Source: Halococcus salsus (GTDB lineage: Archaea > Halobacteriota > Halobacteria > Halobacteriales > Halococcaceae). From it: 64,000 nt of DNA. The notes beneath the pieces are model-generated. The model was given only the letters and a program-made list of their open reading frames with translations, was not told where the DNA came from and did not search any database. Positions 1-64,000 of the stretch are shown in pieces. Numbering within the stretch: position 1 is the stretch's first letter; each line of letters starts with the position of its first letter. The stretch is taken from contig NZ_JAAAJC010000001.1 of the NCBI RefSeq assembly GCF_009900715.1, forward strand, positions 361,216-425,215, given 5' to 3'. A program made the translations under genes and the position numbers.

Positions 1-105
1 TGAGGCCGCAGGCCGAACGAGCGGCCTTTTTAGTCCAGGTTTTTCAAGGAGCGGTGCGCGAAGCGCACCCGACGCAGAAAAAAGTGGGAGAGTACAAGTC
101 GATCG
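1..105 (+). repeat. Dispersed hairpin repeat, copy A (3' tail only)
   Basis: The window opens inside the tail of the repeat family described at 3295-3635. The stretch at about 1-38 (GAGCGGCCTTTTTAGTCCA at its end) matches 3484-3522 and the reverse complement of 30961-30995. A short perfect hairpin GGTGCGCGAAGCGCACC follows at about 53-69, and the tail ends in AAAAAAGTGGG at about 79-91, as in copy B. The rest of the copy lies upstream of the window. The tail stops about 30 bases before the carbinolamine dehydratase start. Confidence 0.75.
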
Positions 106-122
106 CTGGCCAATCCTCCGGT

Positions 123-482
123 ATGGCCGAACCCGAACTCGCCGAACGCGAATGTGTCGCCTGCACCAGCGACGACGACCCGCTGACGGGCGCTGAGCTC
201 GCGGAACTCGCCGAGGGGATCGACGGGGACGTCTGGGACGTCGTGGACGACCACCACCTCGAAGGCACCTACGAGTTCGCGGACTTCCGCGATGCGCTCG
301 AGTTCACCTACGAGGTGGGCGAGCTCGCCGAGGCGGAGTGGCACCACCCCGACATCCACCTCTCGTACGGCGAGGTCGTCGTCGAGATGTGGACTCACAA
401 GATCGACGGCCTCTTCGAGACCGACTTCGTCATGGCCGCCCGGATGGACCGGATCCACGACGACTACGAACCCGGGAAATGA
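123..482 (+). CDS. Pterin-4-alpha-carbinolamine dehydratase family protein
   Basis: This 119-residue protein fits the PCD/DCoH family, which dehydrates 4a-hydroxytetrahydropterin; in archaea the physiological pterin is uncertain. The family signature is visible: an acidic residue followed by His74-His75-Pro76, an aromatic at Tyr82, His92 in a WTHKIDGL context and Asp101. A CVAC pair at residues 11-14 is an extra feature that could bind metal. The ATG at 123 was chosen because the longer reading upstream runs into the non-coding repeat tail. The stop overlaps the start of the next small gene (ATGA), so the two are probably co-translated. The family call is good; the substrate is not known from sequence. 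Confidence 0.88.
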
Positions 483-679
483 CGGACAGAAGCCTCGAAC
501 GGTGGCACGACGCCGCCACCGTCGGTATCGGGATCGCGGTCGGCATCGGTCTCCGACGGTGGAAGGGCGACGCGTTCGAGTCGAACCTCAGAACGCAACT
601 CGCGATGCAGGTCGGTCTCGCCATCGGCTACTTCCTCGTCGCCGACCAGTCGACGGACGAACCGGACGCCGTCGAATGA
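479..679 (+). CDS. Small hypothetical protein with a hydrophobic core
   Basis: A 66-residue protein whose ATG overlaps the stop of the carbinolamine dehydratase gene, implying translational coupling. It has a short amphipathic start, a hydrophobic alanine/glycine/isoleucine stretch near residues 13-24 ([11 protein letters not shown]) and a second one near residues 41-55, with an acidic tail. Two weak membrane segments or a small helical hairpin are possible. I do not recognise the family. The coding call rests on the overlap, GC-rich third positions and the acidic C-terminus. Confidence 0.7.
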
Positions 680-728
680 GCCCTGCCGTCGCTCATCGCC
701 ATCAGTGTCGACCACGATATCGATCCAT

Positions 729-1652
729 ATGAACGAGACTCGCTACCGGATCCTCGACGCTATCGCGGAGGAACCAGTCTCGGGCCCGGAGCTCGCGGCC
801 TCCCTCGGGGTCTCGCGCACGGCCGTCTGGAAACACATCGAGGCGCTCCGCGAGGCCGGCTTTTCCATCGAGAGCGACGGCGGTTATCGACTGACCGGAG
901 TTCCGGAGTACGGCGGGCCCGCGATCGAGCTCGGGCTCGATGCACCCTTCACGGTCGAGTACCACGACAGCCTGCCGAGCACCAACGCCCGCGCACGTGA
1001 ACTCGCCGAAGCGGGCGAGACCGACCGCGTCGTGGTCGCGAACGAACAGACCGGCGGTCGCGGCCGGCTCGACAGGGAGTGGGCCTCGCCGCCGGGCGGG
1101 ATATGGTGTAGCGTGCTCTGCCGGCCCGCCCTCCCGCCGGCCCACGTTCCAGTCCTCACCCTCGCGGCGGCGGTCGCGGCCGTCGAGACCGCCCGCGAGG
1201 CCGGCGTCGATGCCGGTATCAAGTGGCCGAACGACGTTCTCGTCCCCACAGAAGACGGCGAGGAGAAACTCGTCGGCATCCTGACCGAGATGGAGGGCGA
1301 GGCCGACCGGGTCTCGTGGGTGGTCGTCGGTATCGGGGTCAACGTCCGGTCCGAGGGCCTCCCCGCGGGCGGAACCGGACTGCTGGCTCACACCGACGAC
1401 CTCGACCGCCGAGCCTTCGTCCAGCGCCTCCTCGAACGGTTCGACGCGCTCCGAGGGGAACCGGAGACGGTGCTCTCGATGTGGCGCGAGCACGCGCTCA
1501 CCCTCGGCAAGCGTGTTCGTATCGAGACGCCCGGCGGGGAGGTCGTCGGCGAGGCGGTCGACGTCGAGTTCCCCGGCAGCCTCGTGGTCGAGACCGACGA
1601 GGGAACACGGCGGGTTCACGCGGGCGACTGCGAACACCTCCGACCAGTCTGA
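729..1652 (+). CDS. birA: Biotin--[acetyl-CoA-carboxylase] ligase with N-terminal HTH (BirA)
   Basis: A 307-residue bifunctional-type BirA. Residues 1-55 form a winged-helix DNA-binding domain (ELAASLGVSRTAVWKHIEAL at 21-40), followed by the ligase core with the biotinyl-AMP loop GRGR at 110-113, the KWPNDV motif at 165-170 and a C-terminal SH3-like cap. It activates biotin with ATP and transfers it to the biotin carrier of acyl-CoA carboxylase in the cytoplasm. The HTH suggests it may also act as a biotin-sensing repressor, as in bacterial class II ligases; this is inference and no operator was identified. ATG 729 was preferred over an earlier in-frame start because it begins at the HTH. No biotin synthesis genes lie in the window. 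Confidence 0.96.
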   Translation: MNETRYRILDAIAEEPVSGPELAASLGVSRTAVWKHIEALREAGFSIESDGGYRLTGVPEYGGPAIELGLDAPFTVEYHDSLPSTNARARELAEAGETDRVVVANEQTGGRGRLDREWASPPGGIWCSVLCRPALPPAHVPVLTLAAAVAAVETAREAGVDAGIKWPNDVLVPTEDGEEKLVGILTEMEGEADRVSWVVVGIGVNVRSEGLPAGGTGLLAHTDDLDRRAFVQRLLERFDALRGEPETVLSMWREHALTLGKRVRIETPGGEVVGEAVDVEFPGSLVVETDEGTRRVHAGDCEHLRPV

Positions 1653-1660
1653 TCCCAGGA

Positions 1661-2110
1661 TCAGTCGTCGTCGTCCACGTCCTCGCGCTCGACACGAACC
1701 GTGAGCACGGGCACCGACGAGGTGCGGACGACGCGTTCGGCGACGCTCCCGAGCAGCAGACGGTCGATGCCGCCGCGGCCGTGGGTCCCCATCACGACGA
1801 GGTCACAGCCCTCGCGCTCGGCGTACTCGACGATCCGCTTGCTCGGTGCGCCCTCGACCAGCACGCGCTCGACCGTCACGCCGCTCGCGAGCTCCTCGAC
1901 GCGGTCGAGCGCTCCCTCGCCCTGGTCGTTCAGCATCGTCCCCAGTCCCTCGATCGCCGAGTCGGCCGGCAGGCTGGCGTAGCCGGCGGTGTTGACGACG
2001 TAGATCGCGTGGAGCTCGGCGTCGTGGACCCGCGCGAGTTCGACGGCGTGCTCGACCACGGGGTCGACTTCCGGCGAGCCGTCGGTCGGAACGAGGATAC
2101 GGTCGTACAT
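1661..2110 (-). CDS. Universal stress protein (UspA family)
   Basis: A 149-residue single-domain UspA protein of typical length. It begins with MYDRILVPTDGS, where the early Asp binds nucleotide in the family, and ends with the ATP-binding signature G-x2-G-x9-GS (GTHGRGGIDRLLLGSVAER). The domain is therefore probably an ATP-binding type. Haloarchaea carry many paralogues; specific roles are mostly unknown. It converges with birA, the two stops lying 8 bases apart. It is read toward birA and away from the amidohydrolase start region, with 29 bases to the amidohydrolase stop upstream, so co-transcription with the amidohydrolase is possible. Confidence 0.95.
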   Translation of the reverse strand: MYDRILVPTDGSPEVDPVVEHAVELARVHDAELHAIYVVNTAGYASLPADSAIEGLGTMLNDQGEGALDRVEELASGVTVERVLVEGAPSKRIVEYAEREGCDLVVMGTHGRGGIDRLLLGSVAERVVRTSSVPVLTVRVEREDVDDDD

Positions 2111-2139
2111 GACTCCCTCTCCTCTTCGCGGCCCGCGGC

Positions 2140-3177
2140 CTAATCGTTCCCGGTGGTTCGTCCGGGCAACACGACGCGCTCGATATCGGCGACGCCCGCG
2201 CGCCGGACCACCCCTCGAACCGGGTCCTGAACGCCCGCGAGGTTGTTCGAATCGCCGTCGAGCACGCAGAGCCGTGCCTCGCGTCCGGGTTCGACGACGC
2301 CCGCATCGAGCCCGAGGAGGTCGGCTCCGTTGCGCGTCGCCATCCGGAGCACGTCGCGCGCCCGGCAGTCGGTGAGCTTCGCGGTGAACTCCATCTCGCG
2401 GAACATCGAGGGCGAATCCAGCATCGCGTTGTCGGTCCCGAGCGCCACCGTCGTTTGGTCGGCGAGGCGTTCGATGGGCGGGAATCCCACGCCCGTCACG
2501 AGGTTCGAGCGGGGGCAGACCGCGACCGGGATGTCCTCCGCCGCGAGCCGGTCGAGGTGGTGGGACTCGGCGTAGACCATGTGCACGAGGAAGTCGGGGT
2601 CGAGCGCGAGCGCGGGCTCGATGTCGGTCGCGTCGCGCTCGCCGGCGTGGATCCCGAACAGCTTGTCCGCCTCGCGGGTCGCCGCCCGCTCGTCCTCGAA
2701 GTCGGCGTCGCGCGCGCCGCTCGCGCCGAACCCGTCCGCCGCCGCCATCGCCTCGACGGTCTCGCGACCGAGGACCGTCGCGTCGATGGCCGAGTCCGCG
2801 AGCGCGTCCTCGATGGCCCGGACCCCCTCGACACCGCCCTCGCGGAACTCACAGAACGCGCCGGTCCCCGACTCGACCATGAAGTCGATGGTGCGTTCCA
2901 TCCCCGCGACGAGGTCCTCGCGGCTCGCCGCCCGGAGCAGGCGGTGTTTCAGGCCGTCGGGCGGCGCGACCAACTCGTCGAGGCTCAGCCCGCCGCCGGC
3001 CTCCTTCGCGATCGAGTCGCCGATGTGGGTGTGGGCGTTGACGAACGCCGGGAAGACGATCCGCGAGGAATCCGTCGCTGCCTCCTCGACCACCTCGATC
3101 CGGCCGTCCTCGACCACGACGCGTCCCTCGATCGGGTCGAAGTCGTAACCCGCGAGTATCGTGCCCTCGATCTCCAT
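2140..3177 (-). CDS. Amidohydrolase family protein (TRZ/ATZ, chlorohydrolase-like)
   Basis: A 345-residue metal-dependent amidohydrolase. The metal-binding set is visible: HTH at residues 49-51 after beta strand 1, His177 in GIHAGE, His199 in LVHMVYAESHH and Asp249 in GTDNAM. An N-terminal composite strand segment and a C-terminal cap (PGREARLCVLDGDS) complete the fold. Relatives deaminate nucleobases or hydrolyse triazine- and guanidine-like compounds; the natural substrate here is unknown. ATG 3177 was chosen because upstream in-frame sequence runs into the repeat-filled gap. It could be co-transcribed with the UspA gene 29 bases downstream. Confidence 0.9.
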   Translation of the reverse strand: MEIEGTILAGYDFDPIEGRVVVEDGRIEVVEEAATDSSRIVFPAFVNAHTHIGDSIAKEAGGGLSLDELVAPPDGLKHRLLRAASREDLVAGMERTIDFMVESGTGAFCEFREGGVEGVRAIEDALADSAIDATVLGRETVEAMAAADGFGASGARDADFEDERAATREADKLFGIHAGERDATDIEPALALDPDFLVHMVYAESHHLDRLAAEDIPVAVCPRSNLVTGVGFPPIERLADQTTVALGTDNAMLDSPSMFREMEFTAKLTDCRARDVLRMATRNGADLLGLDAGVVEPGREARLCVLDGDSNNLAGVQDPVRGVVRRAGVADIERVVLPGRTTGND

Positions 3178-3637
3178 GGTCGGGGTCGGTGGCGAGTCGC
3201 CTTGAATGGCTCCGTCGATGGACGAGTCGTGTGTCTCGATTGTGGTTGAAACGGTCGGCGCGCGGCCTCCGCGCCGCCCGAGGGGCGGCGCGAAACGCCC
3301 GTGCGAGGGATGAGCACCGGAGTGAGCGAACGGAGTCGTTCGAGACGGCGAAGCCGTCTCGTGATGACGAAAGACGCGAAGCGTCTTTCGAACCACGAGC
3401 GAACGAGGAGCGCAGTCGGCTGGGGAGGCGTGTGGCCGTCGCGGAACGGTGGCGGAGCGGGAGAGTGAGGAGTTGTACCGTGAGTGAGGCCAAAGGCCGA
3501 ACGAGCGGCTCTTTTTAGTCCACCGGAAGACGCGAAGCGTCTTCCGAGCCTTGCTTCGTTGCACTCAGCAAGACAGGTTTTCCTTCGTCGGGTTGGCTCG
3601 CCTCGCTCGCCAACCACTCCTCGAAAAAAGTGGGTCG
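3178..3637. other. Non-coding gap filled mostly by repeat copy B
   Basis: Long open frames cross this stretch on both strands but their translations are low-complexity, arginine/serine-rich and made of palindromes, so I call it non-coding. From about 3295 to 3635 it is repeat copy B. The first 115 bases should hold the promoter of the amidohydrolase gene; I see no convincing TATA box there. Confidence 0.7.
3295..3635 (+). repeat. Dispersed hairpin repeat, copy B
   Basis: A copy with both core blocks and the long tail. Block 1 (GTGCGAGGGATGAGCACCGG) lies at about 3300-3319. It is followed by inserted hairpins (GAGACGGCGAAGCCGTCTC; AAAGACGCGAAGCGTCTTT). Block 2 (AGGAGCGCAGTCGGCTGGGG, continuing AGGCGTGTGGCC) lies at about 3406-3437. 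The tail has CTTTTTAGTCCA at about 3511-3522, a stem around GCGAAGC, a CAAGACAGGTTTT box, and AAAAAAGTGGG ending at about 3633, just before the stop of the HD-domain gene. Copies C-F share the core blocks. Confidence 0.85.
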
Positions 3638-4864
3638 CTATTCCCCGGCGAACTCGTCGAGCGTGGTGTGGACTCCGGGCCGGACGTCCGAGACCAGTGC
3701 GCCGTCGATGTCGAGCCCGAGGACGGCGGCGGCGGCGTTGCCGACGCGCTCGGCCGCGTCGTGGGGAGCGTAGACCCCGAGCCGCCACTGGTCGCGCTGG
3801 ATGGCGTCGAGCGCCTCGACGAGCGTCGACTGCCGACCCAGGGGGCGGATCTCGCCGCTCACCACCACCCGCGAGGAGGACTCGGTCATGCCGGGTCGCG
3901 AGGGCACGTCGAGGATCACGTCGTCGGCCTCGACCGCGGCCCGGTCGGCGATGGTGCGTTCGCGCTCGCGGATGGTGTCGTGGTCGGCGTCCACGAGGTC
4001 GTCGGGGGTGTCCCGGAGTTCGGCCCACACCGCGCGTTTGTAGAGGTCGCGCCGGTCGAGGCGGGCGGCGTCGGCGGCGGTCGCTTCGTGCTCTCTGAGC
4101 GCCACGATGAGGTCGGCGTCGTCCATCCGTCGGAGGTCGTCGGCGGCGAGCCCGTCGTCGAGCAGGCGCTCGGCCGCGCGCCGGAGCATCGCCTTCCCGA
4201 TGCGGGCGACCGGGTGGCTGTAGACCACCGGGTTCATCAGCGCGCGCGCGACCAGCAGCGACTCCGCGGTCTGGACGTTCCCCTCGTCGAGCACGAGTTC
4301 GCCGTCGAGATACCGGAGTTCGCGCACGAGACGGTCGTGGTCGATGGTGCCGTAGGGAACCCCGGTGTGGTGGGCGTCGCGCACGAGGTAGTCCATCCGA
4401 TCGATGTCGAGTTCGCCCGAGACCAGCTGGCCGAGTTGGCCCTCGCCCGCGACGAGGCCCGCGATCCGCTTCGGGTCGAGGTCGTGCGATTCGAGGATCG
4501 CGGCGACCTCGCCGCCCGCGAGGAGTTCCTCGACGTCGTCGTGCTCCGCGCCCGTGTGGCGGTAGACCAGGGTTTCGAGGTTGTGGCTGTAGGGGCTGTG
4601 GCCGACGTCGTGGAGCAGCGCGGCGGCTCGGACCCGTTCGGCTTCCCGCCCTTCGATCCCGAGGTGACCGAGCGCGCGGTCGGCGAGGTGGTACACCCCC
4701 AGACTGTGCTCGAAGCGGGTGTGGTTCGCCGAGGGGTAGACGAGGTCGACGGTCCCGAGCTGGCGGACGCGTCGGAGGCGCTGGACGAGGGCGGTGTCGA
4801 GCAGGTCGCGCGCCACCCCCCCGACCTCGATGTGGCCGTGGACGCTGTCCTTGATGGTCTTCAT
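3638..4864 (-). CDS. HD-domain phosphohydrolase (dGTPase-like)
   Basis: A 408-residue protein of the HD superfamily related to SAMHD1/dGTPase-type enzymes and archaeal homologues. Metal ligands are clear: His53 in HTRFEHSLG, the His85-Asp86 doublet in LLHDVGHSPYSH and a downstream Asp in DIDRMDYLVRDAHHTG. N-terminal KTIKDSVHGHIEV is typical of this subgroup. It probably hydrolyses dNTPs or another nucleotide; the substrate cannot be read from sequence. ATG 4864 was chosen over one nine codons upstream because it aligns with that conserved start. The gene stands alone, with repeat copy B just beyond its 3' end. Confidence 0.93.
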   Translation of the reverse strand: MKTIKDSVHGHIEVGGVARDLLDTALVQRLRRVRQLGTVDLVYPSANHTRFEHSLGVYHLADRALGHLGIEGREAERVRAAALLHDVGHSPYSHNLETLVYRHTGAEHDDVEELLAGGEVAAILESHDLDPKRIAGLVAGEGQLGQLVSGELDIDRMDYLVRDAHHTGVPYGTIDHDRLVRELRYLDGELVLDEGNVQTAESLLVARALMNPVVYSHPVARIGKAMLRRAAERLLDDGLAADDLRRMDDADLIVALREHEATAADAARLDRRDLYKRAVWAELRDTPDDLVDADHDTIRERERTIADRAAVEADDVILDVPSRPGMTESSSRVVVSGEIRPLGRQSTLVEALDAIQRDQWRLGVYAPHDAAERVGNAAAAVLGLDIDGALVSDVRPGVHTTLDEFAGE

Positions 4865-5006
4865 TGGGCTCCCTTCGGCGCGTTCGGTCAAGTAGTTTCA
4901 CTTCCCTGTAGTGAATCGGGTCCATCGGCGCTCGTCGCGATGGCCCACGATCTGTTACCGACGGTAAACACATCGATGGTTCAGGACAACGTCGATCACG
5001 ATGGGG

Positions 5007-5013
5007 TTTATTA
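5007..5013 (+). promoter_or_regulatory. Putative TATA box for the SDR gene
   Basis: TTTATTA stands in an otherwise GC-rich stretch. Transcription would begin near 5035. A nine-codon leader frame (ATG at 5040, stop TGA at 5067-5069, peptide MEPTTRRRR) would then precede and overlap the SDR start at 5066 by ATGA. This is position-based inference. Confidence 0.5.
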
Positions 5014-5065
5014 GCGCGCCATCGGTAACGGTCGATGTGATGGAACCCACCACGCGGAGGCGGCG

Positions 5066-5836
5066 ATGACGACCGACCAGTTCAGCGTCGCGGGCGACGT
5101 CGCGGTCGTGACGGGTGCGTCGAGCGGTATCGGGCGAGCCATTGCCGAGCGCTTCGCCGAGGACGGGGCGGACGTCGTGGTCTGTTCGCGCGAACAGGCG
5201 AACGTCGACCCCGTGGCCGAGGGGATCGAGGAGTCGGGGGGATCGGCGCTCGCGGTCGAGTGCGACGTCCGCGACCGCGACGCCGTCGAGGCGCTGGTCG
5301 AGGCAACAGTAGCGGAATTCGGCGGGATCGATTGCCTCCTCAATAACGCCGGCGCGAGCTTCATGGCGAACTTCGAGGGCATCAGTGAGAACGGCTGGAA
5401 GACCATCGTCGACATCAACCTCCATGGGACCTACCACTGCACCCAGGCCGCCGGCGAGGTGATGCGCGAGAACGACGGCGGGACCATCGTCAACTTCGCG
5501 AGCGTCGCGGGCCAGGACGGCGCGCCGTTCATGAGTCACTACGCCGCGGCGAAGGCGGGGATCATCAACCTCACCTCGACCCTCGGTTACGAGTGGGCGA
5601 GCGACGGGGTCCGGGTGAACTGCATCGCGCCGGGGTTCGTCGCCACGCCGGGCGTCGCGAGCCAGATGGGTGTCACGGCCGACGAGATCGATCGGGATAC
5701 CGTCGACCGGAAGATCGGAACGCCCGCGGAGATCGCCGACGTCGCGCAGTTCCTCGCCAGCCCCGCCTCGTCGTACCTCACCGGCGAGACGGTCACCGCC
5801 CGTGGCGTCCCAGACATCATGGAATCGCCCGAGTGA
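5066..5836 (+). CDS. SDR family oxidoreductase (FabG-like)
   Basis: A 256-residue classical short-chain dehydrogenase/reductase. The cofactor loop TGASSGIG is at 16-23, NNAG at 93-96, and the catalytic Ser146, Tyr159 and Lys163 form the usual S-YxxxK set (YAAAK). It would oxidise or reduce a hydroxy/keto group with NAD(P)(H) in the cytoplasm. The residues after the first beta strand do not settle NAD versus NADP. The stop overlaps the ATG of the following flavin-dependent oxidoreductase (TGATG), so the two form a tight operon and may act in one degradative or reductive pathway. The substrate is unknown. Confidence 0.93.
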   Translation: MTTDQFSVAGDVAVVTGASSGIGRAIAERFAEDGADVVVCSREQANVDPVAEGIEESGGSALAVECDVRDRDAVEALVEATVAEFGGIDCLLNNAGASFMANFEGISENGWKTIVDINLHGTYHCTQAAGEVMRENDGGTIVNFASVAGQDGAPFMSHYAAAKAGIINLTSTLGYEWASDGVRVNCIAPGFVATPGVASQMGVTADEIDRDTVDRKIGTPAEIADVAQFLASPASSYLTGETVTARGVPDIMESPE

Positions 5837-6831
5837 TGGCGTGCGAGGTCTTCCTGCCGGTGGCGGCCCAGCCCAGCGTCGACGCGCTCTGCGAGCAGGC
5901 CGAACGCGCCGAGGGGCTCGGCTACGACCGGGTGTGGCTCCCCGAGACGTGGGGCCGGGACGCCGTGACGGTGCTAACGAGCATCGCCCACCGCACCAGC
6001 GAGATCGGGATCGGGACCTCGATCGTGCCGGTCTACTCGCGCTCGCCCGCGCTGATCGGGCAGACCGCCGCCACGTTGCAGGAGGTCTCGGACGGTCGTT
6101 TTCGACTCGGCCTCGGTCCGTCGGGCCCCATCGTGGTCGAGAACTGGCACGGCGTCGACTACGGCAACCCCCTCAGGCGAACCCGCGAGACCGTCGAGGT
6201 CGTCAAGCGGGTTCTCTCGGGCGAGGCGGTCAGCTACGATGGCGAGTACTTCGACCTCGCGGGCTTCCGGCTGCGGTGTGAGCCACCCGAACCCCGTCCA
6301 CCCGTCGATGCAGCCGGGATGGGCCCCAAGAGCGTCGAGCTCGCGGGTCGGTTCGCCGACGGCTGGCACGCGCTCCTCCTCACGCGGGACGGGCTCCGCG
6401 ACCGACTCGACGACCTCCGGCGCGGGGCCGACCTCGCGGGTCGGGATCCCGACGAAATTCGCGTCACGCTCTCGCTGACCTGCGCCGCGCTCGACGACCC
6501 CGACCGGGCGCGCGAGTCGGTCCGCCAGCACCTCGCTTTCTACGTCGGCGGGATGGGCACCTTCTACCGCGACAGCCTCGCGCGCTCCGGCCACGAGGCG
6601 ACCGCGAACGAGGTCTACGAGAACTGGCAGGCCGGCGACCGCGAAGCCGCGACCGCGGCCATCGACGACGGCCTCCTGGACTCGCTCGCGGTCGCGGGCA
6701 CGCCCGAGACGGCGCGCGACCGCCTCGAATCGTTCGCCGCCATCGACGGTGTGGATCGGGTCGCGGTGTCGTTCCCGCGCGACGCGAGCCTCGCGGAGAT
6801 CGAAGCGACTATGGCGGCGCTCGCGCCCTGA
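5836..6831 (+). CDS. LLM-class (luciferase-like) flavin-dependent oxidoreductase
   Basis: A 331-residue bacterial-luciferase-fold protein resembling F420-dependent methylenetetrahydromethanopterin reductase (Mer). Typical elements are the N-terminal AERAEGLGYDRVWLPETW, IGIGTSIVPVYSRSPALIGQTAATLQE, and the glycine-rich GRFRLGLGPSGP. Haloarchaea do not make methane, so Mer-like enzymes here probably use F420 or FMN on another substrate, or act in folate-type C1 metabolism; the sequence does not decide. It starts on ATG overlapping the SDR stop. Length is normal for the family. Confidence 0.88.
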   Translation: MACEVFLPVAAQPSVDALCEQAERAEGLGYDRVWLPETWGRDAVTVLTSIAHRTSEIGIGTSIVPVYSRSPALIGQTAATLQEVSDGRFRLGLGPSGPIVVENWHGVDYGNPLRRTRETVEVVKRVLSGEAVSYDGEYFDLAGFRLRCEPPEPRPPVDAAGMGPKSVELAGRFADGWHALLLTRDGLRDRLDDLRRGADLAGRDPDEIRVTLSLTCAALDDPDRARESVRQHLAFYVGGMGTFYRDSLARSGHEATANEVYENWQAGDREAATAAIDDGLLDSLAVAGTPETARDRLESFAAIDGVDRVAVSFPRDASLAEIEATMAALAP

Positions 6832-6999
6832 GACGCCGATTTCGACATCACAGGGTTTACCCGTCGGAGTACGTTTAGCCGGGGCACCCGTGGCTTGGAC
6901 ACCGGTCGTCTCGACGACAGCGACGATGGATCGGCGCACAATCGACATTCGTGCCGAGAGGCGCTCTGGCGGCGACGGTCTCGCCGTCGGGGCGATCTG

Positions 7000-8622
7000 A
7001 TGGGGATCGCGTACGCGTTCGGGCTCGACGACGCCGACTGGAGCGAGATCGGGCTGTTCTTCGTCACGATCTGCGCGCTGGTCGCGCTGGTCGTCGTCGG
7101 TATCCTGAACCCGCCGCTGTTGAGCAACACCCTGACCGGCACCTACGACTGGGTGATGCACTACTTCGGCTGGTGGTTCATGGCGCTCGGGGGCGTCCTG
7201 CTCGTCTTCGGGCTGTTCATGACCCTCTCCAGATACGGAACGATCCGTATCGGCGGCGAGGACGCCGACCCCGAGTTCGGTTTCTACTCCTGGATCGCGA
7301 TGGTGTTCACCGTCGGGTTCGGGAGTTCGATCATCGTCTGGGGGGTGGGCGAACCGATCCAGATCGTCAACAGCCCGCCGTCGACGCTGCCGGTCGGCGG
7401 CACCACGATCAAACCCCTCTCGCTCGCGTTCATGTTCCTCCACGAGTCGTTCCCGGGGATGGCGATGTGGTACATCCCGGTGGCGCTCTCGTTCGCGCTG
7501 ATGGTCTACACCGGCTCGGTCTCGGAGTACAAACTCAGCTCGATGCTCGACGTGGCGCTCGACCGCGAGGACTACGGCTGGCTCTACTGGCTCGTCGACC
7601 TCTCGGCGCTGGTCGCGATGGTCGGCGGGATCGCCACCACGCTCGGGTTCACCGCCCAGCAGCTCTCGACCATCCTGGACGTGGTCTACGGGCTCCAGGC
7701 CACCGCGCTGACCTACGGCCTCCTTCTCGCCATCGGCCTCGTCTTCCTCGCGGACGTCTGGCTCGGGCTCAGAAGCGGGATCCAGAACGCCGCCCGGGTG
7801 ACGATCGTGTTGATGGTGCTCGCGGCAGCCATGCTGTTCGTAGTCGGTCCCACGCTGTTCACGCTCAACATCTGGATCGACGCCACCGGGATCTGGCTCA
7901 ACAACCTGCCGCGACTCATGTTCTTCACCGCGCCCACGAGCGGCGGCGACTGGCCTCAGCAGTGGACCAGCTTCTGGTGGGGCTGGTGGGCGGCTTGGGG
8001 GCTGTTCGTCGGGAGCTTCGTCGCGCGCGTCTCGAAGGGACGCACCATCCGCGAGACCTTCTTCGCGTTGGTGGTCGTGCCCTCGGGGCTCGTCTGGGTC
8101 CAGCACGCCATCATCGGCGGCTGGGTGCTCTCGCCCGAGTACTTCGGCCCCGTCAGCACCGCGCTCTCGAACGGCGACATCCCGGCCGCGGTCGCGACCG
8201 CCATCTCGATCACGCCCTACGGCAACGTTTTGGGGCTGTTGCTCGTGCTCGTGATGGTCGGCTACATCCTCACGACGCTGGACTCGGCGGTCTTCATGCT
8301 CTCGGCGATCACCCTCGGCACCGAGGACCCCAACGCACGCAATCGCGCGTGGTGGGGCGTGCTACTCGCGTTCCTCGGCGTCATGACCCTCAACCTCCCG
8401 TCGTTCAGCGCGATGCAGTCGTTCTCGCCGGTGATGGCGCTGCCCTTCTCGCTCTACTTCCTCGTCCTGCTCTACGCGAGCTACGTCACCGCCCGCGACT
8501 ACTACCACGAACACCTCATGGGTCCGGACGAGGAGCCGTTCTTCACGGTGAGCCACCGACCGGACCCGGAAGCCAGCGAGACGACCGGCGGCAACCGGGC
8601 CGCGGGCGAGAACGACGACTGA
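7000..8622 (+). CDS. BCCT family transporter (betaine/choline/carnitine type)
   Basis: A 540-residue integral membrane protein with about twelve hydrophobic segments. The BCCT hallmark near the eighth segment is easy to see: a tryptophan-rich WTSFWWGWWAAWGLFVG followed by FVARVSKGRTIRE. An earlier GEPIQIVNSPP corresponds to the family's loop after segment 3. Such carriers import betaine, choline or carnitine with Na+ or H+, mostly for osmoprotection. The C-terminal tail is hydrophilic and acidic, and may sense osmotic stress as in BetP; that is inference. ATG 7000 was chosen because upstream in-frame sequence is arginine-rich and not membrane-like. The gene is monocistronic. Confidence 0.93.
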   Translation: MGIAYAFGLDDADWSEIGLFFVTICALVALVVVGILNPPLLSNTLTGTYDWVMHYFGWWFMALGGVLLVFGLFMTLSRYGTIRIGGEDADPEFGFYSWIAMVFTVGFGSSIIVWGVGEPIQIVNSPPSTLPVGGTTIKPLSLAFMFLHESFPGMAMWYIPVALSFALMVYTGSVSEYKLSSMLDVALDREDYGWLYWLVDLSALVAMVGGIATTLGFTAQQLSTILDVVYGLQATALTYGLLLAIGLVFLADVWLGLRSGIQNAARVTIVLMVLAAAMLFVVGPTLFTLNIWIDATGIWLNNLPRLMFFTAPTSGGDWPQQWTSFWWGWWAAWGLFVGSFVARVSKGRTIRETFFALVVVPSGLVWVQHAIIGGWVLSPEYFGPVSTALSNGDIPAAVATAISITPYGNVLGLLLVLVMVGYILTTLDSAVFMLSAITLGTEDPNARNRAWWGVLLAFLGVMTLNLPSFSAMQSFSPVMALPFSLYFLVLLYASYVTARDYYHEHLMGPDEEPFFTVSHRPDPEASETTGGNRAAGENDD

Positions 8623-8670
8623 CCCGCGGTCTTCGCTCGAACTGAAGCGCTGTTTTTCCCGTGCCGTGGC

Positions 8671-9720
8671 TCAGGAGTCGGTCGTGGCCGGTTCGTGAAC
8701 CGCTCGGTAGCCCCCGTCGATCGCCTCGACCCGGTCGACGGTTCGCAGCGCCATCGAGCGCTCCTGCTTGGTCGTCACGGGAAAGTCGTAGCGTTCGGCC
8801 TCGTAGTCGAACCCCTTGCCCGTCGCCCGTCTTCGCTCGACGAACGCGCGGTGGGCGTCGAGTCGGTCGCCGACGACCCGCCGGGAGAGGGCGGGAACGT
8901 CCGCGACCCGGTCGTCGAACCCCTCGACGAGGCCGGCATCGAGCTCGTAACCCACCGAGCTCCGCCCGGCGACCATCGCGGCGAGACCCGTGGTGCCGGT
9001 GCCCCAGAACGGGTCGAGCACGGTGTCGTCGTAGACGGAGTACATGTTGATCAGCCGGTAGGGGATCGCGAAGGGATAGGCCGCCGAGCGCTCCCGCGAG
9101 TCGTCCCGATCGAGTGTCTGGCGCTCGCCCCGGACGTCGGTCCAGAGGTCCGAGAACCAGCGGTTGCGCTCCTCCCAGAAGTAGGCCGCCTCGTAGCGGC
9201 GGTCGGCGTGGGGTTCGAACCCGCGCCGTGTCGCGCCGTTCCGGAAGACCAGGATGTACTCGTGTTCGAGGGTGGCGTAGGCGTTCGGCGGGAGCATTCC
9301 GCTGCCCATGAACTTCGCGCCGGCGTTGGTCGGTTTCCGCCAGAGGATCTCGGGCAGCGGGTCGAAGCCGAGTTCCTCGAAGGCGTCGATAATTCGGGAG
9401 TGGTTCTGATAGACGCGAAAGCTCCCGTCCAGGGTGCGGGTCGCGTCGCCGACGTTGACGCAGGCGATGCCGCCGTCGACGAGCACGCGGGCCACCTCGC
9501 GCCACACCCCGTCGAGGAGGGCGTGCATCGCCTCGAACGCGCCGCGACCGTCGGCCGCCGCGAGCCGGTCGTCGATCTCGGGGTCGAGCTCGGCGAAGGT
9601 GTCGTCCCAGAGTTCGATCATGGGGTACGGCGGCGAGGTCACGACGAGTTCGACGCTGTCGTCGGCGACCGCGTCGAGATCCCTCGCATCCCCAACGACG
9701 ATGCGGTGGCTGGTTTCCAC
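8671..9720 (-). CDS. zim: Orphan DNA (cytosine-N4) methyltransferase, probably CTAG-specific (Zim)
   Basis: A 349-residue beta-type amino methyltransferase: the catalytic TSPPYP motif (28-33) comes before the SAM-binding DPFWGTGTT motif (236-244). No restriction endonuclease gene is beside it, so it is an orphan. Haloarchaea share an orphan CTAG methylase called Zim whose start, as I recall it, resembles this one; the name rests on that and on the scarcity of CTAG in the window. The GTG at 9720 was preferred to a TTG nine codons upstream because it starts at the ETSHR-IVVGDARDL segment. It lies 46 bases after the msrA stop on the same strand, so both may be in one transcript. Confidence 0.85.
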   Translation of the reverse strand: METSHRIVVGDARDLDAVADDSVELVVTSPPYPMIELWDDTFAELDPEIDDRLAAADGRGAFEAMHALLDGVWREVARVLVDGGIACVNVGDATRTLDGSFRVYQNHSRIIDAFEELGFDPLPEILWRKPTNAGAKFMGSGMLPPNAYATLEHEYILVFRNGATRRGFEPHADRRYEAAYFWEERNRWFSDLWTDVRGERQTLDRDDSRERSAAYPFAIPYRLINMYSVYDDTVLDPFWGTGTTGLAAMVAGRSSVGYELDAGLVEGFDDRVADVPALSRRVVGDRLDAHRAFVERRRATGKGFDYEAERYDFPVTTKQERSMALRTVDRVEAIDGGYRAVHEPATTDS

Positions 9721-9766
9721 TACCCGAGACAGACGGCGCGCTCGCAAGAAAGCCCCGATGGAGAAC

Positions 9767-10306
9767 TCAGGCGGTGATCTCGCCGAACTTCTCCCTCACT
9801 TTCTCGATCTTCGGCTGGGCGTGGAACGAGCAGTAGGCGTCGCCGGGGTGCTTCGCGTAGTAGTTCTGGTGCTCCTCCTCGGCACGGTAGAAGGTGTCGA
9901 GCGGTTCGACCTCCGTCACGACGTCGTCCTCGTAGCCGCCGTCGCTGTCGAGCGCCTCGACGTAGGCCTCCGCGGTCTCCTGCTGGGCCTCGTCGTGGGT
10001 GAAGACCGCCGAGCGGTACTGGGTTCCCACGTCGGGGCCCTGCTTGTTGAGCTGGGTCGGGTCGTGGACGGTGAAGAAGACCTCCAGGAGGCGCTCGTAG
10101 GTGATCGTGTCGGGGTCGTACTCGACCTGGACGACCTCCGCGTGGCCGGTGTTCCCCGAGCAGACCTCCCGATAGGTCGGGTCTTCGGTGTGGCCGCCGG
10201 CGTAGCCGGAGGTTACGTCCTCGACGCCGTCGAGCTCTTCGAGTGCGGCCTCGGTACACCAGAAGCAGCCGCCGGCGAGCGTCGCGCGGTCCGTGTTTGA
10301 TGCCAT
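9767..10306 (-). CDS. msrA: Peptide-methionine (S)-S-oxide reductase MsrA
   Basis: A 179-residue MsrA of normal length. The nucleophile Cys14 is in the GCFWC motif (13-17), followed by GYAGG and the C-terminal EEHQNYYAKHPGDAYCSFH region. It reduces the S-epimer of methionine sulfoxide in proteins, repairing oxidative damage in the cytoplasm. Cys17 in GCFWC and the cysteine in AYCS are candidate resolving residues. The gene sits between a potassium channel gene 51 bases upstream and the methyltransferase gene downstream, all on the minus strand. Confidence 0.97.
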   Translation of the reverse strand: MASNTDRATLAGGCFWCTEAALEELDGVEDVTSGYAGGHTEDPTYREVCSGNTGHAEVVQVEYDPDTITYERLLEVFFTVHDPTQLNKQGPDVGTQYRSAVFTHDEAQQETAEAYVEALDSDGGYEDDVVTEVEPLDTFYRAEEEHQNYYAKHPGDAYCSFHAQPKIEKVREKFGEITA

Positions 10307-10357
10307 ACCCGGAGTAGGGAGCGCAGCAACGAAAGCCCGTTGCTCGTGTGGACGGGT

Positions 10358-11194
10358 TCAATCCTCGTGGTGCGGCGGGCGGTTCGGATCACGCGCACCC
10401 AGCCGTTCCCCGCAGTGCGGGCAAGTCATAGGAGTCGCCTCGCGGTCTTCGAGGAAGCCCGAGGCGAGGATGCTCGCCGGCAGCGCGAAGAAGGCGACCC
10501 CGCCGACCATCGTGAGACCCGCCAGCGCCTTCCCGAGCGGGGTAACTGGAACCACGTCGCCGTAGCCGACGGTCGTCAGCGTCGCGATCCCCCACCAGAG
10601 GGCGGCCGGGATGCTCGAGAAGGCCTCGGGCTGGGCGTCGTGTTCGGCGTAGTAGAGCAGGCTCGACGCGATCACCAGCAGGACCGTCGCGCCCGAGAGC
10701 GCGATCGAGAGGTCCTCGCGTTTGGCCCAGATGACCCGTTCGAGCGTCTGCATCCGGCTCGAATACCGGGTGAGGCGGGTCAGTCGGAGGAGCCAGATCG
10801 GCCGCATGAGGAACAACAGGTCGACGTTCCCGAGGGCGGCCGCGAGGTAGAACGGGGCGATGGCGAGCAGGTCGATGAGCGGGTACGGCCGGGCCATGTA
10901 GCGCAATCGCCCGATCACCGGCCGGGTGTAGGTCTCGCCCGCGGTGGCCGCCCAGACCCGCGCGACGTACTCGACGGTGAAGGCCGCGATCGAGAACAGC
11001 GCGAACGCCTCGAAGAGGTGGCCGTACTGGGCGTCGAGCGACCCGACGGTTTCGAGCATCACCAGGAGTGCGTTCAGGACGATCAGCGCCATCACACACC
11101 AGTCGACCAGCTGTCTGGGGGTGCCGCCCTCGCCGGTCGCGAGCAACGTGGCGAGACGGTGCTTCGGTGGCGGGTCGTCCGTCGTGTCGTGCAT
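10358..11194 (-). CDS. Voltage-gated-type potassium channel (six-TM ion transporter family)
   Basis: A 278-residue channel with four hydrophobic segments, an S4-like segment with repeated arginines (about 131-148, RLTRLTRYSSRM), a pore helix and the K+ filter TVGYGD at 208-213, then a last inner helix ending near 248. This is the KvAP-like six-TM architecture; four subunits would form a K+-selective pore in the cell membrane. The short cytoplasmic tail carries a single CPHCG knuckle (258-262), perhaps half of a zinc site completed between subunits (inference). No RCK/TrkA domain is attached. It is the first gene of a minus-strand run with msrA. Confidence 0.92.
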   Translation of the reverse strand: MHDTTDDPPPKHRLATLLATGEGGTPRQLVDWCVMALIVLNALLVMLETVGSLDAQYGHLFEAFALFSIAAFTVEYVARVWAATAGETYTRPVIGRLRYMARPYPLIDLLAIAPFYLAAALGNVDLLFLMRPIWLLRLTRLTRYSSRMQTLERVIWAKREDLSIALSGATVLLVIASSLLYYAEHDAQPEAFSSIPAALWWGIATLTTVGYGDVVPVTPLGKALAGLTMVGGVAFFALPASILASGFLEDREATPMTCPHCGERLGARDPNRPPHHED

Positions 11195-11245
11195 ACCCGA
11201 TCCTCGACCAGGGGGACCAAAAATCGACGTGGGCCGGCGCTACAA

Positions 11246-11253
11246 CACTTATG
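11246..11253 (+). promoter_or_regulatory. Putative TATA box for the ThDP decarboxylase gene
   Basis: CACTTATG lies about 26-33 bases before the ATG at 11279. That spacing predicts a leaderless or nearly leaderless transcript, common in haloarchaea. Support is positional only. Confidence 0.4.
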
Positions 11254-11278
11254 CCGACGGCCGGAGTGTGTGTGAGGG

Positions 11279-12964
11279 ATGACCGATCCGACTCGGACGG
11301 GGGCCGAACTGTTCGTCGAGGCGCTCGCCGACTACGGCGTCGAGCACGTCTTCGGCAACCCCGGGACCACCGAGCTCCCGGTGGTGCACGCCATCGCCGA
11401 CAGCGACATCGAGTATATTCTAGGACTCCACGAGGACATCGCGGTCGGGATGGCCGGCGGGTACGCCCAGACACGGCGCTATCACGCACACCACGACGAT
11501 TCCGTGACGCCGCTGGGGGTGGCGAACCTCCATCTCGCACCCGGCCTCGCCCACGGTCTCGGCAACCTCTACGCCGCGAAGGTCGCCGGCGCGCCGCTGC
11601 TCGTGACCACCGGCAACCACAGCACGGACTTCCGCCACGAGGAACCCATTCTCTCCGGGAACCTCCTCCGGATGACCCGCCAGTTCTGTAAGAGTAGTCA
11701 CGAAGTGCTCGACGTGGCCGCGCTCCCGACGATGATCCGGCGGGCCGTCAGAACGGCACTCACGCCGCCGACGGGCCCCGTCTTTCTCGGGCTGCCGCTC
11801 GATACGATGCTCGCCGAGACCGACGCGGCCCCCGAACGCCTCGGCCCGATCCCGACCGCCGGGAGCGGTGACCCAGTCGAACTCGACCGCGCCGCCGACC
11901 TTCTCGTCGCGGCGGATTCACCCGTGCTGGTCGTCGGCGACCACGTCGCGCGCGCCGGCGGGGTCGAGGCGGCCGTGAGGTTCGCCGAGGCCGCCGGGAC
12001 CCGCGTTCACAGCGAGATCCTCGCCAGTGAGACCGACTTCCCCGGCGACCACGACCAGTGGGTCTCGCCGATCCCACCCAACGAGGACCTCGCGGCGACA
12101 CTGTTGAGCGCCGACACAGTGGTTTTCGCGGGCTGTTCGACCAACACCACGCTGACACGCCACGAGCGCGAGCTCGTCGACGACGACACGACCTGCATCC
12201 ACCTCACCGACGCGCCCCACGAACTCGGGAAGAACCAACCGGCCGACGCCGCCGTTCTCGGCGACCCCGGGGCGGTCTTGGACGAACTCGCGGACCGGGT
12301 TCGCGACCGGCTCGACGAGGGAACCAGGACCGAGCGCCTCGACGCGGTGGCCGCGACGAAGGAGATGGTCGCGGGGCAGATAGCGGGGATCGGCACCGGC
12401 GACGAGGAGAGCCCACACGCCTCGAAGGCCGAGCTCGTGGACGCGCTCTACGAGGCCGCCCCCGACGCCTTCATCGTCGACGAGGGGATCACCGCGAAGT
12501 ACGCGATGCTCGCCCGCTGGCCGCTCGGGCCCGAACAGTACATCTCCAACAAGGGCGGCGGCCTCGGCTACGGCCTGCCCGCCTCCGTGGGCGCGGCGCT
12601 GGCCGAGTCCCTCCGGGACGAACCCCGGGACGTCATGGGGTTCGTTGGCGACGGCTCGTATCTCTACTACCCCCACAGCCTCTACACCGCTGCGCGCTAC
12701 GACCTCGATCTCACCGTCGTGATCCCCGACAACCGCAACTATCGAATCCTGAAGGACAACACCCTCGACCTGCTCGGTGGCGACGAGACCGACTACGACT
12801 GGACCGACATGGAGTTCGCGCCACCGGTGGATATCCCGACGAACGCCGAGAGCCACGGCGCACGCGGGGAGCTGGTCGAGTCACCCGAGGATATCGCCGC
12901 CGCCGTCACGAGCGCGCTCGACCGGGACGGCCCGGATGTGCTCGACGTGCTGGTTCACGACTGA
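11279..12964 (+). CDS. Thiamine diphosphate-dependent decarboxylase (benzoylformate decarboxylase-like)
   Basis: A 561-residue enzyme of the acetolactate synthase/benzoylformate decarboxylase family. The ThDP-activating Glu52 is in LGLHEDIAVGMAGGYA; the C-terminal ThDP/Mg motif begins GDGSYLYYPHSLYTAARYD and ends in NRNYRILK. The middle domain has the usual FAD-type Rossmann fold used structurally. It probably decarboxylates a 2-oxo acid; pyruvate, benzoylformate and others cannot be separated by eye. Odd point: where relatives run straight from GYAQ to VNLH, this one has an extra basic, His-rich segment (about residues 64-80, RRYHAHHDDS). It is monocistronic, with a lipoprotein gene 45 bases downstream. 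Confidence 0.85.
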   Translation: MTDPTRTGAELFVEALADYGVEHVFGNPGTTELPVVHAIADSDIEYILGLHEDIAVGMAGGYAQTRRYHAHHDDSVTPLGVANLHLAPGLAHGLGNLYAAKVAGAPLLVTTGNHSTDFRHEEPILSGNLLRMTRQFCKSSHEVLDVAALPTMIRRAVRTALTPPTGPVFLGLPLDTMLAETDAAPERLGPIPTAGSGDPVELDRAADLLVAADSPVLVVGDHVARAGGVEAAVRFAEAAGTRVHSEILASETDFPGDHDQWVSPIPPNEDLAATLLSADTVVFAGCSTNTTLTRHERELVDDDTTCIHLTDAPHELGKNQPADAAVLGDPGAVLDELADRVRDRLDEGTRTERLDAVAATKEMVAGQIAGIGTGDEESPHASKAELVDALYEAAPDAFIVDEGITAKYAMLARWPLGPEQYISNKGGGLGYGLPASVGAALAESLRDEPRDVMGFVGDGSYLYYPHSLYTAARYDLDLTVVIPDNRNYRILKDNTLDLLGGDETDYDWTDMEFAPPVDIPTNAESHGARGELVESPEDIAAAVTSALDRDGPDVLDVLVHD

Positions 12965-13009
12965 GACCACCACAACGCACATATCGCTGGTTTGCCGAGA
13001 TGTGAACGA

Positions 13010-13915
13010 ATGGCCCGTTCGGTTCCGGTTCTGGTCCTCGTGCTGGCGCTCGTTCTCGCGGGCTGCAACGGCTTCGTCTCCGATGACGACACCCCCACGG
13101 AGACGGTCACGCCGGTCGCGGTGCCCACCGACGAGCCAACGCCGACGCCGACCCCACAGCTCGCCCCCGGTCTCGACGAAACGGGCGTCACCGACCCCGT
13201 CGAGCTCGGCGAGGCCCACGCCGCCGTGCTCGACAACCGCTCGTTCACGGTCCACAGCGAGACGACGGTCCGCTTCGCCAACGGCAGCATCTACCGACAC
13301 GACGAGCGGATCGGACGGTTCGCGGCGAACCGAAGTCGGTACCACGTCTCGTCGAACGGCTCCGGGTCGGTACCGATTCGCAACGCCTCGTGGTACAGCG
13401 TCGAAGCCTGGTCGGACGGGTCGCAGGTCCTCACCGCACAGCGGATCGACGGGGACACGTCCTACGACACGCAACGCGGTCTCGACGGGAGCCCGGCATC
13501 GGTTCGCGAGGGCTACAACGGGTTCTTCCGGTTCGAACCGGGGACCGGACAGGCGGTCTACACGGTGTTCGGCGCGACCGAGACCCGGTTCGTCGGCGAG
13601 ACGCGTCGAAACGGGGATCGGTTCTATCAGGTCACGGCGACCGACGTGACGAACCCGGACGCGTTCGCCGACGGGGGCGTCGAGGAGCTCCGGTATCCCT
13701 CGCTTCGCGCGCTGATCGCGCCCACTGGCCTCGTTCGCGAGTACCGCCTCGATTACACCGCGACGCTCGACGGCTCGGGGGCCCCGAACGAGACGGGGCG
13801 AACGGTCCACGTCGACCGCTGGGTGAGCTACACCGACATCGGGACCACAACGGTCGAGCGCCCGTCGTGGTACGACGAAGCCGTCGCGAATGCCTCGACG
13901 ACCACGGAATCATAG
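13010..13915 (+). CDS. Secreted lipoprotein of unknown function
   Basis: A 301-residue protein with a signal peptide and lipobox: a hydrophobic run (residues 5-17) ends in LAGC with Cys19 as the predicted lipidated residue. A threonine/proline-rich linker (about 30-50, PTPTPTPQ) follows, then a beta-rich domain with repeated charged and aromatic residues, consistent with a haloarchaeal surface lipoprotein. I do not recognise the folded domain. ATG 13010 was chosen because it places the hydrophobic run right at the N-terminus. It lies downstream of the decarboxylase and converges with the FAD oxidase gene. Confidence 0.85.
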   Translation: MARSVPVLVLVLALVLAGCNGFVSDDDTPTETVTPVAVPTDEPTPTPTPQLAPGLDETGVTDPVELGEAHAAVLDNRSFTVHSETTVRFANGSIYRHDERIGRFAANRSRYHVSSNGSGSVPIRNASWYSVEAWSDGSQVLTAQRIDGDTSYDTQRGLDGSPASVREGYNGFFRFEPGTGQAVYTVFGATETRFVGETRRNGDRFYQVTATDVTNPDAFADGGVEELRYPSLRALIAPTGLVREYRLDYTATLDGSGAPNETGRTVHVDRWVSYTDIGTTTVERPSWYDEAVANASTTTES

Positions 13916-13916
13916 T

Positions 13917-15335
13917 CTACTCGGGTGGGTCGACCCACAGCCGCTCGCCGTCGAGGGTCTCGGGGAAGATCTTCCCCGGGTTGAGGGTGTCCGTTGGGTC
14001 GAGCGCGTGCTTGACCGTGCGCATCGCCTCGACGCCCGCCTCGCCGTGTTCGGCCACGAGGTACTTGCGCTTTCCCTGGCCGACGCCGTGTTCGCCGGTC
14101 GAGGTGCCGCCGAGTTCGATCGCGCGCTCGACGATGGCGTCCGAGACCGCCGTGCCCGCCGCGCGTTCGTCCGGGTCGTCGAGGTCCACGAGCACGTTGT
14201 AGTGGACGTTGCCGTCGCCCGCGTGCCCGAAACACAGCACGTCGAGGCCGTGCGCCGCGGCCTCGTCCTTCGCGAACCGAACCATCGCCGGGTAGTCGCT
14301 GATGGGGACGGTGACGTCGCCGGGTTTGACGGGTCGGCGCGGCGGGTCGTAGGCGACCATCGCTGGGGCGAGGTCGCGGCGGGCCTGCCAGAGCCGCTCC
14401 ATCGCCTCGCCCGCGCCGACCTCGAACCCCGTCGCGCCGCACCGTTCGAACACCTCGCGGCAGGTCTCGACCTCGGTCCCGACACCGTGGTTCGCGTGGA
14501 ATTCGAGGAAAACCAGCGGCGATTCGGGGAGATCGGTACCGGAGTAGGCGTTGGCGACCGCGGCGCTCAGCGGGTCGAGGAGTTCGATCGTGGCGACGTC
14601 GACCCCCGCTTGCATCGTCGCCGAGACCGCCTCGGCCGCGGCGTCGAGGTCGTCGAACGTCGCCCGCCCGCCGCGGACCTGTTTCGGTCGGCGGGCGAGC
14701 TCGAACGTGATCCGTGTCACCACACCGAGCGTGCCCTCGCTTCCGACGAGGAGGTCGGTCAGATTGTAGCCGCTGGAGGTCTTCTTCGCCCGACTCCCGG
14801 TCTCGATGACGGTCCCGTCAGCGAGCACGGCTTCGAGCCCGAGCACCCAGTCGTGGACCTCGCCGTACTTCACGGTCTTCGCCCCACTGGCGTCGTTCGC
14901 CACCATCCCGCCGACCGTCGAGATGTCGGCGGACTGCGGGAGCGGCGGGAGGAAGAGGTCCGCTTCGTCGACCGCGTCGTTTACGGCGGAGCCGAACACG
15001 CCCGGCTCGACGTCGACCTGAAAGTCCGCGGGGTGGACGTCGAGCACCGAGTCCATCCGCGTGAGGTCCATGCTCACGCCGCGATGGGCCGGCAGCGCGT
15101 TACCTTCGAGCCCCGTGCCCGCCGCGTAGGGCGTCACCGGAACGCCTCGCCGGGTGGCGGCCGCGAGCACCGCGCTGACTTCCTCGGTGGCCTCGGGCCA
15201 GCAGACCGCGTCGGGCATGACGTCCTCGCCGGGCGGCGTTCCCCAGTCGGCGGCGTGGTCGCCGCGCTCGTCGTCGCCGAACGAGACCCGGTCGTCCGGG
15301 AGGTGGTCGGTCAGAAACGAACACTCGTGAGTCAT
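13917..15335 (-). CDS. glcD: FAD-binding oxidase (glycolate oxidase GlcD / D-lactate dehydrogenase type)
   Basis: A 472-residue FAD-linked oxidase. The PCMH-type FAD domain shows PYAAGTGLEGNALPAHRGVSMDL and TVGGMVANDASGAKTVKYG with GSEGTLGVVT. The C-terminal domain has the metal site motif FGHAGDGNVHYN and ends in GEHGVGQGKRKYL and DPTDTLNPGKIF, all standard for GlcD and D-LDH. It oxidises a 2-hydroxy acid such as D-lactate or glycolate and passes electrons to the membrane. No GlcE/GlcF or iron-sulfur partner gene is next to it. The gene ends one base after the lipoprotein stop on the opposite strand. Confidence 0.92.
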   Translation of the reverse strand: MTHECSFLTDHLPDDRVSFGDDERGDHAADWGTPPGEDVMPDAVCWPEATEEVSAVLAAATRRGVPVTPYAAGTGLEGNALPAHRGVSMDLTRMDSVLDVHPADFQVDVEPGVFGSAVNDAVDEADLFLPPLPQSADISTVGGMVANDASGAKTVKYGEVHDWVLGLEAVLADGTVIETGSRAKKTSSGYNLTDLLVGSEGTLGVVTRITFELARRPKQVRGGRATFDDLDAAAEAVSATMQAGVDVATIELLDPLSAAVANAYSGTDLPESPLVFLEFHANHGVGTEVETCREVFERCGATGFEVGAGEAMERLWQARRDLAPAMVAYDPPRRPVKPGDVTVPISDYPAMVRFAKDEAAAHGLDVLCFGHAGDGNVHYNVLVDLDDPDERAAGTAVSDAIVERAIELGGTSTGEHGVGQGKRKYLVAEHGEAGVEAMRTVKHALDPTDTLNPGKIFPETLDGERLWVDPPE

Positions 15336-15417
15336 GCCGGTCGTCCGTCCGCCGCGGGCATAAACCTCAAGGGAGAGGTGGCGGGCGGACACCGCTCGAA
15401 ACGGGCTCGGACCGTGC

Positions 15418-15822
15418 TCATCCCCCGAGTAACCACCGCCGGAGACGCACGAGCGCGCCACCCCGCGCCGTCGTTCGGGTCGTGAGCTCGTCGACCGCCG
15501 CCTGCACCCGTTCGACCGGGTCGGTGTCGAACACCTCGTCGGCGAGCCGGGCGAGGAGCCACTCGGTCGCCTCGACGGCGTCGGCGAGGTCGTCGTAGGA
15601 GCCCACCCTGAAGTCGTGGGTGACGGGACCGCGGTCGGCCAGGCGCATCGAGAGGTGGAGGCGGAAGACGTCCGGGCCATCCGACCCTCGCTCGCCGAGC
15701 CGAACCTCGATGGTGGTCGTCTCGGACGGCCGGTACCGATAGCGATGCCAGCGCATCCCGCCGGCCTCCAACGTCGCCGGCGTCGCCCACCCTGCCGGCG
15801 GCTCGACCCGATCGTCGACCAT
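15418..15822 (-). CDS. Conserved-looking hypothetical protein
   Basis: A 134-residue soluble protein rich in charged residues, with alternating strands (RWHRYRYRPSETTTIEV) and a helix that ends in DTDPVERVQAAVDEL, then an arginine-rich C-terminus (RLRRWLLGG). I do not recognise a family. GC-rich third positions and acidic content support coding. A TATA-like TTTGATAAG on the minus strand at about 15846-15854 fits a promoter 25-30 bases upstream. It lies 82 bases upstream of the FAD oxidase start on the same strand and could be co-transcribed. Confidence 0.75.
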   Translation of the reverse strand: MVDDRVEPPAGWATPATLEAGGMRWHRYRYRPSETTTIEVRLGERGSDGPDVFRLHLSMRLADRGPVTHDFRVGSYDDLADAVEATEWLLARLADEVFDTDPVERVQAAVDELTTRTTARGGALVRLRRWLLGG

Positions 15823-16007
15823 ACCGGAGGGAACACGGCCCGTCCTTATCAAACCGATTCCCCGGTCCCCGGATGCAGCCTCGGCGACCGCGACGGGGAC
15901 CACCGACGCCGATGGCTCCGACGACTGACGGGATCGTCCGATCCCAGTTTGGGTCCGTCCATACCCGGTAACCGTGCTTTCCGGTTCTGGATCGAACAGT
16001 CTCTCTC

Positions 16008-16799
16008 CTATCCGATGTCCATCCGTTCGAACCGAACCCGACTGGCGAGCACCAGCGCCGCCGTGATGCCGAGGAGGACCAGCGCGCCAGCGAGGTCGTA
16101 GGTCCCGCCGACCAGGATCGCGTTCGGGTCGAAGTACGCCATCGGCGCGAGGGTGCCGAGCCACGAGACGTCGGAACCCACTACGAGCGATTCGAGGAGG
16201 TAGAGACCGAACAGTGTCCCGACCGCGGCGTTGCGCGCGGTCTCGACCCGGTCGAAGACCACCGAACACCCCAGTCCGATCGCCCCACAGCAGAGCAGAT
16301 ACGGGATCGAGAGCAGGTGGAGCGCCGCGAGGTCGGCGACCGCGACCGGCTCCTCGACCAGCCACGACCCGGCGACGAGCACCACGGGAACCACCACGCT
16401 GGCGACGAGGACGGGAACGAGCAACGAGAGGAACTTCTCGACGAGCACGCGTGAGCGCGGGACCGGAGCCGCGAGCAGCGTCTCCATCCGGTGGGTGTCG
16501 ACGTCGCCCGCGACCGACTCGGCGGCGCTGTAGGCCAGGTAGATCCCGAAGAAGAGCCCCCAGAACAGGGTGTAGTACTCGCCGGCGAGCAACCCCTCGA
16601 CGCTCGTGAGGCTTTCGAGACCGAAGGCCGCCCGGAACTGCGGCGGGAGCGCGTCCGCGAGGCTCTGGACCTCGCTTCCGGCGACGATCTGCGGTGCGAG
16701 CGCGAGGAAGACCAGCCCCAGCAGCGAGAACGCGGCGCTGACGCCGAGCGCGCCTCGAACCCGGTGACGAGCCTCGTAGCGCAGGATCTCGAAGGTCAT
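16008..16799 (-). CDS. ABC-2 type transporter permease (second of a pair)
   Basis: A 263-residue membrane protein with about six hydrophobic segments. It opens with TFEILRYEARHRVRGA and has the segment order of ABC-2 permeases (NatB/DrrB-like). Several stretches match the adjacent permease gene: a LAYxxAxSxAGxV segment, DTHRMETLLAAPVPRSRVLVE versus the neighbour's RLDTLLATPVSRARVVAE, PYLLCCGAIGL, and FDPNAILVGGTYDL near the C-terminus. It is therefore a tandem paralogue. Its ATG overlaps the stop of that gene by four bases (ATGA). The pair probably forms a heterodimeric export pore. Confidence 0.92.
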   Translation of the reverse strand: MTFEILRYEARHRVRGALGVSAAFSLLGLVFLALAPQIVAGSEVQSLADALPPQFRAAFGLESLTSVEGLLAGEYYTLFWGLFFGIYLAYSAAESVAGDVDTHRMETLLAAPVPRSRVLVEKFLSLLVPVLVASVVVPVVLVAGSWLVEEPVAVADLAALHLLSIPYLLCCGAIGLGCSVVFDRVETARNAAVGTLFGLYLLESLVVGSDVSWLGTLAPMAYFDPNAILVGGTYDLAGALVLLGITAALVLASRVRFERMDIG

Positions 16800-17581
16800 C
16801 CCAGATCCATCCTCCGGAAGCGGAGCTGACTCGCGACGACGAGCACGAGGGTAGCGGCGAGCAGGACCGCTGCGCCCCCGAGGTCGTAGGTGCCGTCGAG
16901 CAGGATCGCGCTCGGGTCGAAGTAGTGCATCGGTGTGAACCGTTCGACGACCGCGTAGTCGGTGCCGGTGACCAGGGTCCGGGCGAGGAAGGCCACCACG
17001 AGCGCGCCGACGGCTCCGCGCTGGGCGAGGCGCTCCTCGGGCAGGAACACCGAGAACGCGAGCCCGATCGCCGCACAGCACAGTAGATATGGAACGGCGA
17101 GGACGTGCAGTGCGATCAGGTTCTGGGTGTTCACGGGGTCGTCGATGAGCCAGCCACCGACGTATATCACCACGGGTGTGACCGCGTTGACCGCGAGGAT
17201 CGGGACGAGGATCGAGGCGAACGACTCGGCGACGACCCGTGCCCGGGAGACCGGCGTGGCGAGGAGGGTGTCCAGCCGCCCGCTCTCGACCCCGCCCGCG
17301 ACGAGTGAAGCCGTAGTGTAGGCGAGGTAGAGCCCGAGCACCAGCACCCAGCCGAACTGGTAGAGCTCGACCGACAGCAGCCCGGCGAGGCTGTCGAGGC
17401 TCTCGATCCCGAAGCCGACGACCAGCTGGTCGGGATAGCTCTCCAGGATGGCGTCGAGGTCGACGTTCGTGAACGAGGGCGTGAGCGCCACGAACATCGT
17501 GCCGTAGAAACACGCCGCGGCGGTGATCGCGCCCGCCACGACGAGCCGGCGTTCGCCTTCGTAGCGTGCGACCTCAAGCAT
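16796..17581 (-). CDS. ABC-2 type transporter permease (first of a pair)
   Basis: A 261-residue six-segment membrane protein, paralogous to the next gene. Its start overlaps the end of the ATPase gene by eight bases and its stop overlaps the second permease start by four, giving a strict ATPase-permease-permease operon. Both permeases keep the conserved cytoplasmic TLLATPVSRAR segment that usually contacts the ATPase. The exported substrate (Na+, drug, lipid, peptide) cannot be deduced. Confidence 0.92.
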   Translation of the reverse strand: MLEVARYEGERRLVVAGAITAAACFYGTMFVALTPSFTNVDLDAILESYPDQLVVGFGIESLDSLAGLLSVELYQFGWVLVLGLYLAYTTASLVAGGVESGRLDTLLATPVSRARVVAESFASILVPILAVNAVTPVVIYVGGWLIDDPVNTQNLIALHVLAVPYLLCCAAIGLAFSVFLPEERLAQRGAVGALVVAFLARTLVTGTDYAVVERFTPMHYFDPSAILLDGTYDLGGAAVLLAATLVLVVASQLRFRRMDLG

Positions 17582-18584
17582 CTCCCTCACCGCCGTTCGG
17601 TGGCTCGACCTCGCCGTAGAACCGCATGAAGACGTCTTCGAGCGGTGCGTCGCCGATGTCGAGGTCGAGGACGTCGTAGCCAACGAGCCGATCGAGGAGC
17701 GCGTTGTAGTCGCCGGTGTAGGTGAACCGGACGGTGGTTCCTGTGCGACCGCCCGACGACTCTGCTTGGCCGTCGCCTTCGACATCGGCTTCACTTGTTC
17801 GTCCCCCGTCGGCCGACGCCCCCGTCACCGACCGGTCCGTGCCGACGACCTCGACGTCGTGGGCTCCATCGAGCGCGAACGCCGCCGGGTCGACGGACTC
17901 GCTCACCCGGACCGAGACCCGCTTGCCGCCGCGGTCGAGCAGGGTCTCGACCGTTTCGAGTTCGACGAGGGTCCCGTTCCGGATGATCCCCACGCGGTCG
18001 CAGATCTTCTGGACCTCGCTCAGGACGTGCGAGGAGAAGAAGAACGTCACGCCGCGGGCCTGCTCGTCGCGGACGAACTCGTAGAAGCGCTCCTGCATCA
18101 GCGGGTCGAGCCCCGACGTCGGCTCGTCCATGACGACGAGGTCGGGGTCGTGCATGAACGCGAGCACGATCGCGAGTTTGCGCTTGTTGCCCGTCGAGTA
18201 CTCGCCGATCTTCCGCTCCATCGGCGGGTCGAACAGCTCCAACAGTTCCTCGCTCCGCTGGTCGCCCTTGAGTGAGGCCTGATATCGGAGGAACCGCTCG
18301 CCGGTGACGCGCTCGTCGAAGCCCATCTCCGCCGGGACGTAGCCGAGGTGGCGTTTGGCCTCGATCATCGCGGCCTCGTCGGTCACGTCGTGGCCGAGCA
18401 CGGTCGCGCTCCCGCCCGTCGGCGATTGAAACCCCATCAGCGTCCGGATGGTGGTGGTCTTGCCCGCGCCGTTCGGGCCGAGAAATCCGAAGACCTCACC
18501 CTCGCGCACCGAGAACGAGAGGTCCTCGATCCCACGGGTCTCGCCGTAGTACTTCGTCAACCCCTCGGTTCGTAGTGCGGCCAT
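17574..18584 (-). CDS. ABC transporter ATP-binding protein
   Basis: A 336-residue CcmA/NatA-type ATPase. Walker A is GPNGAGKTT (36-44), the signature reads EYSTGNKRKLAIV, Walker B and the catalytic Glu are in LVVMDEPTSGLDP, and the switch His is in FSSHVLSE. Unusual is the C-terminal region: before the last beta strands there is a long acidic, Ser/Gly-rich insertion (about residues 253-285, with GASADGGRTSEADVEGDGQA), probably a disordered haloadaptive linker. ATG 18584 fits the TEGLTKYYG start of the family. It is the first gene of the operon and is divergent from kynureninase. Confidence 0.95.
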   Translation of the reverse strand: MAALRTEGLTKYYGETRGIEDLSFSVREGEVFGFLGPNGAGKTTTIRTLMGFQSPTGGSATVLGHDVTDEAAMIEAKRHLGYVPAEMGFDERVTGERFLRYQASLKGDQRSEELLELFDPPMERKIGEYSTGNKRKLAIVLAFMHDPDLVVMDEPTSGLDPLMQERFYEFVRDEQARGVTFFFSSHVLSEVQKICDRVGIIRNGTLVELETVETLLDRGGKRVSVRVSESVDPAAFALDGAHDVEVVGTDRSVTGASADGGRTSEADVEGDGQAESSGGRTGTTVRFTYTGDYNALLDRLVGYDVLDLDIGDAPLEDVFMRFYGEVEPPNGGEGDA

Positions 18585-18689
18585 AACGACACCCGATGGA
18601 ACTACGCCGGAAAATTGCATGAAGCTGTCGGGACCCCTGCACGCGAACGGGAGCGAAAGAATCCTGTCGGTCGCGGTGGGAGGGTACGC

Positions 18690-19961
18690 ATGACGGGGTT
18701 CGACGCGACGCGAGCCGCCGCCCGGGAGCGCGACGAGGCCGACCCGATCGCCGGGTTCGCCGACCGGTTCTCGCTCCCCGACCGGCTCTACTTCGACGGG
18801 AACTCGCTCGGGCCCGCCTCCGAGGACGCCCACCGGACGCTCGATCGCGTGGTCGAGGAGTGGCGCGAGCTCGGGATCGGGGGCTGGACCGACGCCGACC
18901 CGCCGTGGTTTCAATACGGTGAATTCCTCGGCGACCGGCTCGCGCCGCTGGTGGGTGCGGGTAGCGAGGAGGTCGTCGCCGCGAACGCCACCACGGTCAA
19001 CATCCACACCCTCGTCGGGACGTTCCTCGATACCCGCGACGATCCAGTCGTGCTGATCGACGAGCTCAACTTCCCGACCGACGGCTACGCCGTCCGGGCA
19101 CAGCTCCGCCAACGTGGGCTCGACCCCGAGACCCACCTCGTGGTGGTCGAGAGCGACGACGGGCGCACCATCGACGAGGCGCGCGTGGTCGCCGCGCTCG
19201 AAGCGAGGGATATCGACCTGGTCTTCCTGCCCTCCGTGCTCTACCGGAGCGGCCAGTTGCTCGATATCGAACGGCTCACCGCGGCCGCCCACCGCCACGA
19301 CGCGCTCGTCGGCTTCGACCTCGCGCACTCCATCGGGGTCGTCCCCCACGATCTGTCAGCTCACGGCGTCGACTTCGCGGTGTGGTGTTCGTACAAGTAC
19401 CTCAATGCGGGGCCGGGAGCCATCGCGGGTCTCTACGTCGACCGGGAGCACTTCGGGACGCCGCCGGCGCTCGCGGGCTGGTGGGGTCACGAGAAGGAGA
19501 CGCAGTTCGAGATGAACCCTCGATTCACGCCCGCCGGGACCGCGGGCGCGTGGCAGGTCGGCACCGTCCCGATGCTGAGCGCCGCGCCGCTCGAAGGCGC
19601 GCTCGACCTCGTCCACGAGGCCGGGATCGACGCGATCCGTGAGAAGTCGCTCGCGCTCACCGACTACCTGATCGCGCTGGTCGATACCCGCCTCGACGAC
19701 GAGTTCACCGTCGGCACGCCGCGCGAGCCGTCGCGCCGCGGCGGGCACGTCGCGCTCGAACACCCCGACGCCCGCGGGGTCGTCGCCGCGCTCGGTGCCC
19801 GCGACGCGGTGGTTGACTTCCGACCGCCGGATGTCGTCCGTGTCTGCCCCGCACCGCTGTACACGAGCTACACGGACGTCTGGCGGTTCGTCGACGTGCT
19901 CGAAGCCATCGTCGCGTCGGGTGCGCACACGGACGCCGACGTCGATGGCGAGGTGACGTAG
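18690..19961 (+). CDS. kynU: Kynureninase
   Basis: A 423-residue PLP enzyme of the aminotransferase V fold. Kynureninase marks are LYFDGNSLGP near residues 33-42, GWTDADPPWFQYGE, GFDLAHSIG with the PLP-binding Asp, and the PLP lysine Lys236 in WCSYKYLNAGPGA. It hydrolyses kynurenine (or hydroxykynurenine) to anthranilate and alanine. No other tryptophan-degradation gene lies in the window, so its pathway role here (catabolism versus anthranilate supply) is open. ATG 18690 starts just before the conserved region; upstream in-frame codons are in the divergent promoter gap. Confidence 0.94.
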   Translation: MTGFDATRAAARERDEADPIAGFADRFSLPDRLYFDGNSLGPASEDAHRTLDRVVEEWRELGIGGWTDADPPWFQYGEFLGDRLAPLVGAGSEEVVAANATTVNIHTLVGTFLDTRDDPVVLIDELNFPTDGYAVRAQLRQRGLDPETHLVVVESDDGRTIDEARVVAALEARDIDLVFLPSVLYRSGQLLDIERLTAAAHRHDALVGFDLAHSIGVVPHDLSAHGVDFAVWCSYKYLNAGPGAIAGLYVDREHFGTPPALAGWWGHEKETQFEMNPRFTPAGTAGAWQVGTVPMLSAAPLEGALDLVHEAGIDAIREKSLALTDYLIALVDTRLDDEFTVGTPREPSRRGGHVALEHPDARGVVAALGARDAVVDFRPPDVVRVCPAPLYTSYTDVWRFVDVLEAIVASGAHTDADVDGEVT

Positions 19962-19965
19962 CGCC

Positions 19966-20661
19966 TCACTCCAGAACGGTCATCCCGTCCCCGGCGGGTT
20001 CGACGTCGGTCGGACGAACCCGGACCGCGGCGGCGATCTCGGCGGGGAGCGACACCGTCTCCTCGCGTCCCTCGGGCAGCACGGTCACCATCCCGAACGG
20101 TGCGACCTCGCGGACTTCGAGCTCTGTCTCGGGTGTGAGGCCGGCGTCCGAGAGGTACGCCAGGATCTCGGGGTCGGTGTCGGCGACCTGGGTCACGACG
20201 GCGTGCTCGCCCTCGCCGTACTCCGAGAGCGGGTCGTCGTCGGCCCCGGTGTGTTCGAGGTCCGCGGTGGGGATCGGTGCGCCGTGTGGGTCGGCGGTCG
20301 GGTCGCCGAGCACCGCCGCGAGTTCGGTTTCGAGCCGCTCGCTGATGTGGTGTTCGAGGGTGTCGGCCTCGTCGTGGACCTCCGTCCAGTCGTAGCCCAG
20401 ATGCTCGGCGAGGAAGAGTTCGAGCAGTCGGTGGTGGCGGATGGTTTCGAGCGCGATCAGGTCGCCCTCCTCGGTGAGGCGGACGCCCTTGTACTCCTCG
20501 CGCTCGACCAGCCCGTGGCCTTCGAGGCGCTTCATCGTCGCCGTCACGGTCGGCGGCGTGACGTCGAGCGCGTCCGCGATGGCCGACGTCGGCACCGGCT
20601 CGTCGCCGTCGGCGAGCTGATAGACCGTTTTGAGGTAGTCCTCGGCCGTCGCGCTCGGCAT
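19966..20661 (-). CDS. DtxR/MntR-family metal-dependent transcriptional regulator
   Basis: A 231-residue DtxR-type regulator with all three domains: an N-terminal winged helix (SAIADALDVTPPTVTATMKRLEGHGL), a dimerisation/metal domain (HHRLLELFLAEHLGYDWTEVHDEADTLEHHIS, with conserved His and Glu ligands) and a C-terminal SH3-like FeoA domain (VREVAPFGMVTVL). It represses or activates iron or manganese homeostasis genes when metal is bound. Halobacterium homologues are Idr1/Idr2 and SirR; I cannot say which this is. It converges with kynU, four bases apart, and has TFB upstream of it. Confidence 0.92.
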   Translation of the reverse strand: MPSATAEDYLKTVYQLADGDEPVPTSAIADALDVTPPTVTATMKRLEGHGLVEREEYKGVRLTEEGDLIALETIRHHRLLELFLAEHLGYDWTEVHDEADTLEHHISERLETELAAVLGDPTADPHGAPIPTADLEHTGADDDPLSEYGEGEHAVVTQVADTDPEILAYLSDAGLTPETELEVREVAPFGMVTVLPEGREETVSLPAEIAAAVRVRPTDVEPAGDGMTVLE

Positions 20662-20736
20662 ACCTGTTCTACCTCATCGACCTACAAAATCGTTGCGTCG
20701 GCCCTCGATCTCGGCCTCGGGACCGCTGGAAGAAGT

Positions 20737-21747
20737 TTAAGCGCAGGCGGTAGGGGTGTGCTGGGCGTCGGTCTCGCCGGCCACGTCCATGAGCTCGTGG
20801 TAGCGGTTCCGGATCGTGACGTTGCTGACCTCCGCGACCTCGCTGACCTCGTCCTGGGTGAGCTTGCGGTTGGTGAGGATGCCGGCGGCGTAGAGCGCCG
20901 CCCCCGCGAGTCCGACGGGACTCTTCCCGGAGTGGATCGCCTGCTCCTCGGCGGTGGTGAGGAGTTCGCGTGCGCGTCGCTCGGTCTCCTCGTCCACGTC
21001 GAGGTCGGAGGCGAACCGCGAGAGGTACTGCTGGGGTTTCGGCGGGGCGATCTGGAGGTCGAGCTCCTGGTTGATGTAGCGGTAGGCCCGCTTGAACTCC
21101 ATCTCGTCGACCCGCGAGACCGCGCCGACCTCCTCGACGCTTCGCGGGAGCCCCATCTGCCGGATCCCGGCGTAGAGCGCGCTGGTCGAGACGCCCTCGA
21201 TCGAGCGCCCGGGCAGGAGGTTCTCCGAGAGCGCGCGACGGTAGATCACCGAGGCGGTCTCGCGAACGTCCTTCGGGACGCCGAGTGCGCTCGCCATCCG
21301 GTCGATCTCGCCGAGGGCCTGTTTGAGGTTGCGCTCCTTCGAGTTCCGGGTCCGGAACCGTTCGTCCCAGGTCCGGAGGCGCTGCATCTGCTGGCGCTTG
21401 CGCGAGCTCAGGGCGTTGCCGTAGGCGTCCTTGTTCTGCCAGCCGATCTGACTGGAGAGCCCCTTGTCGTGCATCATCTTCGTGGTGGGCGCGCCGGTGC
21501 GCTTCTTCTCGTTGCGCTCGGCGGCGTCGAACGCCCGCCACTCGGGCCCGTGGTCGATCTCGTTCTCGTCGACCACGAGACCGCACTCGGTACAGACGGT
21601 CTCGCCGTGTTCCGTATCGGAGACGAGCCGGCCACCACACTCCGGACAGACCTGTTCGGTCTCGTCGGTCGTGGTCTCCTCGACCGTCCCCTGGGTCGTT
21701 CGTTCGTTCGATTCGTGCGCTCGGATGCGTGTCGTGTTACCTTCCAA
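20737..21747 (-). CDS. tfb: Transcription initiation factor IIB (TFB)
   Basis: A 336-residue archaeal TFB. The N-terminal zinc ribbon uses CPEC (34-37) and CTEC (52-55). The B-reader/linker region (GPEWRAFDAAERNEKKRTGAP) and two cyclin-fold repeats follow, ending in an HTH (VSEVAEVSNVTIRNRYHELM). It bridges TBP and RNA polymerase at promoters. There is no in-frame ATG at the start; TTG 21747 gives a start close to the ribbon and about 60 bases of leader from the TATA box, while a TTG at 21798 would add 17 residues. Haloarchaea encode several TFBs, and which paralogue this is cannot be told by eye. Confidence 0.95.
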   Translation of the reverse strand: MEGNTTRIRAHESNERTTQGTVEETTTDETEQVCPECGGRLVSDTEHGETVCTECGLVVDENEIDHGPEWRAFDAAERNEKKRTGAPTTKMMHDKGLSSQIGWQNKDAYGNALSSRKRQQMQRLRTWDERFRTRNSKERNLKQALGEIDRMASALGVPKDVRETASVIYRRALSENLLPGRSIEGVSTSALYAGIRQMGLPRSVEEVGAVSRVDEMEFKRAYRYINQELDLQIAPPKPQQYLSRFASDLDVDEETERRARELLTTAEEQAIHSGKSPVGLAGAALYAAGILTNRKLTQDEVSEVAEVSNVTIRNRYHELMDVAGETDAQHTPTACA

Positions 21748-22067
21748 TATCGTGTGGGTGAGCGGATGCTCGAATGGTGATGTTCGCTGGCGGTACAACG
21801 GGGGGTTTCTACAGTGTACGGTACGGGACTGAGCTATTTAAGGGATCCGGCCGTTTGCCGCCCGAAATCGGTATCGAGACGAGGTGAGACGACGATATCG
21901 GGTGTCGCGTCGACGGAAAAAGATCGGTACACGAACGGCGGCGACAGACCGGCGTGCGTTCCGCCGGTCTACGGGGGGCGCGAGCGTTTCCACGGCGCTC
22001 GTCGACCGGTCCGTCCGAATCCTGCGGAAACCAGTAGGTTGAGGTTCGGTCGGCGTCGAGCGGGTGT
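21748..22067. other. Intergenic region with divergent promoters
   Basis: About 320 bases between the TFB and the small zinc-ribbon gene. It holds the TFB promoter (TATA at 21835-21844). The rest (about 21850-22067) has no open frame I would believe and no repeat-family core; the promoter of the zinc-ribbon gene must be in its last part but no clear TATA box stands out. Confidence 0.5.
21835..21844 (-). promoter_or_regulatory. TATA box of the TFB gene
   Basis: CCTTAAATAG on the minus strand, an excellent archaeal TATA box in a GC-rich setting. Transcription would start near 21812, leaving a short leader to either TTG start. Confidence 0.6.
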
Positions 22068-22241
22068 ATGAGCCTCGAACGCGAGCACGACTGTCCCGAC
22101 TGTGGCGAGCGACGGCAGTTCTATCGCGCCGCGAGCACGACGCTCCACCTCGGCGAGAAAGTGAAGTGGCGCTGTCCAGACTGTGGCTACGCGTTCGTCA
22201 CCATCGGCGACGACATCAGCTCCGCGCCGGACCCGGCCTAA
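22068..22241 (+). CDS. Small zinc-ribbon protein
   Basis: A 57-residue protein with two CPDC knuckles (Cys9-Cys12 and Cys36-Cys39), the pattern of a one-zinc ribbon. Between them is a basic, beta-like segment (TTLHLGEKVKWRC). Such haloarchaeal micro-zinc-finger proteins are common and mostly uncharacterised; nucleic-acid or protein binding is possible. The frame is short but has no competing frame, GC-rich third positions and a plain ATG. It lies about 130 bases before the CHAT-type gene on the same strand, which makes shared regulation possible. Confidence 0.8.
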   Translation: MSLEREHDCPDCGERRQFYRAASTTLHLGEKVKWRCPDCGYAFVTIGDDISSAPDPA

Positions 22242-22299
22242 CGACCGCCGACACCGAGTCACCCCGGCGACGAGCACGGCTCGCGGTCGGTAACAGATC

Positions 22300-22308
22300 T
22301 TTTTATAC
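22300..22308 (+). promoter_or_regulatory. TATA box of the CHAT-domain gene
   Basis: TTTTTATAC lies between the zinc-ribbon stop and the large gene. Transcription would begin near 22330, right at a 14-codon leader frame (ATG 22334, stop 22376-22378) that overlaps the main ATG. Confidence 0.6.
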
Positions 22309-22333
22309 GCTGAGCACCAACGCCCGCCCAACG

Positions 22334-22378
22334 ATGTACACGTGTGGTGTGGACGTACGTGCGGACGACGAGGAATGA
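22334..22378 (+). other. Possible leader peptide frame
   Basis: ATG 22334 begins a 14-residue frame, MYTCGVDVRADDEE, whose TGA overlaps the ATG of the CHAT-type gene at 22375. Its position at the predicted transcript start suggests translational coupling or control. It is too short for coding statistics. Confidence 0.3.
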
Positions 22379-24459
22379 TACGGCCCTCGTTCGAACCCGT
22401 CGATACCGGCATCGCGGTCATGGACCCGATAGAGCGCCACCAGTACACGCTCTCGACGCCAACGCCGGTCACACCCGACCCCGCCGAGACGGAACCGTTC
22501 CGGTTCCCGGTCGAGACCGCCGTCTCGATCCAGACCAGCGCGTTCTCGCTGCCGAGCGTCGTCACGATACACGTTCGCGACGGGAACGGTACCCCGGTCC
22601 GGACGGCCGAACACTTCGCGGACGAGCACCTGCCCGAAGGGACCTACGGTATCGAACTGAACACGCCGGTGAAGCTCTACCTCATGGTCGAGGGGTCGGT
22701 GGACCTGACCGCCGACGCCGAACGGATGTCGATCGAGTTCGGCGAGGAAGTCGACGTACTGGTGGGCGCGCGCTCACACCACGACCGGCCGGCGGCGACG
22801 GTGACGACGACGTCGGACCCGGAGCACATGATGCAAGCGATTTCGACGTTCGGCTCGGCACTCAAGACGACCTCGCCCGAGCGCTCGTATCCCACGCTTC
22901 GAGGCCACCCGCCCACGGTCGAACTCGGCGAGGAACTCGACCTCGCGGGGCTCGAACCGCCCGACACCGGCGTGATGATCGAGGTACCCCCCGACCTCCG
23001 GTCGGTGTTCGTGGTCGCGCCGCTGGCGTACTACCTCGGTGCGCGGGTGGTTCCGGGCGACCCGCCCCGAATCCGGACCGAGACGGGGTTCGACTACTCC
23101 TTGGACGGTCCCGCCGGCTTCGAGACCACCGTCGAACGCACCCTCAAGCGCGCCTTCTTCCTCGACTGTCTCACCAGAACGGAGGGGTTGTACCCCGTGG
23201 CGCTCCACGAGCGGTCGGCGCTGGAGTCGACGCTAGGGCTCGATTTCGGGGCGCTCTACGACCGTCCGCTGGCGGCCCGGCTCGAAGCCGCCCTCGATAT
23301 CCCTTTCGAGACCATCGAACCACACCTTCCCCAGTGGAAGCTCACCGCCCACGTCGAGCCCACGCCCGACAGCGTCGAGATGCTCCCCTTCCTCGTCGAC
23401 GACCTCGCCGTCGTTCGCTGTAGCGAGACGGAGGCGACCGCGGACCAAGCCGAACCCGTTCCGGCCGACGGCCGGACGACCGACCGTTCCGGCGTGGTCG
23501 GCGCGTTCACCCGGAGCACGAGCCGTGGCGAACCGGCTCGGCACACCGCCCGAACGCGGTTCGTGAAACCCGACGCCGGCACGTCGCTCGAACAGACGTG
23601 GGTCGGCGACGGCACGCCGCTGGGTGCGAGCAAGGCCACGGTCGAGGCCTACCGGAACCGCCTCGACCGCACGCCGACCGAGGGCGACATCACCGTGCGG
23701 GTGGTCTGTAACGACCCCGCGATGGACGAGGAGCGGGGCTTGGTCGATACGATCTACGGCGACCGCGACCTCCCGTTCGACGTCGCCGTCGAGCGCGACC
23801 TCACCATCCGCGAGCTCCGGGACCTCCTCGCGGAACGGACCGACTTCCTCCACTACGTCGGCCACGTGGACGACGGCGGCTTCGAGTGCGTCGACGGCAC
23901 CCTCGACGCCGCGACGCTGGATTCGGTCGGGGTCGACGCCTTCCTGCTCAACGCCTGCCAGTCCTACGAACAGGGGATGAGCCTGATCCGGAAGGGCTCC
24001 ATCGGCGGCATCGTCACCCTCGCCGACGTGCTCAACGCCGAGGCCGTCACGATGGGGAAGACGCTCGCGGGGCTGCTCAACGCCGGCTTCCCGCTGCGCG
24101 CCGCGCTCGAAGTCGCCCGTGACGAGAGCATCATGGGCGAGGAGTACCTCGTCGTCGGCGACGGCGGCTTCGCGCTGGCTCAACCGGCCGGGAGCTTCCC
24201 GAACCTCTGTCGCATCGAACGGACCGGCGAGACGTTCACCGTCGACTATACCATCTTCTTGACCTCCAGACAGGGGATCGGGAGCCTGGTCGTTCCCTTC
24301 TTCAGGGAGAACGACCAGTACTACATCTCCTCCGGGCTCGTACAGACGTTCACGGTCACGGAGGAGGACCTCCAGGCGTTTCTGGAACTGGAGGACGCCC
24401 CCGTCCGGGTCGGGAGCGAGCTGCGCTGGAGCCAGCGGCTGGACCTCGATACGCTCTGA
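22375..24459 (+). CDS. CHAT-domain (caspase-like) protein with a large unknown N-terminal region
   Basis: A 694-residue protein. The C-terminal third looks like a CHAT peptidase of the caspase/separase clan: FLHYVGH puts the catalytic His at 497, LLNACQSYEQG puts the nucleophile Cys at 528, and GGIVTLADVLNAEAV then NAGFPLRAALEVARDE follow as in CHAT proteins. The first 400 or so residues start with short beta-rich segments (FRFPVETAVSIQTSAFSLPS, YGIELNTPVKLYLMVEGSV) and match no family I know. A disordered stretch near 350-400 separates the parts. No signal peptide or membrane segment is seen, so it is probably cytoplasmic. A 45-residue hydrophobic peptide gene converges on it, one base apart. 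Start at ATG 22375 overlaps a leader frame; 22417 is an alternative. Confidence 0.85.
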   Translation: MIRPSFEPVDTGIAVMDPIERHQYTLSTPTPVTPDPAETEPFRFPVETAVSIQTSAFSLPSVVTIHVRDGNGTPVRTAEHFADEHLPEGTYGIELNTPVKLYLMVEGSVDLTADAERMSIEFGEEVDVLVGARSHHDRPAATVTTTSDPEHMMQAISTFGSALKTTSPERSYPTLRGHPPTVELGEELDLAGLEPPDTGVMIEVPPDLRSVFVVAPLAYYLGARVVPGDPPRIRTETGFDYSLDGPAGFETTVERTLKRAFFLDCLTRTEGLYPVALHERSALESTLGLDFGALYDRPLAARLEAALDIPFETIEPHLPQWKLTAHVEPTPDSVEMLPFLVDDLAVVRCSETEATADQAEPVPADGRTTDRSGVVGAFTRSTSRGEPARHTARTRFVKPDAGTSLEQTWVGDGTPLGASKATVEAYRNRLDRTPTEGDITVRVVCNDPAMDEERGLVDTIYGDRDLPFDVAVERDLTIRELRDLLAERTDFLHYVGHVDDGGFECVDGTLDAATLDSVGVDAFLLNACQSYEQGMSLIRKGSIGGIVTLADVLNAEAVTMGKTLAGLLNAGFPLRAALEVARDESIMGEEYLVVGDGGFALAQPAGSFPNLCRIERTGETFTVDYTIFLTSRQGIGSLVVPFFRENDQYYISSGLVQTFTVTEEDLQAFLELEDAPVRVGSELRWSQRLDLDTL

Positions 24460-24460
24460 C

Positions 24461-24598
24461 CTACGGGCCGCTGATACCGCCGTTGTTGCCGGCGGCCACG
24501 GGCCCGACCTGCGTCAGGAGGACCATCAGACCGAACAGCGCCGAGAGGGTTCTGGGGTGGTTCTGCAGGTACGTCCGGAGTTCGTCGGTGTCGGACAT
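24461..24598 (-). CDS. Small hydrophobic peptide, possible partner of the CHAT protein
   Basis: A 45-residue peptide: charged N-terminus (MSDTDELRTYLQNHPR), one hydrophobic helix (about residues 18-36, ending QVGPVAA) and a short polar tail GNNGGISGP. It looks like either a small membrane protein or a prepeptide whose tail is released after a signal-peptide-like cut at VAA. The stop is one base from the stop of the CHAT-type gene on the other strand. From memory, haloarchaea carry families of short hydrophobic peptides with a similar YLxxHPR start and GP end, but I cannot check this. A TATA-like box lies 29-40 bases upstream. Confidence 0.72.
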   Translation of the reverse strand: MSDTDELRTYLQNHPRTLSALFGLMVLLTQVGPVAAGNNGGISGP

Positions 24599-24858
24599 GA
24601 CGTCCTACCCAAGACACGCCACCGATATGAATATTTTCGAAGATATCCTAGATCAACAATTTAGGTCTAATTCGTTGAATAGACGGCACAAAACCACTGA
24701 ATCAACTCGTGGCGTAGAAAATGCATGAGGGAAAAGGGATGGCTGATAAACGACGTAAGTTGGAACGATATCGAGCGCTCAACGGACGTTCGAGCCGGCG
24801 GCTCGTGGGAGAGGCGTGGCTCGACCGTGGACGGTTTTCGAGAACGGTGTTCCGAGGG
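24599..24858. other. AT-rich intergenic patch
   Basis: About 260 bases without a credible gene. The part from about 24625 to 24735 is strikingly AT-rich (ATGAATATTTTCG, AATTTAGGTCTAATTC) against a very GC-rich genome, and holds one of the rare CTAG sites at about 24648. It contains the minus-strand promoter of the 45-residue peptide. The remainder is GC-rich and I see nothing in it. Confidence 0.6.
24627..24638 (-). promoter_or_regulatory. Putative TATA box of the small hydrophobic peptide
   Basis: On the minus strand the sequence GAAAATATTCATATC lies about 29-40 bases before the ATG at 24598, a position expected for an archaeal promoter with a very short leader. Confidence 0.45.
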
Positions 24859-25050
24859 CTACGAGAGCTCTGTTTCCAGGTCGTCCCAGCAGTCGGGACA
24901 CACCTGCTGGTCGACGCAGTACCGCCTGATCTGGGTTTCCTCCGCCGTGATCTGCTTCGACGACCGGGTGGTGTCCTCGACCTCGAGCACGACCCGATGA
25001 CGGGGGCGGCCATCCGGAAGCGGTTCCTCACAGAGTGGACACGGCTTCAT
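24859..25050 (-). CDS. Small zinc-binding protein
   Basis: A 63-residue protein with CPLC at residues 4-7 and CPDC near 51-54, plus one lone Cys before the second pair, giving a likely zinc ribbon. The middle is acidic and helical (VEDTTRSSKQITAEETQIRR). I do not know the family. A strong TATA box (GGTTTATGTACG on the minus strand, 25072-25083) precedes the ATG at 25050 by about 25 bases, so it is probably transcribed leaderless and alone. It lies on the far side of the CHAT/peptide pair from the other small zinc protein. Confidence 0.82.
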   Translation of the reverse strand: MKPCPLCEEPLPDGRPRHRVVLEVEDTTRSSKQITAEETQIRRYCVDQQVCPDCWDDLETELS

Positions 25051-25071
25051 TTCATGGTGTTTCGCGTGATA

Positions 25072-25083
25072 CGTACATAAACC
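25072..25083 (-). promoter_or_regulatory. TATA box of the 63-residue zinc protein gene
   Basis: GGTTTATGTACG on the minus strand, 22-33 bases before the ATG at 25050. Confidence 0.5.
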
Positions 25084-25186
25084 TATTCACCCATCCCGAG
25101 GGATAGAGTGACGTACGGCACCGCCAAGCAGCGGTTTCGGGGACACCCACCCCAACGGTTTTGGCCCCCGGTCGACAGACCGAACC

Positions 25187-25906
25187 GTGAAGGGCGTCGT
25201 GCTCGCCGCCGGCGAGGGAACCCGCCTCCGACCGCTCACCGCCGCAACACCGAAGGGACTGCTCGACGTCGGCGGCAGGCCGATCCTCACCCGCTGTTTC
25301 GAGCGGCTGGTCGACCTCGGAGTGACGGAGCTGGTCGTGGTCGTCGGCTACGAGGGCGACCGGATCCGCGAGCGCTACGGCGAGGCGTTCGCCGGGGTCC
25401 CCATCAGCTACGCCGTCCAGCAGGAACGCGACGGGATGGCACACGCCCTCCTCGCCGCCGAGGACCACCTCGACGGGCCGTTCGTGCTGATGGACGGCGA
25501 CGGCGTCGTCTCGTGCGACCTCCGACGGCTGGTCGAGCGCCACCGCGACCCGGCCGTGGACGGGACGGTCCTCGTCGAGGAGGTCCCCGCGAGCGCGGCG
25601 CGCGAGAAGATGGTCTGCGTCCTCGACGAGAACGACGAACTCGTCGGCTGGGAGAACAAACCCGAGGAGCCGGCCGACCCGAGCCTCGTGGCCGCGAGCG
25701 TCCAAACCGCGACACCGGCGCTCCTCGACGCCTGTCGGGCGGTCGAGCGCTCGCCGCGCGGCGAGTTCGAGATGAGCGACGCCATCGGCCACCGGATCGC
25801 CGACGGCGCACGGATCGTCGGGATTCGGTGTGATGGCTGGCTGGTCAACGTCAACACGCCCGCCGACCTCGCGCGGGCGAACGAACTGGTTTGCGAGCGG
25901 GACTGA
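25187..25906 (+). CDS. Sugar-phosphate nucleotidyltransferase family protein
   Basis: A 239-residue nucleotidyltransferase of the RmlA/GlmU-N fold. The nucleotide-binding signature LAAGEGTRLRPLT and PKGLLDVGGRP are at the N-terminus, GMAHALLAAED follows, and the metal-binding MDGDG comes where RmlA-type enzymes have their Asp. WENKPEEP corresponds to the family's EKP loop. It would join a sugar-1-phosphate to an NTP for glycan synthesis. There is no left-handed beta-helix acetyltransferase domain. Translation begins at a GTG. No other glycan genes are nearby, so the sugar is not predictable. Confidence 0.9.
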   Translation: MKGVVLAAGEGTRLRPLTAATPKGLLDVGGRPILTRCFERLVDLGVTELVVVVGYEGDRIRERYGEAFAGVPISYAVQQERDGMAHALLAAEDHLDGPFVLMDGDGVVSCDLRRLVERHRDPAVDGTVLVEEVPASAAREKMVCVLDENDELVGWENKPEEPADPSLVAASVQTATPALLDACRAVERSPRGEFEMSDAIGHRIADGARIVGIRCDGWLVNVNTPADLARANELVCERD

Positions 25907-25910
25907 AGGG

Positions 25911-27323
25911 TTACTCGTCGAGCGCCTGCCAGGACAGCCGTGGATTCCGGGCGGCGCTCGCCTGGTCGATCCGCCGTGCCGCCGTTCGTTCAGGGGCGGC
26001 TTCGAGGGCGTCGTCGCCGTCGGCCGCGGCTTGGTCGAACGCCCGCGCGAGGTGGTCGAGCGAATCGCGGGTCTCGGCCTCGGTGGGTTCGGTCATCAGC
26101 GCCTCGTCGACGGCCTCGGGCCACTTCGTGGTCGGCGGGTGAACCCCGTAATCCAGCATCCGCCGTGCGACGTCGGCGGCATCGCGGCCGGCGCTCGCGA
26201 CGAACTCGTGGTGGAACGGCGAGAAAGGGATCTCGTAGTCGATCCGGCTCGCGAGGTAGTTCGCGTTCAGCACCGCTTTCGCGCTCGCGTCGGCGAGCCC
26301 CGCGTCGCCGAGCCGGGCGATGTAGGCGTAGGTCTTGATCAACACGAGCCAGTTGCCGGCGAAGCCGTGGACCTTACCGACCGTCCGCTCGGGTTCGACG
26401 GTCTCGTAGCCCGAATCGGTCTTCCGAACCTGTGGAGTCGGGAGGAACGGCGCGAGTTCCTCGACGACGCCGACCGGTCCGGCACCCGGGCCGCCGCCGC
26501 CGTGGGGCGTCGCGAACGTCTTGTGGACGTTGTAGTGCATCACGTCGAAGCCCATGTCGCCCGGTCTGGCGCGACCGAGCAGCGCGTTGAGGTTCGCGCC
26601 GTCGTAGTAGAGCAGTCCACCGGCCTCGTGGACGACCTCGGCGACCTCCTCGATGTCGCGTTCGAACAGTCCCAAGGTGTTGGGGTTGGTGAGCATCAGC
26701 GCCGCGGTGTCCTCGCCCACCGCCGCCCGGAGCGCCTCGACGTCGACCCGCCCGTCCTCGGCGTTCGGGAGTTCGACCACGTCGTAGCCCGCGAGCGCGG
26801 CGCTCGCGAAGTTCGTGCCGTGGGCGCTCTCGGGCACGATGATCTCGCTTCGCTCCTCGCCGTGGTGTTCGTGGTAGGCCTTCGCCACGAGGATCCCCGT
26901 GAACTCGCCGGCCGCCCCGGCCGGCGGCTGGAGGGTGACGCTCTCCATTCCGCCGATCGCCGCGAGATACTCCTGGAGTCGATAGCGGAGTTCGAGGTTG
27001 CCCTGCACCGTCCCCTCCGACCGGTCGGGGTGGGTCCCGGCACCGGGGAGGGCGGCGACGTCCTCGGTGAACGCCGGGTTGTACTTCATGGTACAGCTCC
27101 CGAGCGGGATCGGCCCGCTCTCGACGCCGTAGCTCATCTGCGACAAACGAGTATAGTGGCGCGCGAGTTCGGGTTCGGCGAGGTCGGGGAGGTCGAGCCC
27201 GTCCCGCGTGAGGTCGTCGGGCAGCGGGGAGTCCTCGACCGCGACCTCGGTCGAGCGCTTCTCGGCGAGGAGGGGTTCGTAGCGGTCGTCGTCCTCGGTC
27301 CACCGTGCCTGGTCGTAGTTCAC
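25911..27323 (-). CDS. gcvPB: Glycine dehydrogenase (decarboxylating) subunit 2
   Basis: A 470-residue C-terminal half of the P-protein. PLP binding is by the lysine in MHYNVHKTFATPHGGGGPGAG; other marks are GSCTMKYNP, LQPPAGAAGEFTG and GNWLVLIKTYAY. With GcvPA it decarboxylates glycine and loads aminomethyl on the lipoyl arm of GcvH. The start is a GTG; two in-frame GTGs exist (27332 and 27323) and 27323 was chosen because homologues I recall begin near NYDQARW. It is the last gene of the gcv run. A 106-base gap of short palindromes separates it from gcvPA. Confidence 0.95.
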   Translation of the reverse strand: MNYDQARWTEDDDRYEPLLAEKRSTEVAVEDSPLPDDLTRDGLDLPDLAEPELARHYTRLSQMSYGVESGPIPLGSCTMKYNPAFTEDVAALPGAGTHPDRSEGTVQGNLELRYRLQEYLAAIGGMESVTLQPPAGAAGEFTGILVAKAYHEHHGEERSEIIVPESAHGTNFASAALAGYDVVELPNAEDGRVDVEALRAAVGEDTAALMLTNPNTLGLFERDIEEVAEVVHEAGGLLYYDGANLNALLGRARPGDMGFDVMHYNVHKTFATPHGGGGPGAGPVGVVEELAPFLPTPQVRKTDSGYETVEPERTVGKVHGFAGNWLVLIKTYAYIARLGDAGLADASAKAVLNANYLASRIDYEIPFSPFHHEFVASAGRDAADVARRMLDYGVHPPTTKWPEAVDEALMTEPTEAETRDSLDHLARAFDQAAADGDDALEAAPERTAARRIDQASAARNPRLSWQALDE

Positions 27324-27332
27324 GCGAGACAC

Positions 27333-27438
27333 CTCCGGTGTCGAGCAGCGCGGAACCGTCGGTTCCGCGGACTATGTGAGCGGCGGCTACGCCGCCGCGA
27401 GCAGACGTGAGTAGAGAGCGGCTTCGCCGCGACCGTGG
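27333..27438. repeat. Cluster of short perfect palindromes between gcvPA and gcvPB
   Basis: Four hairpin-forming units sit side by side: ACACCTCCGGTGT (about 27329-27341), GCGGAACCGTCGGTTCCGC (about 27350-27368), GCGGCGGCTACGCCGCCGC (about 27381-27399) and GCGGCTTCGCCGC (about 27419-27431). The spacers contain GAGCAG and GTGAG motifs. This lies inside what should be one gcv transcript, so it could be a processing, stabilising or attenuating element, or a repeat that entered the operon. Confidence 0.7.
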
Positions 27439-28785
27439 TCATGCGACCACCTCCAGCGCCTCGGCCAGCTCGTCGGCGTGCTCGACGTTCGTCTCGGTGA
27501 CACAGACCTGGACCAGGTGGTCGTCGATCGCGTGGACCGCGAACCCCCGTTCTTCGAGGTCGGTTCGAACATCGGAAGCCGGGCGGTTGGTTCGCGCCGC
27601 GAACTCCCGGATGTGGTGGCGGTCGTGGACCGGCGCGGTGATTCCCTCGATACCGTCGAGCCGTTCGGCGAGGTCGCGCGCGTGTCGCACACAGTCCTCG
27701 GCGAGGTTCACCAGCCCGTCGGGACCGAGCCACGCGGCGTGCATCGCGGCCCGGAGCGCGACCCACGCCTGGTTGGTGCAGATGTTCGAAGTCGCGCGTT
27801 CGCGCCGGATGTGTTGTTCGCGCGTCTGGAGGGTGAGGGTGTAGGCCCGTCTCCCGCTCCGATCCTCGCTCGCGCCGACGAGTCGTCCGGGGACCTGGCG
27901 GAGGAAGTCCTCGCGGCAGGCGAACAGCCCGAGGCCCATCCCGCCGCTGGTCCCGAGGCCGAGCGCCGCGTCGCCGACCACCACGTCCGCTCCGACCGCC
28001 GCGGGTTCGGAGAGGAGGGCGAGCGCGACCGCGTCCGAGCCGAGACAGAACACCGCATCGTCGTCGGCCGCGAGGTCGCCGATGGTCGAGAGCTCCTCCT
28101 CGATGGTCCCTCGTACAGTGGGGTTCTCGGCGTAGACCATCGCACAGTCCTCGTCGAGCGACTCCGCGAGCGCGTCGATATCGACGTTGCCGTCGTCCAT
28201 CGGATAGGATTCGACGACCGCGTCGGTCCCGGTGAGGTAGTTCTCGAGTACCTCTCGCCGGCCCGACTGGAGCTGTTCGGGGACCAGGATCCGCGTGCCC
28301 GACACCGACCGCGAGCGGAGCGCGAGCGTCGCGGCCTCGCCGAGCGCGCTCGCGGCGTCGTACATCGAGCAGTTCGCTATCGCCAACCCCGTCAGTTCGA
28401 CCAGCATCGACTGGTACTCGAAGAGCGCCTGGAGGAACCCCTGGGCGACCTCGGGTTGGTACTGGGTGTACGACGAGAGGAACTCGGACCGGTCCGAGAG
28501 GTGGTCGACCATCGAGGGGACGTAGTGGTCGTAGTGGCCCCGACCGAGGAATTCGGTGAGGTCGTCGTTCCCGTCGAGCAGCGACGCCAGCTCGCCTCGA
28601 AGCTCGCGTTCGCCGCGTGGTTCGATCCCGAGGTCGCCCTCGAAGCGGACCGCTTCGGGGATGTCGAACAGGGCTTCCTCGCTCTCGACGCCGACGGCGT
28701 CCAGCATCGCCGCCGTCTCCTCGGCGGTCTGTGGAGCGAACGGACTCCCGGTTTCGGCAGCCGGACCGCGTCGGTCGTGACTCAT
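27439..28785 (-). CDS. gcvPA: Glycine dehydrogenase (decarboxylating) subunit 1
   Basis: A 448-residue N-terminal half of the P-protein, the non-PLP-lysine partner of GcvPB. Typical stretches are [59 protein letters not shown] and [15 protein letters not shown] 28785 gives a family-typical start; an upstream in-frame start at 28845 would add an unrelated tail. The gene lies between gcvPB and a SnoaL-like gene on the other strand that separates it from gcvH, so it may have its own promoter in 28786-28955. Confidence 0.95.
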
Positions 28786-28955
28786 CGGCGAGAACACCCA
28801 CCAGTGGCGTGAGACGGCATTGGTAGACCCTTCGTGGGTGGGCATATCAGACCGTCGTTCGAGGCGGGTCGACCCTCCCGAACGAACAGTTAAGACCGTG
28901 GCGAGCCATCGTTCCGCCCCGCTCCCGAGGCCGAGCGGGGGAGAACCCTGAGACC

Positions 28956-29309
28956 ATGAGCACGACCGAAGACGTTCTCGACCACCACTTGGAAGCGTTC
29001 GGCGACCAGGACATCGAGGCCACGATGGCGGACTACGCCGACGACGCCGTCGTCATCACCCACGGCGACGTTCACCACGGGCGCGAGGCGATCGCTGACT
29101 GGTTCGAGACCGAGCTGTTCACCGAGTTCGAACAGCCAGACGTAACGTTCGATCTGACCGAGAAGACCGTCGAGGGCGAGTACGCCTACATCACCTGGGA
29201 GGCCGACACGCCGGACACCGATTACGAGTTCGCGACCGACACGTTCGTGGTCCGGGACGGGAAGATCGTCGCCCAGACGCTCGGCGTGAAGGCCACGTCG
29301 AAGCACTGA
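28956..29309 (+). CDS. SnoaL-like (NTF2 superfamily) protein
   Basis: A 117-residue single-domain protein of the SnoaL/NTF2-like fold: helix start [35 protein letters not shown], then [14 protein letters not shown], and paired beta strands ending in [14 protein letters not shown]. Members are small-molecule enzymes or ligand-binding proteins; the pocket residues here do not identify a substrate. It is on the plus strand, inserted between gcvH and gcvPA, both of which are on the minus strand. No mobile-element ends are visible around it. Confidence 0.88.
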
Positions 29310-29335
29310 GATCGATGAAGCCCGACTAGGGCTAC

Positions 29336-29719
29336 CTACTCGATCTGGTCGCGGTAGGCCTCGGCGTCCAGCAGGTCGTCGAACTCGCTCCCGTCGTCGA
29401 GGTCGACTTCGAGGAGCCAGCCGTCGCCGTAGGGGTCGTCGTTGAGGAGCTCCGGCGCGTCGAAGACGTCGTCGTTGACCGCCGAGACGGTGCCCGAGAC
29501 CGGTGCGTAGAGGTCCGAGACCGCCTTGATCGACTCCACCACGCCGAACTCCTCGTCGTGTGCGACCGCGTCGCCTGCCTCGGGGAGTTCGACGAAGACG
29601 ATGTCGCCGAGTTCGTCCTGGGCAAACGCGGAGATACCGATACGGGCGGTCTCCCCGTCCTTTCGCGCCCATTCGTGACTCTCCAGGTAGTGCCGGTCCT
29701 CGGGAACTTCGAAACTCAT
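29336..29719 (-). CDS. gcvH: Glycine cleavage system H protein
   Basis: A 127-residue lipoyl carrier. The lipoylated lysine is Lys65 in [17 protein letters not shown], the standard context. It shuttles the aminomethyl group and electrons among the P, T and L proteins. Its ATG overlaps the gcvT stop (ATGA), so the two are translationally coupled. It converges with the SnoaL-like gene. Confidence 0.97.
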
Positions 29720-30804
29720 CGTTGGTAGAACGGGAGCGGCCTGATACGTGCGTCTTTCGGCTCGCCGCGGATCTCGACCCCCACCTCGGTCCCCGGCTCG
29801 GCGAACTCGCTCGGGACGTAGCCCATCCCGAGCGGGATCCCGAGTGTCGGACTCATCGTGCCGCTCGTGACCGTTCCAACGGTTTCGCCCTCTGCGCTGA
29901 TCTCGTAGCCGTGGCGCGGGATGCCGCGCTCTTCGAGTTCGAAGCCCACGAACCGTTCTTCGGGGCCCGACTCCGCGACCGCCGCGAGCGCGTCCCGACC
30001 CACGAACTCGGTGTCGAGGTCGACCGCGAAGCTCACGCCCGCCTCGACGGGGTTCCGGGGGTTCGTCTCGGCGTCGAAATCCTGGCCGGAGAGCAGGAAG
30101 CCCGCCTCGATCCGGAGGGTGTCGCGCGCGCCGAGGCCGCAGGGCTGGCAGTCGAGGGCGTTCCAGACCGCCGCCGCCTCGTCCCACGGCGCGAGGAGTT
30201 CGAAGCCGTCCTCGCCCGTGTAGCCCGTGCGCGCGACGAGACACTCGACACCGTCGAGGCTCGTGGCCCCCGCCGAGAACCGCCCGAGGTCGGCGATATC
30301 GCCCTCGACCGCTTTCCCGAGGAGGTCCACCGCCTCCGGCCCCTGAACCGCCACCATCGCGTAGTCGGTCGTCCGGTTCTCGACGGTGGCGTCCAACCCC
30401 CACTCGTCGCGGTGGTCGACCCATCGGTCCTCCATCTCCTCGTCGTGACCCGCGTTCGGGATGAACAGGAAGTCGGCGTCGTGCTCGGCGGGGAGCCGAT
30501 AGACGACCGTATCGTCGAGGATCGTTCCTTCGGTGTCGGTGATCATCGCGTACTGGGCTTTGCCCGGGTCGAGGCTCGCCACGTCGTTGGTGGTGAGCCG
30601 ATTCAGGAGCTCGACGGCGTCGGGCCCCGACACCTCGATCTGGCCCATGTGCGAGACGTCGAACTTGCCGGCCGCCTCACGGACGGCCGCGTGTTCGGTG
30701 CGGATGGAGTCGAACTCGACGGGCATTGCCCAACCGCCGAACTCGGTGGTCTTCGCGCCACTGGCGGCGTGTTCGTCGCCCAACGGTGGGTCACGGAGGT
30801 CCAT
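29716..30804 (-). CDS. gcvT: Glycine cleavage system T protein (aminomethyltransferase)
   Basis: A 362-residue T protein with the three-domain GcvT fold. Recognisable are [33 protein letters not shown], the folate-site Asp in [19 protein letters not shown], and [13 protein letters not shown] with the substrate-contacting Arg. It transfers the methylene group to a tetrahydrofolate-type carrier and releases ammonia. It heads the gcvTH pair; repeat copy C fills the gap upstream, with its tail about 40 bases from the ATG. Confidence 0.96.
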
Positions 30805-31213
30805 GTCGAGGCCGTCGTGCCGCGCGACCTAATCGTTTCCACTTCCACTTTTTTCCTCGTCCCCGTTCGCTCGCTCGTTCCACTCGCTCACTCAGGGTCC
30901 TCGCAAAAACCTGTTCTGTCGAGTGAAGCGAGACAGAGCTTGGAAGAGCGCAGCTCTTCCAGCGGACTAAAAAGGCTGCTCGCTCCCTCGCTCCGCTCGG
31001 TCACTCGCAGTACAATCACTACATCCCCGCCACCGCTCCCGCAACGCGCCACACGCCTCCCCAGCCGACTGCGCTCCTCGCTCGTTTCACTCCCTGCGGT
31101 GCTCATCCCTCGCACAGTGTTCGCGAGCGGTGCTCGCTGTCGCTCGTCACCGCTCGCAAGCGCGCGCCGACCACACCCGGACTGACGAGATGCCACCGCG
31201 ACTTGAACCTTGG
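30805..31213. other. Non-coding gap filled by repeat copy C
   Basis: About 410 bases between gcvT and the membrane protein gene. Nearly all of it is repeat copy C. The promoter of gcvT must lie in the first 40-60 bases or within the repeat tail; no strong TATA box is seen. Confidence 0.7.
30845..31180 (-). repeat. Dispersed hairpin repeat, copy C
   Basis: Read on the minus strand it begins near 31180 with GGTCGGCGCGCGCTTGCGAGCGG and a hairpin, followed by block 1 (TGTGCGAGGGATGAGCACCG, about 31118-31099), block 2 (AGGAGCGCAGTCGGCTGGGG, about 31081-31062), then the long tail with CCTTTTTAGTCC (about 30974-30963), a GAAGAGCTGCGCTCTTC stem, CAGAACAGGTTTTTG and AAAAAAGTGG near 30855. It matches copy B in block order and tail. 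Confidence 0.85.
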
Positions 31214-32653
31214 TCAGAACACCCGGGAGCGGCGCGTCCCCCGCGAGGCAGTATCGTAGTACTCGTTGACGAACTCGCGTCGCCACCAGTCGCCGGTCTC
31301 GCGCTTCTCGGCGCGCGAGGTGAACTCGTAGCGGTAGCGCCGAACCCGGATTCTGCTGGGCGGTTCGTCGGGGAACGGGTCGTGTGCCAGCAGCGATTCG
31401 ACCTGGTCGTTGCCGTCGAGGAGCTTCTCGACGAAGCGTGGGAACCACTCGCGACGCGGGCGCGCGCTCATCGCCGCGAACCAGAGCTGCCAGTCGAGCC
31501 GAAGGTGGTAGGGAGCCCACTGCGGCGGCCGCTTCCCCGGATCCGTGGGTTTGCCTTTGAACTCGTAGGTCCGCCACTCGGGGTCCTCGCCTTCGTCGCG
31601 TGTTCCCTCGATGACGAGCTCGTAGCGCTCCCTCGTTATCGACCCGAACGCGCCGTAGGTGTTCACCAAGTGGAGCGGGTCGAAGCTCCGGTTCATCGAC
31701 TGCGAACTCGATATCAGGTTCCGAACCGGCCAGTAGCTCAGGACGACGACCAGCAGGAGCAATCCGTAAATCACGACCTGGTGTGGCGTCCCGACGGGTA
31801 CGGTAGCCGGGGTGGTGAATCCCCCAAGTCCCTCGAAGAGCGCGTCGTCGAAGGTCGAGAGCGCGAGCACGATGGTGAGGGCGTTGAGCCACGCGAAGTT
31901 CCCCGAGACCATCAGCCAGGCCTGATAGACGATGGTCAGCAGGCCAGCCAGCGCGGCGACCCACGCGAACGGTCGCGGCGCGAAGTAGAAGAAGGGGACC
32001 ACGAGTTCGATGACGTGATGCACCCCGATGCTGGCTCGGTGGAGCGGTTTCGGGAGCTTGTCGAAGGACCAGCTCAGCGGGTTCGGCATCGGCTGGGTCT
32101 CGTAGTGATAGAACATACACGTGAAGTCCCGCCAGCAGGGGTCCCCACGAAGTTTGATGAGGCCCGCGCCGAACATCACCCGGAAGAGCACCCACCGGAG
32201 CAACCAGACAACGATGTCGGGCGGGGCGGTGTGCATCCCACCGAGGAAGACCGCGAGGAAGCCCGTTTCGAGCAGCAGCGACTCCCAGCCGAACCCGTAG
32301 AACGTCCGGCCGGCGTTCACGAAGGAGAGGTAGAGCAGCCAGAGCGCACCCCAGACGACCATCGAGAACGGGGTACCGAACGCGTCCGCGAGTCCCGTAA
32401 CGGCGAGGGTCGAGAGGCCGACGCCGGCCCACGCACACACCTTGAGAGCCCGATCGCTCGCGTCGAGCTGGAAGAGGCCGGGCGCGTCGCGAACGGCCAC
32501 CCGGTCGAGGAAGTCGGCGGCGGGGAGGATACCGTCCTCGCCGTGGAGCGCCGGGTACTGGTTGACGGCGACGAGGAACGCGACGAGGTAGACCAGCCCG
32601 AGGGCACGCCGGAAGCAAAAGCGGACGAGCCAGTAGTCGCCGAGGTCGAGCAT
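31214..32653 (-). CDS. Lipase maturation factor (LMF1/LMF2)-like membrane protein
   Basis: A 479-residue multi-pass membrane protein with roughly eight to ten hydrophobic segments and a soluble C-terminal domain. The part WRDFTCMFYHYETQPMPNP followed by SWSFDKLPKPLHR, and later PPQWAPYHLRLDWQLWFAA, are the signature regions of the lipase maturation factor family, known in animals as ER chaperones for lipases. Bacterial and archaeal members exist but have no defined role; folding of secreted proteins or an enzymatic membrane function are both possible. ATG 32653 fits the first hydrophobic segment. Confidence 0.85.
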   Translation of the reverse strand: MLDLGDYWLVRFCFRRALGLVYLVAFLVAVNQYPALHGEDGILPAADFLDRVAVRDAPGLFQLDASDRALKVCAWAGVGLSTLAVTGLADAFGTPFSMVVWGALWLLYLSFVNAGRTFYGFGWESLLLETGFLAVFLGGMHTAPPDIVVWLLRWVLFRVMFGAGLIKLRGDPCWRDFTCMFYHYETQPMPNPLSWSFDKLPKPLHRASIGVHHVIELVVPFFYFAPRPFAWVAALAGLLTIVYQAWLMVSGNFAWLNALTIVLALSTFDDALFEGLGGFTTPATVPVGTPHQVVIYGLLLLVVVLSYWPVRNLISSSQSMNRSFDPLHLVNTYGAFGSITRERYELVIEGTRDEGEDPEWRTYEFKGKPTDPGKRPPQWAPYHLRLDWQLWFAAMSARPRREWFPRFVEKLLDGNDQVESLLAHDPFPDEPPSRIRVRRYRYEFTSRAEKRETGDWWRREFVNEYYDTASRGTRRSRVF

Positions 32654-32754
32654 CGGGCCGGCGTTCGCCAGCGAGGGATAAAACTGGCCGGGACCGTGGA
32701 CCGCGGGCGAGCCACAACCGACGGTTTTTGCCCGCGTGCGGCCGAGCGGGTTGT

Positions 32755-33543
32755 ATGACCGATACGGACCGACGGGCCGACCTCGCGGTGCGGGCGGCGG
32801 AAGCCGGCGCGGCCCTCGCGCTCGACTCGTTTCGCGGGGAGCTCTCGGTCGAGACCAAGACCGGCAAGACCGACCTCGTCACCGCGACCGACCGCGCGGC
32901 TCAGGACCGCGTCATCGAGACCATCCGTGAGGGGTTCCCGGACGATGCGATCGTCGGTGAGGAGGACGACGCGCTGAAACGAGTCCCCGACGAGGGACCG
33001 TCGTGGGTCATCGACCCCATCGACGGCACGAGCAACTTCGTTCGTGGGCTCCGGATCTGGGGGACGAGCGTGACGGCGGTCCTCGACGGCGAACCGGTCG
33101 CCGCGGCGACGGTGTTGCCCGCGCTCTCCGACACCTACGTTGCCGACGGCTCGGGAACGCGGCTCAACGGCGACCCAGTGCACGTCAGCGACCGTGAGGA
33201 CCCGGAGACGTTCGCGGTCGTCCCGATCCTGCTCGGCGAGCGCCGGCTCGAGGACTACACCGCCACTATTGGGGCGCTCGCGAGCCGGTTCGGCGACATC
33301 CGGCGATTCGGCTGTTCACACGCCACGCTCGCGGCGGTCGCGGGTGGCTCGCTGGAGGCCGCGGTCGCGACCGCCGGGATGAGCCCGTGGGATACGGTCG
33401 GCGGCGCGCACATGATCCGCCAGGCCGGCGGCACCGTGACCGACCTCGCGGGCGAGCGGTGGCGGCACGACAGCGACGGCCTCGTGGCCTCGAACGGCGC
33501 GGCCCACGAGGAACTGCTCGCGGCCGTCGGTCGCGAAGAGTAA
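32755..33543 (+). CDS. Inositol monophosphatase family protein
   Basis: A 262-residue Li+-sensitive-type phosphatase. Metal-binding residues are in GEED (about 68-71) and DPIDGTSNF (87-95); the second Asp site is SPWDTVGGAHMI. Members dephosphorylate inositol phosphate, fructose-1,6-bisphosphate or PAP; haloarchaeal members are annotated loosely as SuhB. The substrate is not settled. ATG 32755 follows about 100 bases of divergent promoter gap shared with the LMF-like gene. Confidence 0.93.
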   Translation: MTDTDRRADLAVRAAEAGAALALDSFRGELSVETKTGKTDLVTATDRAAQDRVIETIREGFPDDAIVGEEDDALKRVPDEGPSWVIDPIDGTSNFVRGLRIWGTSVTAVLDGEPVAAATVLPALSDTYVADGSGTRLNGDPVHVSDREDPETFAVVPILLGERRLEDYTATIGALASRFGDIRRFGCSHATLAAVAGGSLEAAVATAGMSPWDTVGGAHMIRQAGGTVTDLAGERWRHDSDGLVASNGAAHEELLAAVGREE

Positions 33544-33583
33544 GCATCGTCGTCGGTCGCGAGCGGTCGGTTCGCCCGCGCGG

Positions 33584-33811
33584 TCAGCTGTTGTGGGGCT
33601 GTTCGTCGCGGTGGTTGTCGGGGTTCTCGGCCTCGCGGGCGGCCGCCTCGCGCTGTTCGGATTCGATTTCGACCTCTCCCTCGGCGGCCTCCTCCTGTTT
33701 CCGTTCGGCTTCGGCCTCGCGGGCTTCCTCCGCCTCGTCGGTCTCCTGTTCGGCCTCCTCCTTCTCCTTCGCGAGCGTCACGTCGCGTTCGTGGGGGTCG
33801 TCCTCGGACAT
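33584..33811 (-). CDS. Small highly charged coiled-coil-like protein
   Basis: A 75-residue protein made of Glu, Ala, Lys and Arg after a short start (MSEDDPHERDVTL), with long EAEAERKQEEAAEGE-type stretches that suggest a single long helix or disordered acidic region. No known domain. A hydrophobic frame exists on the opposite strand over the same bases, but the acidic composition and normal start context favour this one. Function unknown. Confidence 0.65.
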   Translation of the reverse strand: MSEDDPHERDVTLAKEKEEAEQETDEAEEAREAEAERKQEEAAEGEVEIESEQREAAAREAENPDNHRDEQPHNS

Positions 33812-33892
33812 ACCCGCCCGTTGGGCCATCGCGACTATCAACCGTCCGCTTGCCTGTGATGGGCGACCGGCTGGAGAACCGTTACGCGGGAT

Positions 33893-35443
33893 CTACGCCG
33901 ACTCGGTGATCGTGAGGGTGTACGCGCCGGAGCCGTGGTACGAATCGACGCTGACCTGCACCGCGGTCGAGTCGTCGGGGTCGTCGATAGTGAGCGTCTC
34001 GTCGTCGTCGATCGACCGCGAGGTGTAGTCGTGGTTCCCCGGGCTAGCGGTCCGGGTCGTGCCGGTGTTCACGTAGACGTCGAAGTCGCTATCGCTCGGG
34101 CCGTCGAGTTCGATCCGTAACGTGCTCGGCGAATCGTACGTCCACGACCACGTGTGGTCGTTGGCGTCGCGGTAGCCCGAGAGGGAGCCGCCGAACGAGT
34201 CCATCGTGGATTCGCTGCCGGTCCCCGGTTCCGTGGTGAGGGCGTTGCCGGCGTCGACTCGCCCCGAGCCCTGTTCGGTATCCGCGAGCCCGACGTCGAC
34301 GGCGGTGTTCTTGAGGTGGTCTCGAAGTTCGGCGTTGGTGAGGTCCCACTTCGCGAGCGCGAGCCCCGCCGTGCCGGCGACCACGGGCGTCGCCATCGAG
34401 GTCCCCGAGATAGAATCGTAAGGGATCCCGGGTTCCGACCACGTCGAGAGGAGGTTGGTGCCGGGCGCGGCGAGCTCGACCGAATCGCCGTACTGGGAGT
34501 ACGACGCCAATGACTCGTCGGGGTCGAGCGCCGACACCGCGAGCGATTCGGAGTATCCAGCAGGATAAGAGACGCCCTCGATACCGTCGTTGCCCGCTGC
34601 GGCCACTACCAATGCGCCTTCATCGGTGGCGTAGGACACCGCGTTCTTCATGGTCTGAGTGTACCCGCCACCACCGAGTGAGAGGTTGATGACGTCCGCG
34701 CCCTGGTCGGCAGCCCACTGGATCCCGTCGGAGATATCGCTGGTCGAGCCTCTCCCGTCCTCGGCCAATGCACGGCCCGCGATGACCGTCGAGTTGCCAA
34801 TGCCCGTCACTCCGGTCTCGTTGTCGACGCTCGCAGCTGCGATACCCGTAACGTGAGTCCCGTGAACCTCCTCGGAGAGGCTGTCGGGGTAAGGGTCCGA
34901 GTCCCCGTCGGCGAAGTCCTCGCCGGGGTCCGCGGCCACGTTGTCTTCGAGGTCCGGGTGGTCGTACTTGATCCCCTCGTCGATCACGGCGATGGTGACG
35001 TCCGAACTCCCGAGGGTCTCGTCCCAGGCCGTCGGGGCGTCGACCTGCTGGTCGGCGTACTGGTCGTCGTAGCGTGGGTCGTTCGGCCGGTAGAGCGCCT
35101 CGTAAGTGGCGTTGGGCTCGGCGTACATGATGTAGTCCTCCTTCGTGACGGCCTCGATGAAGTTCGTGCGAGCGGCCGTCGTGGCCTCGTCCGGGAACTT
35201 CACCGCGACGTAGCTCAGCTCCTCGTTCTCGTGGACGACTTCGGCGTTACCGGGCACGGACCGTTCGACGGCGGTCCGTATCCCGCCCTCGGCCTCCGAG
35301 ACCCCGACGAGGATCTCGTCTTCCTTCGGTCCCGACTGACGACCGGGCGCTGCCGAGGCGACCCCACCGAAACCACCGATCAGTGCCCCGGCACCGAGGG
35401 CTTTCAAGAACGTTCGCCGACCGTGTCCAGATCGTTCGGCCAT
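33893..35443 (-). CDS. Tat-exported subtilase (halolysin-like), paralogue 1
   Basis: A 516-residue S8 serine protease. A twin-arginine signal (GRRTFLKALGAGA, residues 8-20) precedes an inhibitor-type propeptide. The triad is Asp155 (AVIDEGIKYDHPDL), His194 (HGTHVTG) and Ser349 (GTSMATP), with oxyanion Asn285 (AAAGNDG). A C-terminal domain of about 100 residues of beta type (DHTWSWTYDSPSTLRIEL, YTLTITES) resembles a pre-peptidase C-terminal domain. It is exported folded and degrades protein outside the cell. It is a close tandem copy of the next gene; catalytic residue numbers are identical. The gene stands alone with its own AT-rich promoter. Confidence 0.95.
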   Translation of the reverse strand: MAERSGHGRRTFLKALGAGALIGGFGGVASAAPGRQSGPKEDEILVGVSEAEGGIRTAVERSVPGNAEVVHENEELSYVAVKFPDEATTAARTNFIEAVTKEDYIMYAEPNATYEALYRPNDPRYDDQYADQQVDAPTAWDETLGSSDVTIAVIDEGIKYDHPDLEDNVAADPGEDFADGDSDPYPDSLSEEVHGTHVTGIAAASVDNETGVTGIGNSTVIAGRALAEDGRGSTSDISDGIQWAADQGADVINLSLGGGGYTQTMKNAVSYATDEGALVVAAAGNDGIEGVSYPAGYSESLAVSALDPDESLASYSQYGDSVELAAPGTNLLSTWSEPGIPYDSISGTSMATPVVAGTAGLALAKWDLTNAELRDHLKNTAVDVGLADTEQGSGRVDAGNALTTEPGTGSESTMDSFGGSLSGYRDANDHTWSWTYDSPSTLRIELDGPSDSDFDVYVNTGTTRTASPGNHDYTSRSIDDDETLTIDDPDDSTAVQVSVDSYHGSGAYTLTITESA

Positions 35444-35486
35444 CGAGGATCGGTTCCCGCCTCTTCGAGTTAACCGTTTTCTAAGG

Positions 35487-35503
35487 AGATATGAAGTATA
35501 TCT
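35487..35503. promoter_or_regulatory. Inverted repeat upstream of subtilase 1
   Basis: AGATAT and ATATCT separated by five bases, in an otherwise GC-rich setting, about 45-60 bases upstream of the ATG at 35443. A TATA-like GGTTAAC (minus strand, about 35469-35475) lies between it and the gene. This is a plausible operator or activator site. Confidence 0.4.
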
Positions 35504-35640
35504 CTTCGCCCCGTGAAAGGATGGTTCCGTGGCGGATCGACGATCTGCAACTTCAGTCGTGGTTCGAACCTCGCTGGAGTCGAGGACGACCCATACACCG
35601 CCACGGTACGCGGATAGGTCGAGAGTTCGGCGGACGAGAC

Positions 35641-37236
35641 CTATGTCGACTCGGTGATCGTGAGGGTGTAATCGCCGGCACCGCTGTAGGAGTCGACGTC
35701 GATCTGGAGCGCTGTCGACGCGTCGGGACCGTCGATGGTGACCGTCTCGTCGCTGCCCGGCGAGCGGGAGGTGTAATCGTAGTTCCTCGGTCCGGCGGCC
35801 GAGTTCGTGCCGGTGTTGAGGTAGAGGTCGAAGTCGGTCCCGCTCGGACCGTCGAGTTCGACCGTTACCGTGCTCGGCGCATCGTAGGTCCACGACCAGG
35901 TGTAGTCGTCGTAGTCCGCCGACCCCGAGAGGGAGCCGCCGATGGATTCGGTGGTCGACTCGCCATCACCCCCGCCGCCGCCACCGTCACCACCGTCGCC
36001 GCCGTCACCGGCATCCGCGGGGTCGGTCGTGACGGCGTTGCCGGCGTCGACCCGTCCCGAACCCTGCTCGGGCTCCGAGAGCCCAACGTCGACGGCGGTG
36101 TTCTTGAGGTGGCTCCGGAGTTCGGTGTTGGTGAGGTCCCACTTCGCGAGCGTGAGTCCGGCCGTGCCAGCGACCACGGGGGTTGCCATCGAAGTTCCCG
36201 AGATCGCGTTGTAGGGGGTGCCGGGCTCGGGCCACGTCGAGAGGACGTTGGTGCCGGGCGCGGCGAGTTCGACCGCGTCGCCGTACTGGGAGTACGACGC
36301 CAGCGATTCGTCGGGGTCGAGCGCCGACACCGCGAGCGATTCGGAGTACCCGGCAGGATAGGAGACACCCTCGGTTCCGTCGTTGCCCGCGGCCGCCACC
36401 ACCAACGAACCCTGGCCGGTGGCGTAGGAGACCGCGTTCTTCATGGTCTGGGTGTAGCCACCGCCACCCAGCGAGAGGTTGATGACGTCGGCACCCTGGT
36501 CGGCCGCCCACTGGATGCCGTCGGCGATGTCGCTGGTCGAGCCTCGCCCGTCCTCGCTCAGCGCGCGCCCCGAGATGACGGTGGAGTTGCCGATACCCGT
36601 CACCCCGGTCCCGTTGTCGACGTCCGCGGCCGCGATGCCCGCGACGTGGGTGCCGTGGATCTCCTCGGAGAGACTGTCGGGAGAGGGGTCGGCGTCCCCG
36701 TCGACGAAGTCCTTGCCCGGGTCCGCGGCCACGTTGCCTTCGAGGTCCGGATGGTCGTACTTCACCCCCTGGTCGACCACCGCGACGGTGACGTCGGAGC
36801 TCCCGAGGGTCTCGTCCCAGGCCGTCGGGGCGTCGACCTGCTGGTCGGCGTACTGGTCGTCGTAGCGCGGGTCGTTCGGCCGGTAGAGCGCCTCGTAGGT
36901 CGTGTTCTCCTCGGCGTACTTGACGTGGTCCTCCTTCGTGACCGCCTCGATGAAGTTCGTTCGGGCGACCGCAGCGGCCCGAGCCGGGAACTTCACCGCG
37001 ACGTAGCTCAACGCCTCGTTCTCGTGGACGACTTCGGCGTTGCCGGGAACCGACCGTTCGACGGCGGTTCGCATCCCGTCCTCGGCCTCCGAAACCCCGA
37101 CGAGGACCTCCCCCTCCTTCGGTCCGGGTTCGCGCCCCGGCGTCGCCGACGCGACGCCACCGAGACCGCTGAGCAGTGTGCCGGCACCGATGGCTTTCAG
37201 AAACCGTCGTCGACCGCGATTGGGTCGTTCGACCAT
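35641..37236 (-). CDS. Tat-exported subtilase (halolysin-like), paralogue 2
   Basis: A 531-residue protein that aligns end to end with the previous gene. It has the twin-arginine signal GRRRFLKAIGAG, propeptide, triad Asp155, His194 and Ser349, and a similar C-terminal beta domain. Differences: 15 extra residues in the linker after the protease domain, an Asp/Gly-rich run (GDGGDGGDGGGGGG), and Gln rather than Glu in AVVDQGVKYDHPDL after the catalytic Asp. The protease domains are nearly identical, so duplication is recent or conversion is active. A gap of about 200 bases separates the two genes, which have separate promoters. Confidence 0.95.
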   Translation of the reverse strand: MVERPNRGRRRFLKAIGAGTLLSGLGGVASATPGREPGPKEGEVLVGVSEAEDGMRTAVERSVPGNAEVVHENEALSYVAVKFPARAAAVARTNFIEAVTKEDHVKYAEENTTYEALYRPNDPRYDDQYADQQVDAPTAWDETLGSSDVTVAVVDQGVKYDHPDLEGNVAADPGKDFVDGDADPSPDSLSEEIHGTHVAGIAAADVDNGTGVTGIGNSTVISGRALSEDGRGSTSDIADGIQWAADQGADVINLSLGGGGYTQTMKNAVSYATGQGSLVVAAAGNDGTEGVSYPAGYSESLAVSALDPDESLASYSQYGDAVELAAPGTNVLSTWPEPGTPYNAISGTSMATPVVAGTAGLTLAKWDLTNTELRSHLKNTAVDVGLSEPEQGSGRVDAGNAVTTDPADAGDGGDGGDGGGGGGDGESTTESIGGSLSGSADYDDYTWSWTYDAPSTVTVELDGPSGTDFDLYLNTGTNSAAGPRNYDYTSRSPGSDETVTIDGPDASTALQIDVDSYSGAGDYTLTITEST

Positions 37237-37498
37237 TGTTCCACCCCAGCCGATGGACGTGTCGGTGTTAAATATTACTTAGAATTTTCTAAATAATACT
37301 CTGAACGGAGGGAAACTAGCGGGCCGAAGAACGGTTCGGCGAGGCTGCGGCCGTGGCAGTGCGGTTCCGATAAGGTCGTCGAGGGCGGCGCGCGAACTGG
37401 GTGAGGGGGACCGACTGCTGGAACCGATGGCGCAGATCCGGTGACGGACGCGGGCGAACACCGGCACGGCTTTGAGCGGGGGGCAGCGATCGCGTGCA
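37237..37498. other. Intergenic region with the promoter of subtilase 2
   Basis: The first 60 bases are AT-rich and hold the subtilase promoter. The rest is GC-rich up to the ATG of the NYN gene at 37499; I see no gene and no core of the dispersed repeat in it. Confidence 0.5.
37266..37292 (-). promoter_or_regulatory. TATA box and adjoining inverted repeat of subtilase 2
   Basis: On the minus strand a TATA box GTAATATTTAAC (37266-37277) lies about 30 bases before the ATG. Immediately upstream is a 14-base inverted repeat, TTAGAA and TTCTAA separated by TT (37279-37292), in the position where an activator or repressor would touch the promoter. The half-site TTAGAA recurs upstream of subtilase 1 at about 35478-35483. 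Confidence 0.5.
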
Positions 37499-37945
37499 AT
37501 GCTCGACTCCCTTCGGGAGGCGGTGTCGACGGGCGAGCGCGAGCCATCGGTCGGGCTGTTCGTCGACGGCCCGAACGTCCTCCGGAACGAGTTCGACGTC
37601 GACCTCGACGACGTTCGTGCCGCCGCGCTGGAGATGGGGACCCTCGCGATCACCCGACTCTACCTCGACGAGCACGCAACGCCCGGACTCATCCAGGCCG
37701 CCGAGGCGCGCGGGTTCGAGGTCCGAGTGACGAGCGGCGACGTCGACGTCAAACTCGCGGTCGACGCCACCGCCGCGATCGACGACCTCGACGTGCTCGC
37801 GGTGGCCTCACGGGACACGGACTTCAAGCCCGTGATCGAACACGCCGCCCGCCGAGGGGTGGCGACGTTCGTCATCGCGCCGGGCGAACACGGGCGCTCG
37901 GACGCGCTCCGAAACGCCGCCCACGACGCGGTCACGCTCGGCTGA
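37499..37945 (+). CDS. NYN-domain (PIN-like nuclease fold) protein
   Basis: A 148-residue protein of the NYN/LabA-like family. Conserved acidic residues of the PIN-like active site are Asp23 (LFVDGPNV), Asp81/Asp83 (TSGDVDVKLAVDA) and Asp106/Asp108 (ASRDTDFKPVI). Such proteins are presumed metal-dependent RNases; archaeal members have no established target. ATG 37499 was preferred to an upstream TTG. It lies 38 bases upstream of the TatD-like gene and may be co-transcribed. Confidence 0.9.
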   Translation: MLDSLREAVSTGEREPSVGLFVDGPNVLRNEFDVDLDDVRAAALEMGTLAITRLYLDEHATPGLIQAAEARGFEVRVTSGDVDVKLAVDATAAIDDLDVLAVASRDTDFKPVIEHAARRGVATFVIAPGEHGRSDALRNAAHDAVTLG

Positions 37946-37983
37946 AGGGAAATCGACTTCTCCGCGCCGACGGTGGGTCACGT

Positions 37984-38817
37984 ATGAATCCCGATACCCC
38001 GATCCTCGACAACCACCTCCACCTCGACCCCGACCACGGGCAGGGTCTCGACGCGGTGGCGGACTTCGCGAACGTCGGTGGCACCCACCTCCTCGTGGTC
38101 AACAAACCCTCGTGGACGCTCGGTGTCGAGGTCGAGGATGCCGACGATTTTCGAGCGGCGTTCGAGACCACCATCGAGGTGGTCGAGGAGGCCACCGAGG
38201 TTCTCGACGGACGCGCGTGGCCCGTCCTGGGTGTGCATCCGGGGCTCGTGACCCACCTCACGGACCGCGGCTTCTCCCCGGAAGCGGCGGGCGAGCTGAT
38301 GCAGGCCGGCCTCGATGTCGCCGCCGAGTACGTTTCATCTGGGGCGGCGCTCGCACTGAAGTCCGGCCGGCCCCACTACGAGGTCAGCGATGAGGTCTGG
38401 GACGCCTCGAACGCAGTGCTCCGGCACGCGCTCGCGCTCGGGGCGGACCACGAGTGTGCGGTCCAGCTCCACACCGAGGCCACCGACGATCTCACCGAGG
38501 TCGCCGAGTGGGCCGAGGAGCGCGGGCTGCCGGCGCATCGCGTGGTGAAACACTACGCGGACGGGCGACTCGCCGGCCCGATGCCGAGCGTGATGAGCGA
38601 GAAGGACCGGTTGGAGACCGCGGCCGAGGCGGGCGCACCGTTCCTGATGGAGACGGACTTCATCGACGACCCCGACCGGCCGGGAGCGGTTCTGGGGCCG
38701 AAGACGGTGCCGCGACGGGTGCGATGGCTGCTCGAAAACGGCCACGACGAGGCCGTGCGACGTGCCCACGTCGAGACGCCGGCACAGGTGTACGGCATTG
38801 ACACGGGCTCGGGCTAA
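37984..38817 (+). CDS. TatD-related metal-dependent hydrolase
   Basis: A 277-residue TIM-barrel hydrolase. Metal ligands are HLH at residues 11-13 (LDNHLHLDP), a His in VLGVHPGL, His in VQLHTEA, and the late Asp in METDFIDDP. It is related to TatD nucleases but belongs to an archaeal subgroup whose substrate is unknown; phosphodiesterase or nuclease activity is possible. It follows the NYN gene, which could mean a nucleic-acid role for both (inference). Confidence 0.87.
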   Translation: MNPDTPILDNHLHLDPDHGQGLDAVADFANVGGTHLLVVNKPSWTLGVEVEDADDFRAAFETTIEVVEEATEVLDGRAWPVLGVHPGLVTHLTDRGFSPEAAGELMQAGLDVAAEYVSSGAALALKSGRPHYEVSDEVWDASNAVLRHALALGADHECAVQLHTEATDDLTEVAEWAEERGLPAHRVVKHYADGRLAGPMPSVMSEKDRLETAAEAGAPFLMETDFIDDPDRPGAVLGPKTVPRRVRWLLENGHDEAVRRAHVETPAQVYGIDTGSG

Positions 38818-38854
38818 CGAAAAGGCCTATCAACAGCAACGCGTTCGTGGAGGT

Positions 38855-39439
38855 ATGAGCGAACCCCCAGTGGCGTACTACACCGACGAACGCTGGCAGA
38901 ACTGGCTCGACCGCCTGCGCGAGGCCGAGCTCGACCCCGAGGACGAGGACGCCGCGCGCCTGCTCTGGAACCTCCAGGAGGACGCCGCGATCGCGGTCAC
39001 GAAGGTCATCGCCGACTACGACGACGGCGAACTCGACGACGAGGCCGCGATCGCCGAGCTCGCCGACATCCGGGAGATCGTGCTCTCGGAGGTCGAGATC
39101 GAGGACGAGGAGACGCTCCTGCTGGTCGACGGGGTCCAGACCTCCCTCGTCTGCGTGTTCTACGCCGCCGAACTCTACGTCGCCGAGGGGGTCGACGAGA
39201 ACCCGATCGACGAACGGCTCAGCGCCGCGAGCGCCGCCGAGGAGCGCGAGGCGTTCGACGACGCGCTCGAACACTGTGCGCAGGCGGGAACCCGGATCAT
39301 CGACGGCGCGGCGCTCGAACCCGAGACGGTCGAGGAGATCGGCTACGGGCCGGTCGCCGAGTGGCTCAACGGCCTCGGCAGCCTCGAAAGCGCCTTCGCC
39401 GACCCCGAGTTCATCGAGGAAGACGAAGAGGCCGCGTAG
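38855..39439 (+). CDS. DUF2150-like acidic protein
   Basis: A 194-residue, very acidic, mostly helical protein starting with YYTDERWQNWLDRLREA, which I recall as the start of the DUF2150 family found in haloarchaea and methanogens. Repeated DEE/EDEE clusters and a C-terminal EEDEEAA tail are typical haloadaptation. No catalytic motif is seen. It lies 37 bases after the TatD-like stop. Function unknown. Confidence 0.82.
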   Translation: MSEPPVAYYTDERWQNWLDRLREAELDPEDEDAARLLWNLQEDAAIAVTKVIADYDDGELDDEAAIAELADIREIVLSEVEIEDEETLLLVDGVQTSLVCVFYAAELYVAEGVDENPIDERLSAASAAEEREAFDDALEHCAQAGTRIIDGAALEPETVEEIGYGPVAEWLNGLGSLESAFADPEFIEEDEEAA

Positions 39440-39476
39440 TCCCCCGAACCCCTCTCGACAACCCCGACGACTCGCC

Positions 39477-41018
39477 ATGAACGACGACCAACCCCCGCAG
39501 TGGTCCCGCCGAACCGCCCTCCGAGCCCTCACCATCGGGAGCCTCGCTGCAGCCGCCGGCTGTCAGTTCGGGACCAACGACGACGGCTCCGGGAACGGAA
39601 CGAACACGACTCGCTCGGCACCGACGGGGACACAGTCCGAGCGCACCGACGCGGGCGGGACGACGGCCGTCCAGGAACAGACCATCATCTCCGGGTCGCC
39701 GGCGGCGACGGCCGGCCGACGAGCCGCCACGACCGACGGGCGACCGTCGTCCACCACCGGGTCGGCGACGACCGCTCCGCGAACCGCGTCGTCCACGTCG
39801 TCCGCGCCGCGGACCGAAACTTCGTCGACGACCACCGGGACCCCGACCGCGACGGCCACCGAAAGTGCAACGGGGACCGAAACCGCGACGACTGCCGAGA
39901 CTGCGACGGCTACCGAGACCGCGACCGCCGAACCGACCGCCACCGAGACCGCGACGTCGGCCCCGGAACCCTCTGACGGTTCGTCCGGCGAGTGGCGCGA
40001 GCAAGCGCCCCTGCCGGTCGTGGGCAGCGACGCGGGTGGCGGCGTGCTCGACGGCAAACTCCACTTCTTTGGGGGGATCGAGACCGCGGTCGAACTCAAC
40101 GCGACCGCGCACGCGTTCGTCTACGACCCCGCGGCGGGTTCGGAGGGGGCGTGGGAACGCCTGCCCGACCTCCCACGGGCGCTCTGGGGGCTCTGCGGTG
40201 TGGCGACCGACGACGCGGTCTACAGCTTCGGCGGCGCGCCCGACAACAGCCCCTACAGTTCGGGTTCGCCGAGCGACGCTATCTTCCGTTATCGACCGGA
40301 TGAGGGCTGGACGGATCTCACCGAGTCGGCGGGCGTGCGGTGTCCCTACCCCAACTGGGTGATGGGCGGGCTCTACAACCCCCAGGATGGGCTCATCTAC
40401 TGCGTGGGCGGCGGCACCGGCGACCACGACGCCGACACCGCCTCCGACCACGGTCTCGACGGCGAGGGGGTCCCCGGCACCTACGACGAGCGCCGTCTCT
40501 GGACGTTCGACCCCGAAGTCGAGCGGGTGGCCGACCCCGACCTCGCCCGGATGCCCGAGGCCAAACGCTGGCCGACGGTCGCGCTGTTCGAGGTCGATGG
40601 GACCCAGTACCTCCACGCCATCGGCGGTCTCCGCGGAACCACCGGCCCAACGGACTCGAACTTCCGCTACGACATCGCGGCGGGCGAGTGGGAGTCCGCG
40701 ACCCCGACGCCGATGGCGGGCACCTACGCGACCCACTCGAACCCCGTGATCGACGGTCGGGCGTACCTCACCCACGGGATGTTCTGGCAGGGCGAGTCGA
40801 CCATCGACCGCTACAAACCCATCGCCCACCGCTACGACCCCGCGAGCGACACGTTCGAGACCGACCTCCCGGAGCCGACCCACCTCCGCGGCGGGGCGGT
40901 CTCGGGCGTGATCGACGGGACGCTCTACGTCGTCGGCGGCCACCTCAAGCGCTTCGGCGAGGACGACCTCCACGACTGCGTGGCGCACAACGAGGCCTAC
41001 ACGCCGGCGCGCGAGTGA
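39477..41018 (+). CDS. Tat lipoprotein with kelch-like beta-propeller
   Basis: A 513-residue exported protein. The N-terminus has a twin-arginine motif (SRRTALRALTIGS) and a lipobox (AAAAGC, Cys at about 29). A Thr/Ser/Ala-rich stalk of about 140 residues (TATATESATGTETATTAE) follows, likely O-glycosylated and disordered. From about residue 180 kelch-type blades repeat, each with a paired glycine followed later by Tyr and Trp (GGVLDGKLHFFGG, VYSFGGAP, LIYCVGGG, LHAIGGL, LYVVGGHL). Propellers of this type bind ligands or form galactose-oxidase-like enzymes; no copper-site motif is evident. It is anchored outside the membrane. Confidence 0.88.
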   Translation: MNDDQPPQWSRRTALRALTIGSLAAAAGCQFGTNDDGSGNGTNTTRSAPTGTQSERTDAGGTTAVQEQTIISGSPAATAGRRAATTDGRPSSTTGSATTAPRTASSTSSAPRTETSSTTTGTPTATATESATGTETATTAETATATETATAEPTATETATSAPEPSDGSSGEWREQAPLPVVGSDAGGGVLDGKLHFFGGIETAVELNATAHAFVYDPAAGSEGAWERLPDLPRALWGLCGVATDDAVYSFGGAPDNSPYSSGSPSDAIFRYRPDEGWTDLTESAGVRCPYPNWVMGGLYNPQDGLIYCVGGGTGDHDADTASDHGLDGEGVPGTYDERRLWTFDPEVERVADPDLARMPEAKRWPTVALFEVDGTQYLHAIGGLRGTTGPTDSNFRYDIAAGEWESATPTPMAGTYATHSNPVIDGRAYLTHGMFWQGESTIDRYKPIAHRYDPASDTFETDLPEPTHLRGGAVSGVIDGTLYVVGGHLKRFGEDDLHDCVAHNEAYTPARE

Positions 41019-41070
41019 CGTCGGATCGGCACGAAGGGCGAGCCGCCCGCCGTCGTTTCGAGACCTCCTT

Positions 41071-41862
41071 CTACTCGCGGGCGTCGCCGTAGGTCCCGGC
41101 GAGCGAGTCGAGCGCGTCGTGACGGTGGGTGGTGTGCGGCGCGGTCAGCGGCGAGACGCTGACCCGGCCCTCCACGATCGCTCGACGGTCGCTACCCTCC
41201 GGGTCGGGGATGTCGCCGTCGGCCATCAGGCCCCAGATCCGGTCCCTGAAGACGATCGCGTCGTCCTCGTGTTCGGCCCCCATCTCGTAGACGTCGGAGG
41301 GATGGGTCACGGTCATCGACGGTGGGCTGTCGTCGCATCGCTCGGGGATCGGCGCGTTGACGTTGAGGTAGTCGGCCTCCTCGAAGACCCCGGAATCGAG
41401 CGCGCCGTCGACGAGGTGGGCCGTGGCGCGGACGGCCTCCGCGTACTCGCTCTCGCGGGCGGCGTACTCGTGGAAGTCGAGGTCCTGTCCAGGGATGTAG
41501 AGCGAGACCGCGATCGCGGGCGTCTCGAAGAAGGTCGCCTCGACGGCGGCGCTGATCGTCCCCGACCGCCCGAGGACGTACTCGCCGAGGTTCGCGCCCT
41601 GATTACAGCCCGAGACCACGAGGTCAACGTCCGGACAGAGGGTGCCGAGTCCGCAGACCACGCAGTCGGCGGGGGTGCCCTCGACGGCGTAGCCGAGGTC
41701 GTGTTCCGTGACGGTGACCTGCTGGGAGAGGGTTCGGCCGACGGCGCTCTGGTCCTCCGCGGGCGCGACCACCGTGACGTCGGCGATCTCGGTGAGCGCG
41801 TCGGCGAGCACCCGGATCCCCGTGCTCTCGATGCCGTCGTCGTTCGTCAGGAGCACGTCCAT
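41071..41862 (-). CDS. surE: 5'/3'-nucleotidase SurE
   Basis: A 263-residue SurE. The N-terminal LLTNDDG gives the metal-binding Asp8-Asp9, APAEDQSAVGRT and VVSGCNQGANLGEYVLGRSGT complete the active site. It removes phosphate from nucleoside monophosphates in stationary-phase or stress nucleotide housekeeping. It converges with the kelch-like lipoprotein gene (52 bases between stops) and is divergent from the FAD oxidoreductase. Confidence 0.96.
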   Translation of the reverse strand: MDVLLTNDDGIESTGIRVLADALTEIADVTVVAPAEDQSAVGRTLSQQVTVTEHDLGYAVEGTPADCVVCGLGTLCPDVDLVVSGCNQGANLGEYVLGRSGTISAAVEATFFETPAIAVSLYIPGQDLDFHEYAARESEYAEAVRATAHLVDGALDSGVFEEADYLNVNAPIPERCDDSPPSMTVTHPSDVYEMGAEHEDDAIVFRDRIWGLMADGDIPDPEGSDRRAIVEGRVSVSPLTAPHTTHRHDALDSLAGTYGDARE

Positions 41863-42041
41863 GGGTCGTCTGCGATGGGGGGTCGCAAAAACACACCGTT
41901 AGCGGCCACGCCAACCATCGATAGCCGACTCCCCAACCGTGATGTGGCTCGTGGCCGATGCGGGCGTATGCAACGTTCCCGGGGCCGCGAGGCGGGATTT
42001 CGAGCCGTCCCATCGACGGGCACCGACGGTCGGAGGGGTCC

Positions 42042-43076
42042 ATGACCGAGGTCGCGATAGTGGGCGCGGGCGCGGCGGGTGCGGCGGCGGCGTACGCACT
42101 CGACGAGGCGGCGACCGTCACGGTCTTCGAGAAGAGTACTGGTGTGTGTGGGCGGGCCGCGACACGCCACGAGGCCGACTGTCACTACGACTACGGCGCG
42201 AACTACTTCAAGGACGAGGACCCGGCCGTGACGGAGATCGTCACCGAGGTACTGGATGCCGACGGGCTCGTCGACATCGAGGACCCGGTCTGGACGTTCG
42301 ATGGAGAGGGAACCATCAGCGAGGGCCGGGACTCGGACGAGCGGAAGTGGGCCTACCGCGAGGGGATCGACCGGCTCGCGGCCCGACTGTTCGACGAAAC
42401 GGACGCGACCGTCGAGTTCCGAACCAGAATCGAGACCATCGCGCGCGAGGGCGAACACTGGCGACTCACGGACACCGACGACGAGGACCTGGGGACCTTC
42501 GACGCCGTCCTCCTCACCCCGCCCGCCCCGCAGACCGCGACCCTCCTTCGCGAGGCCGAGTGGGACGCGAGCCTCCGGACGGAGCTCGCCGAGGCCATCG
42601 GGCGGGTTCCCGATCGAACCACCCTCACGGCCGTGTTGCACTACCCCTTCGAGGTCGATCCGCCGTACTACGCGCTGGTGAACACCGAGGGCGAGCACGA
42701 CATCGGCTGGCTCTCGCGTGAGGAGTGCAAGCCGGGCCACGTCCCGGACGGCGAGTCGTTGCTGATCGTCCAGATGGCCCCCGGTTGGTCGACCGAGCGC
42801 TACGCCGAGTCCACCGAACAGATCGCGGACGCGGCGGCCGACGCCACCGCCGACCTGCTCGACGACGACCGGCTCGCGGAGCCCGACTGGGTGGATTCGC
42901 AGGGCTGGCGGCTCGCCCAACCGGACGACGGCGTGGACGAGGACGTCCTCGACCGAGCAGCGGACCACGACCTCTTCTTCGCGGGCGACTGGGTGGCCGG
43001 CGAGGGACGGGTCCACCTCGCACTTCGGAGCGGGCTCGATACGGGCGAACGGATGGCGGCCCGGTTGGGCGCGTGA
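42042..43076 (+). CDS. NAD(P)/FAD-dependent oxidoreductase (renalase/amine-oxidase-like)
   Basis: A 344-residue flavoprotein. The FAD Rossmann motif is [17 protein letters not shown] near the N-terminus, the second FAD segment is [20 protein letters not shown], and the C-terminal FAD contact is [21 protein letters not shown]. It resembles renalase and small NAD(P)-binding Rossmann oxidases; the substrate is not known. ATG 42042 was chosen at the Rossmann start; the upstream in-frame extension is proline/arginine-rich and unlikely. It lies 37 bases before fen. Confidence 0.9.
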
Positions 43077-43113
43077 CGGGGGATTCAAGCGCGGTCTCGT
43101 TCTATCGGGCGTA

Positions 43114-44091
43114 ATGGGAAACGCAGACCTCCGCCAGCTCGCCGCCATCGAACCGGTCGGGTTCTCGGAACTCGCCGGCGCGACGGTGGCCATCGACGCC
43201 CACAACTGGCTCTATCGCTACCTCACGACCACCGTCAAGTGGACCAGCGACTCGGTCTACACGACCGCTGCGGGCGAGGAGGTCGCGAACCTAATGGGCG
43301 TCGTTCAGGGGCTCCCCAAGTTCTTCGAACACGACATCACCCCGGTGTTCGTCTTCGACGGCGGCGTGACGGAGCTCAAGACCGACGAGATCGAACAGCG
43401 GCGCGCCGAGCGCGAGCAGGTCGAGGAACGCGCGGCGGAGGCCCGCGAGGCCGGAAACGCCATCGAGGCCGCCCGGCTCGAATCCCGCACCCAGCGCCTC
43501 ACGGACACGATCCACGAGACCACCCGCGAACTCCTCTCGTTGCTCGACGTGCCAGTGATCGAAGCCCCCGCCGAGGGCGAGGCCCAGGCCGCCCACATGG
43601 CCCGCTCCAATACCGTGGACTACGCCGGTAGCGAGGACTACGATACGCTCCTGTTCGGGTCGCCACGAACCCTCCGGAAGCTCACCTCCAGCGGCGACCC
43701 CGAGTGCATGGATTTCGAGGCCACGCTCGCCGAGCACGACCTCACGTGGGAGGGCCTCGTGGACGTCGGCATCCTCTGCGGAACCGACTTCAACGAGGGC
43801 GTCTCGGGGGTCGGGCCGAAGACCGCCGTCAAGCTGATCCGCGAACACGGCGACCTCTGGGCCGCGCTCGAAGCCGAGGACGAGTACGTCGAGAACGCCG
43901 ACCTCGTTCGCGAACTCTTCTTGAACCCCGACGTGACCGACGTCGCGTTCGATTCCGACATCTCGCCGGACCTCTCGGCGGCCCGGTCCTACGTCACCGA
44001 CGAGTGGGAGATCCCCGAGGGCGAGGTCGACCGGGGTTTCGAGCGGATCGAGGAGTCGGTCGTCCAGTCGGGCCTCGACCGCTGGACGTGA
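43114..44091 (+). CDS. fen: Flap endonuclease 1 (FEN-1)
   Basis: A 325-residue FEN-1. Metal-binding acidic residues are in [31 protein letters not shown], and DYDTLLFG; the H2TH DNA-binding region is [22 protein letters not shown]. The C-terminal QSGLDRWT is the PCNA-interaction box, with Thr where the canonical motif has Phe. It cleaves 5' flaps in Okazaki fragment maturation and base-excision repair. It may be co-transcribed with the FAD oxidoreductase before it. Confidence 0.96.
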
Positions 44092-44122
44092 GGGTTTTAG
44101 GCCCGGCGCGCTCCCGATCCCT

Positions 44123-44365
44123 ATGGACACGTCCGAAGTCGAGCGACTCATCGAGGAGGGTATCGAGGACGCGGAGGCCACCGTTCGGGGCGCGCGTGCG
44201 GTCGAGGACGACCACCTCGCGGCGACGGTTGTCTCGCCCGCCTTCGAGGGCGAGACGCTCGTCGCCCAGCATCAGATGGTCTACGACGCGCTCGGCGAGC
44301 ACATGACCACCGACATCCACGCGCTCGAGATCCAGACCTACACGCCCGAGGAGTACGACGAGTAG
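44123..44365 (+). CDS. BolA-like protein
   Basis: An 80-residue protein with the BolA fold layout: helix 1 (SEVERLIEEGIEDAEATVRG), strand with ATVVSPAFEGETLVAQHQMVYDALGE, and a final LEIQTYTPEEY. The strand/helix VSPAFEG-x-HQMVYDALG is the family core. BolA proteins bind monothiol glutaredoxins and FeS clusters; the cysteine or histidine usually used is represented only by the His in QHQM. It lies 31 bases after fen. Role in this archaeon unknown. Confidence 0.88.
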   Translation: MDTSEVERLIEEGIEDAEATVRGARAVEDDHLAATVVSPAFEGETLVAQHQMVYDALGEHMTTDIHALEIQTYTPEEYDE

Positions 44366-44393
44366 GACGAGTCCGAGTCGCCGGTTCCAGTGG

Positions 44394-44401
44394 GTTTAAC
44401 C
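44394..44401 (+). promoter_or_regulatory. Putative TATA box for fumC
   Basis: GTTTAACC lies 24-31 bases before the ATG at 44425, predicting a leaderless transcript. Confidence 0.45.
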
Positions 44402-44424
44402 ATCCCGCCCGACAGCGGCGAGAT

Positions 44425-45837
44425 ATGAGCAACGAGGACTATCGCACCGAATCGGACAGCCTCGGCGAGATGGCGGTCCCGGCCGACGCCTACTGGGGCG
44501 CACAGACCCAGCGCGCGGTCGAGAACTTCCCGATCTCCGGGTTCACCTTCAGCCGACGGTTCATCAGCGCGCTCGGCGTCGTGAAGAAGGCCGCCGCGCA
44601 GGCCAACGGCGAACTCGGGCTGGTCGAGGCGGAGACCGCCGAGGCGATCGCCGACGCCGCCGACGAGGTCATCGCGGGCGAGCACGACGGCCAGTTCCCG
44701 GTCGACGTCTTCCAGACCGGCTCCGGGACCTCGACCAACATGAACGCCAACGAGGTCATCGCGAACCGCGCGAGCGAGATCGTCGGCGACGAGGTCGGAT
44801 CTCAGGCTGTCCACCCCAACGACGACGTCAACTTCGGCCAGTCCTCGAACGACGTGATCCCCACGGCGATGCACATCGCCACGCTCGAAGCCATCGAACG
44901 GGATCTGGTCCCGGCGCTCGAAACCCTCCGGGCCTCGCTCGGCGAGCGCGAGGCGGAGTTCGACACGGTCGTGAAGACGGGTCGAACCCACCTCCAGGAC
45001 GCCACTCCCGTCCGACTGGGCCAGGAGTTCGGCGGCTACCGCAGCCAGATCGACAAGGGCATCTCGCGGGTGAGCCGCACCACGCGGAACCTCTCGGAGC
45101 TCGCGCTCGGCGGGACCGCCGTCGGCACGGGCCTCAACACCCACCCCGACTTCCCCGAACTCGCGGCCGAGTACATCTCGAACGAAACGGGACTCCCCTT
45201 CGAGGAGGCCGTCGACCACTTCGAGGCCCAGGCCGCCCACGACGCGATGGCCGAGGCCCACGGCGCGCTCAGGACGGTCTCGGGTTCGCTGAACAAGATC
45301 GCGAACGACCTCCGGCTGCTCGCCTCGGGGCCTCGCAACGGCCTCGGCGAGATCGACCAGCCCGAGAACCAACCGGGGTCGTCGATCATGCCCGGCAAGA
45401 TCAACCCCGTCGTCGCCGAGTCGGTGAACCAGGTCCACGCCCAGGTCGTCGGCAACGATGCCACGGTCTCGACCGGCGCGGCGGGCGGCCAGATCGACTT
45501 GAACCTCTACAAACCCGTCATCGCCTACAACACCCTCGAATCCATCTCGCTGCTCGCCAACGCAAGCGAGACGTTCGCGGAGAAGTTCGTCGACAAACTC
45601 GACGCCAACCGCGAGCGGTGTGAAACCCAGGTCGAACAGAGCATGGCGCTCGCCACGGCGCTCAACGCCCACATCGGCTACGACGACGCGAGCAAGGTGG
45701 CGAAACAGGCGCTCGCCGAGGACAAGACCATCCGCGAGGTCGTCGTCGGCGAGGGCTACCTCGACGAGGACGAGGCCGACGAGGTGCTCGACGCCCACGC
45801 GATGACCGAGCGCGGGATCCCCGGTCGCGAGGAGTAA
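44425..45837 (+). CDS. fumC: Fumarate hydratase, class II
   Basis: A 470-residue fumarase of the aspartase/fumarase superfamily. The signature GSSIMPGKINPV is at about residues 318-329 with the catalytic Ser in its flexible loop; other conserved blocks are TGSGTSTNMNANEVIANRA and HPNDDVNFGQSSND. It interconverts fumarate and malate in the TCA cycle without an iron-sulfur cluster. Repeat copy D fills the gap after its stop. Confidence 0.97.
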   Translation: MSNEDYRTESDSLGEMAVPADAYWGAQTQRAVENFPISGFTFSRRFISALGVVKKAAAQANGELGLVEAETAEAIADAADEVIAGEHDGQFPVDVFQTGSGTSTNMNANEVIANRASEIVGDEVGSQAVHPNDDVNFGQSSNDVIPTAMHIATLEAIERDLVPALETLRASLGEREAEFDTVVKTGRTHLQDATPVRLGQEFGGYRSQIDKGISRVSRTTRNLSELALGGTAVGTGLNTHPDFPELAAEYISNETGLPFEEAVDHFEAQAAHDAMAEAHGALRTVSGSLNKIANDLRLLASGPRNGLGEIDQPENQPGSSIMPGKINPVVAESVNQVHAQVVGNDATVSTGAAGGQIDLNLYKPVIAYNTLESISLLANASETFAEKFVDKLDANRERCETQVEQSMALATALNAHIGYDDASKVAKQALAEDKTIREVVVGEGYLDEDEADEVLDAHAMTERGIPGREE

Positions 45838-46168
45838 GGGATTAGATGGGTTTCGAACGGCGATCAACAATTTGAGGTCCGGACAGTCGGCGATCAACCG
45901 GAATTTGTGACGAGAGCTGGTTCGTCTACGGCGAATCCCGACGCAACTGAGAGACCGCCACCGCTCCGCCCCGCACCGGCCACACACCTCCCCAGCCGAC
46001 TGCGCTCCTCGCTCCCGTTGGTCGCTGCGGTGCTCATCCCTCGCACAGTGTTCGCGCTGGATGCTCACTTTGTTCCCATCCAGCGCGAGCGCGCGCCAAC
46101 CGCACCGCACCGCCACAGCATCCGCACCGAACCGCGCCGCCGGACGGAACGGCAGCGGCGCGCTCGAT
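45838..46168. other. Non-coding gap filled by repeat copy D
   Basis: About 330 bases between the converging fumC and SDR genes. The first 90 bases have nothing I recognise, apart from an AT-rich bit near 45860-45905; the rest is repeat copy D. Confidence 0.7.
45925..46165 (-). repeat. Dispersed hairpin repeat, copy D
   Basis: On the minus strand it starts near 46115 with GGCGCGCGCTCGCGCTGGATG, a hairpin (CGCGCTGGATG...CATCCAGCGCG), then block 1 (TGTGCGAGGGATGAGCACCG, about 46050-46031) and block 2 (AGGAGCGCAGTCGGCTGGGG, about 46008-45989). The tail has GGAGCGGTGGCGGTCTCTCA and GTTGCGTCGGGATTCGCC. This tail is shared with copy E, not with B and C, defining two subtypes. Confidence 0.85.
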
Positions 46169-47032
46169 TCAGGGCCAGTCGGGGTCGACGCCGACCATCG
46201 CGGCGCTCTGGGTCCAGAGGCGCTCGCGGAGCCGTTCGTCGTTGGCGCGCGGGTCCGGCTCGGTGGGTCGGGTGCCCTCGTAGTAGGCCCCTGAACGGGT
46301 CGCGGCGGCGGGCGCGACGGCGGCGTAGACCAGCCCGTCGGCCCCGTCCTCGACCGAGGTACCGACCCTGGGAAGGCGGGCCGCGAGACGGGTGCCGGTC
46401 CGAACCCGGAGCGAGGCGTCGCGGTAGAGCCCGCTTCCGGGGACGAATCCGGGGTGTACGGCGCTCGCGGTCACGCCCTTGCCGAGTCGTGCGGCGAGTT
46501 CGGTCGTGAAGAGCACGTTCGCGAGCTTCGAGCGGGCGTAGGCGTCGAGCGCGTCGTAGCCCGAATCCAGCCGGAGGTCGTCGAAGTCGATCTCCCCGCG
46601 GCGATGCAGGGTCGAGGCGGTCGTGACCACCCGCGCGGGCGCGCTCGCGGCGAGTAGGGGAAGCAAGTCGTGGGTCAGCCGGTACGGCGCGAGGTGGTTG
46701 ACCGCGAACGAGCGCTCGTGACCGTCGTCGGTGAGCCGGCGCTCGCCCGGCGAGCACGCCGCGTTGTTCACCAGCACGTCGAGCCGGTCGTAGCGATCGC
46801 GCACGGCGTCGGCGAGCGCCGCCACGGTCTCGGTTTCGGCGAGGTCCGCCCGGAAGAACGCGCCCTCGCCACCCACCTCTTCGACCTCCTCGACGGTGCG
46901 TCGGCCGCGTTCGGCGTCGCGACCCGTCACCGCGACGCGCCAGCCCATGCTCCCGAGTCGACGCGCCACCGCCCGCCCGATACCGCTGGTCGCGCCGGTG
47001 ACGAGCGCCACCCGTTCCGGATCCGTGTTCAT
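46169..47032 (-). CDS. SDR family oxidoreductase (retinol dehydrogenase-like)
   Basis: A 287-residue classical SDR. The cofactor loop TGATSGIG is at 12-19, followed by VTGRDAERGRRT that suggests NADP(H), the NNAA motif, and a YARSK catalytic pair in place of the common YSASK. The C-terminal lobe matches the vertebrate-type retinol dehydrogenase/WWOX group. The substrate is unknown. The ATG at 47032 is the natural start. It converges with fumC across repeat copy D and is divergent from the siroheme decarboxylase. Confidence 0.9.
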   Translation of the reverse strand: MNTDPERVALVTGATSGIGRAVARRLGSMGWRVAVTGRDAERGRRTVEEVEEVGGEGAFFRADLAETETVAALADAVRDRYDRLDVLVNNAACSPGERRLTDDGHERSFAVNHLAPYRLTHDLLPLLAASAPARVVTTASTLHRRGEIDFDDLRLDSGYDALDAYARSKLANVLFTTELAARLGKGVTASAVHPGFVPGSGLYRDASLRVRTGTRLAARLPRVGTSVEDGADGLVYAAVAPAAATRSGAYYEGTRPTEPDPRANDERLRERLWTQSAAMVGVDPDWP

Positions 47033-47108
47033 GTCGACGGGGGGTGCGCGCGGCGGATAAGCGCCCGGAACCGATAGACCGTAGTTTCCCCGGACCGTAG
47101 ACGGCGCA

Positions 47109-48149
47109 ATGAGTTCGCTGGCGGACGACTGGCGGGCCGACCTCGACCCCGTCGACGTCCGACTGATCGACGAGTACCAGAGCGGCTTCCCGGTTCGCGA
47201 ACGGCCGTTTCGGGCGGTGGGCGCGGAGCTGGGCGTGAGCGAGGACGAGGCGCTCGCCCGCGTCACGCGTCTGCGCGAGGCGGGCATCTTCCGACGGTTC
47301 GGCGCGGTGTTGAACCCCCCCGTGATCGGGTCGTCGGCGCTCGCCGCGGTCCAAGCCCCCACCGAACGATTCGACGAAGTGGCGGCGGTCGTCAACGAGT
47401 ACCGCCAGGTCAACCACAACTACCGTCGCGACCACGACTGGAATCTCTGGTTCGTCGTCACCGCGGGCACGCGCGAGACCCGCGACGCGATCCTCGCCGA
47501 GATCGAGGAGCGAACTGGCTGTCCCGTGCTCGCGCTCCCGATGCTCACGGACTTCTACATCGATCTGGAGTTCCCCGTCGTGAACGCCGACCGCTTCGCC
47601 CGCGAGTCGGCCGTCGGACAGGATGCGGTCGAGGCGACCCGGATGAGCGAGTCCGCGGCGGGCGACCTCTCGGCACTCGACGCGAAGCTCCTGCTCGCGA
47701 TTCAGGAGGGGTTCCCGCTGACGACGACGCCCTACCGCGACATCGCGACCGAGATCGACGCGCCGGTCGCGGACGTGCTCTCGGCGATCGAGCGACTCCT
47801 CGAAACGGGCTGTCTCAAGCGGGTTGGCTGCGTGGTGAACCACGTCGCGACGGGGTTCGACGCCAACTGCATGGTCGTCTGGGACGTCCCCGACGACGAA
47901 CTCGATGCCAGGGGAACGGAGGTCGGCGCGCTCCCCGCGGTGACGCTCTGCTATCACCGGCCGCGCCGCCCGGAGCTCGACTGGCCCTACAACCTCTTCA
48001 CGATGATCCACGGCCGCGACCCCGAGGCCGTGGCCGAACAGATCGACCTGCTCGAACGGGAATACCTCCCCTACGACCACGAACGCCTTCGCTCGACGGC
48101 GACCCTGAAACAGACCGGCGCGCGCTACGACGAACTCCTCGGCGCGTAA
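47109..48149 (+). CDS. Siroheme decarboxylase, fused AhbA/AhbB-type (Lrp/AsnC-like)
   Basis: A 346-residue protein made of two Lrp/AsnC-like halves. The first half shows FPVRERPFRAVGAELGVSEDE, RRFGAVLNPP and VNHNYRRDHDWNLWFVVTA; the second repeats FPLTTTPYRDIATEIDAPVAD, LKRVGCVVNH and LCYHRPRRPELDWPYNLFTMIHG. These NHNYxR/WNLWF and CYxR/YNLF blocks mark siroheme decarboxylase (AhbA/AhbB, NirDLGH), which converts siroheme to didecarboxysiroheme in the archaeal haem pathway. A pure transcriptional regulator is less likely. ATG 47109 begins just before the first HTH-like part. No other haem genes are next to it. Confidence 0.9.
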   Translation: MSSLADDWRADLDPVDVRLIDEYQSGFPVRERPFRAVGAELGVSEDEALARVTRLREAGIFRRFGAVLNPPVIGSSALAAVQAPTERFDEVAAVVNEYRQVNHNYRRDHDWNLWFVVTAGTRETRDAILAEIEERTGCPVLALPMLTDFYIDLEFPVVNADRFARESAVGQDAVEATRMSESAAGDLSALDAKLLLAIQEGFPLTTTPYRDIATEIDAPVADVLSAIERLLETGCLKRVGCVVNHVATGFDANCMVVWDVPDDELDARGTEVGALPAVTLCYHRPRRPELDWPYNLFTMIHGRDPEAVAEQIDLLEREYLPYDHERLRSTATLKQTGARYDELLGA

Positions 48150-48290
48150 TCCGATTTCTGCCGACAGCTCCTCCCTCGCCGGGAGCCGCGCGAACCGTCG
48201 TCGGTCTCGGCCCACACGACTCGCTCATCACGGATTACATCGATCCCTGTCGACGGTGTCGTATCGAAAAACGACCGATTCGGCTCCGCT

Positions 48291-48536
48291 CTACAGGTTT
48301 CGGAGACGAACGTGCTCGTCGCTGACCGTCTCCACGTCGTCATGGCGGAGTTCGTGCGTCTCGTCGTCGTCGCTCCAGCCGAGCGCCAATTTGACCGTGT
48401 CGAGGACGCCCGAGTCGCTCCCGCTCGTGTCGACGAGCGCGGTGTCGTCCCGAACGTCGTCGACGGTCCCGACGCGATTGCCGTCGTGGTCGACGACCGA
48501 GAGACCGCGGTCGTCGTCGGTGAAGTCCCGTGCCAT
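48291..48536 (-). CDS. PRC-barrel-like small protein
   Basis: An 81-residue protein whose start, ARDFTDDDRGLSVVDHDGNRVGTVDDV, fits a PRC-barrel: strand, GxxVGTV turn, strand. The rest is acidic with DDDETHELRHDDVETV. Haloarchaea carry many such proteins near ribosome- or photosystem-like partners, but its role is unknown. ATG 48536 was preferred to one 14 codons upstream. It converges with the siroheme decarboxylase gene. Confidence 0.8.
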   Translation of the reverse strand: MARDFTDDDRGLSVVDHDGNRVGTVDDVRDDTALVDTSGSDSGVLDTVKLALGWSDDDETHELRHDDVETVSDEHVRLRNL

Positions 48537-48672
48537 CGCTATCGATCGTCGACGGCCGTGGGGAACTACGTTGGCCACGCGAGGGCAAGCTACCGAGGGG
48601 CACGCGTAGGAACCCCACAGCTTGTCGCGGTCGTGAACGCCGATTTCGGGGGCGTTCTCCAGTTCTACGATT

Positions 48673-49863
48673 CTACAGTCCCTTGCCCATCAGGTGGCTC
48701 CGGAGGATGTCGTCCTCCTTGTTGCCGGTCGCCGTATTCATCAGGACCACCGTGTCGTCCTCACCGAACTCGCCTTCCTCGGCGAGCTTCCACGCGCCGC
48801 TCGCCGCCGCCGCACACGTCGCGCCCATCTCCAAGCCCGTGTGCTGGGCCACCGTGATCGCGCTGTCGAGGATCTCGTCGTCCGGCGTGGCGACCGCACC
48901 GCCGTCGGACTCGCGGAGCGCATCGAGGATCAGCGGGCTCGCGCCCGGGTCGGGGATCTCGATCCCGCCACAGATCGTGTCGGGGACGTCCCACGTCTCG
49001 TGCCGGTCCGACCCGTCCGCCCACGCCTCGACGATGGGGGCACAGCCGCTCGACTGGGCGGCGTACATCGCGGGCAGCTCGTCGATGAGGCCCAACTCGT
49101 GGAACTCTTTGGCCCCTTTGTGCATCCCGACGAGCCCGACCCCGCCGCCGGTCGGGTAGACGATGCTATCGGGGACCTCCCAGTCGAGCTGTTCGACGAT
49201 CTCGTAGAGCATCGTCTTCTTGCCCTCGTGGCGATACGGTGTGCTGAACGAACTCGTCGAGTACCAGTCCTCGTCCGCCATCGCGTCGGTGCAGGCCGCT
49301 GCGGCGTCGGTGAATCGCCCTTCAACGACGGTCATATCCCCACCGTGGACGTTGATCATCGCCTTGTTGACGAAGCTCGCGCGCGAGGGGACGAAGACGT
49401 GCGAGTCGAGCCCCGTACGGGCGGCGTAGGCTGCGGCCGACTGGCCCGCGTTGCCGGCGGAGGCGAGCGCGACGTCGCTCGCGCCGTGCTGGACCGCCGC
49501 CGAGACCGCGAGCGCGTGGCCGCGGTCCTTGAAGCTCCCCGTGGGGTTCCGACCCTCGTCCTTCACGACGACGCGCCCGACGCCGAGCTCGTCGGCGAGT
49601 TCGGGACACTCGACCAGCGGGGTGGTGCCCTCGTCCATCGTGACCGCCGCATCCCGAGGGAACGGCAGGAGGTCCTCGTAGCGCCACATGCCGTCGAACG
49701 GCCGGGATTCCAGGTCCGCGCGCGAGAGATCGACCACGTCGAGGTCGTAGGTCGGGTTCAGTATCCCGCCGCAGTCGGGACAGCCGTGGGTCGCCGTCGC
49801 CGCGTCGAGGTCCTGTCCGCAGTCGGTGCAGACGAGGCCGGTGAACGCCGCCGTGGTTTCCAT
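48673..49863 (-). CDS. thrC: Threonine synthase
   Basis: A 396-residue PLP enzyme of fold type II. An N-terminal zinc ribbon (CTDC at 12-15, CPDC at 28-31) is typical of archaeal ThrC. The PLP lysine is Lys112 in NPTGSFKDRG, and the phosphate-binding loop is seen in SAGNAGQSAAAYAAR and PTGGGVGLVG. It converts O-phosphohomoserine to threonine. Start ATG 49863 was chosen at the ribbon. Repeat copy E lies upstream. Confidence 0.94.
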   Translation of the reverse strand: METTAAFTGLVCTDCGQDLDAATATHGCPDCGGILNPTYDLDVVDLSRADLESRPFDGMWRYEDLLPFPRDAAVTMDEGTTPLVECPELADELGVGRVVVKDEGRNPTGSFKDRGHALAVSAAVQHGASDVALASAGNAGQSAAAYAARTGLDSHVFVPSRASFVNKAMINVHGGDMTVVEGRFTDAAAACTDAMADEDWYSTSSFSTPYRHEGKKTMLYEIVEQLDWEVPDSIVYPTGGGVGLVGMHKGAKEFHELGLIDELPAMYAAQSSGCAPIVEAWADGSDRHETWDVPDTICGGIEIPDPGASPLILDALRESDGGAVATPDDEILDSAITVAQHTGLEMGATCAAAASGAWKLAEEGEFGEDDTVVLMNTATGNKEDDILRSHLMGKGL

Positions 49864-50297
49864 GCCCGGCCTTCCGCGGCGAACGACTAATCGCTTCCCG
49901 TCCCGGCGACGAGGACCCCCAAGAATCCCCATCGACCGCCAGCGGTCGTGGCGCGGTTGCAGTTCGGTACGGTTGTGGTGTGGCTGCGGTACGGTTGCGG
50001 TCGGAGCGGTTGGTGCGCGCTCGCGGTCGTGTGCGAACGAAGTGAGCACCGACCGCGAACACTGTGCGAGGGATGAGCACCGGAGCGACCAACGGGAGCG
50101 AGGAGCGCAGTCGGCTGGGGAGGCGTGTGGCCGAAGCGGGGCGGAGCGGTGGCGGTCTCTCAGTTGCGTCGGGATTCGCCATAGACGAATCAGTCACCGA
50201 TGCAACCCAACGCTTCAGTCGCCCGCGTGAACCGAAGCGCGTCACATGAGGCTTCGAGTATGCCAGCGGTTTTGCCCCTCCCACCACGAATTCGTCC
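49864..50297. other. Non-coding gap filled by repeat copy E
   Basis: About 430 bases between the divergent thrC and FAD oxidoreductase genes. Copy E occupies roughly 49960-50200. The first 95 bases should hold the thrC promoter and the last 100 the oxidoreductase promoter; neither has a clear TATA box. Open frames here are arginine-rich repeat translations and are rejected. Confidence 0.7.
49960..50200 (+). repeat. Dispersed hairpin repeat, copy E
   Basis: GGTTGGTGCGCGCTCGCGGTCG opens it near 50009, with a CGCGGTCG...CGACCGCG hairpin around GAACGAAGTGAGCAC. Block 1 (TGTGCGAGGGATGAGCACCG) is at about 50065-50084, block 2 (AGGAGCGCAGTCGGCTGGGG) at about 50101-50120, and the tail GGAGCGGTGGCGGTCTCTCA, GTTGCGTCGGGATTCGCC runs to about 50180. 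It is nearly identical to copy D over more than 100 bases. A run of G(T/C)ACGGTTG units precedes the opening. Confidence 0.85.
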
Positions 50298-51551
50298 ATG
50301 AACGTCATCGTGGTCAGCGGCGGGCTCGCGGGGTTGGTGGCGGCGCGCCACCTCGCGGCCGGCGGGCTGGACGTCGAACTCATCGAGCGCCACGACACCG
50401 CCGGTGGGCGGGTCCGAAGCCGCACCGTGGACGGCTACACCCTCGACCGCGGGTTCCAGGTGTTGTTCACCGCCTATCCCGGGGTGCGACGCGAACTCGA
50501 CCTCGCATCCCTCGACCTCCGGGCGTTCACCCCCGGCGCGACGCTCGCGCGTCCCGGCTCCACGCGCCCCCTCGCGGATCCTCGGCGCGACCCGCGGTCG
50601 CTCCCCGCGACCGTGGCGGCTCCCGACGCGACCCTCGGCGACAAACTCCGCGTCGTCCGACTCTGGCGTGCGCTCGCCGACCGCCGGGAGAGCGAGGCGT
50701 TCGCCGGTCCGGACCAGTCAGTCGCCGACTACCTCGACGAGTGGGGCTTCTCGGAGCGGTTCGTCGAGTCGTTCTTCGCGCCCTTCTACGGCGGCATCAC
50801 GCTCGACCGCGACCTCTCGACCTCGGCGGCGGTGTTCGAGTACACCTTCCGGATGCTCGCGGCGGGCGACATCGCGGTACCCGCGAACGGGATGGGCGCG
50901 GTCACGACCCAGCTCGCCGACGGCGCACGGGCCGCTGGTGTGAACCTCTCCCTCGGGACGACCGTCGAATCGGTCGAGGCCACCGACGACGGTGCGCGGG
51001 TCGAGCTCGGGACCGAAACCCGCGAGGCCGACGCGGTCGTGGTCGCCACCGACCCGCCGGCGGCTCGCGACCTCACCGGTGTCGAGTCGATTCCCACCGA
51101 CGCGCGCGGCTGTGTGACCCAGTACCTCTCGTATCCCTCGGACCAGCGGCTCCCCACCGGCGGAAAGCTCCTGCTCAACGCCGCCGGCGACGAACCGAAC
51201 CACGTCGCTCCGCTCTCGAACGTGGCCCCCGAGTACGCACCCTCGGGTCGGGACCTCCTCAGCGCGACGTTCCTCGGGACGTCCGATGAAAGCGACGACG
51301 CCCTCGCGAACCGCGTCCGCCGGGCGCTCGCGTCGTGGTACCCCGACCGTCGCTTCGACCTCTCGCCGGTCGCCACCGATAGGATCGAGTTCGCGCAGTT
51401 CGCCCAGCCGCCGGGGTTCTATCGGGGGCTTCCAGCGGCCGACGCGCCCGATGGCCCGGTCTTCCTCGCGGGTGACTACACCGACTGGTCGTCGATCCAC
51501 GGCGCGATAACGAGCGGGCGGACCGCGGCGCGTACGGTACTCGATCTCTAA
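50298..51551 (+). CDS. FAD-dependent oxidoreductase (protoporphyrinogen oxidase/phytoene desaturase-like)
   Basis: A 417-residue flavin amine-oxidase-type protein. The FAD site begins VIVVSGGLAGLVAARHL, where the usual first Gly of GxGxxG is Ser; then come ERHDTAGGRVRSRTVDGYTLDRGFQVLF and the C-terminal FLAGDYTDWSSIHGAITSGRTAA. Such enzymes desaturate carotenoids or oxidise porphyrinogens and amines; haloarchaea use several. Substrate is not decided. The stop is followed by repeat copy F. Confidence 0.9.
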   Translation: MNVIVVSGGLAGLVAARHLAAGGLDVELIERHDTAGGRVRSRTVDGYTLDRGFQVLFTAYPGVRRELDLASLDLRAFTPGATLARPGSTRPLADPRRDPRSLPATVAAPDATLGDKLRVVRLWRALADRRESEAFAGPDQSVADYLDEWGFSERFVESFFAPFYGGITLDRDLSTSAAVFEYTFRMLAAGDIAVPANGMGAVTTQLADGARAAGVNLSLGTTVESVEATDDGARVELGTETREADAVVVATDPPAARDLTGVESIPTDARGCVTQYLSYPSDQRLPTGGKLLLNAAGDEPNHVAPLSNVAPEYAPSGRDLLSATFLGTSDESDDALANRVRRALASWYPDRRFDLSPVATDRIEFAQFAQPPGFYRGLPAADAPDGPVFLAGDYTDWSSIHGAITSGRTAARTVLDL

Positions 51552-51895
51552 GGAGGAGCTGACCTGCTTCGTTTGCTTTGTGCCTTCGAACAGTTGTCTG
51601 GATCAGCCACGATACGAGTGCTGCGGCAATACCCGATTCAAACGAGAACCGCCCCGCACCGCCACCGCCCCGCATCAGCCACGAGCCTCCCCAACCGACT
51701 GCGCTCCTCGTTCGCGTCGCTCACGGGTCACTTCGTTCCCCGTTCGCAATCGAGGTTCTCCTTTCAGTCGAACCTCGCACCGCTCACTCCGGTGCTCATC
51801 CCTCGCACAGTGTCCGCGACCGGCCCTCACTATCGTTCGGACCGGTCGCGAGCGCGCGCCGACCGCTCCGATCGTTCTCGATTCGTTTTCGCGGT
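51552..51895. other. Non-coding gap filled by repeat copy F
   Basis: About 345 bases between the converging FAD oxidoreductase and nitroreductase genes. Apart from the first 80 bases, which show nothing notable, it is repeat copy F. Confidence 0.7.
51630..51892 (-). repeat. Dispersed hairpin repeat, copy F
   Basis: On the minus strand it opens near 51865 with GGTCGGCGCGCGCTCGCGACCGG and a CGACCGG...CCGGTCG hairpin, then block 1 (TGTGCGAGGGATGAGCACCG, about 51812-51793). Long inserted hairpins follow (CGAGGTTCGAC/GAACCTCG and GAACGGGGAACGAAGTGACC), then block 2 with two changes (AGGAGCGCAGTCGGTTGGGG, about 51711-51692) and a tail of GGGGCGGTGGCGGTGCGG. It is the most diverged copy. Confidence 0.8.
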
Positions 51896-52528
51896 TCAGT
51901 CCGCATCGGGTGTGAAATCGCCCTCGAAGACGACTTCGTCCAGCGGTTTCCGGTCGTTCGGGTGTTCGTCCGCGTCGTCCGAATCGTCGTGGATACCGAC
52001 GGCGACCATCACTTCCACGTCGTACTCCTCGTCGAGGTCGAAGCGGTCGGCGGCGGCCTCGTGGTCGAACCCGCCCATCGCGTGGACCGCGAGCCCGCGG
52101 CGCGAGCCTTCGAGCGCGAAGTTCTCCCAGGCGGCACCGGCGTCGAAGGAGTGACTCGCGACCGGCGCGCCGTTGTGGTCGAAGGTGGTCTTCGAGAGGA
52201 TCACCACGAGCGCGCCCGCGTCGGCCGCCCACTCCTGGTTGTGGTCGTTCACGAGCGCCAGGAAGTCGTCCCAGGCCTCGTCGTCGCGGGCGGCGTAGAC
52301 GAACCGCCAGTGCTGGTTGTTGTACGAGGAGGGGGCCCACCGCGCGGCCTCGAAGAGGGCCATGAGGTCGGCCTCCGCGACCGGTTCGCCGGTCATCGCG
52401 CGCGGCGACCACCGGTTGACGAACAGCGGGTCCACGTCGTAGCTCGGGTCGCGGTGTGCCTCGACTTCCGGGCGAAGGTCGTCAACGGTCGACTCGTCGG
52501 GTGTCGCCGTGGTTTCGCTTCGCTCCAT
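51896..52528 (-). CDS. Nitroreductase family protein
   Basis: A 210-residue FMN-dependent nitroreductase-fold protein. Typical parts are FVNRWSPRAMTGEPV near residue 36-50, LFEAARWAPSSYNNQHWRFVYA for FMN binding, the long helix around ASHSFDAGAAWENFALEGSRRGL, and VEVMVAVGIHD at the C-terminus. It reduces quinones, nitro compounds or flavins with NAD(P)H. The gene is divergent from gatE. Confidence 0.93.
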   Translation of the reverse strand: MERSETTATPDESTVDDLRPEVEAHRDPSYDVDPLFVNRWSPRAMTGEPVAEADLMALFEAARWAPSSYNNQHWRFVYAARDDEAWDDFLALVNDHNQEWAADAGALVVILSKTTFDHNGAPVASHSFDAGAAWENFALEGSRRGLAVHAMGGFDHEAAADRFDLDEEYDVEVMVAVGIHDDSDDADEHPNDRKPLDEVVFEGDFTPDAD

Positions 52529-52624
52529 TGATCGAAGCTGGGTACGTCGTTCCGACGAACAAACCTACCGGATGGTGGACGCGAACCGCGACGGTTTTTG
52601 GTCGTCCGCGCCGCAGGGCCCACA

Positions 52625-54499
52625 ATGAGCACGTCGCCGTTCGACTACGACGAGCTGGGTCTCGTCGCCGGCCTCGAGATCCACCAGCAGCTCGACACCG
52701 ACTCGAAGCTGTTCTGTGGCTGTCCGACCGACCGGCGCGAGCCAGAGGAATCCACCCACACCTTCGAACGTTTCCTCCACCCGACCAGCAGCGAGCTCGG
52801 CGAGGTCGACGTCGCGGCGCTCGAAGAGGCCGCCGCCGAACGTGAGTTCGAGTATCTGGGCTTCGATTCGACCTGCCTCGTGGAGGCCGACGAGGAACCG
52901 CCCGGCCGGCTCGACGACGAGGCGGTCGAGGTGGTCCTCGAGATCGCCGCCCTGCTCGACATGAATCCTGTAGACCAGGCCCACGTGATGCGGAAGATCG
53001 TCGTCGACGGCTCGAACACGTCGGGATTCCAGCGCTCGGCGCTCGTCGCGGGCGACGGCGCGATCAGCACGGACGACGGGCCGGTCTCGATCGTCGACAT
53101 GGAACTCGAAGAGGAGAGCGCCGCGCGCGTCGAGGAGACCGACTCGGGCGTGCGCTACGCGCTCGATAGGTTGGGGATCCCGCTCGTCGAGATCGGCACG
53201 GGGCCCGACATCCGCTCGCCCGAGCAGGCAAAGGAGGCCGCCCAGCGGATCGGGATGCTCCTGCGCTCCACTGGAAAGGTCAAGCGCGGCCTCGGCACCA
53301 TCCGCCAGGACGTCAACGTCTCGATCGCCGACGGCGCGCGGGTCGAGCTCAAGGGCGTCCAGCGCCTCGACGACATCGACGACATCGTCGAGAACGAGGT
53401 CCGCCGCCAGGTCGAACTCGTCGCGGTCCGCGACGAACTCGAAAGTCGAAACGCTGGCGTGAGCGACCCCGTCGACGTCACCGAGGTCTTCGCCGACACC
53501 GACAGCGGCGTGGTCGGCGGCGCGCTCTCGGGCGATGGCCGCGCGATGGCGGTCCGACTCGATGGTTTCGACGGGCTCGTCGGTCGCGAGCTCCAGGACG
53601 ACCGTCGGCTCGGCACCGAGTTCGCCGACCACGCCAAACACCACGGCGTCGGCGGGATCTTCCACACCGACGAGCTCCCGGCCTACGGCGTGACGGGCGA
53701 GGAGGTCACAGCGCTCGAAGACGCGGTCGACGCGGGCGAGGAGGACGCCGTGGCGATGGTGGCCGCCGACCCCCGCAGCGCGACCGCGGCCATCGACGCC
53801 GTGGCCGACCGGGCGCGAACCGCGCTTTCGGGCGTCCCCGAGGAGACACGCGACGTCACACCCGACGGCACCTCGCGTTACCTCCGACCGCTCCCCGGCG
53901 CGGCCCGGATGTACCCCGAGACCGACGTGCCACCCGTCGAACTCGACTTCGAGGGTATCGAGACCCCGGAACTCCTCACCGAGAAGGTCGAGCGCTATCA
54001 GTCGGAACTCGACCTCGATCCCGGCCTCGCGCGTCAGGTCGCCTACGGCCGGCGGATGCCGCTGTTCGAGGCGGCCGTCGAGCGCGGTATCGACCCGACG
54101 CTCGCGGCGGGCACGGTGGAGAGCACCGCGACCGAACTCCGGCGCGACGGGGTCCCGGTCGACGACGTGAGCGACGAGCGGTTCCTCGATCTGTTCGACC
54201 TCTACCGGGAGGGCGAGGTCACGACGGAGGCCATCGACGACCTCCTCGTCGTGCTCGCCGAGAACCCTGAGCGCTCGGCCGCGGCGGCCGCGGAGCAGGA
54301 AGGACTCGGGAGCGCCGGTGACGACGAGGTCCGGCAGGCCGTCGTCGAAGTCGTCGAACGGAACGAAGAACAGGTGCGAGAACAGGGGATGGGCGCGTTC
54401 TCGGGACTCATGGGCGAGTGCATGGGCGCGCTCGGCGGTCGCGCGGAGGGCGACGAGGTGAGCGAGCTGTTGCGTGAGGAGATCGGGAAACGAAGCTGA
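52625..54499 (+). CDS. gatE: Glutamyl-tRNA(Gln) amidotransferase subunit E
   Basis: A 624-residue GatE, the archaeal-specific subunit that, with GatD, converts Glu-tRNA(Gln) to Gln-tRNA(Gln). The GatB-like cradle has GLVAGLEIHQQLDTDSKLFCGCP, NTSGFQRSALVAGDG, IPLVEIGTGPDIRSPEQA and KRGLGTIRQDVNVSI. An inserted AspRS-like GAD domain follows, and the C-terminal YqeY-type tail domain ends GMGAFSGLMGECMGALGGRA. The ATG at 52625 was chosen at the family start. The gatD partner is not in the window. Confidence 0.97.
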   Translation: MSTSPFDYDELGLVAGLEIHQQLDTDSKLFCGCPTDRREPEESTHTFERFLHPTSSELGEVDVAALEEAAAEREFEYLGFDSTCLVEADEEPPGRLDDEAVEVVLEIAALLDMNPVDQAHVMRKIVVDGSNTSGFQRSALVAGDGAISTDDGPVSIVDMELEEESAARVEETDSGVRYALDRLGIPLVEIGTGPDIRSPEQAKEAAQRIGMLLRSTGKVKRGLGTIRQDVNVSIADGARVELKGVQRLDDIDDIVENEVRRQVELVAVRDELESRNAGVSDPVDVTEVFADTDSGVVGGALSGDGRAMAVRLDGFDGLVGRELQDDRRLGTEFADHAKHHGVGGIFHTDELPAYGVTGEEVTALEDAVDAGEEDAVAMVAADPRSATAAIDAVADRARTALSGVPEETRDVTPDGTSRYLRPLPGAARMYPETDVPPVELDFEGIETPELLTEKVERYQSELDLDPGLARQVAYGRRMPLFEAAVERGIDPTLAAGTVESTATELRRDGVPVDDVSDERFLDLFDLYREGEVTTEAIDDLLVVLAENPERSAAAAAEQEGLGSAGDDEVRQAVVEVVERNEEQVREQGMGAFSGLMGECMGALGGRAEGDEVSELLREEIGKRS

Positions 54500-55336
54500 T
54501 CACTCCGTCTCGCGGTCGGGGCTCAACACCTTCGGGCGCAGGCCGAAGAAATCCGGGACGGGAAGTACGCGTTCGGGGTCGACCCGCCGGGAGATGACGT
54601 AGGCGACGCCGACGAGCACGAGCGCGAACGCGGCGTCGACGAACCAGTGGATGCCGAGGTAGAACGTCGAGAACACGACGGTCGCGGCGAGTCCGGTGGC
54701 GAAGACGGTGTAGCGCCGGCTCGCTTTCCTGGCGTAGAGCACCGCGAGCGCGGCGAGCCCGGTGTGGAGGCTCGGGAGCGCCTTCACCATCGTGTCGGTG
54801 GCGAACATCCCCGCGGTGATGACCGGGTCGACCCCGAACGCGAGCGGTCTGACCTCTGCGGGGGCGTAGAGCGACGGGATGCCGACCGGGACGAAGATGA
54901 AAAAGGGCACTGCGAGCGAGACGAGCGTGAGGTAGCCGAGGGCGTAGCGTCTGGATTCGTGCTCGTCGTGGGCCTTCACCTTGAAATAAGTGAAGAGCAC
55001 GATGGTCGGGAGCCCGATGAGGTATATCGCGACGAAGAACGCCGTGAGCGCCGGGTTCGCGATGGTCTGGACGTTCGCGACCAGCGAGCCCTCGACCTCG
55101 TAGATGACCCAGGTGAACGTCCCCGGGGCGTGGAACTGGTGGGCGACCTCGTTGACGCCCGCCGTCACGAGCCACGCGACCCCGAGGTACTTCCAGTCGG
55201 TGCGCACGAGCTCCTTGGCGAACGCGACCGGCCGGCGGTCGGGGAGGAACACCGCCGCACAGCCGACGAGCGCGAGGATCGACCCGGTGGCGACGAGCAG
55301 CGTGTACGCCATCGCCGGTGGAACCGCAGGGACCAT
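54500..55336 (-). CDS. PAP2-family membrane phosphatase
   Basis: A 278-residue integral membrane protein with about six hydrophobic segments and PAP2 motifs: C2 as PSLHTGLAAL and C3 as STFYLGIHWFVDAAF, with the conserved His and Asp. The first motif is weak, as in the inositol-phosphorylceramide-synthase-like subgroup. It hydrolyses or transfers lipid phosphates. ATG 55336 was chosen; a later ATG at 55312 is possible. It converges with gatE, immediately adjacent. Confidence 0.88.
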   Translation of the reverse strand: MVPAVPPAMAYTLLVATGSILALVGCAAVFLPDRRPVAFAKELVRTDWKYLGVAWLVTAGVNEVAHQFHAPGTFTWVIYEVEGSLVANVQTIANPALTAFFVAIYLIGLPTIVLFTYFKVKAHDEHESRRYALGYLTLVSLAVPFFIFVPVGIPSLYAPAEVRPLAFGVDPVITAGMFATDTMVKALPSLHTGLAALAVLYARKASRRYTVFATGLAATVVFSTFYLGIHWFVDAAFALVLVGVAYVISRRVDPERVLPVPDFFGLRPKVLSPDRETE

Positions 55337-55456
55337 TGGGAGACCACTACGACCGATAGCGCACAAAGCCGTTGTGATACGACCCCATACGGAGCTCACA
55401 ACGGTTCCGGGACCGACCGGCGGGGGGCTTATTAGCCGCCGTCGGCTATCGACCGC

Positions 55457-56038
55457 GTGTTTCACGAGGTGGTCGGCTCGCAGCCCGAGTGGGTCGTCAC
55501 CGCCGGCCTCGGCGTCGCGGCGTTCGTCGCGGTCGCCTGCGTGTTCGTCGCCGGCGCGCGGCTGTTCCCCGACCCGCCGAACCGCTCACGCCACGTGAGC
55601 GGCGAGGAGAAACGCCGTCGCGAGATCCGCACCTACCTCGGGGCCGTCGACCAGCCGTTCGTCGAGGACCACTCGCTCGACGGCCTACAGGTCGACTTCT
55701 ACTTCCCCGACCACGACGTCGCGGTGACGTTCGACCCCCGAACGTACTACCGGCTCCAACGAACGCCGACCACCGCCGTGCTCGTCGAACACGAACTCCC
55801 CGGATCCCACCTCGGCGCGCGCTTGCCCTTCGACGTCCCCACGCTCGGCGGGCCGGTCGACGACCCCACGACCGCCGCCTTCGCCGTGCTGGGACTCCCG
55901 GTCGAGGCCAGCCTCGCGGACGTCAGAGCGGCCTACCGGGAGAAGGTGAAGGAGGCCCACCCCGACCACGGCGGCGACCGCGACGAGTTCCGCCGGGTTC
56001 GCGAGGCCTACACCACCGCGAAGGAACACGCCGGCTGA
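55457..56038 (+). CDS. Membrane-anchored J-domain protein
   Basis: A 193-residue protein with one N-terminal transmembrane segment (residues 13-34), a charged middle region and a C-terminal J domain whose HPD motif is at 168-170 (KEAHPDHGGDRDEFRRVREAY). The J domain at the end and membrane anchor at the start is the reverse of canonical DnaJ. It would recruit DnaK to the inner membrane face. Start is GTG. Haloarchaeal homologues exist but are uncharacterised. Confidence 0.88.
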   Translation: MFHEVVGSQPEWVVTAGLGVAAFVAVACVFVAGARLFPDPPNRSRHVSGEEKRRREIRTYLGAVDQPFVEDHSLDGLQVDFYFPDHDVAVTFDPRTYYRLQRTPTTAVLVEHELPGSHLGARLPFDVPTLGGPVDDPTTAAFAVLGLPVEASLADVRAAYREKVKEAHPDHGGDRDEFRRVREAYTTAKEHAG

Positions 56039-56056
56039 GGTAGTAGCTGCTACGCG

Positions 56057-56473
56057 TTACTCGAAGACCTCGACCACCGCGTGTTCGAACAGGAGGAAGA
56101 CGTTGTAGAGACACGTGGTCTGGAAACCGACGAGCACGAACGGGACGGGTTCGGGGAGCCCGACGCGTTCGACGAGCACGACCAGGGCGTAGCTCACGAC
56201 GAGGTTGCCGCCGGTGGCGAGGATGTGGACCATCGAGGCCGCCGCGACCCCCTGCCCCTCGCGCTCGCGTTCGGTGAGCACGCCGCCGAACGCCACCGCC
56301 GTCAGGACGGCGATGGCGGCGAGCGCACCGCCGACGTAGAGGGCGATCTCGAAGGCATCGGGCGTGCCGAACTCGTGGATCAACAGCGCACCTGCCCCCC
56401 AGATCGCCAGCGTGTAGCCGTACGCCTTCGACTCGGCGACGAGGTTGTGGGCGAGACGCTGGGACGGCTCCAT
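56057..56473 (-). CDS. Small multi-pass membrane protein of unknown function
   Basis: A 138-residue protein with four hydrophobic segments (about 18-36, 42-62, 78-102, 111-134) and a short cytoplasmic N-terminus. It contains no recognised motif. It converges with the J-domain gene (18 bases apart) and is divergent from the HTH regulator. Length and composition suggest a haloarchaeal DUF; I cannot name it. Confidence 0.8.
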   Translation of the reverse strand: MEPSQRLAHNLVAESKAYGYTLAIWGAGALLIHEFGTPDAFEIALYVGGALAAIAVLTAVAFGGVLTEREREGQGVAAASMVHILATGGNLVVSYALVVLVERVGLPEPVPFVLVGFQTTCLYNVFLLFEHAVVEVFE

Positions 56474-56553
56474 TCGACACCGTGTTCGCGCGCTCGGTCG
56501 AAAAACGACCCGGTCGTCGGTCCCCGACCACCGCCCCGCGTTGGCAACACGAG

Positions 56554-56563
56554 GATTATACTA
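56554..56563 (+). promoter_or_regulatory. TATA box of the HTH regulator
   Basis: GATTATACTA lies 23-32 bases before ATG 56586, so the transcript is probably leaderless. Confidence 0.5.
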
Positions 56564-56585
56564 TCGGGTGGAGTAGCCGACGCCG

Positions 56586-57248
56586 ATGAGCACGATCGCC
56601 GAAGTCAGTCTCCCGGGGGCGGAGTTCGCCCTCCACGAAACGCTCGAAGCCCACCCGGACGTCGAGTTCGAGATCGAGCGTATGGTCGCCCACGAGACCG
56701 ACCGCGTGATGCCGTTCGTCTGGGCCACCAGCGAGCGTGTCGACCGGGAGACCCTCGACGAGGCGATGGCCGACGACCCGAGCGTCGACAACGTGACGCG
56801 ACTCGCCGCCTACGACGGGGAGTGGTTCTACCGGATGGAGTGGGTCACCGACATCCGGGTGGTGCTCCACGTCCTGCTCGAACAGGGGGCCACGGTCCTG
56901 AACGCCAGTGGCCGCGACGACGAGTGGAAGCTCCGGATCCTCTTCCCCGACCGCGACTCGCTCTCGGCGACCTACGACTACTGCACCGAGGAGGCGCTCA
57001 CGCTCACGGTCAACCGGATCCACGAACTCGACGGCGAACACCGCGACGAGTACGGGCTCACCGAGACCCAACACGAGACCCTGGTCGCGGCCGTCGAGGC
57101 GGGCTACTTCGACATCCCACAGAAGGCGACCCTCGACGAGCTCGCCGACGAGATCGGCATCACCCACCAGGCGCTCTCCGAACGCCTCCACCGGGGCCAC
57201 AAGACCCTGATCGAGAACGCGCTTATCATCGGTCGGATGGGACGGTGA
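56586..57248 (+). CDS. HTH_10 (bacterio-opsin activator-like) transcriptional regulator
   Basis: A 220-residue haloarchaeal regulator. The N-terminal half is the BAT GAF/coactivator-like beta domain (FALHETLEAHPDVEFEIERMVAHE...), and the C-terminal HTH_10 has the hallmark LTETQHETLVAAVEAGYFDIPQKATLDELADEIGITHQALSERLHRGHKTLI. Such proteins control diverse regulons including light-driven pumps and metabolism. Target genes are not known; the adjacent pilin is a natural candidate. It converges with the pilin gene. Confidence 0.95.
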   Translation: MSTIAEVSLPGAEFALHETLEAHPDVEFEIERMVAHETDRVMPFVWATSERVDRETLDEAMADDPSVDNVTRLAAYDGEWFYRMEWVTDIRVVLHVLLEQGATVLNASGRDDEWKLRILFPDRDSLSATYDYCTEEALTLTVNRIHELDGEHRDEYGLTETQHETLVAAVEAGYFDIPQKATLDELADEIGITHQALSERLHRGHKTLIENALIIGRMGR

Positions 57249-57290
57249 GCGCCGCGGTGACGGCGGCGCTGGACCGTCGTGGTCGATCCG

Positions 57291-57680
57291 TTACTCGCCG
57301 CCACCGCCGTCGAGGCTGGTTCGCCAGATGACCGAGGACTGGCCGTCGCCGGTGTAGATCACCCTCTCCGCACCCGTGTCGCTCAGTTCGGCGACTTCGG
57401 TGCCGGCCGTGATCTCGCCGGTGGCGCTGGAGGAGGCGACGCCGTCGCCCTCGACCGCGATGTTCTCGCCGTCGAGCGTGTCGCCGCCGCTCATCACCAG
57501 CGTTCCGTCTTGGACGCTGAAACTCGCCTGTGGCGTCGTCTGTTGCTCGCCGCCGAGCCCCAGCACGAACGCCCCGATAACGGCCGCGAGTATCACCACG
57601 ACCGCGACCATCAACACGACGCCGATCACCGGACTGACACCGCGCGTCGCTTCGCCGAACCGCTTGTGTATTCCGTTCAT
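57291..57680 (-). CDS. Archaeal type IV pilin
   Basis: A 129-residue pilin. The class III-type signal FGEATRGVSPVIGVVLMVAVVV has the prepilin peptidase cut between Gly14 and Val15, followed by the hydrophobic polymerisation helix to about residue 41 and a short beta domain with a Gly-rich end. It would be processed by the PibD peptidase and assembled in adhesion pili. ATG 57680 was chosen at the signal. No pilus ATPase or platform gene is in the window, so it is an orphan pilin. Confidence 0.92.
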   Translation of the reverse strand: MNGIHKRFGEATRGVSPVIGVVLMVAVVVILAAVIGAFVLGLGGEQQTTPQASFSVQDGTLVMSGGDTLDGENIAVEGDGVASSSATGEITAGTEVAELSDTGAERVIYTGDGQSSVIWRTSLDGGGGE

Positions 57681-57943
57681 ATTCACGTGTTGTCGTAAAC
57701 CCACCAGCGAGGGGTTCGACGAGCGCACGGCACGACCGCGCCCCGGCCCCGAACTGGTGCGTTGCCGTCGGTGGTTCCGTTATCCGATATAAACGTTCAG
57801 AACGTATACCGACGATATAGCTCGCTTCGGCGAACGATCTCCTTGATTCATCGAGCGCGGACACCGAACTGATCGATCGCCCGTGGCCGATCCCCCGCGA
57901 GGATTTTGAGAACGGTTAAGTCGGGGGGAAAGCGATTACTAAC
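57681..57943. other. Divergent promoter region between pilin and mnhA
   Basis: About 260 bases. On the minus strand GTTTATATCGG (about 57784-57795) is a plausible TATA box for the pilin gene with a leader of about 80 bases. On the plus strand GTTAAGTC near 57915-57922 could serve mnhA. I see no gene or repeat-family core. Confidence 0.5.
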
Positions 57944-60403
57944 GTGTTCTCCGTGGCGCTCCCGACGGCGGTCGCCGGTGGTGTTCCGACGGTGGTCGGG
58001 CGTCCCGGATCCGGTGGCATCGCACTCACGCTGGCCCAGACGGGGACGGATCCCAGTAGCATGGCGCTGTTCGCGGCGCTCGGGCTCCCGTTCCTCGCCG
58101 CGCTCCTCGCGCCGCTCGTCTACCGTGCGCTCGGCGAGCGGACGGCGTGGTTCGCCGCGCTGGTCGCGCTGGTCTCCTTTGGACTGGTCGCGAGCCAGTA
58201 CGGCACCCAGGGACCCGTCACGCTCCCGTGGATCCCGACGCTCGGGATCTCGCTCACGCTCTACCTCGACGGTCTTTCCCTCCTGATCTCGCTGCTCGCG
58301 AGCGGCGTCGGCGTTCTGATCTTCACCTACTCGGCGGGCTACATGCACGACGAACCCGGCAAAGCCCGCTACTACGCCACCCTGCTCGCGTTCATGGGCT
58401 CGATGCTCGGCGTCGCGCTCGCCTCCGACCTCATCGCGCTGTTCGTCTTCTGGGAACTCACCTCGATCACCTCCTTCGGCCTCGTCGGCCACTACCGCGA
58501 CTCCGAGAGCGCCCAGTCCGCAGCCCGCCAGGCGCTCATCGTCACGGTCTCGGGTGGGCTCTTCATGCTCGTCGGCTTCATCCTGCTCGCGTACGCCTCC
58601 GAGGTCGCCTTCGGCGCTCCCACCTTCACCCTCATCGGCGGCCCGGACTCGATGATCGCGAACGCCGAGGCGATGCGGACCGCCCTCCGCAATACGGGAC
58701 TGTTCCTCCCGGTGCTCGGGCTCGTCGCGCTCGGTGCGGCCGCCAAATCCGCCCAGGTCCCGCTCCACTTCTGGCTCCCGAGCGCGATGGAGGCTCCAAC
58801 CCCAGTCTCGGCCTTCCTCCACTCCGCGACGATGGTGAAGGCCGGTGTCTTCCTCGTCGGCCGGACCCGCCCGCTGCTCACCGGCGAGGAGTGGATGGTG
58901 CTCTTCGCGAGCCTCGGCCTGCTCACCATGACCGTCACCGCGATCCGCGCGCTCGGCGCGACCGACATCAAGGAGCTCCTCGCCTACTCGACGGCCTCCC
59001 ACCTCGGGCTGATCACCGCCGGCTTCGGCTTTACGAACCAGCTCGGGGCCGAGACCGGTGCGTTCCACATCCTGAATCACGCGCTGTTCAAGGCCACCCT
59101 CTTCCTCGTCGCCGGGATCATCGCCCACGAGGCGGGGACCCGCGCGCTCGACGAGCTCGGCGGCCTCCGGCACGACCTCCCGCTGGTCGGCGTGATCACC
59201 GCCATCGCGGCGCTCGGGATGGCCGGCGTCCCGCCGTTCAACGGCTTCTACTCCAAGGAACTCCTCTACGAGGCGGCCTACGAGACCGCCCACGAACTCG
59301 GCGGGCTCGCGTGGGCCTTCCCGGTGGTCGCCGTCGTCGGCAGCGTCTTCACCTTCCTCTACTCCATTCGCTTCCTCTGGCTGTTCATGGGCGAGAAGCC
59401 CGATTCGCTCGGTGCGGTTCACTCGCCCTCCTACGCGCTGGTCGCGCCGCCGGCCGTCCTCGCCGGGCTCGCGATGGTCGTCGGGATCGACCCCCAGCTC
59501 GCCGTCGACACCATCGTCCAGTCGGCCTTCGCGAGCACCGTCGCGGGCGAGGCCCACTCGATGAGCGTCTACCTCCCGACCTACCTCTCGCCGGCGGTCG
59601 CGATGAGCGCGGTCACCATCGCCGCGGGGATCGCCCTCTCGCCGTTCTACGACCGCCTCGCCGACGGCGTCCGGCGGCTCTCGCAGGGGCCGGCGACCGC
59701 GACGTGGTGGTACGACGGTGCGGTCGTCGGGCTCGAACGCGTGAGCGCGGTCTCGCTCCCGCGCCTCCAGACGGGGCGGTTCAGAACCGCCGCGGTGTGG
59801 CTGCTCGGGTCGACGGTGCTCCTCGTGCTCGCGGGCTACGTCGCGGCCGGGGTCTCGCTCCCCGCCTTCACCGGCCTCTCGGTCACGGCTCCCGTGGTGG
59901 TCATCCTCGCGGTGGCGGTGCTCGCGGCGGCGGCGATCGGCATCGCCCCCTCGCACATCGCGGGCGTGCTCACGCTCTCCATCCTCGGGTTCATGGTGGC
60001 GCTCTTCTTCGTGCTGTCGAGCGCGCCGGACCTCGCGCTCACCCAGTTGGTGGTCGAGACCCTCGTGCTGGTGATATTCCTCCTCGTGCTCGACAAGCTC
60101 CCGGCGTTCTACGGCGAGGCGACCCGAAGCAACGTGGTCCGCGACGTGGTGCTCGCCGCCGGCGTCGGGCTCACGGTCTGTCTCACGGTGCTGGTGGCGA
60201 CCGCGCCGAGCCCCGATACGATCGCGGGCTTCTTCGTCGAGACCGCGCCGCTGCCCGAGGGCGGCGGTGGCGGGAACATCGTCAACGTGATCCTCGTCGA
60301 CTTCAGAGCCCTCGATACGTTGGGCGAGATATCGGTGGTCGCGATGGCGGCGATCTCGGTCGTCACTCTCATCGCGATGCGGGGTCGGGGTGAGTCGTCG
60401 TGA
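57944..60403 (+). CDS. mnhA: Mrp-type Na+/H+ antiporter subunit A
   Basis: An 819-residue large membrane subunit with about twenty hydrophobic segments, homologous to NuoL and MbhE-like parts. Proton-channel marks include LIALFVFWELTSITSFGLVGHY, VPLHFWLPSAMEAPTPVSAFLHSATMVKAG, ELLAYSTASHLGL and HALFKATLFLVAG; the C-terminal DUF4040-like part has LTQLVVETLVLVIFLLVL. Mrp complexes export Na+ in exchange for H+. Start GTG 57944 adds 39 residues before an in-frame ATG at 58061, which is the more conventional start. First gene of a seven-gene operon. Confidence 0.95.
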   Translation: MFSVALPTAVAGGVPTVVGRPGSGGIALTLAQTGTDPSSMALFAALGLPFLAALLAPLVYRALGERTAWFAALVALVSFGLVASQYGTQGPVTLPWIPTLGISLTLYLDGLSLLISLLASGVGVLIFTYSAGYMHDEPGKARYYATLLAFMGSMLGVALASDLIALFVFWELTSITSFGLVGHYRDSESAQSAARQALIVTVSGGLFMLVGFILLAYASEVAFGAPTFTLIGGPDSMIANAEAMRTALRNTGLFLPVLGLVALGAAAKSAQVPLHFWLPSAMEAPTPVSAFLHSATMVKAGVFLVGRTRPLLTGEEWMVLFASLGLLTMTVTAIRALGATDIKELLAYSTASHLGLITAGFGFTNQLGAETGAFHILNHALFKATLFLVAGIIAHEAGTRALDELGGLRHDLPLVGVITAIAALGMAGVPPFNGFYSKELLYEAAYETAHELGGLAWAFPVVAVVGSVFTFLYSIRFLWLFMGEKPDSLGAVHSPSYALVAPPAVLAGLAMVVGIDPQLAVDTIVQSAFASTVAGEAHSMSVYLPTYLSPAVAMSAVTIAAGIALSPFYDRLADGVRRLSQGPATATWWYDGAVVGLERVSAVSLPRLQTGRFRTAAVWLLGSTVLLVLAGYVAAGVSLPAFTGLSVTAPVVVILAVAVLAAAAIGIAPSHIAGVLTLSILGFMVALFFVLSSAPDLALTQLVVETLVLVIFLLVLDKLPAFYGEATRSNVVRDVVLAAGVGLTVCLTVLVATAPSPDTIAGFFVETAPLPEGGGGGNIVNVILVDFRALDTLGEISVVAMAAISVVTLIAMRGRGESS

Positions 60404-60873
60404 GCGCCCGCGACGCGACCGTGATCGCCCGGACCGTCAGCCGGATCGTCTTCCCGTTGATACTGCTGACGGCGTTCGCGCTCCTCCTCCAGGGCCACAA
60501 CCGGCCGGGCGGCGGGTTCATCGCGGGCGTGCTCACCGCGGTGGCCTTCGCCCTCCTCATGATCATCTACGGCTTCGATTACATCGAGAGCGAACTCCTC
60601 GGTCGTGAAACCGACGGTGCGGTCGCCGCCGCCTTCACGATCGTCACGGACAACAGCCTCGTCTTCGCGCTCGGCCTCGCCCTCGCCGTCGGGAGCGGCC
60701 TCGTCGCGATGGTCTTCGGGCTCCCCTTCCTCACCCAGACGGTCGTCTTCCTCCACGACCTCCCGGTCTACCACGAACTCGAACTCGCGAGCGCGTTCGT
60801 CTTCGACCTGGGGGTCTACCTCGTGGTCGTCGGCGCGCTGCTCACGGTGCTCACGGTGGTGGGTGCGGAATGA
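60400..60873 (+). CDS. mnhB: Mrp antiporter subunit B
   Basis: A 157-residue membrane protein with four hydrophobic segments, of the MnhB family (RTVSRIVFPLILLTAFALLLQGHNRPGGGFIAGVL). It begins with GTG overlapping the mnhA stop and ends overlapping the mnhC start, so the operon is translationally coupled throughout. It has no independent function outside the complex. Confidence 0.94.
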   Translation: MSARDATVIARTVSRIVFPLILLTAFALLLQGHNRPGGGFIAGVLTAVAFALLMIIYGFDYIESELLGRETDGAVAAAFTIVTDNSLVFALGLALAVGSGLVAMVFGLPFLTQTVVFLHDLPVYHELELASAFVFDLGVYLVVVGALLTVLTVVGAE

Positions 60874-61223
60874 CCCAGTTCGTACTCGCGGCCGTCCTCG
60901 GCCTTCTGTTCGCGTTCGGCACCTTCCTCGTGCTCCGACGCGACATCCTCCGGGTGGTCTGGGGCGTGGTGATATACTCCCAGGCCGCGAACGTCTACCT
61001 CATCACGATGGGTGGGCTCTCGGGCGTCGCGCCGATCATCTCGGGCCACGCCGTCGAGAACCCGGACACCGTCACCGACCCGCTGGTCCAGGCGCTGGTG
61101 CTCACCGCCATCGTGATCAGCTTCGGTACCACCGCGTTCGCGCTCGTGCTGACCTACCGGATCCACGAGGAGCACGGCACGATCGACCTCCAGAAACTCG
61201 GCGAGACGGGCGGTGAGAGCTGA
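60870..61223 (+). CDS. mnhC: Mrp antiporter subunit C
   Basis: A 117-residue three-segment protein of the NuoK/MnhC family. It starts by a four-base overlap (ATGA) with mnhB and shows FGTFLVLRRDILRVVWGVVIYSQ and DPLVQALVLTAIVISFGTTAF. Probably part of the ion path next to subunit A and D. Confidence 0.94.
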   Translation: MTQFVLAAVLGLLFAFGTFLVLRRDILRVVWGVVIYSQAANVYLITMGGLSGVAPIISGHAVENPDTVTDPLVQALVLTAIVISFGTTAFALVLTYRIHEEHGTIDLQKLGETGGES

Positions 61224-62807
61224 ATGGTGACCCAGATAGTGATCGCGCCGCTGCTGGTCGCGCTCGTCACGGCGGTCGTCTCGCTGTTCGTTCGTCGGTT
61301 CCCGCGCGCCCGCACCGCCGTCAGCCTCGCGGGTGCGCTCGCCTACCTCGTAAGCGTCGTCGTGCTCGCCGAGCGGGTCGCGAGCCAGTCGATACTGACG
61401 TACCAGCTCTCGGCGTGGCGTGCGCCCTTCGGCATCACGCTCGTCGCCGACGCGCTCTCGGTCTTCATGCTCGCCATCACCGCGGTCGTCTCGCTGGCGG
61501 CGGTGGTCTTCTCGGTCGGCTTCATGAGCGAGCACGCCCAGCGGGTCTCGTATCACCCGCTCTATCACCTCCTCGTGGCCGGCGTCACCGGCGCGTTCCT
61601 CACGGGTGACCTCTTCAACCTCTTCGTCTGGTTCGAGGTCCTGTTGCTGTCGAGCTACGTCCTCGTGGTGTTTTACTCGGGACCGGAGCACACCCGTGCC
61701 GGGCTGACTTACACCGTGCTCAACCTCCTCGGGAGCGCGCTGATGCTGGTCGCCATCGGCGGCCTCTACGCCACGGTCGGGACCCTCAACATGGCCGACA
61801 TGGCGCGTCGGCTCGCCAACCCCGCCCAGTACGGCATCGACCCCGTCCCCGTGCTCGGGATCACCGTGTTGCTGTTCTGCGTGTTCGCGCTCAAGATCGG
61901 CGTGGTGCCCTTCCAGTTCTGGGTGCCGGCGGCCTACCGCGCCGCGCCCGCGCCGGTCGCGGCGATGCTCGCGGGCGTGGTCAAGAAGGTCGGCATCTAC
62001 GCGGTGATCCGGCTCTACTTCACCGTCTTCGCCGCCGCGCGCCTCCCGGACGGCCTCGGGCTTCCCGGCTTCGTCGGGAACTCCTATCTCTCCTTCCTCG
62101 GCCCCGTCCTCTTCGCGGTGGCGGCCGCGAGCATCCTCTTCGGGGGGATCGCCGCGGTGAGTCGTGACGACTTCGACGGCGTGCTCGCCTACTCGAGCAT
62201 CGGCCAGATCGGGTTCGTGGTGCTCCCGCTCGCGGTCGCCGCCACCGTCCCGAGCGTCAGGGCGCTCGGGATCGCCGCCGCGCTGGTCTACGCGCTCAAT
62301 CACGCGCTCGCGAAGGCCATGCTGTTCTTCGCGAGCGGGACGGTCGGCGACGCGGTCGGGACGGTGCGTTTCGCCGAACTCGGCGGCCTCGCGAAGCGCA
62401 CCCCGCTGTTCGCCATCGCGGTCCTGGTGGGGATGCTCTCGCTCATCGGTATCCCGCCGTTGATCGGCTTCTTCGGCAAGTTCCTCGTCTTCCAGACCAC
62501 CGCCCACGCCGGCGCGGCCGGCGAGCCGGGTGCGGCGTTCGCGCTCGCGCTCTCGGTGGTCGGCGCGATACTCACGGTGGCCTACTTCACGCGCGCCTGG
62601 AACCGTGGGTTCTGGGGTGCGGCGACCGCTCCCGTCGAGCACGGGAGCTACTCGTCGGTGCTGGTGGGTGTCGTGGTGGTGCTCGCGGCGTCGCTGGTCG
62701 TCGTCGGGGTCGGCTTCGACCCGGTCTGGCGTGCGGCGAACGCCGCCGCCGACGCCACCCTCGCCCGTGGCCAGTACGTCGGCGCGGTGTTCGGGGGTGG
62801 CGGATGA
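61224..62807 (+). CDS. mnhD: Mrp antiporter subunit D
   Basis: A 527-residue antiporter-type subunit with about fourteen hydrophobic segments, homologous to NuoN/NuoM. Key marks are FNLFVWFEVLLLSSYVLVV, PFQFWVPAAYRAAPAPVAAMLAGVVKKVG with the channel lysines, VLAYSSIGQIGFVVLPL and ALNHALAKAMLFFASGTV. It starts directly after the mnhC stop (TGAATG). Confidence 0.95.
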   Translation: MVTQIVIAPLLVALVTAVVSLFVRRFPRARTAVSLAGALAYLVSVVVLAERVASQSILTYQLSAWRAPFGITLVADALSVFMLAITAVVSLAAVVFSVGFMSEHAQRVSYHPLYHLLVAGVTGAFLTGDLFNLFVWFEVLLLSSYVLVVFYSGPEHTRAGLTYTVLNLLGSALMLVAIGGLYATVGTLNMADMARRLANPAQYGIDPVPVLGITVLLFCVFALKIGVVPFQFWVPAAYRAAPAPVAAMLAGVVKKVGIYAVIRLYFTVFAAARLPDGLGLPGFVGNSYLSFLGPVLFAVAAASILFGGIAAVSRDDFDGVLAYSSIGQIGFVVLPLAVAATVPSVRALGIAAALVYALNHALAKAMLFFASGTVGDAVGTVRFAELGGLAKRTPLFAIAVLVGMLSLIGIPPLIGFFGKFLVFQTTAHAGAAGEPGAAFALALSVVGAILTVAYFTRAWNRGFWGAATAPVEHGSYSSVLVGVVVVLAASLVVVGVGFDPVWRAANAAADATLARGQYVGAVFGGGG

Positions 62808-63361
62808 AGCGCTGGCCCGTCATCGGCGTCACGCTCGCCGTGCTCTGGCTGTTCGTCCGGGGCGTCGAACTCGGTGTGGACTACGTCCTCGGCGAGTTCG
62901 TCATCGGACTCCTGATCGGCCTCCCGATCGCGTTCGTCTTCCGGCGGTTCTACGCCGAGGAGTTCGCGTTCGCGAGCACCGTCCGTGTGCTCCCGGCCGC
63001 CATCGCCTACCTCGCGCTGTTCGTCAAGGAACTCATCGTGGCGAACCTCGACGTGGTCTATCGGGTCCTCTCGCCGTCGATGCCGATCGACCCCGACGTG
63101 GTGGCGATCCCGCTCCGGGTCGAGACCGACGCCGCGGTGACGACGATCGCGAACTCGATCACCCTGACCCCGGGGACGCTCACGATGGACTACGACGAGG
63201 AGTCGAACACGCTCTACGTCCACGGGATCACCGGTAAGAACCGGTCTGGGGTCGTCGAGCCCGTCCGCCGGTGGGAGGACTACGCCCTCGTGATCTTCGA
63301 CGAGGACGCGAGTCCCGACGACACGCCGCCCCACCCACGAGGTGGTTCGCGTGGCGATTGA
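62804..63361 (+). CDS. mnhE: Mrp antiporter subunit E
   Basis: A 185-residue protein with two or three N-terminal hydrophobic segments and a soluble C-terminal domain (NSITLTPGTLTMDYDEESNTLYVHGI), the MnhE signature. It overlaps the mnhD stop by four bases. The acidic tail (DEDASPDDTPPHPRGG) is longer than the conserved part needs. Confidence 0.93.
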   Translation: MKRWPVIGVTLAVLWLFVRGVELGVDYVLGEFVIGLLIGLPIAFVFRRFYAEEFAFASTVRVLPAAIAYLALFVKELIVANLDVVYRVLSPSMPIDPDVVAIPLRVETDAAVTTIANSITLTPGTLTMDYDEESNTLYVHGITGKNRSGVVEPVRRWEDYALVIFDEDASPDDTPPHPRGGSRGD

Positions 63362-63641
63362 AGCGCCCGCGTTCCTCACGACCGTGATACAGGCGGGACT
63401 CGTGGTCGCGACCCTCGTGACGCTCGTGGCGGGCTATCGGGTCATCCGCGGGCCGACGACCCCCGACCGGGTGGTGGCGCTCGACACCATCGCCACCAAC
63501 GTGGTCTCGGTCGCGGTCCTGTTCGCGCTCCTGACGAATCAGGGCTTCTTCGTGAGCGTCAGCCTCGTGCTCGCGATCATCGGGTTCGTGAGCACGATCG
63601 CCGTCGCTCGCTACGTCACCGAAGGGGACATCATCGAATGA
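63342..63641 (+). CDS. mnhF: Mrp antiporter subunit F
   Basis: A 99-residue three-segment protein of the MnhF family (GYRVIRGPTTPDRVVALDTIATNVVSV). The GTG at 63342 overlaps mnhE by 20 bases; a second in-frame GTG at 63351 would overlap by 11 and is an equal alternative. Confidence 0.92.
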   Translation: MVRVAIEAPAFLTTVIQAGLVVATLVTLVAGYRVIRGPTTPDRVVALDTIATNVVSVAVLFALLTNQGFFVSVSLVLAIIGFVSTIAVARYVTEGDIIE

Positions 63642-64000
63642 ACACGATCCACGCAGCCATCGTCGCGGTGTTGATCGGTATCGGGTGTTTCTTCCTCGTC
63701 GTCGGGACCCTCGGTCTCGTCAGGCTGCCCGACGTCTACAACCGGATGCACGCCACCACGAAGGCGACCACCCTCGGGGCGGCCTCGTTCTTCCTCGCGG
63801 GCGTGGTCTACTTCGGGCCCGCGGCACCCGGCGGGGCGGGGCTGATCGCGCTCGTTGGGCTGGTCTTCCTCTTCATCACCGCCCCCACGGGTGCCCACGT
63901 CATCTCACAGGCCGCCGAACGGATGGGGGTCGCGTTCGCGGGCGAGGCGACCTGGCCCGACACCGGCGAATCCCGACCCGAATCACCCGGTGAGGAGGAC
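63638..64000 (+). CDS. mnhG: Mrp antiporter subunit G (truncated by window edge)
   Basis: The first 121 codons of MnhG, open to the end of the window. The ATG overlaps the mnhF stop (ATGA). The family motif GTLGLVRLPDVYNRMHATTKATTLG is intact, and three hydrophobic segments are present before an acidic tail (PDTGESRPESPGEED), so little is likely missing. It is the seventh gene of the operon. Confidence 0.92.
   Translation, partial: MNTIHAAIVAVLIGIGCFFLVVGTLGLVRLPDVYNRMHATTKATTLGAASFFLAGVVYFGPAAPGGAGLIALVGLVFLFITAPTGAHVISQAAERMGVAFAGEATWPDTGESRPESPGEED

Follow-up and report, generated by a model that had tools for sequence, protein, structure and literature searches.

The gene pair described here couples a predicted cysteine protease of the caspase clan with a very small peptide gene that faces it, and in the main clade of the protease family the two are kept together across the Halobacteria. 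What stays constant in the peptide is a C-terminal tail of about nine residues that ends in Gly-Pro, and not the hydrophobic helix; the leaders that carry the tail are interchanged between lineages, and some precursors hold it in multiple copies. We infer that the tail is a cognate ligand (or substrate) of the protease. The reading that we prefer, at a probability of roughly 0.4 and by analogy with the RRNPP systems, is a module made of a protease and a pro-peptide whose tail would be the cognate ligand of that protease. The pair lies in a stretch of 64,000 nucleotides that was analyzed as a whole (the window), and the coordinates of its features are collected in Table 1.

The gene pair and its conservation

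The stop codons of the 694-codon and the 45-codon open reading frames are separated by one base, and the two genes are convergent. The genome from which the window was taken contains three CHAT genes; the two paralogues of the window protein share 74% and 61% identity with it. The same genome has two DUF7503 genes, both opposite a CHAT gene. Its third CHAT gene (L002) is opposed by a different small open reading frame, which likewise ends in SGP. A 63-aa open reading frame of zinc-ribbon-like appearance (CPLC/CPDC; 24859-25050, minus strand) precedes the peptide gene on that strand and gave no family match above the cut-off.

Table 1. Features of the protease and peptide genes, numbered from the first nucleotide of the window
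Feature	Position	Strand	Basis
CHAT-type clan CD cysteine protease gene, 694 aa, predicted	22375..24459	+	ORF (ATG at 22375, stop to 24459), fold model, conservation
N-terminal beta-sandwich domain, aa 1-147	22375..22815	+	AlphaFold2 model of the domain alone, pLDDT 95.4
Middle alpha/beta domain, aa 148-360, probable pseudo-caspase half	22816..23454	+	DSSP of the model, structure alignments
Disordered linker, aa 361-391, conserved FTRS motif	23455..23547	+	pLDDT <50
Arg380 in linker, putative self-cleavage site	23512-23514	+	Conservation in relatives
Catalytic CHAT domain, aa 395-603	23557..24183	+	Conservation, structure alignment
His497 codon	23863-23865	+	Within the catalytic CHAT domain
Cys528 codon	23956-23958	+	Within the catalytic CHAT domain
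Acidic Asp551 codon	24025-24027	+	Within the catalytic CHAT domain
Variable C-terminal domain, aa 604-694	24184..24456	+	Entropy 2.1-2.7; covaries weakly with the tail of the peptide
Partner peptide gene, 45 aa, DUF7503 (PF24335)	24461..24598	-	Profile match, pairing across loci
Peptide tail GNNGGISGP, aa 37-45	24464..24490	-	GP ends among peptides; tandem copies in Haloplanus
Peptide leader, aa 1-36: YLxxHPR, hydrophobic segment, AxA-type site VAA	24491..24598	-	Alignment, column counts
AT-rich promoter of the peptide gene, spanning about -75 to -27 relative to the ATG, contains TTCGAAAATATTCATATC	24625..24673	-	Conservation, 129 loci

The pairing was examined from both sides. All 61 tested DUF7503 loci face a convergent CHAT gene (32/32 plus 29/29, the latter set being every DUF7503 copy in six multi-copy genomes with 3 to 6 copies each). 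Stand-alone DUF7503 copies were looked for among these 29 and none was found, as each opposes a CHAT gene. In the reverse direction, 115 of 116 distinct main-clade CHAT genes are opposed by a small peptide gene, and the sole exception is an assembly gap (a run of N). Chance pairing was ruled out by a control set of 606 non-CHAT open reading frames, the neighbouring genes within the same fetched loci, where one was opposed by a convergent small open reading frame ending in GP and none by one with an ATG start. The distance from stop to stop is 12 bp or less in 110 of 145 loci. The original prediction had proposed that the two genes belong together and had set a check of the neighbours of homologues beforehand; this check bore it out, as main-clade genes keep facing the peptide gene. 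Two tandem DUF7503 copies adjoin a single CHAT gene at one locus (G012 C1:486534-486796).

Of 391 genomes from the class Halobacteria, 365 have relatives of the window protein and 335 have DUF7503, and none of the 20 listed genomes that are without a CHAT match is among the DUF7503 genomes. In a sample of the phylum, the DUF7503 matches listed all fall inside the order of the window genome, and the peptide was not found outside the class among the listed genomes. CHAT relatives without a GP peptide were found in one other family of the phylum (L216-L219); some of these have altered active-site motifs, L218 is without the Cys, and no partner peptide was found for them. A viral origin was considered and rejected, as phage records and viral contigs contained no relatives.

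Among 129 loci, the AT fraction upstream of the peptide gene is 0.81-0.95 at positions -38 to -27 (one position 0.69), and another block rich in AT spans -75 to -58. This conserved AT-rich promoter argues that the peptide gene is its own transcription unit. The second block (24656-24673 in the window, and its equivalents) lies about 20 bp upstream of the TATA-like element and is a possible operator. In about a third of the named loci, the CHAT gene is directly preceded on its own strand by a gene with DUF7504 (PF24336, numbered next to DUF7503) and HalOD1, most often 40-170 bp away (for example L071, L072, L080, L128, L141 and L264). In Haloferax and Halobellus loci (L118, L121, L083), a HalX response regulator gene lies about 300-360 bp past the CHAT stop, upstream of the peptide gene and in the same direction as it. 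A constant operon or defence-island context was rejected because the neighbours vary between loci. The neighbourhoods share no constant exporter, importer or receptor gene, and PADLOC gave no match.

The protease

The window protein had no match in Pfam, NCBIfam, PADLOC or PDB sequences. The Pfam CHAT profile (PF12770) does not match it at E<=1 and matches 22 of 51 relatives, with a best E of 2.4e-5, and a PDB sequence search for its relatives gave nothing convincing. The AlphaFold2 model of the 694-aa protein (pLDDT 90.1, pTM 0.90) matches gingipain (Z about 20; 20.2), SAVED-CHAT (Z 18.3) and separase (Z 16-18.5), and more weakly TPR-CHAT (Z 12-14), caspase-7 and legumain (both Z about 11.6), and on this model the protein is predicted to fold as a clan CD cysteine protease of the CHAT/gingipain/separase type. 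His497 and Cys528 are invariant in 51 relatives with identities down to 31%, as are C505, D507, N526 and S530. The assignment to the CHAT/caspase-clan proteases made in the original prediction, together with its choice of these two catalytic residues, is thus upheld. In a wider set the catalytic His and Cys are present in 173 of 184 relatives, the remainder being degenerate or composed of the N-domain only. Among paralogues in other genomes (L250-L259, Halorubrum-like g8), the N-terminal 350 or so residues are retained and the His/Cys region is gone; these apparently protease-dead versions have no convincing Gly-Pro peptide gene. Public plasmid records label the protein hypothetical, "CHAT domain-containing" or "caspase family".

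The N-terminal beta-sandwich has no Foldseek match under E 1e-3, the best being the N-terminal sandwich of GH31 (E 6e-3). The middle domain holds the most conserved block of the protein (SPERSYPTLRGHPP, aa 167-180, entropy 0.35) and is a probable pseudo-caspase half, an assignment based on structure alignments to TPR-CHAT and separase whose ranges begin at 208-212. A TPR was not found in the protein, either in the model or with Pfam. The linker between the middle and the catalytic domains is hypervariable as well as disordered, and 113 of about 122 relatives in the DUF7503-bearing clade retain within it a (D/E)FTRS motif around Arg380. In the same clade, residue 551 is Asp or Glu in 118 of 122 relatives, and it was assigned to the S1-pocket position of separase and caspase by motif alignment rather than by superposition. 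The conserved linker motif and this acidic residue make self-cleavage of the protease after an Arg plausible, with Arg380 as the candidate; since residue 551 was located by motif, both this cleavage and the S1-pocket role of the residue are putative.

The partner peptide and its tail

The 45-aa peptide of the window scores 67.7 bits against the DUF7503 profile (curated cut-off 27). Alignment of such peptides gives a common plan, [YF]Lxx[HN]P[RK] followed by a short hydrophobic stretch, QAG, an AxA-type site and a variable tail. At the AxA-type site, V or A occupies position -3 in 93 of 101 peptides and A or G occupies position -1 in 100 of 101. This site and the short hydrophobic segment give the common-form leader the look of a Sec signal peptide with its cleavage site just before the tail. 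Gly-Pro ends 102 of 113 distinct DUF7503-type peptides, and the residues before it vary freely. The original prediction had correctly described a 45-residue gene; it had missed the DUF7503 identity and had seen the tail as a minor detail, whereas it is the constant part.

All typical peptides stop directly after Gly-Pro, and the arrest end of SecM is GIRAGP, which the GISGP of the window peptide resembles. The peptide could then be a translation-arrest or secretion-monitor peptide, in which the hydrophobic leader and a Gly-Pro-stop slow the ribosome to sense export or termination and the protease responds downstream. However, the free variation before GP, the position of the hydrophobic segment, which would remain within the exit tunnel, the absence of a controlled gene downstream on the same mRNA (the partner is on the opposite strand) and the internal tandem copies described below, which are not at a stop codon, make this very improbable.

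The tail is also found behind leaders of other kinds. Among Haloplanus-type genomes, 2 species retain the hydrophobic form (..VAAGNSGAISGP), and at 7 loci a homologous N-terminus (MSESDSGTVA) is followed by 2-13 copies of [YMF][TN]ADGNxGGISGP. Within each of these genes the copies are virtually identical in protein sequence except for the linker residue, and many synonymous codon positions differ, so the protein sequence is under selection. The tandem precursors have the usual look of a multi-copy pro-peptide. Soluble leaders with a CTYSGP end are found in Halococcus and in the L002 paralogue. In a distant CHAT clade (about 33% identical, Natrialbales-type), 10 genes lie opposite peptides with unrelated soluble leaders and a conserved AKRVSTYGGP-like tail, 4 further genes face hydrophobic-leader peptides with the HPR/HPK-plus-helix plan (3 of the 4 ending in GP), and 15 others, about half of the clade, have no such peptide nearby. 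No export signal can be seen in the multi-tail or AKRVSTYGGP forms. The Pfam family matches the hydrophobic-leader form and not the multi-tail or soluble forms.

Since the Gly-Pro tail is kept behind soluble leaders in Haloplanus, Halococcus, L002 and the Natrialbales-type clade, the hydrophobic helix is, judging from these sequences, dispensable. Most members do have a short hydrophobic segment, which in a membrane-effector explanation would be a small pore-former freed by the protease, as in bacterial gasdermins. With pairing and tail persisting in the four groups that are without the helix, a membrane toxin was rejected as the general explanation, and we consider a membrane effector barely credible. 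Of the roles that had been suggested for the peptide in the original prediction, the membrane effector is therefore weakened; a secreted signal, or a ligand, fits the common form better in view of the conserved signal-peptidase-like site.

Multi-copy precursors require cutting, which would be accounted for if the CHAT protein were a dedicated processing protease that frees the Gly-Pro tail or, in the common form, cuts after [HN]P[RK], its product being a peptide signal or an antimicrobial. Such a role is also consistent with the R, K or Q that follows [HN]P in nearly all DUF7503-type peptides and with the acidic residue at the S1-pocket position. However, the Haloplanus precursor L146 contains zero Arg and zero Lys, and residue 551 is unchanged there, so that one P1 rule cannot fit all precursors. 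A single Arg/Lys cleavage rule was rejected on this ground, and a specificity switch in the multi-tail Haloplanus protease was rejected because position 551 and its neighbours are unchanged. Moreover, the CHAT protein is cytosolic by sequence, whereas the common tail would be exported. A dedicated processing protease is in our judgment rather unlikely.

The paralogues of the window genome carry different tails (L001, L002, L003). These paralogue-specific tails in one genome, the several tails per peptide, the strict one-to-one pairing and the need for the tail in every leader context would all suit a guard resembling a toxin-antitoxin system, in which the tail inhibits the protease and loss of a short-lived peptide (for example by viral shut-off) frees it to cause death or arrest. 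Against such a guard, the genes are convergent with separate promoters and do not form an operon, the distribution over the class is not patchy, PADLOC finds no match and the common tail would sit outside the membrane; we regard it as unlikely.

In Haloferax (pN/pS 0.48 for the tail vs 0.11 for the leader) and Haladaptatus (0.74 vs 0.19) the tail is the faster-evolving part, and this is not seen in Haloarcula or Halobellus. Distances between tails show partial correlations with CHAT residues 1-135 (0.21) and 601-694 (0.17-0.22) and not with the core; the two ends follow tail divergence slightly better than the core does, a covariation that is weak because the N- and C-terminal regions themselves evolve fast and the correlation is confounded by rate.

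The ligand model and comparison with known systems

In the ligand model that we prefer, a soluble CHAT-type protease would be made, probably as a zymogen, and the pro-peptide would be produced from the convergent gene under its own promoter. The peptide would usually be exported by its Sec-type leader and trimmed after AxA, leaving about nine residues (here GNNGGISGP). The tail would then re-enter the cell, or stay inside it, and bind the N- and/or C-terminal variable domains of the protease, and this binding would control activation, perhaps by way of self-cleavage in the linker, at the conserved Arg380. The pair would thus work like a propeptide and its intracellular receptor (RRNPP type), with a protease in place of the transcription factor. 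The model draws on the pairing in both directions (61/61 and 115/116, against 1/606 in the control), the Gly-Pro ends, the AxA-type site, the Haloplanus multi-copy precursors, the distant clade in which an unrelated leader carries a conserved AKRVSTYGGP tail, the faster tail in Haloferax and Haladaptatus, the covariation of the tail with both ends of the CHAT protein, and the clan CD fold with its FTRS linker motif. Against it stand the multi-tail and AKRVSTYGGP forms without an export signal, the lack of a constant exporter, importer or receptor neighbour, the tail of Haloarcula and Halobellus that is not faster, the weak and rate-confounded covariation, the half of the distant clade without a peptide nearby and the lack of a TPR peptide-binding fold in the CHAT protein. 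A wider and more doubtful reading is that of a class-wide archaeal peptide signalling, in which Gly-Pro-ended peptides from Sec-type or multi-copy pro-peptides would act as switches of a caspase-like protease; such a system may be the genetic basis, so far missing, for regulated cell death or caspase activity in haloarchaea.

The literature searched contains no mention of DUF7503, nor of CHAT together with haloarchaea, and the Pfam family has no function assigned. The protease half belongs to a known kind. Nothing described in that literature corresponds to the Gly-Pro pro-peptide paired with it or to the multi-copy form of the peptide, in keeping with the original prediction, which had named the pair its best candidate for an undescribed system. 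The protein shares its caspase-type fold and His/Cys dyad with the CHAT and clan CD peptidases (PF12770; separase, gingipain, SAVED-CHAT, TPR-CHAT Csx29; Z 12-20). It differs from them in an N-terminal beta-sandwich without a clear PDB match, in having no detected CRISPR, SAVED or TPR part, and in its partner, a tiny convergent peptide gene. A likeness to Craspase (type III-E; TPR-CHAT and Cas7-11 cleaving Csx30) was seen in the fold of the CHAT part; the neighbours are not constant and PADLOC finds no match. Bacterial gasdermin-protease systems have a gasdermin as partner, whereas the partner here is a 45-aa DUF7503 peptide with a dispensable helix. Toxin-antitoxin genes form operonic pairs, whereas these genes are convergent in all tested loci, and a SecM-type arrest peptide is encoded upstream on the same mRNA, whereas the partner gene here is on the opposite strand.

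The RRNPP systems are defined by a TPR receptor, 250-500 aa long, next to whose gene an exported propeptide is encoded (PMC10075063). The likeness lies in a short propeptide with an export-type leader (export being predicted here from the leader) and a putative C-terminal active part, whose gene adjoins that of a cytosolic partner. The partner here, however, has 694 aa, a beta-sandwich and a clan CD fold, and no TPR; in addition, the haloarchaeal module is class-wide, has a Gly-Pro tail and includes some leaders without an export signal. As the TPR receptor is lacking, RRNPP serves as an analogy and not as a class to which the pair belongs.

The presence of the protease gene in 365 of 391 genomes, in the main clade with a dedicated pro-peptide, points to a core regulatory circuit, one that went unnoticed since both genes are annotated as "hypothetical" or as a DUF. 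Haloferax volcanii has a strong caspase-like activity that is Asp-specific and whose gene is not known (PMC3615174). DUF7503 is present in H. volcanii and CHAT genes occur in many Haloferax species, which makes the CHAT family a candidate source of this activity; residue 551 of the haloarchaeal protein is acidic, and nothing indicates a preference for Asp. If the tail controls the protease, the pair would be a peptide-controlled caspase-fold enzyme in archaea, and both the source of archaeal caspase activity and archaeal peptide signals would become directly testable questions in Haloferax.
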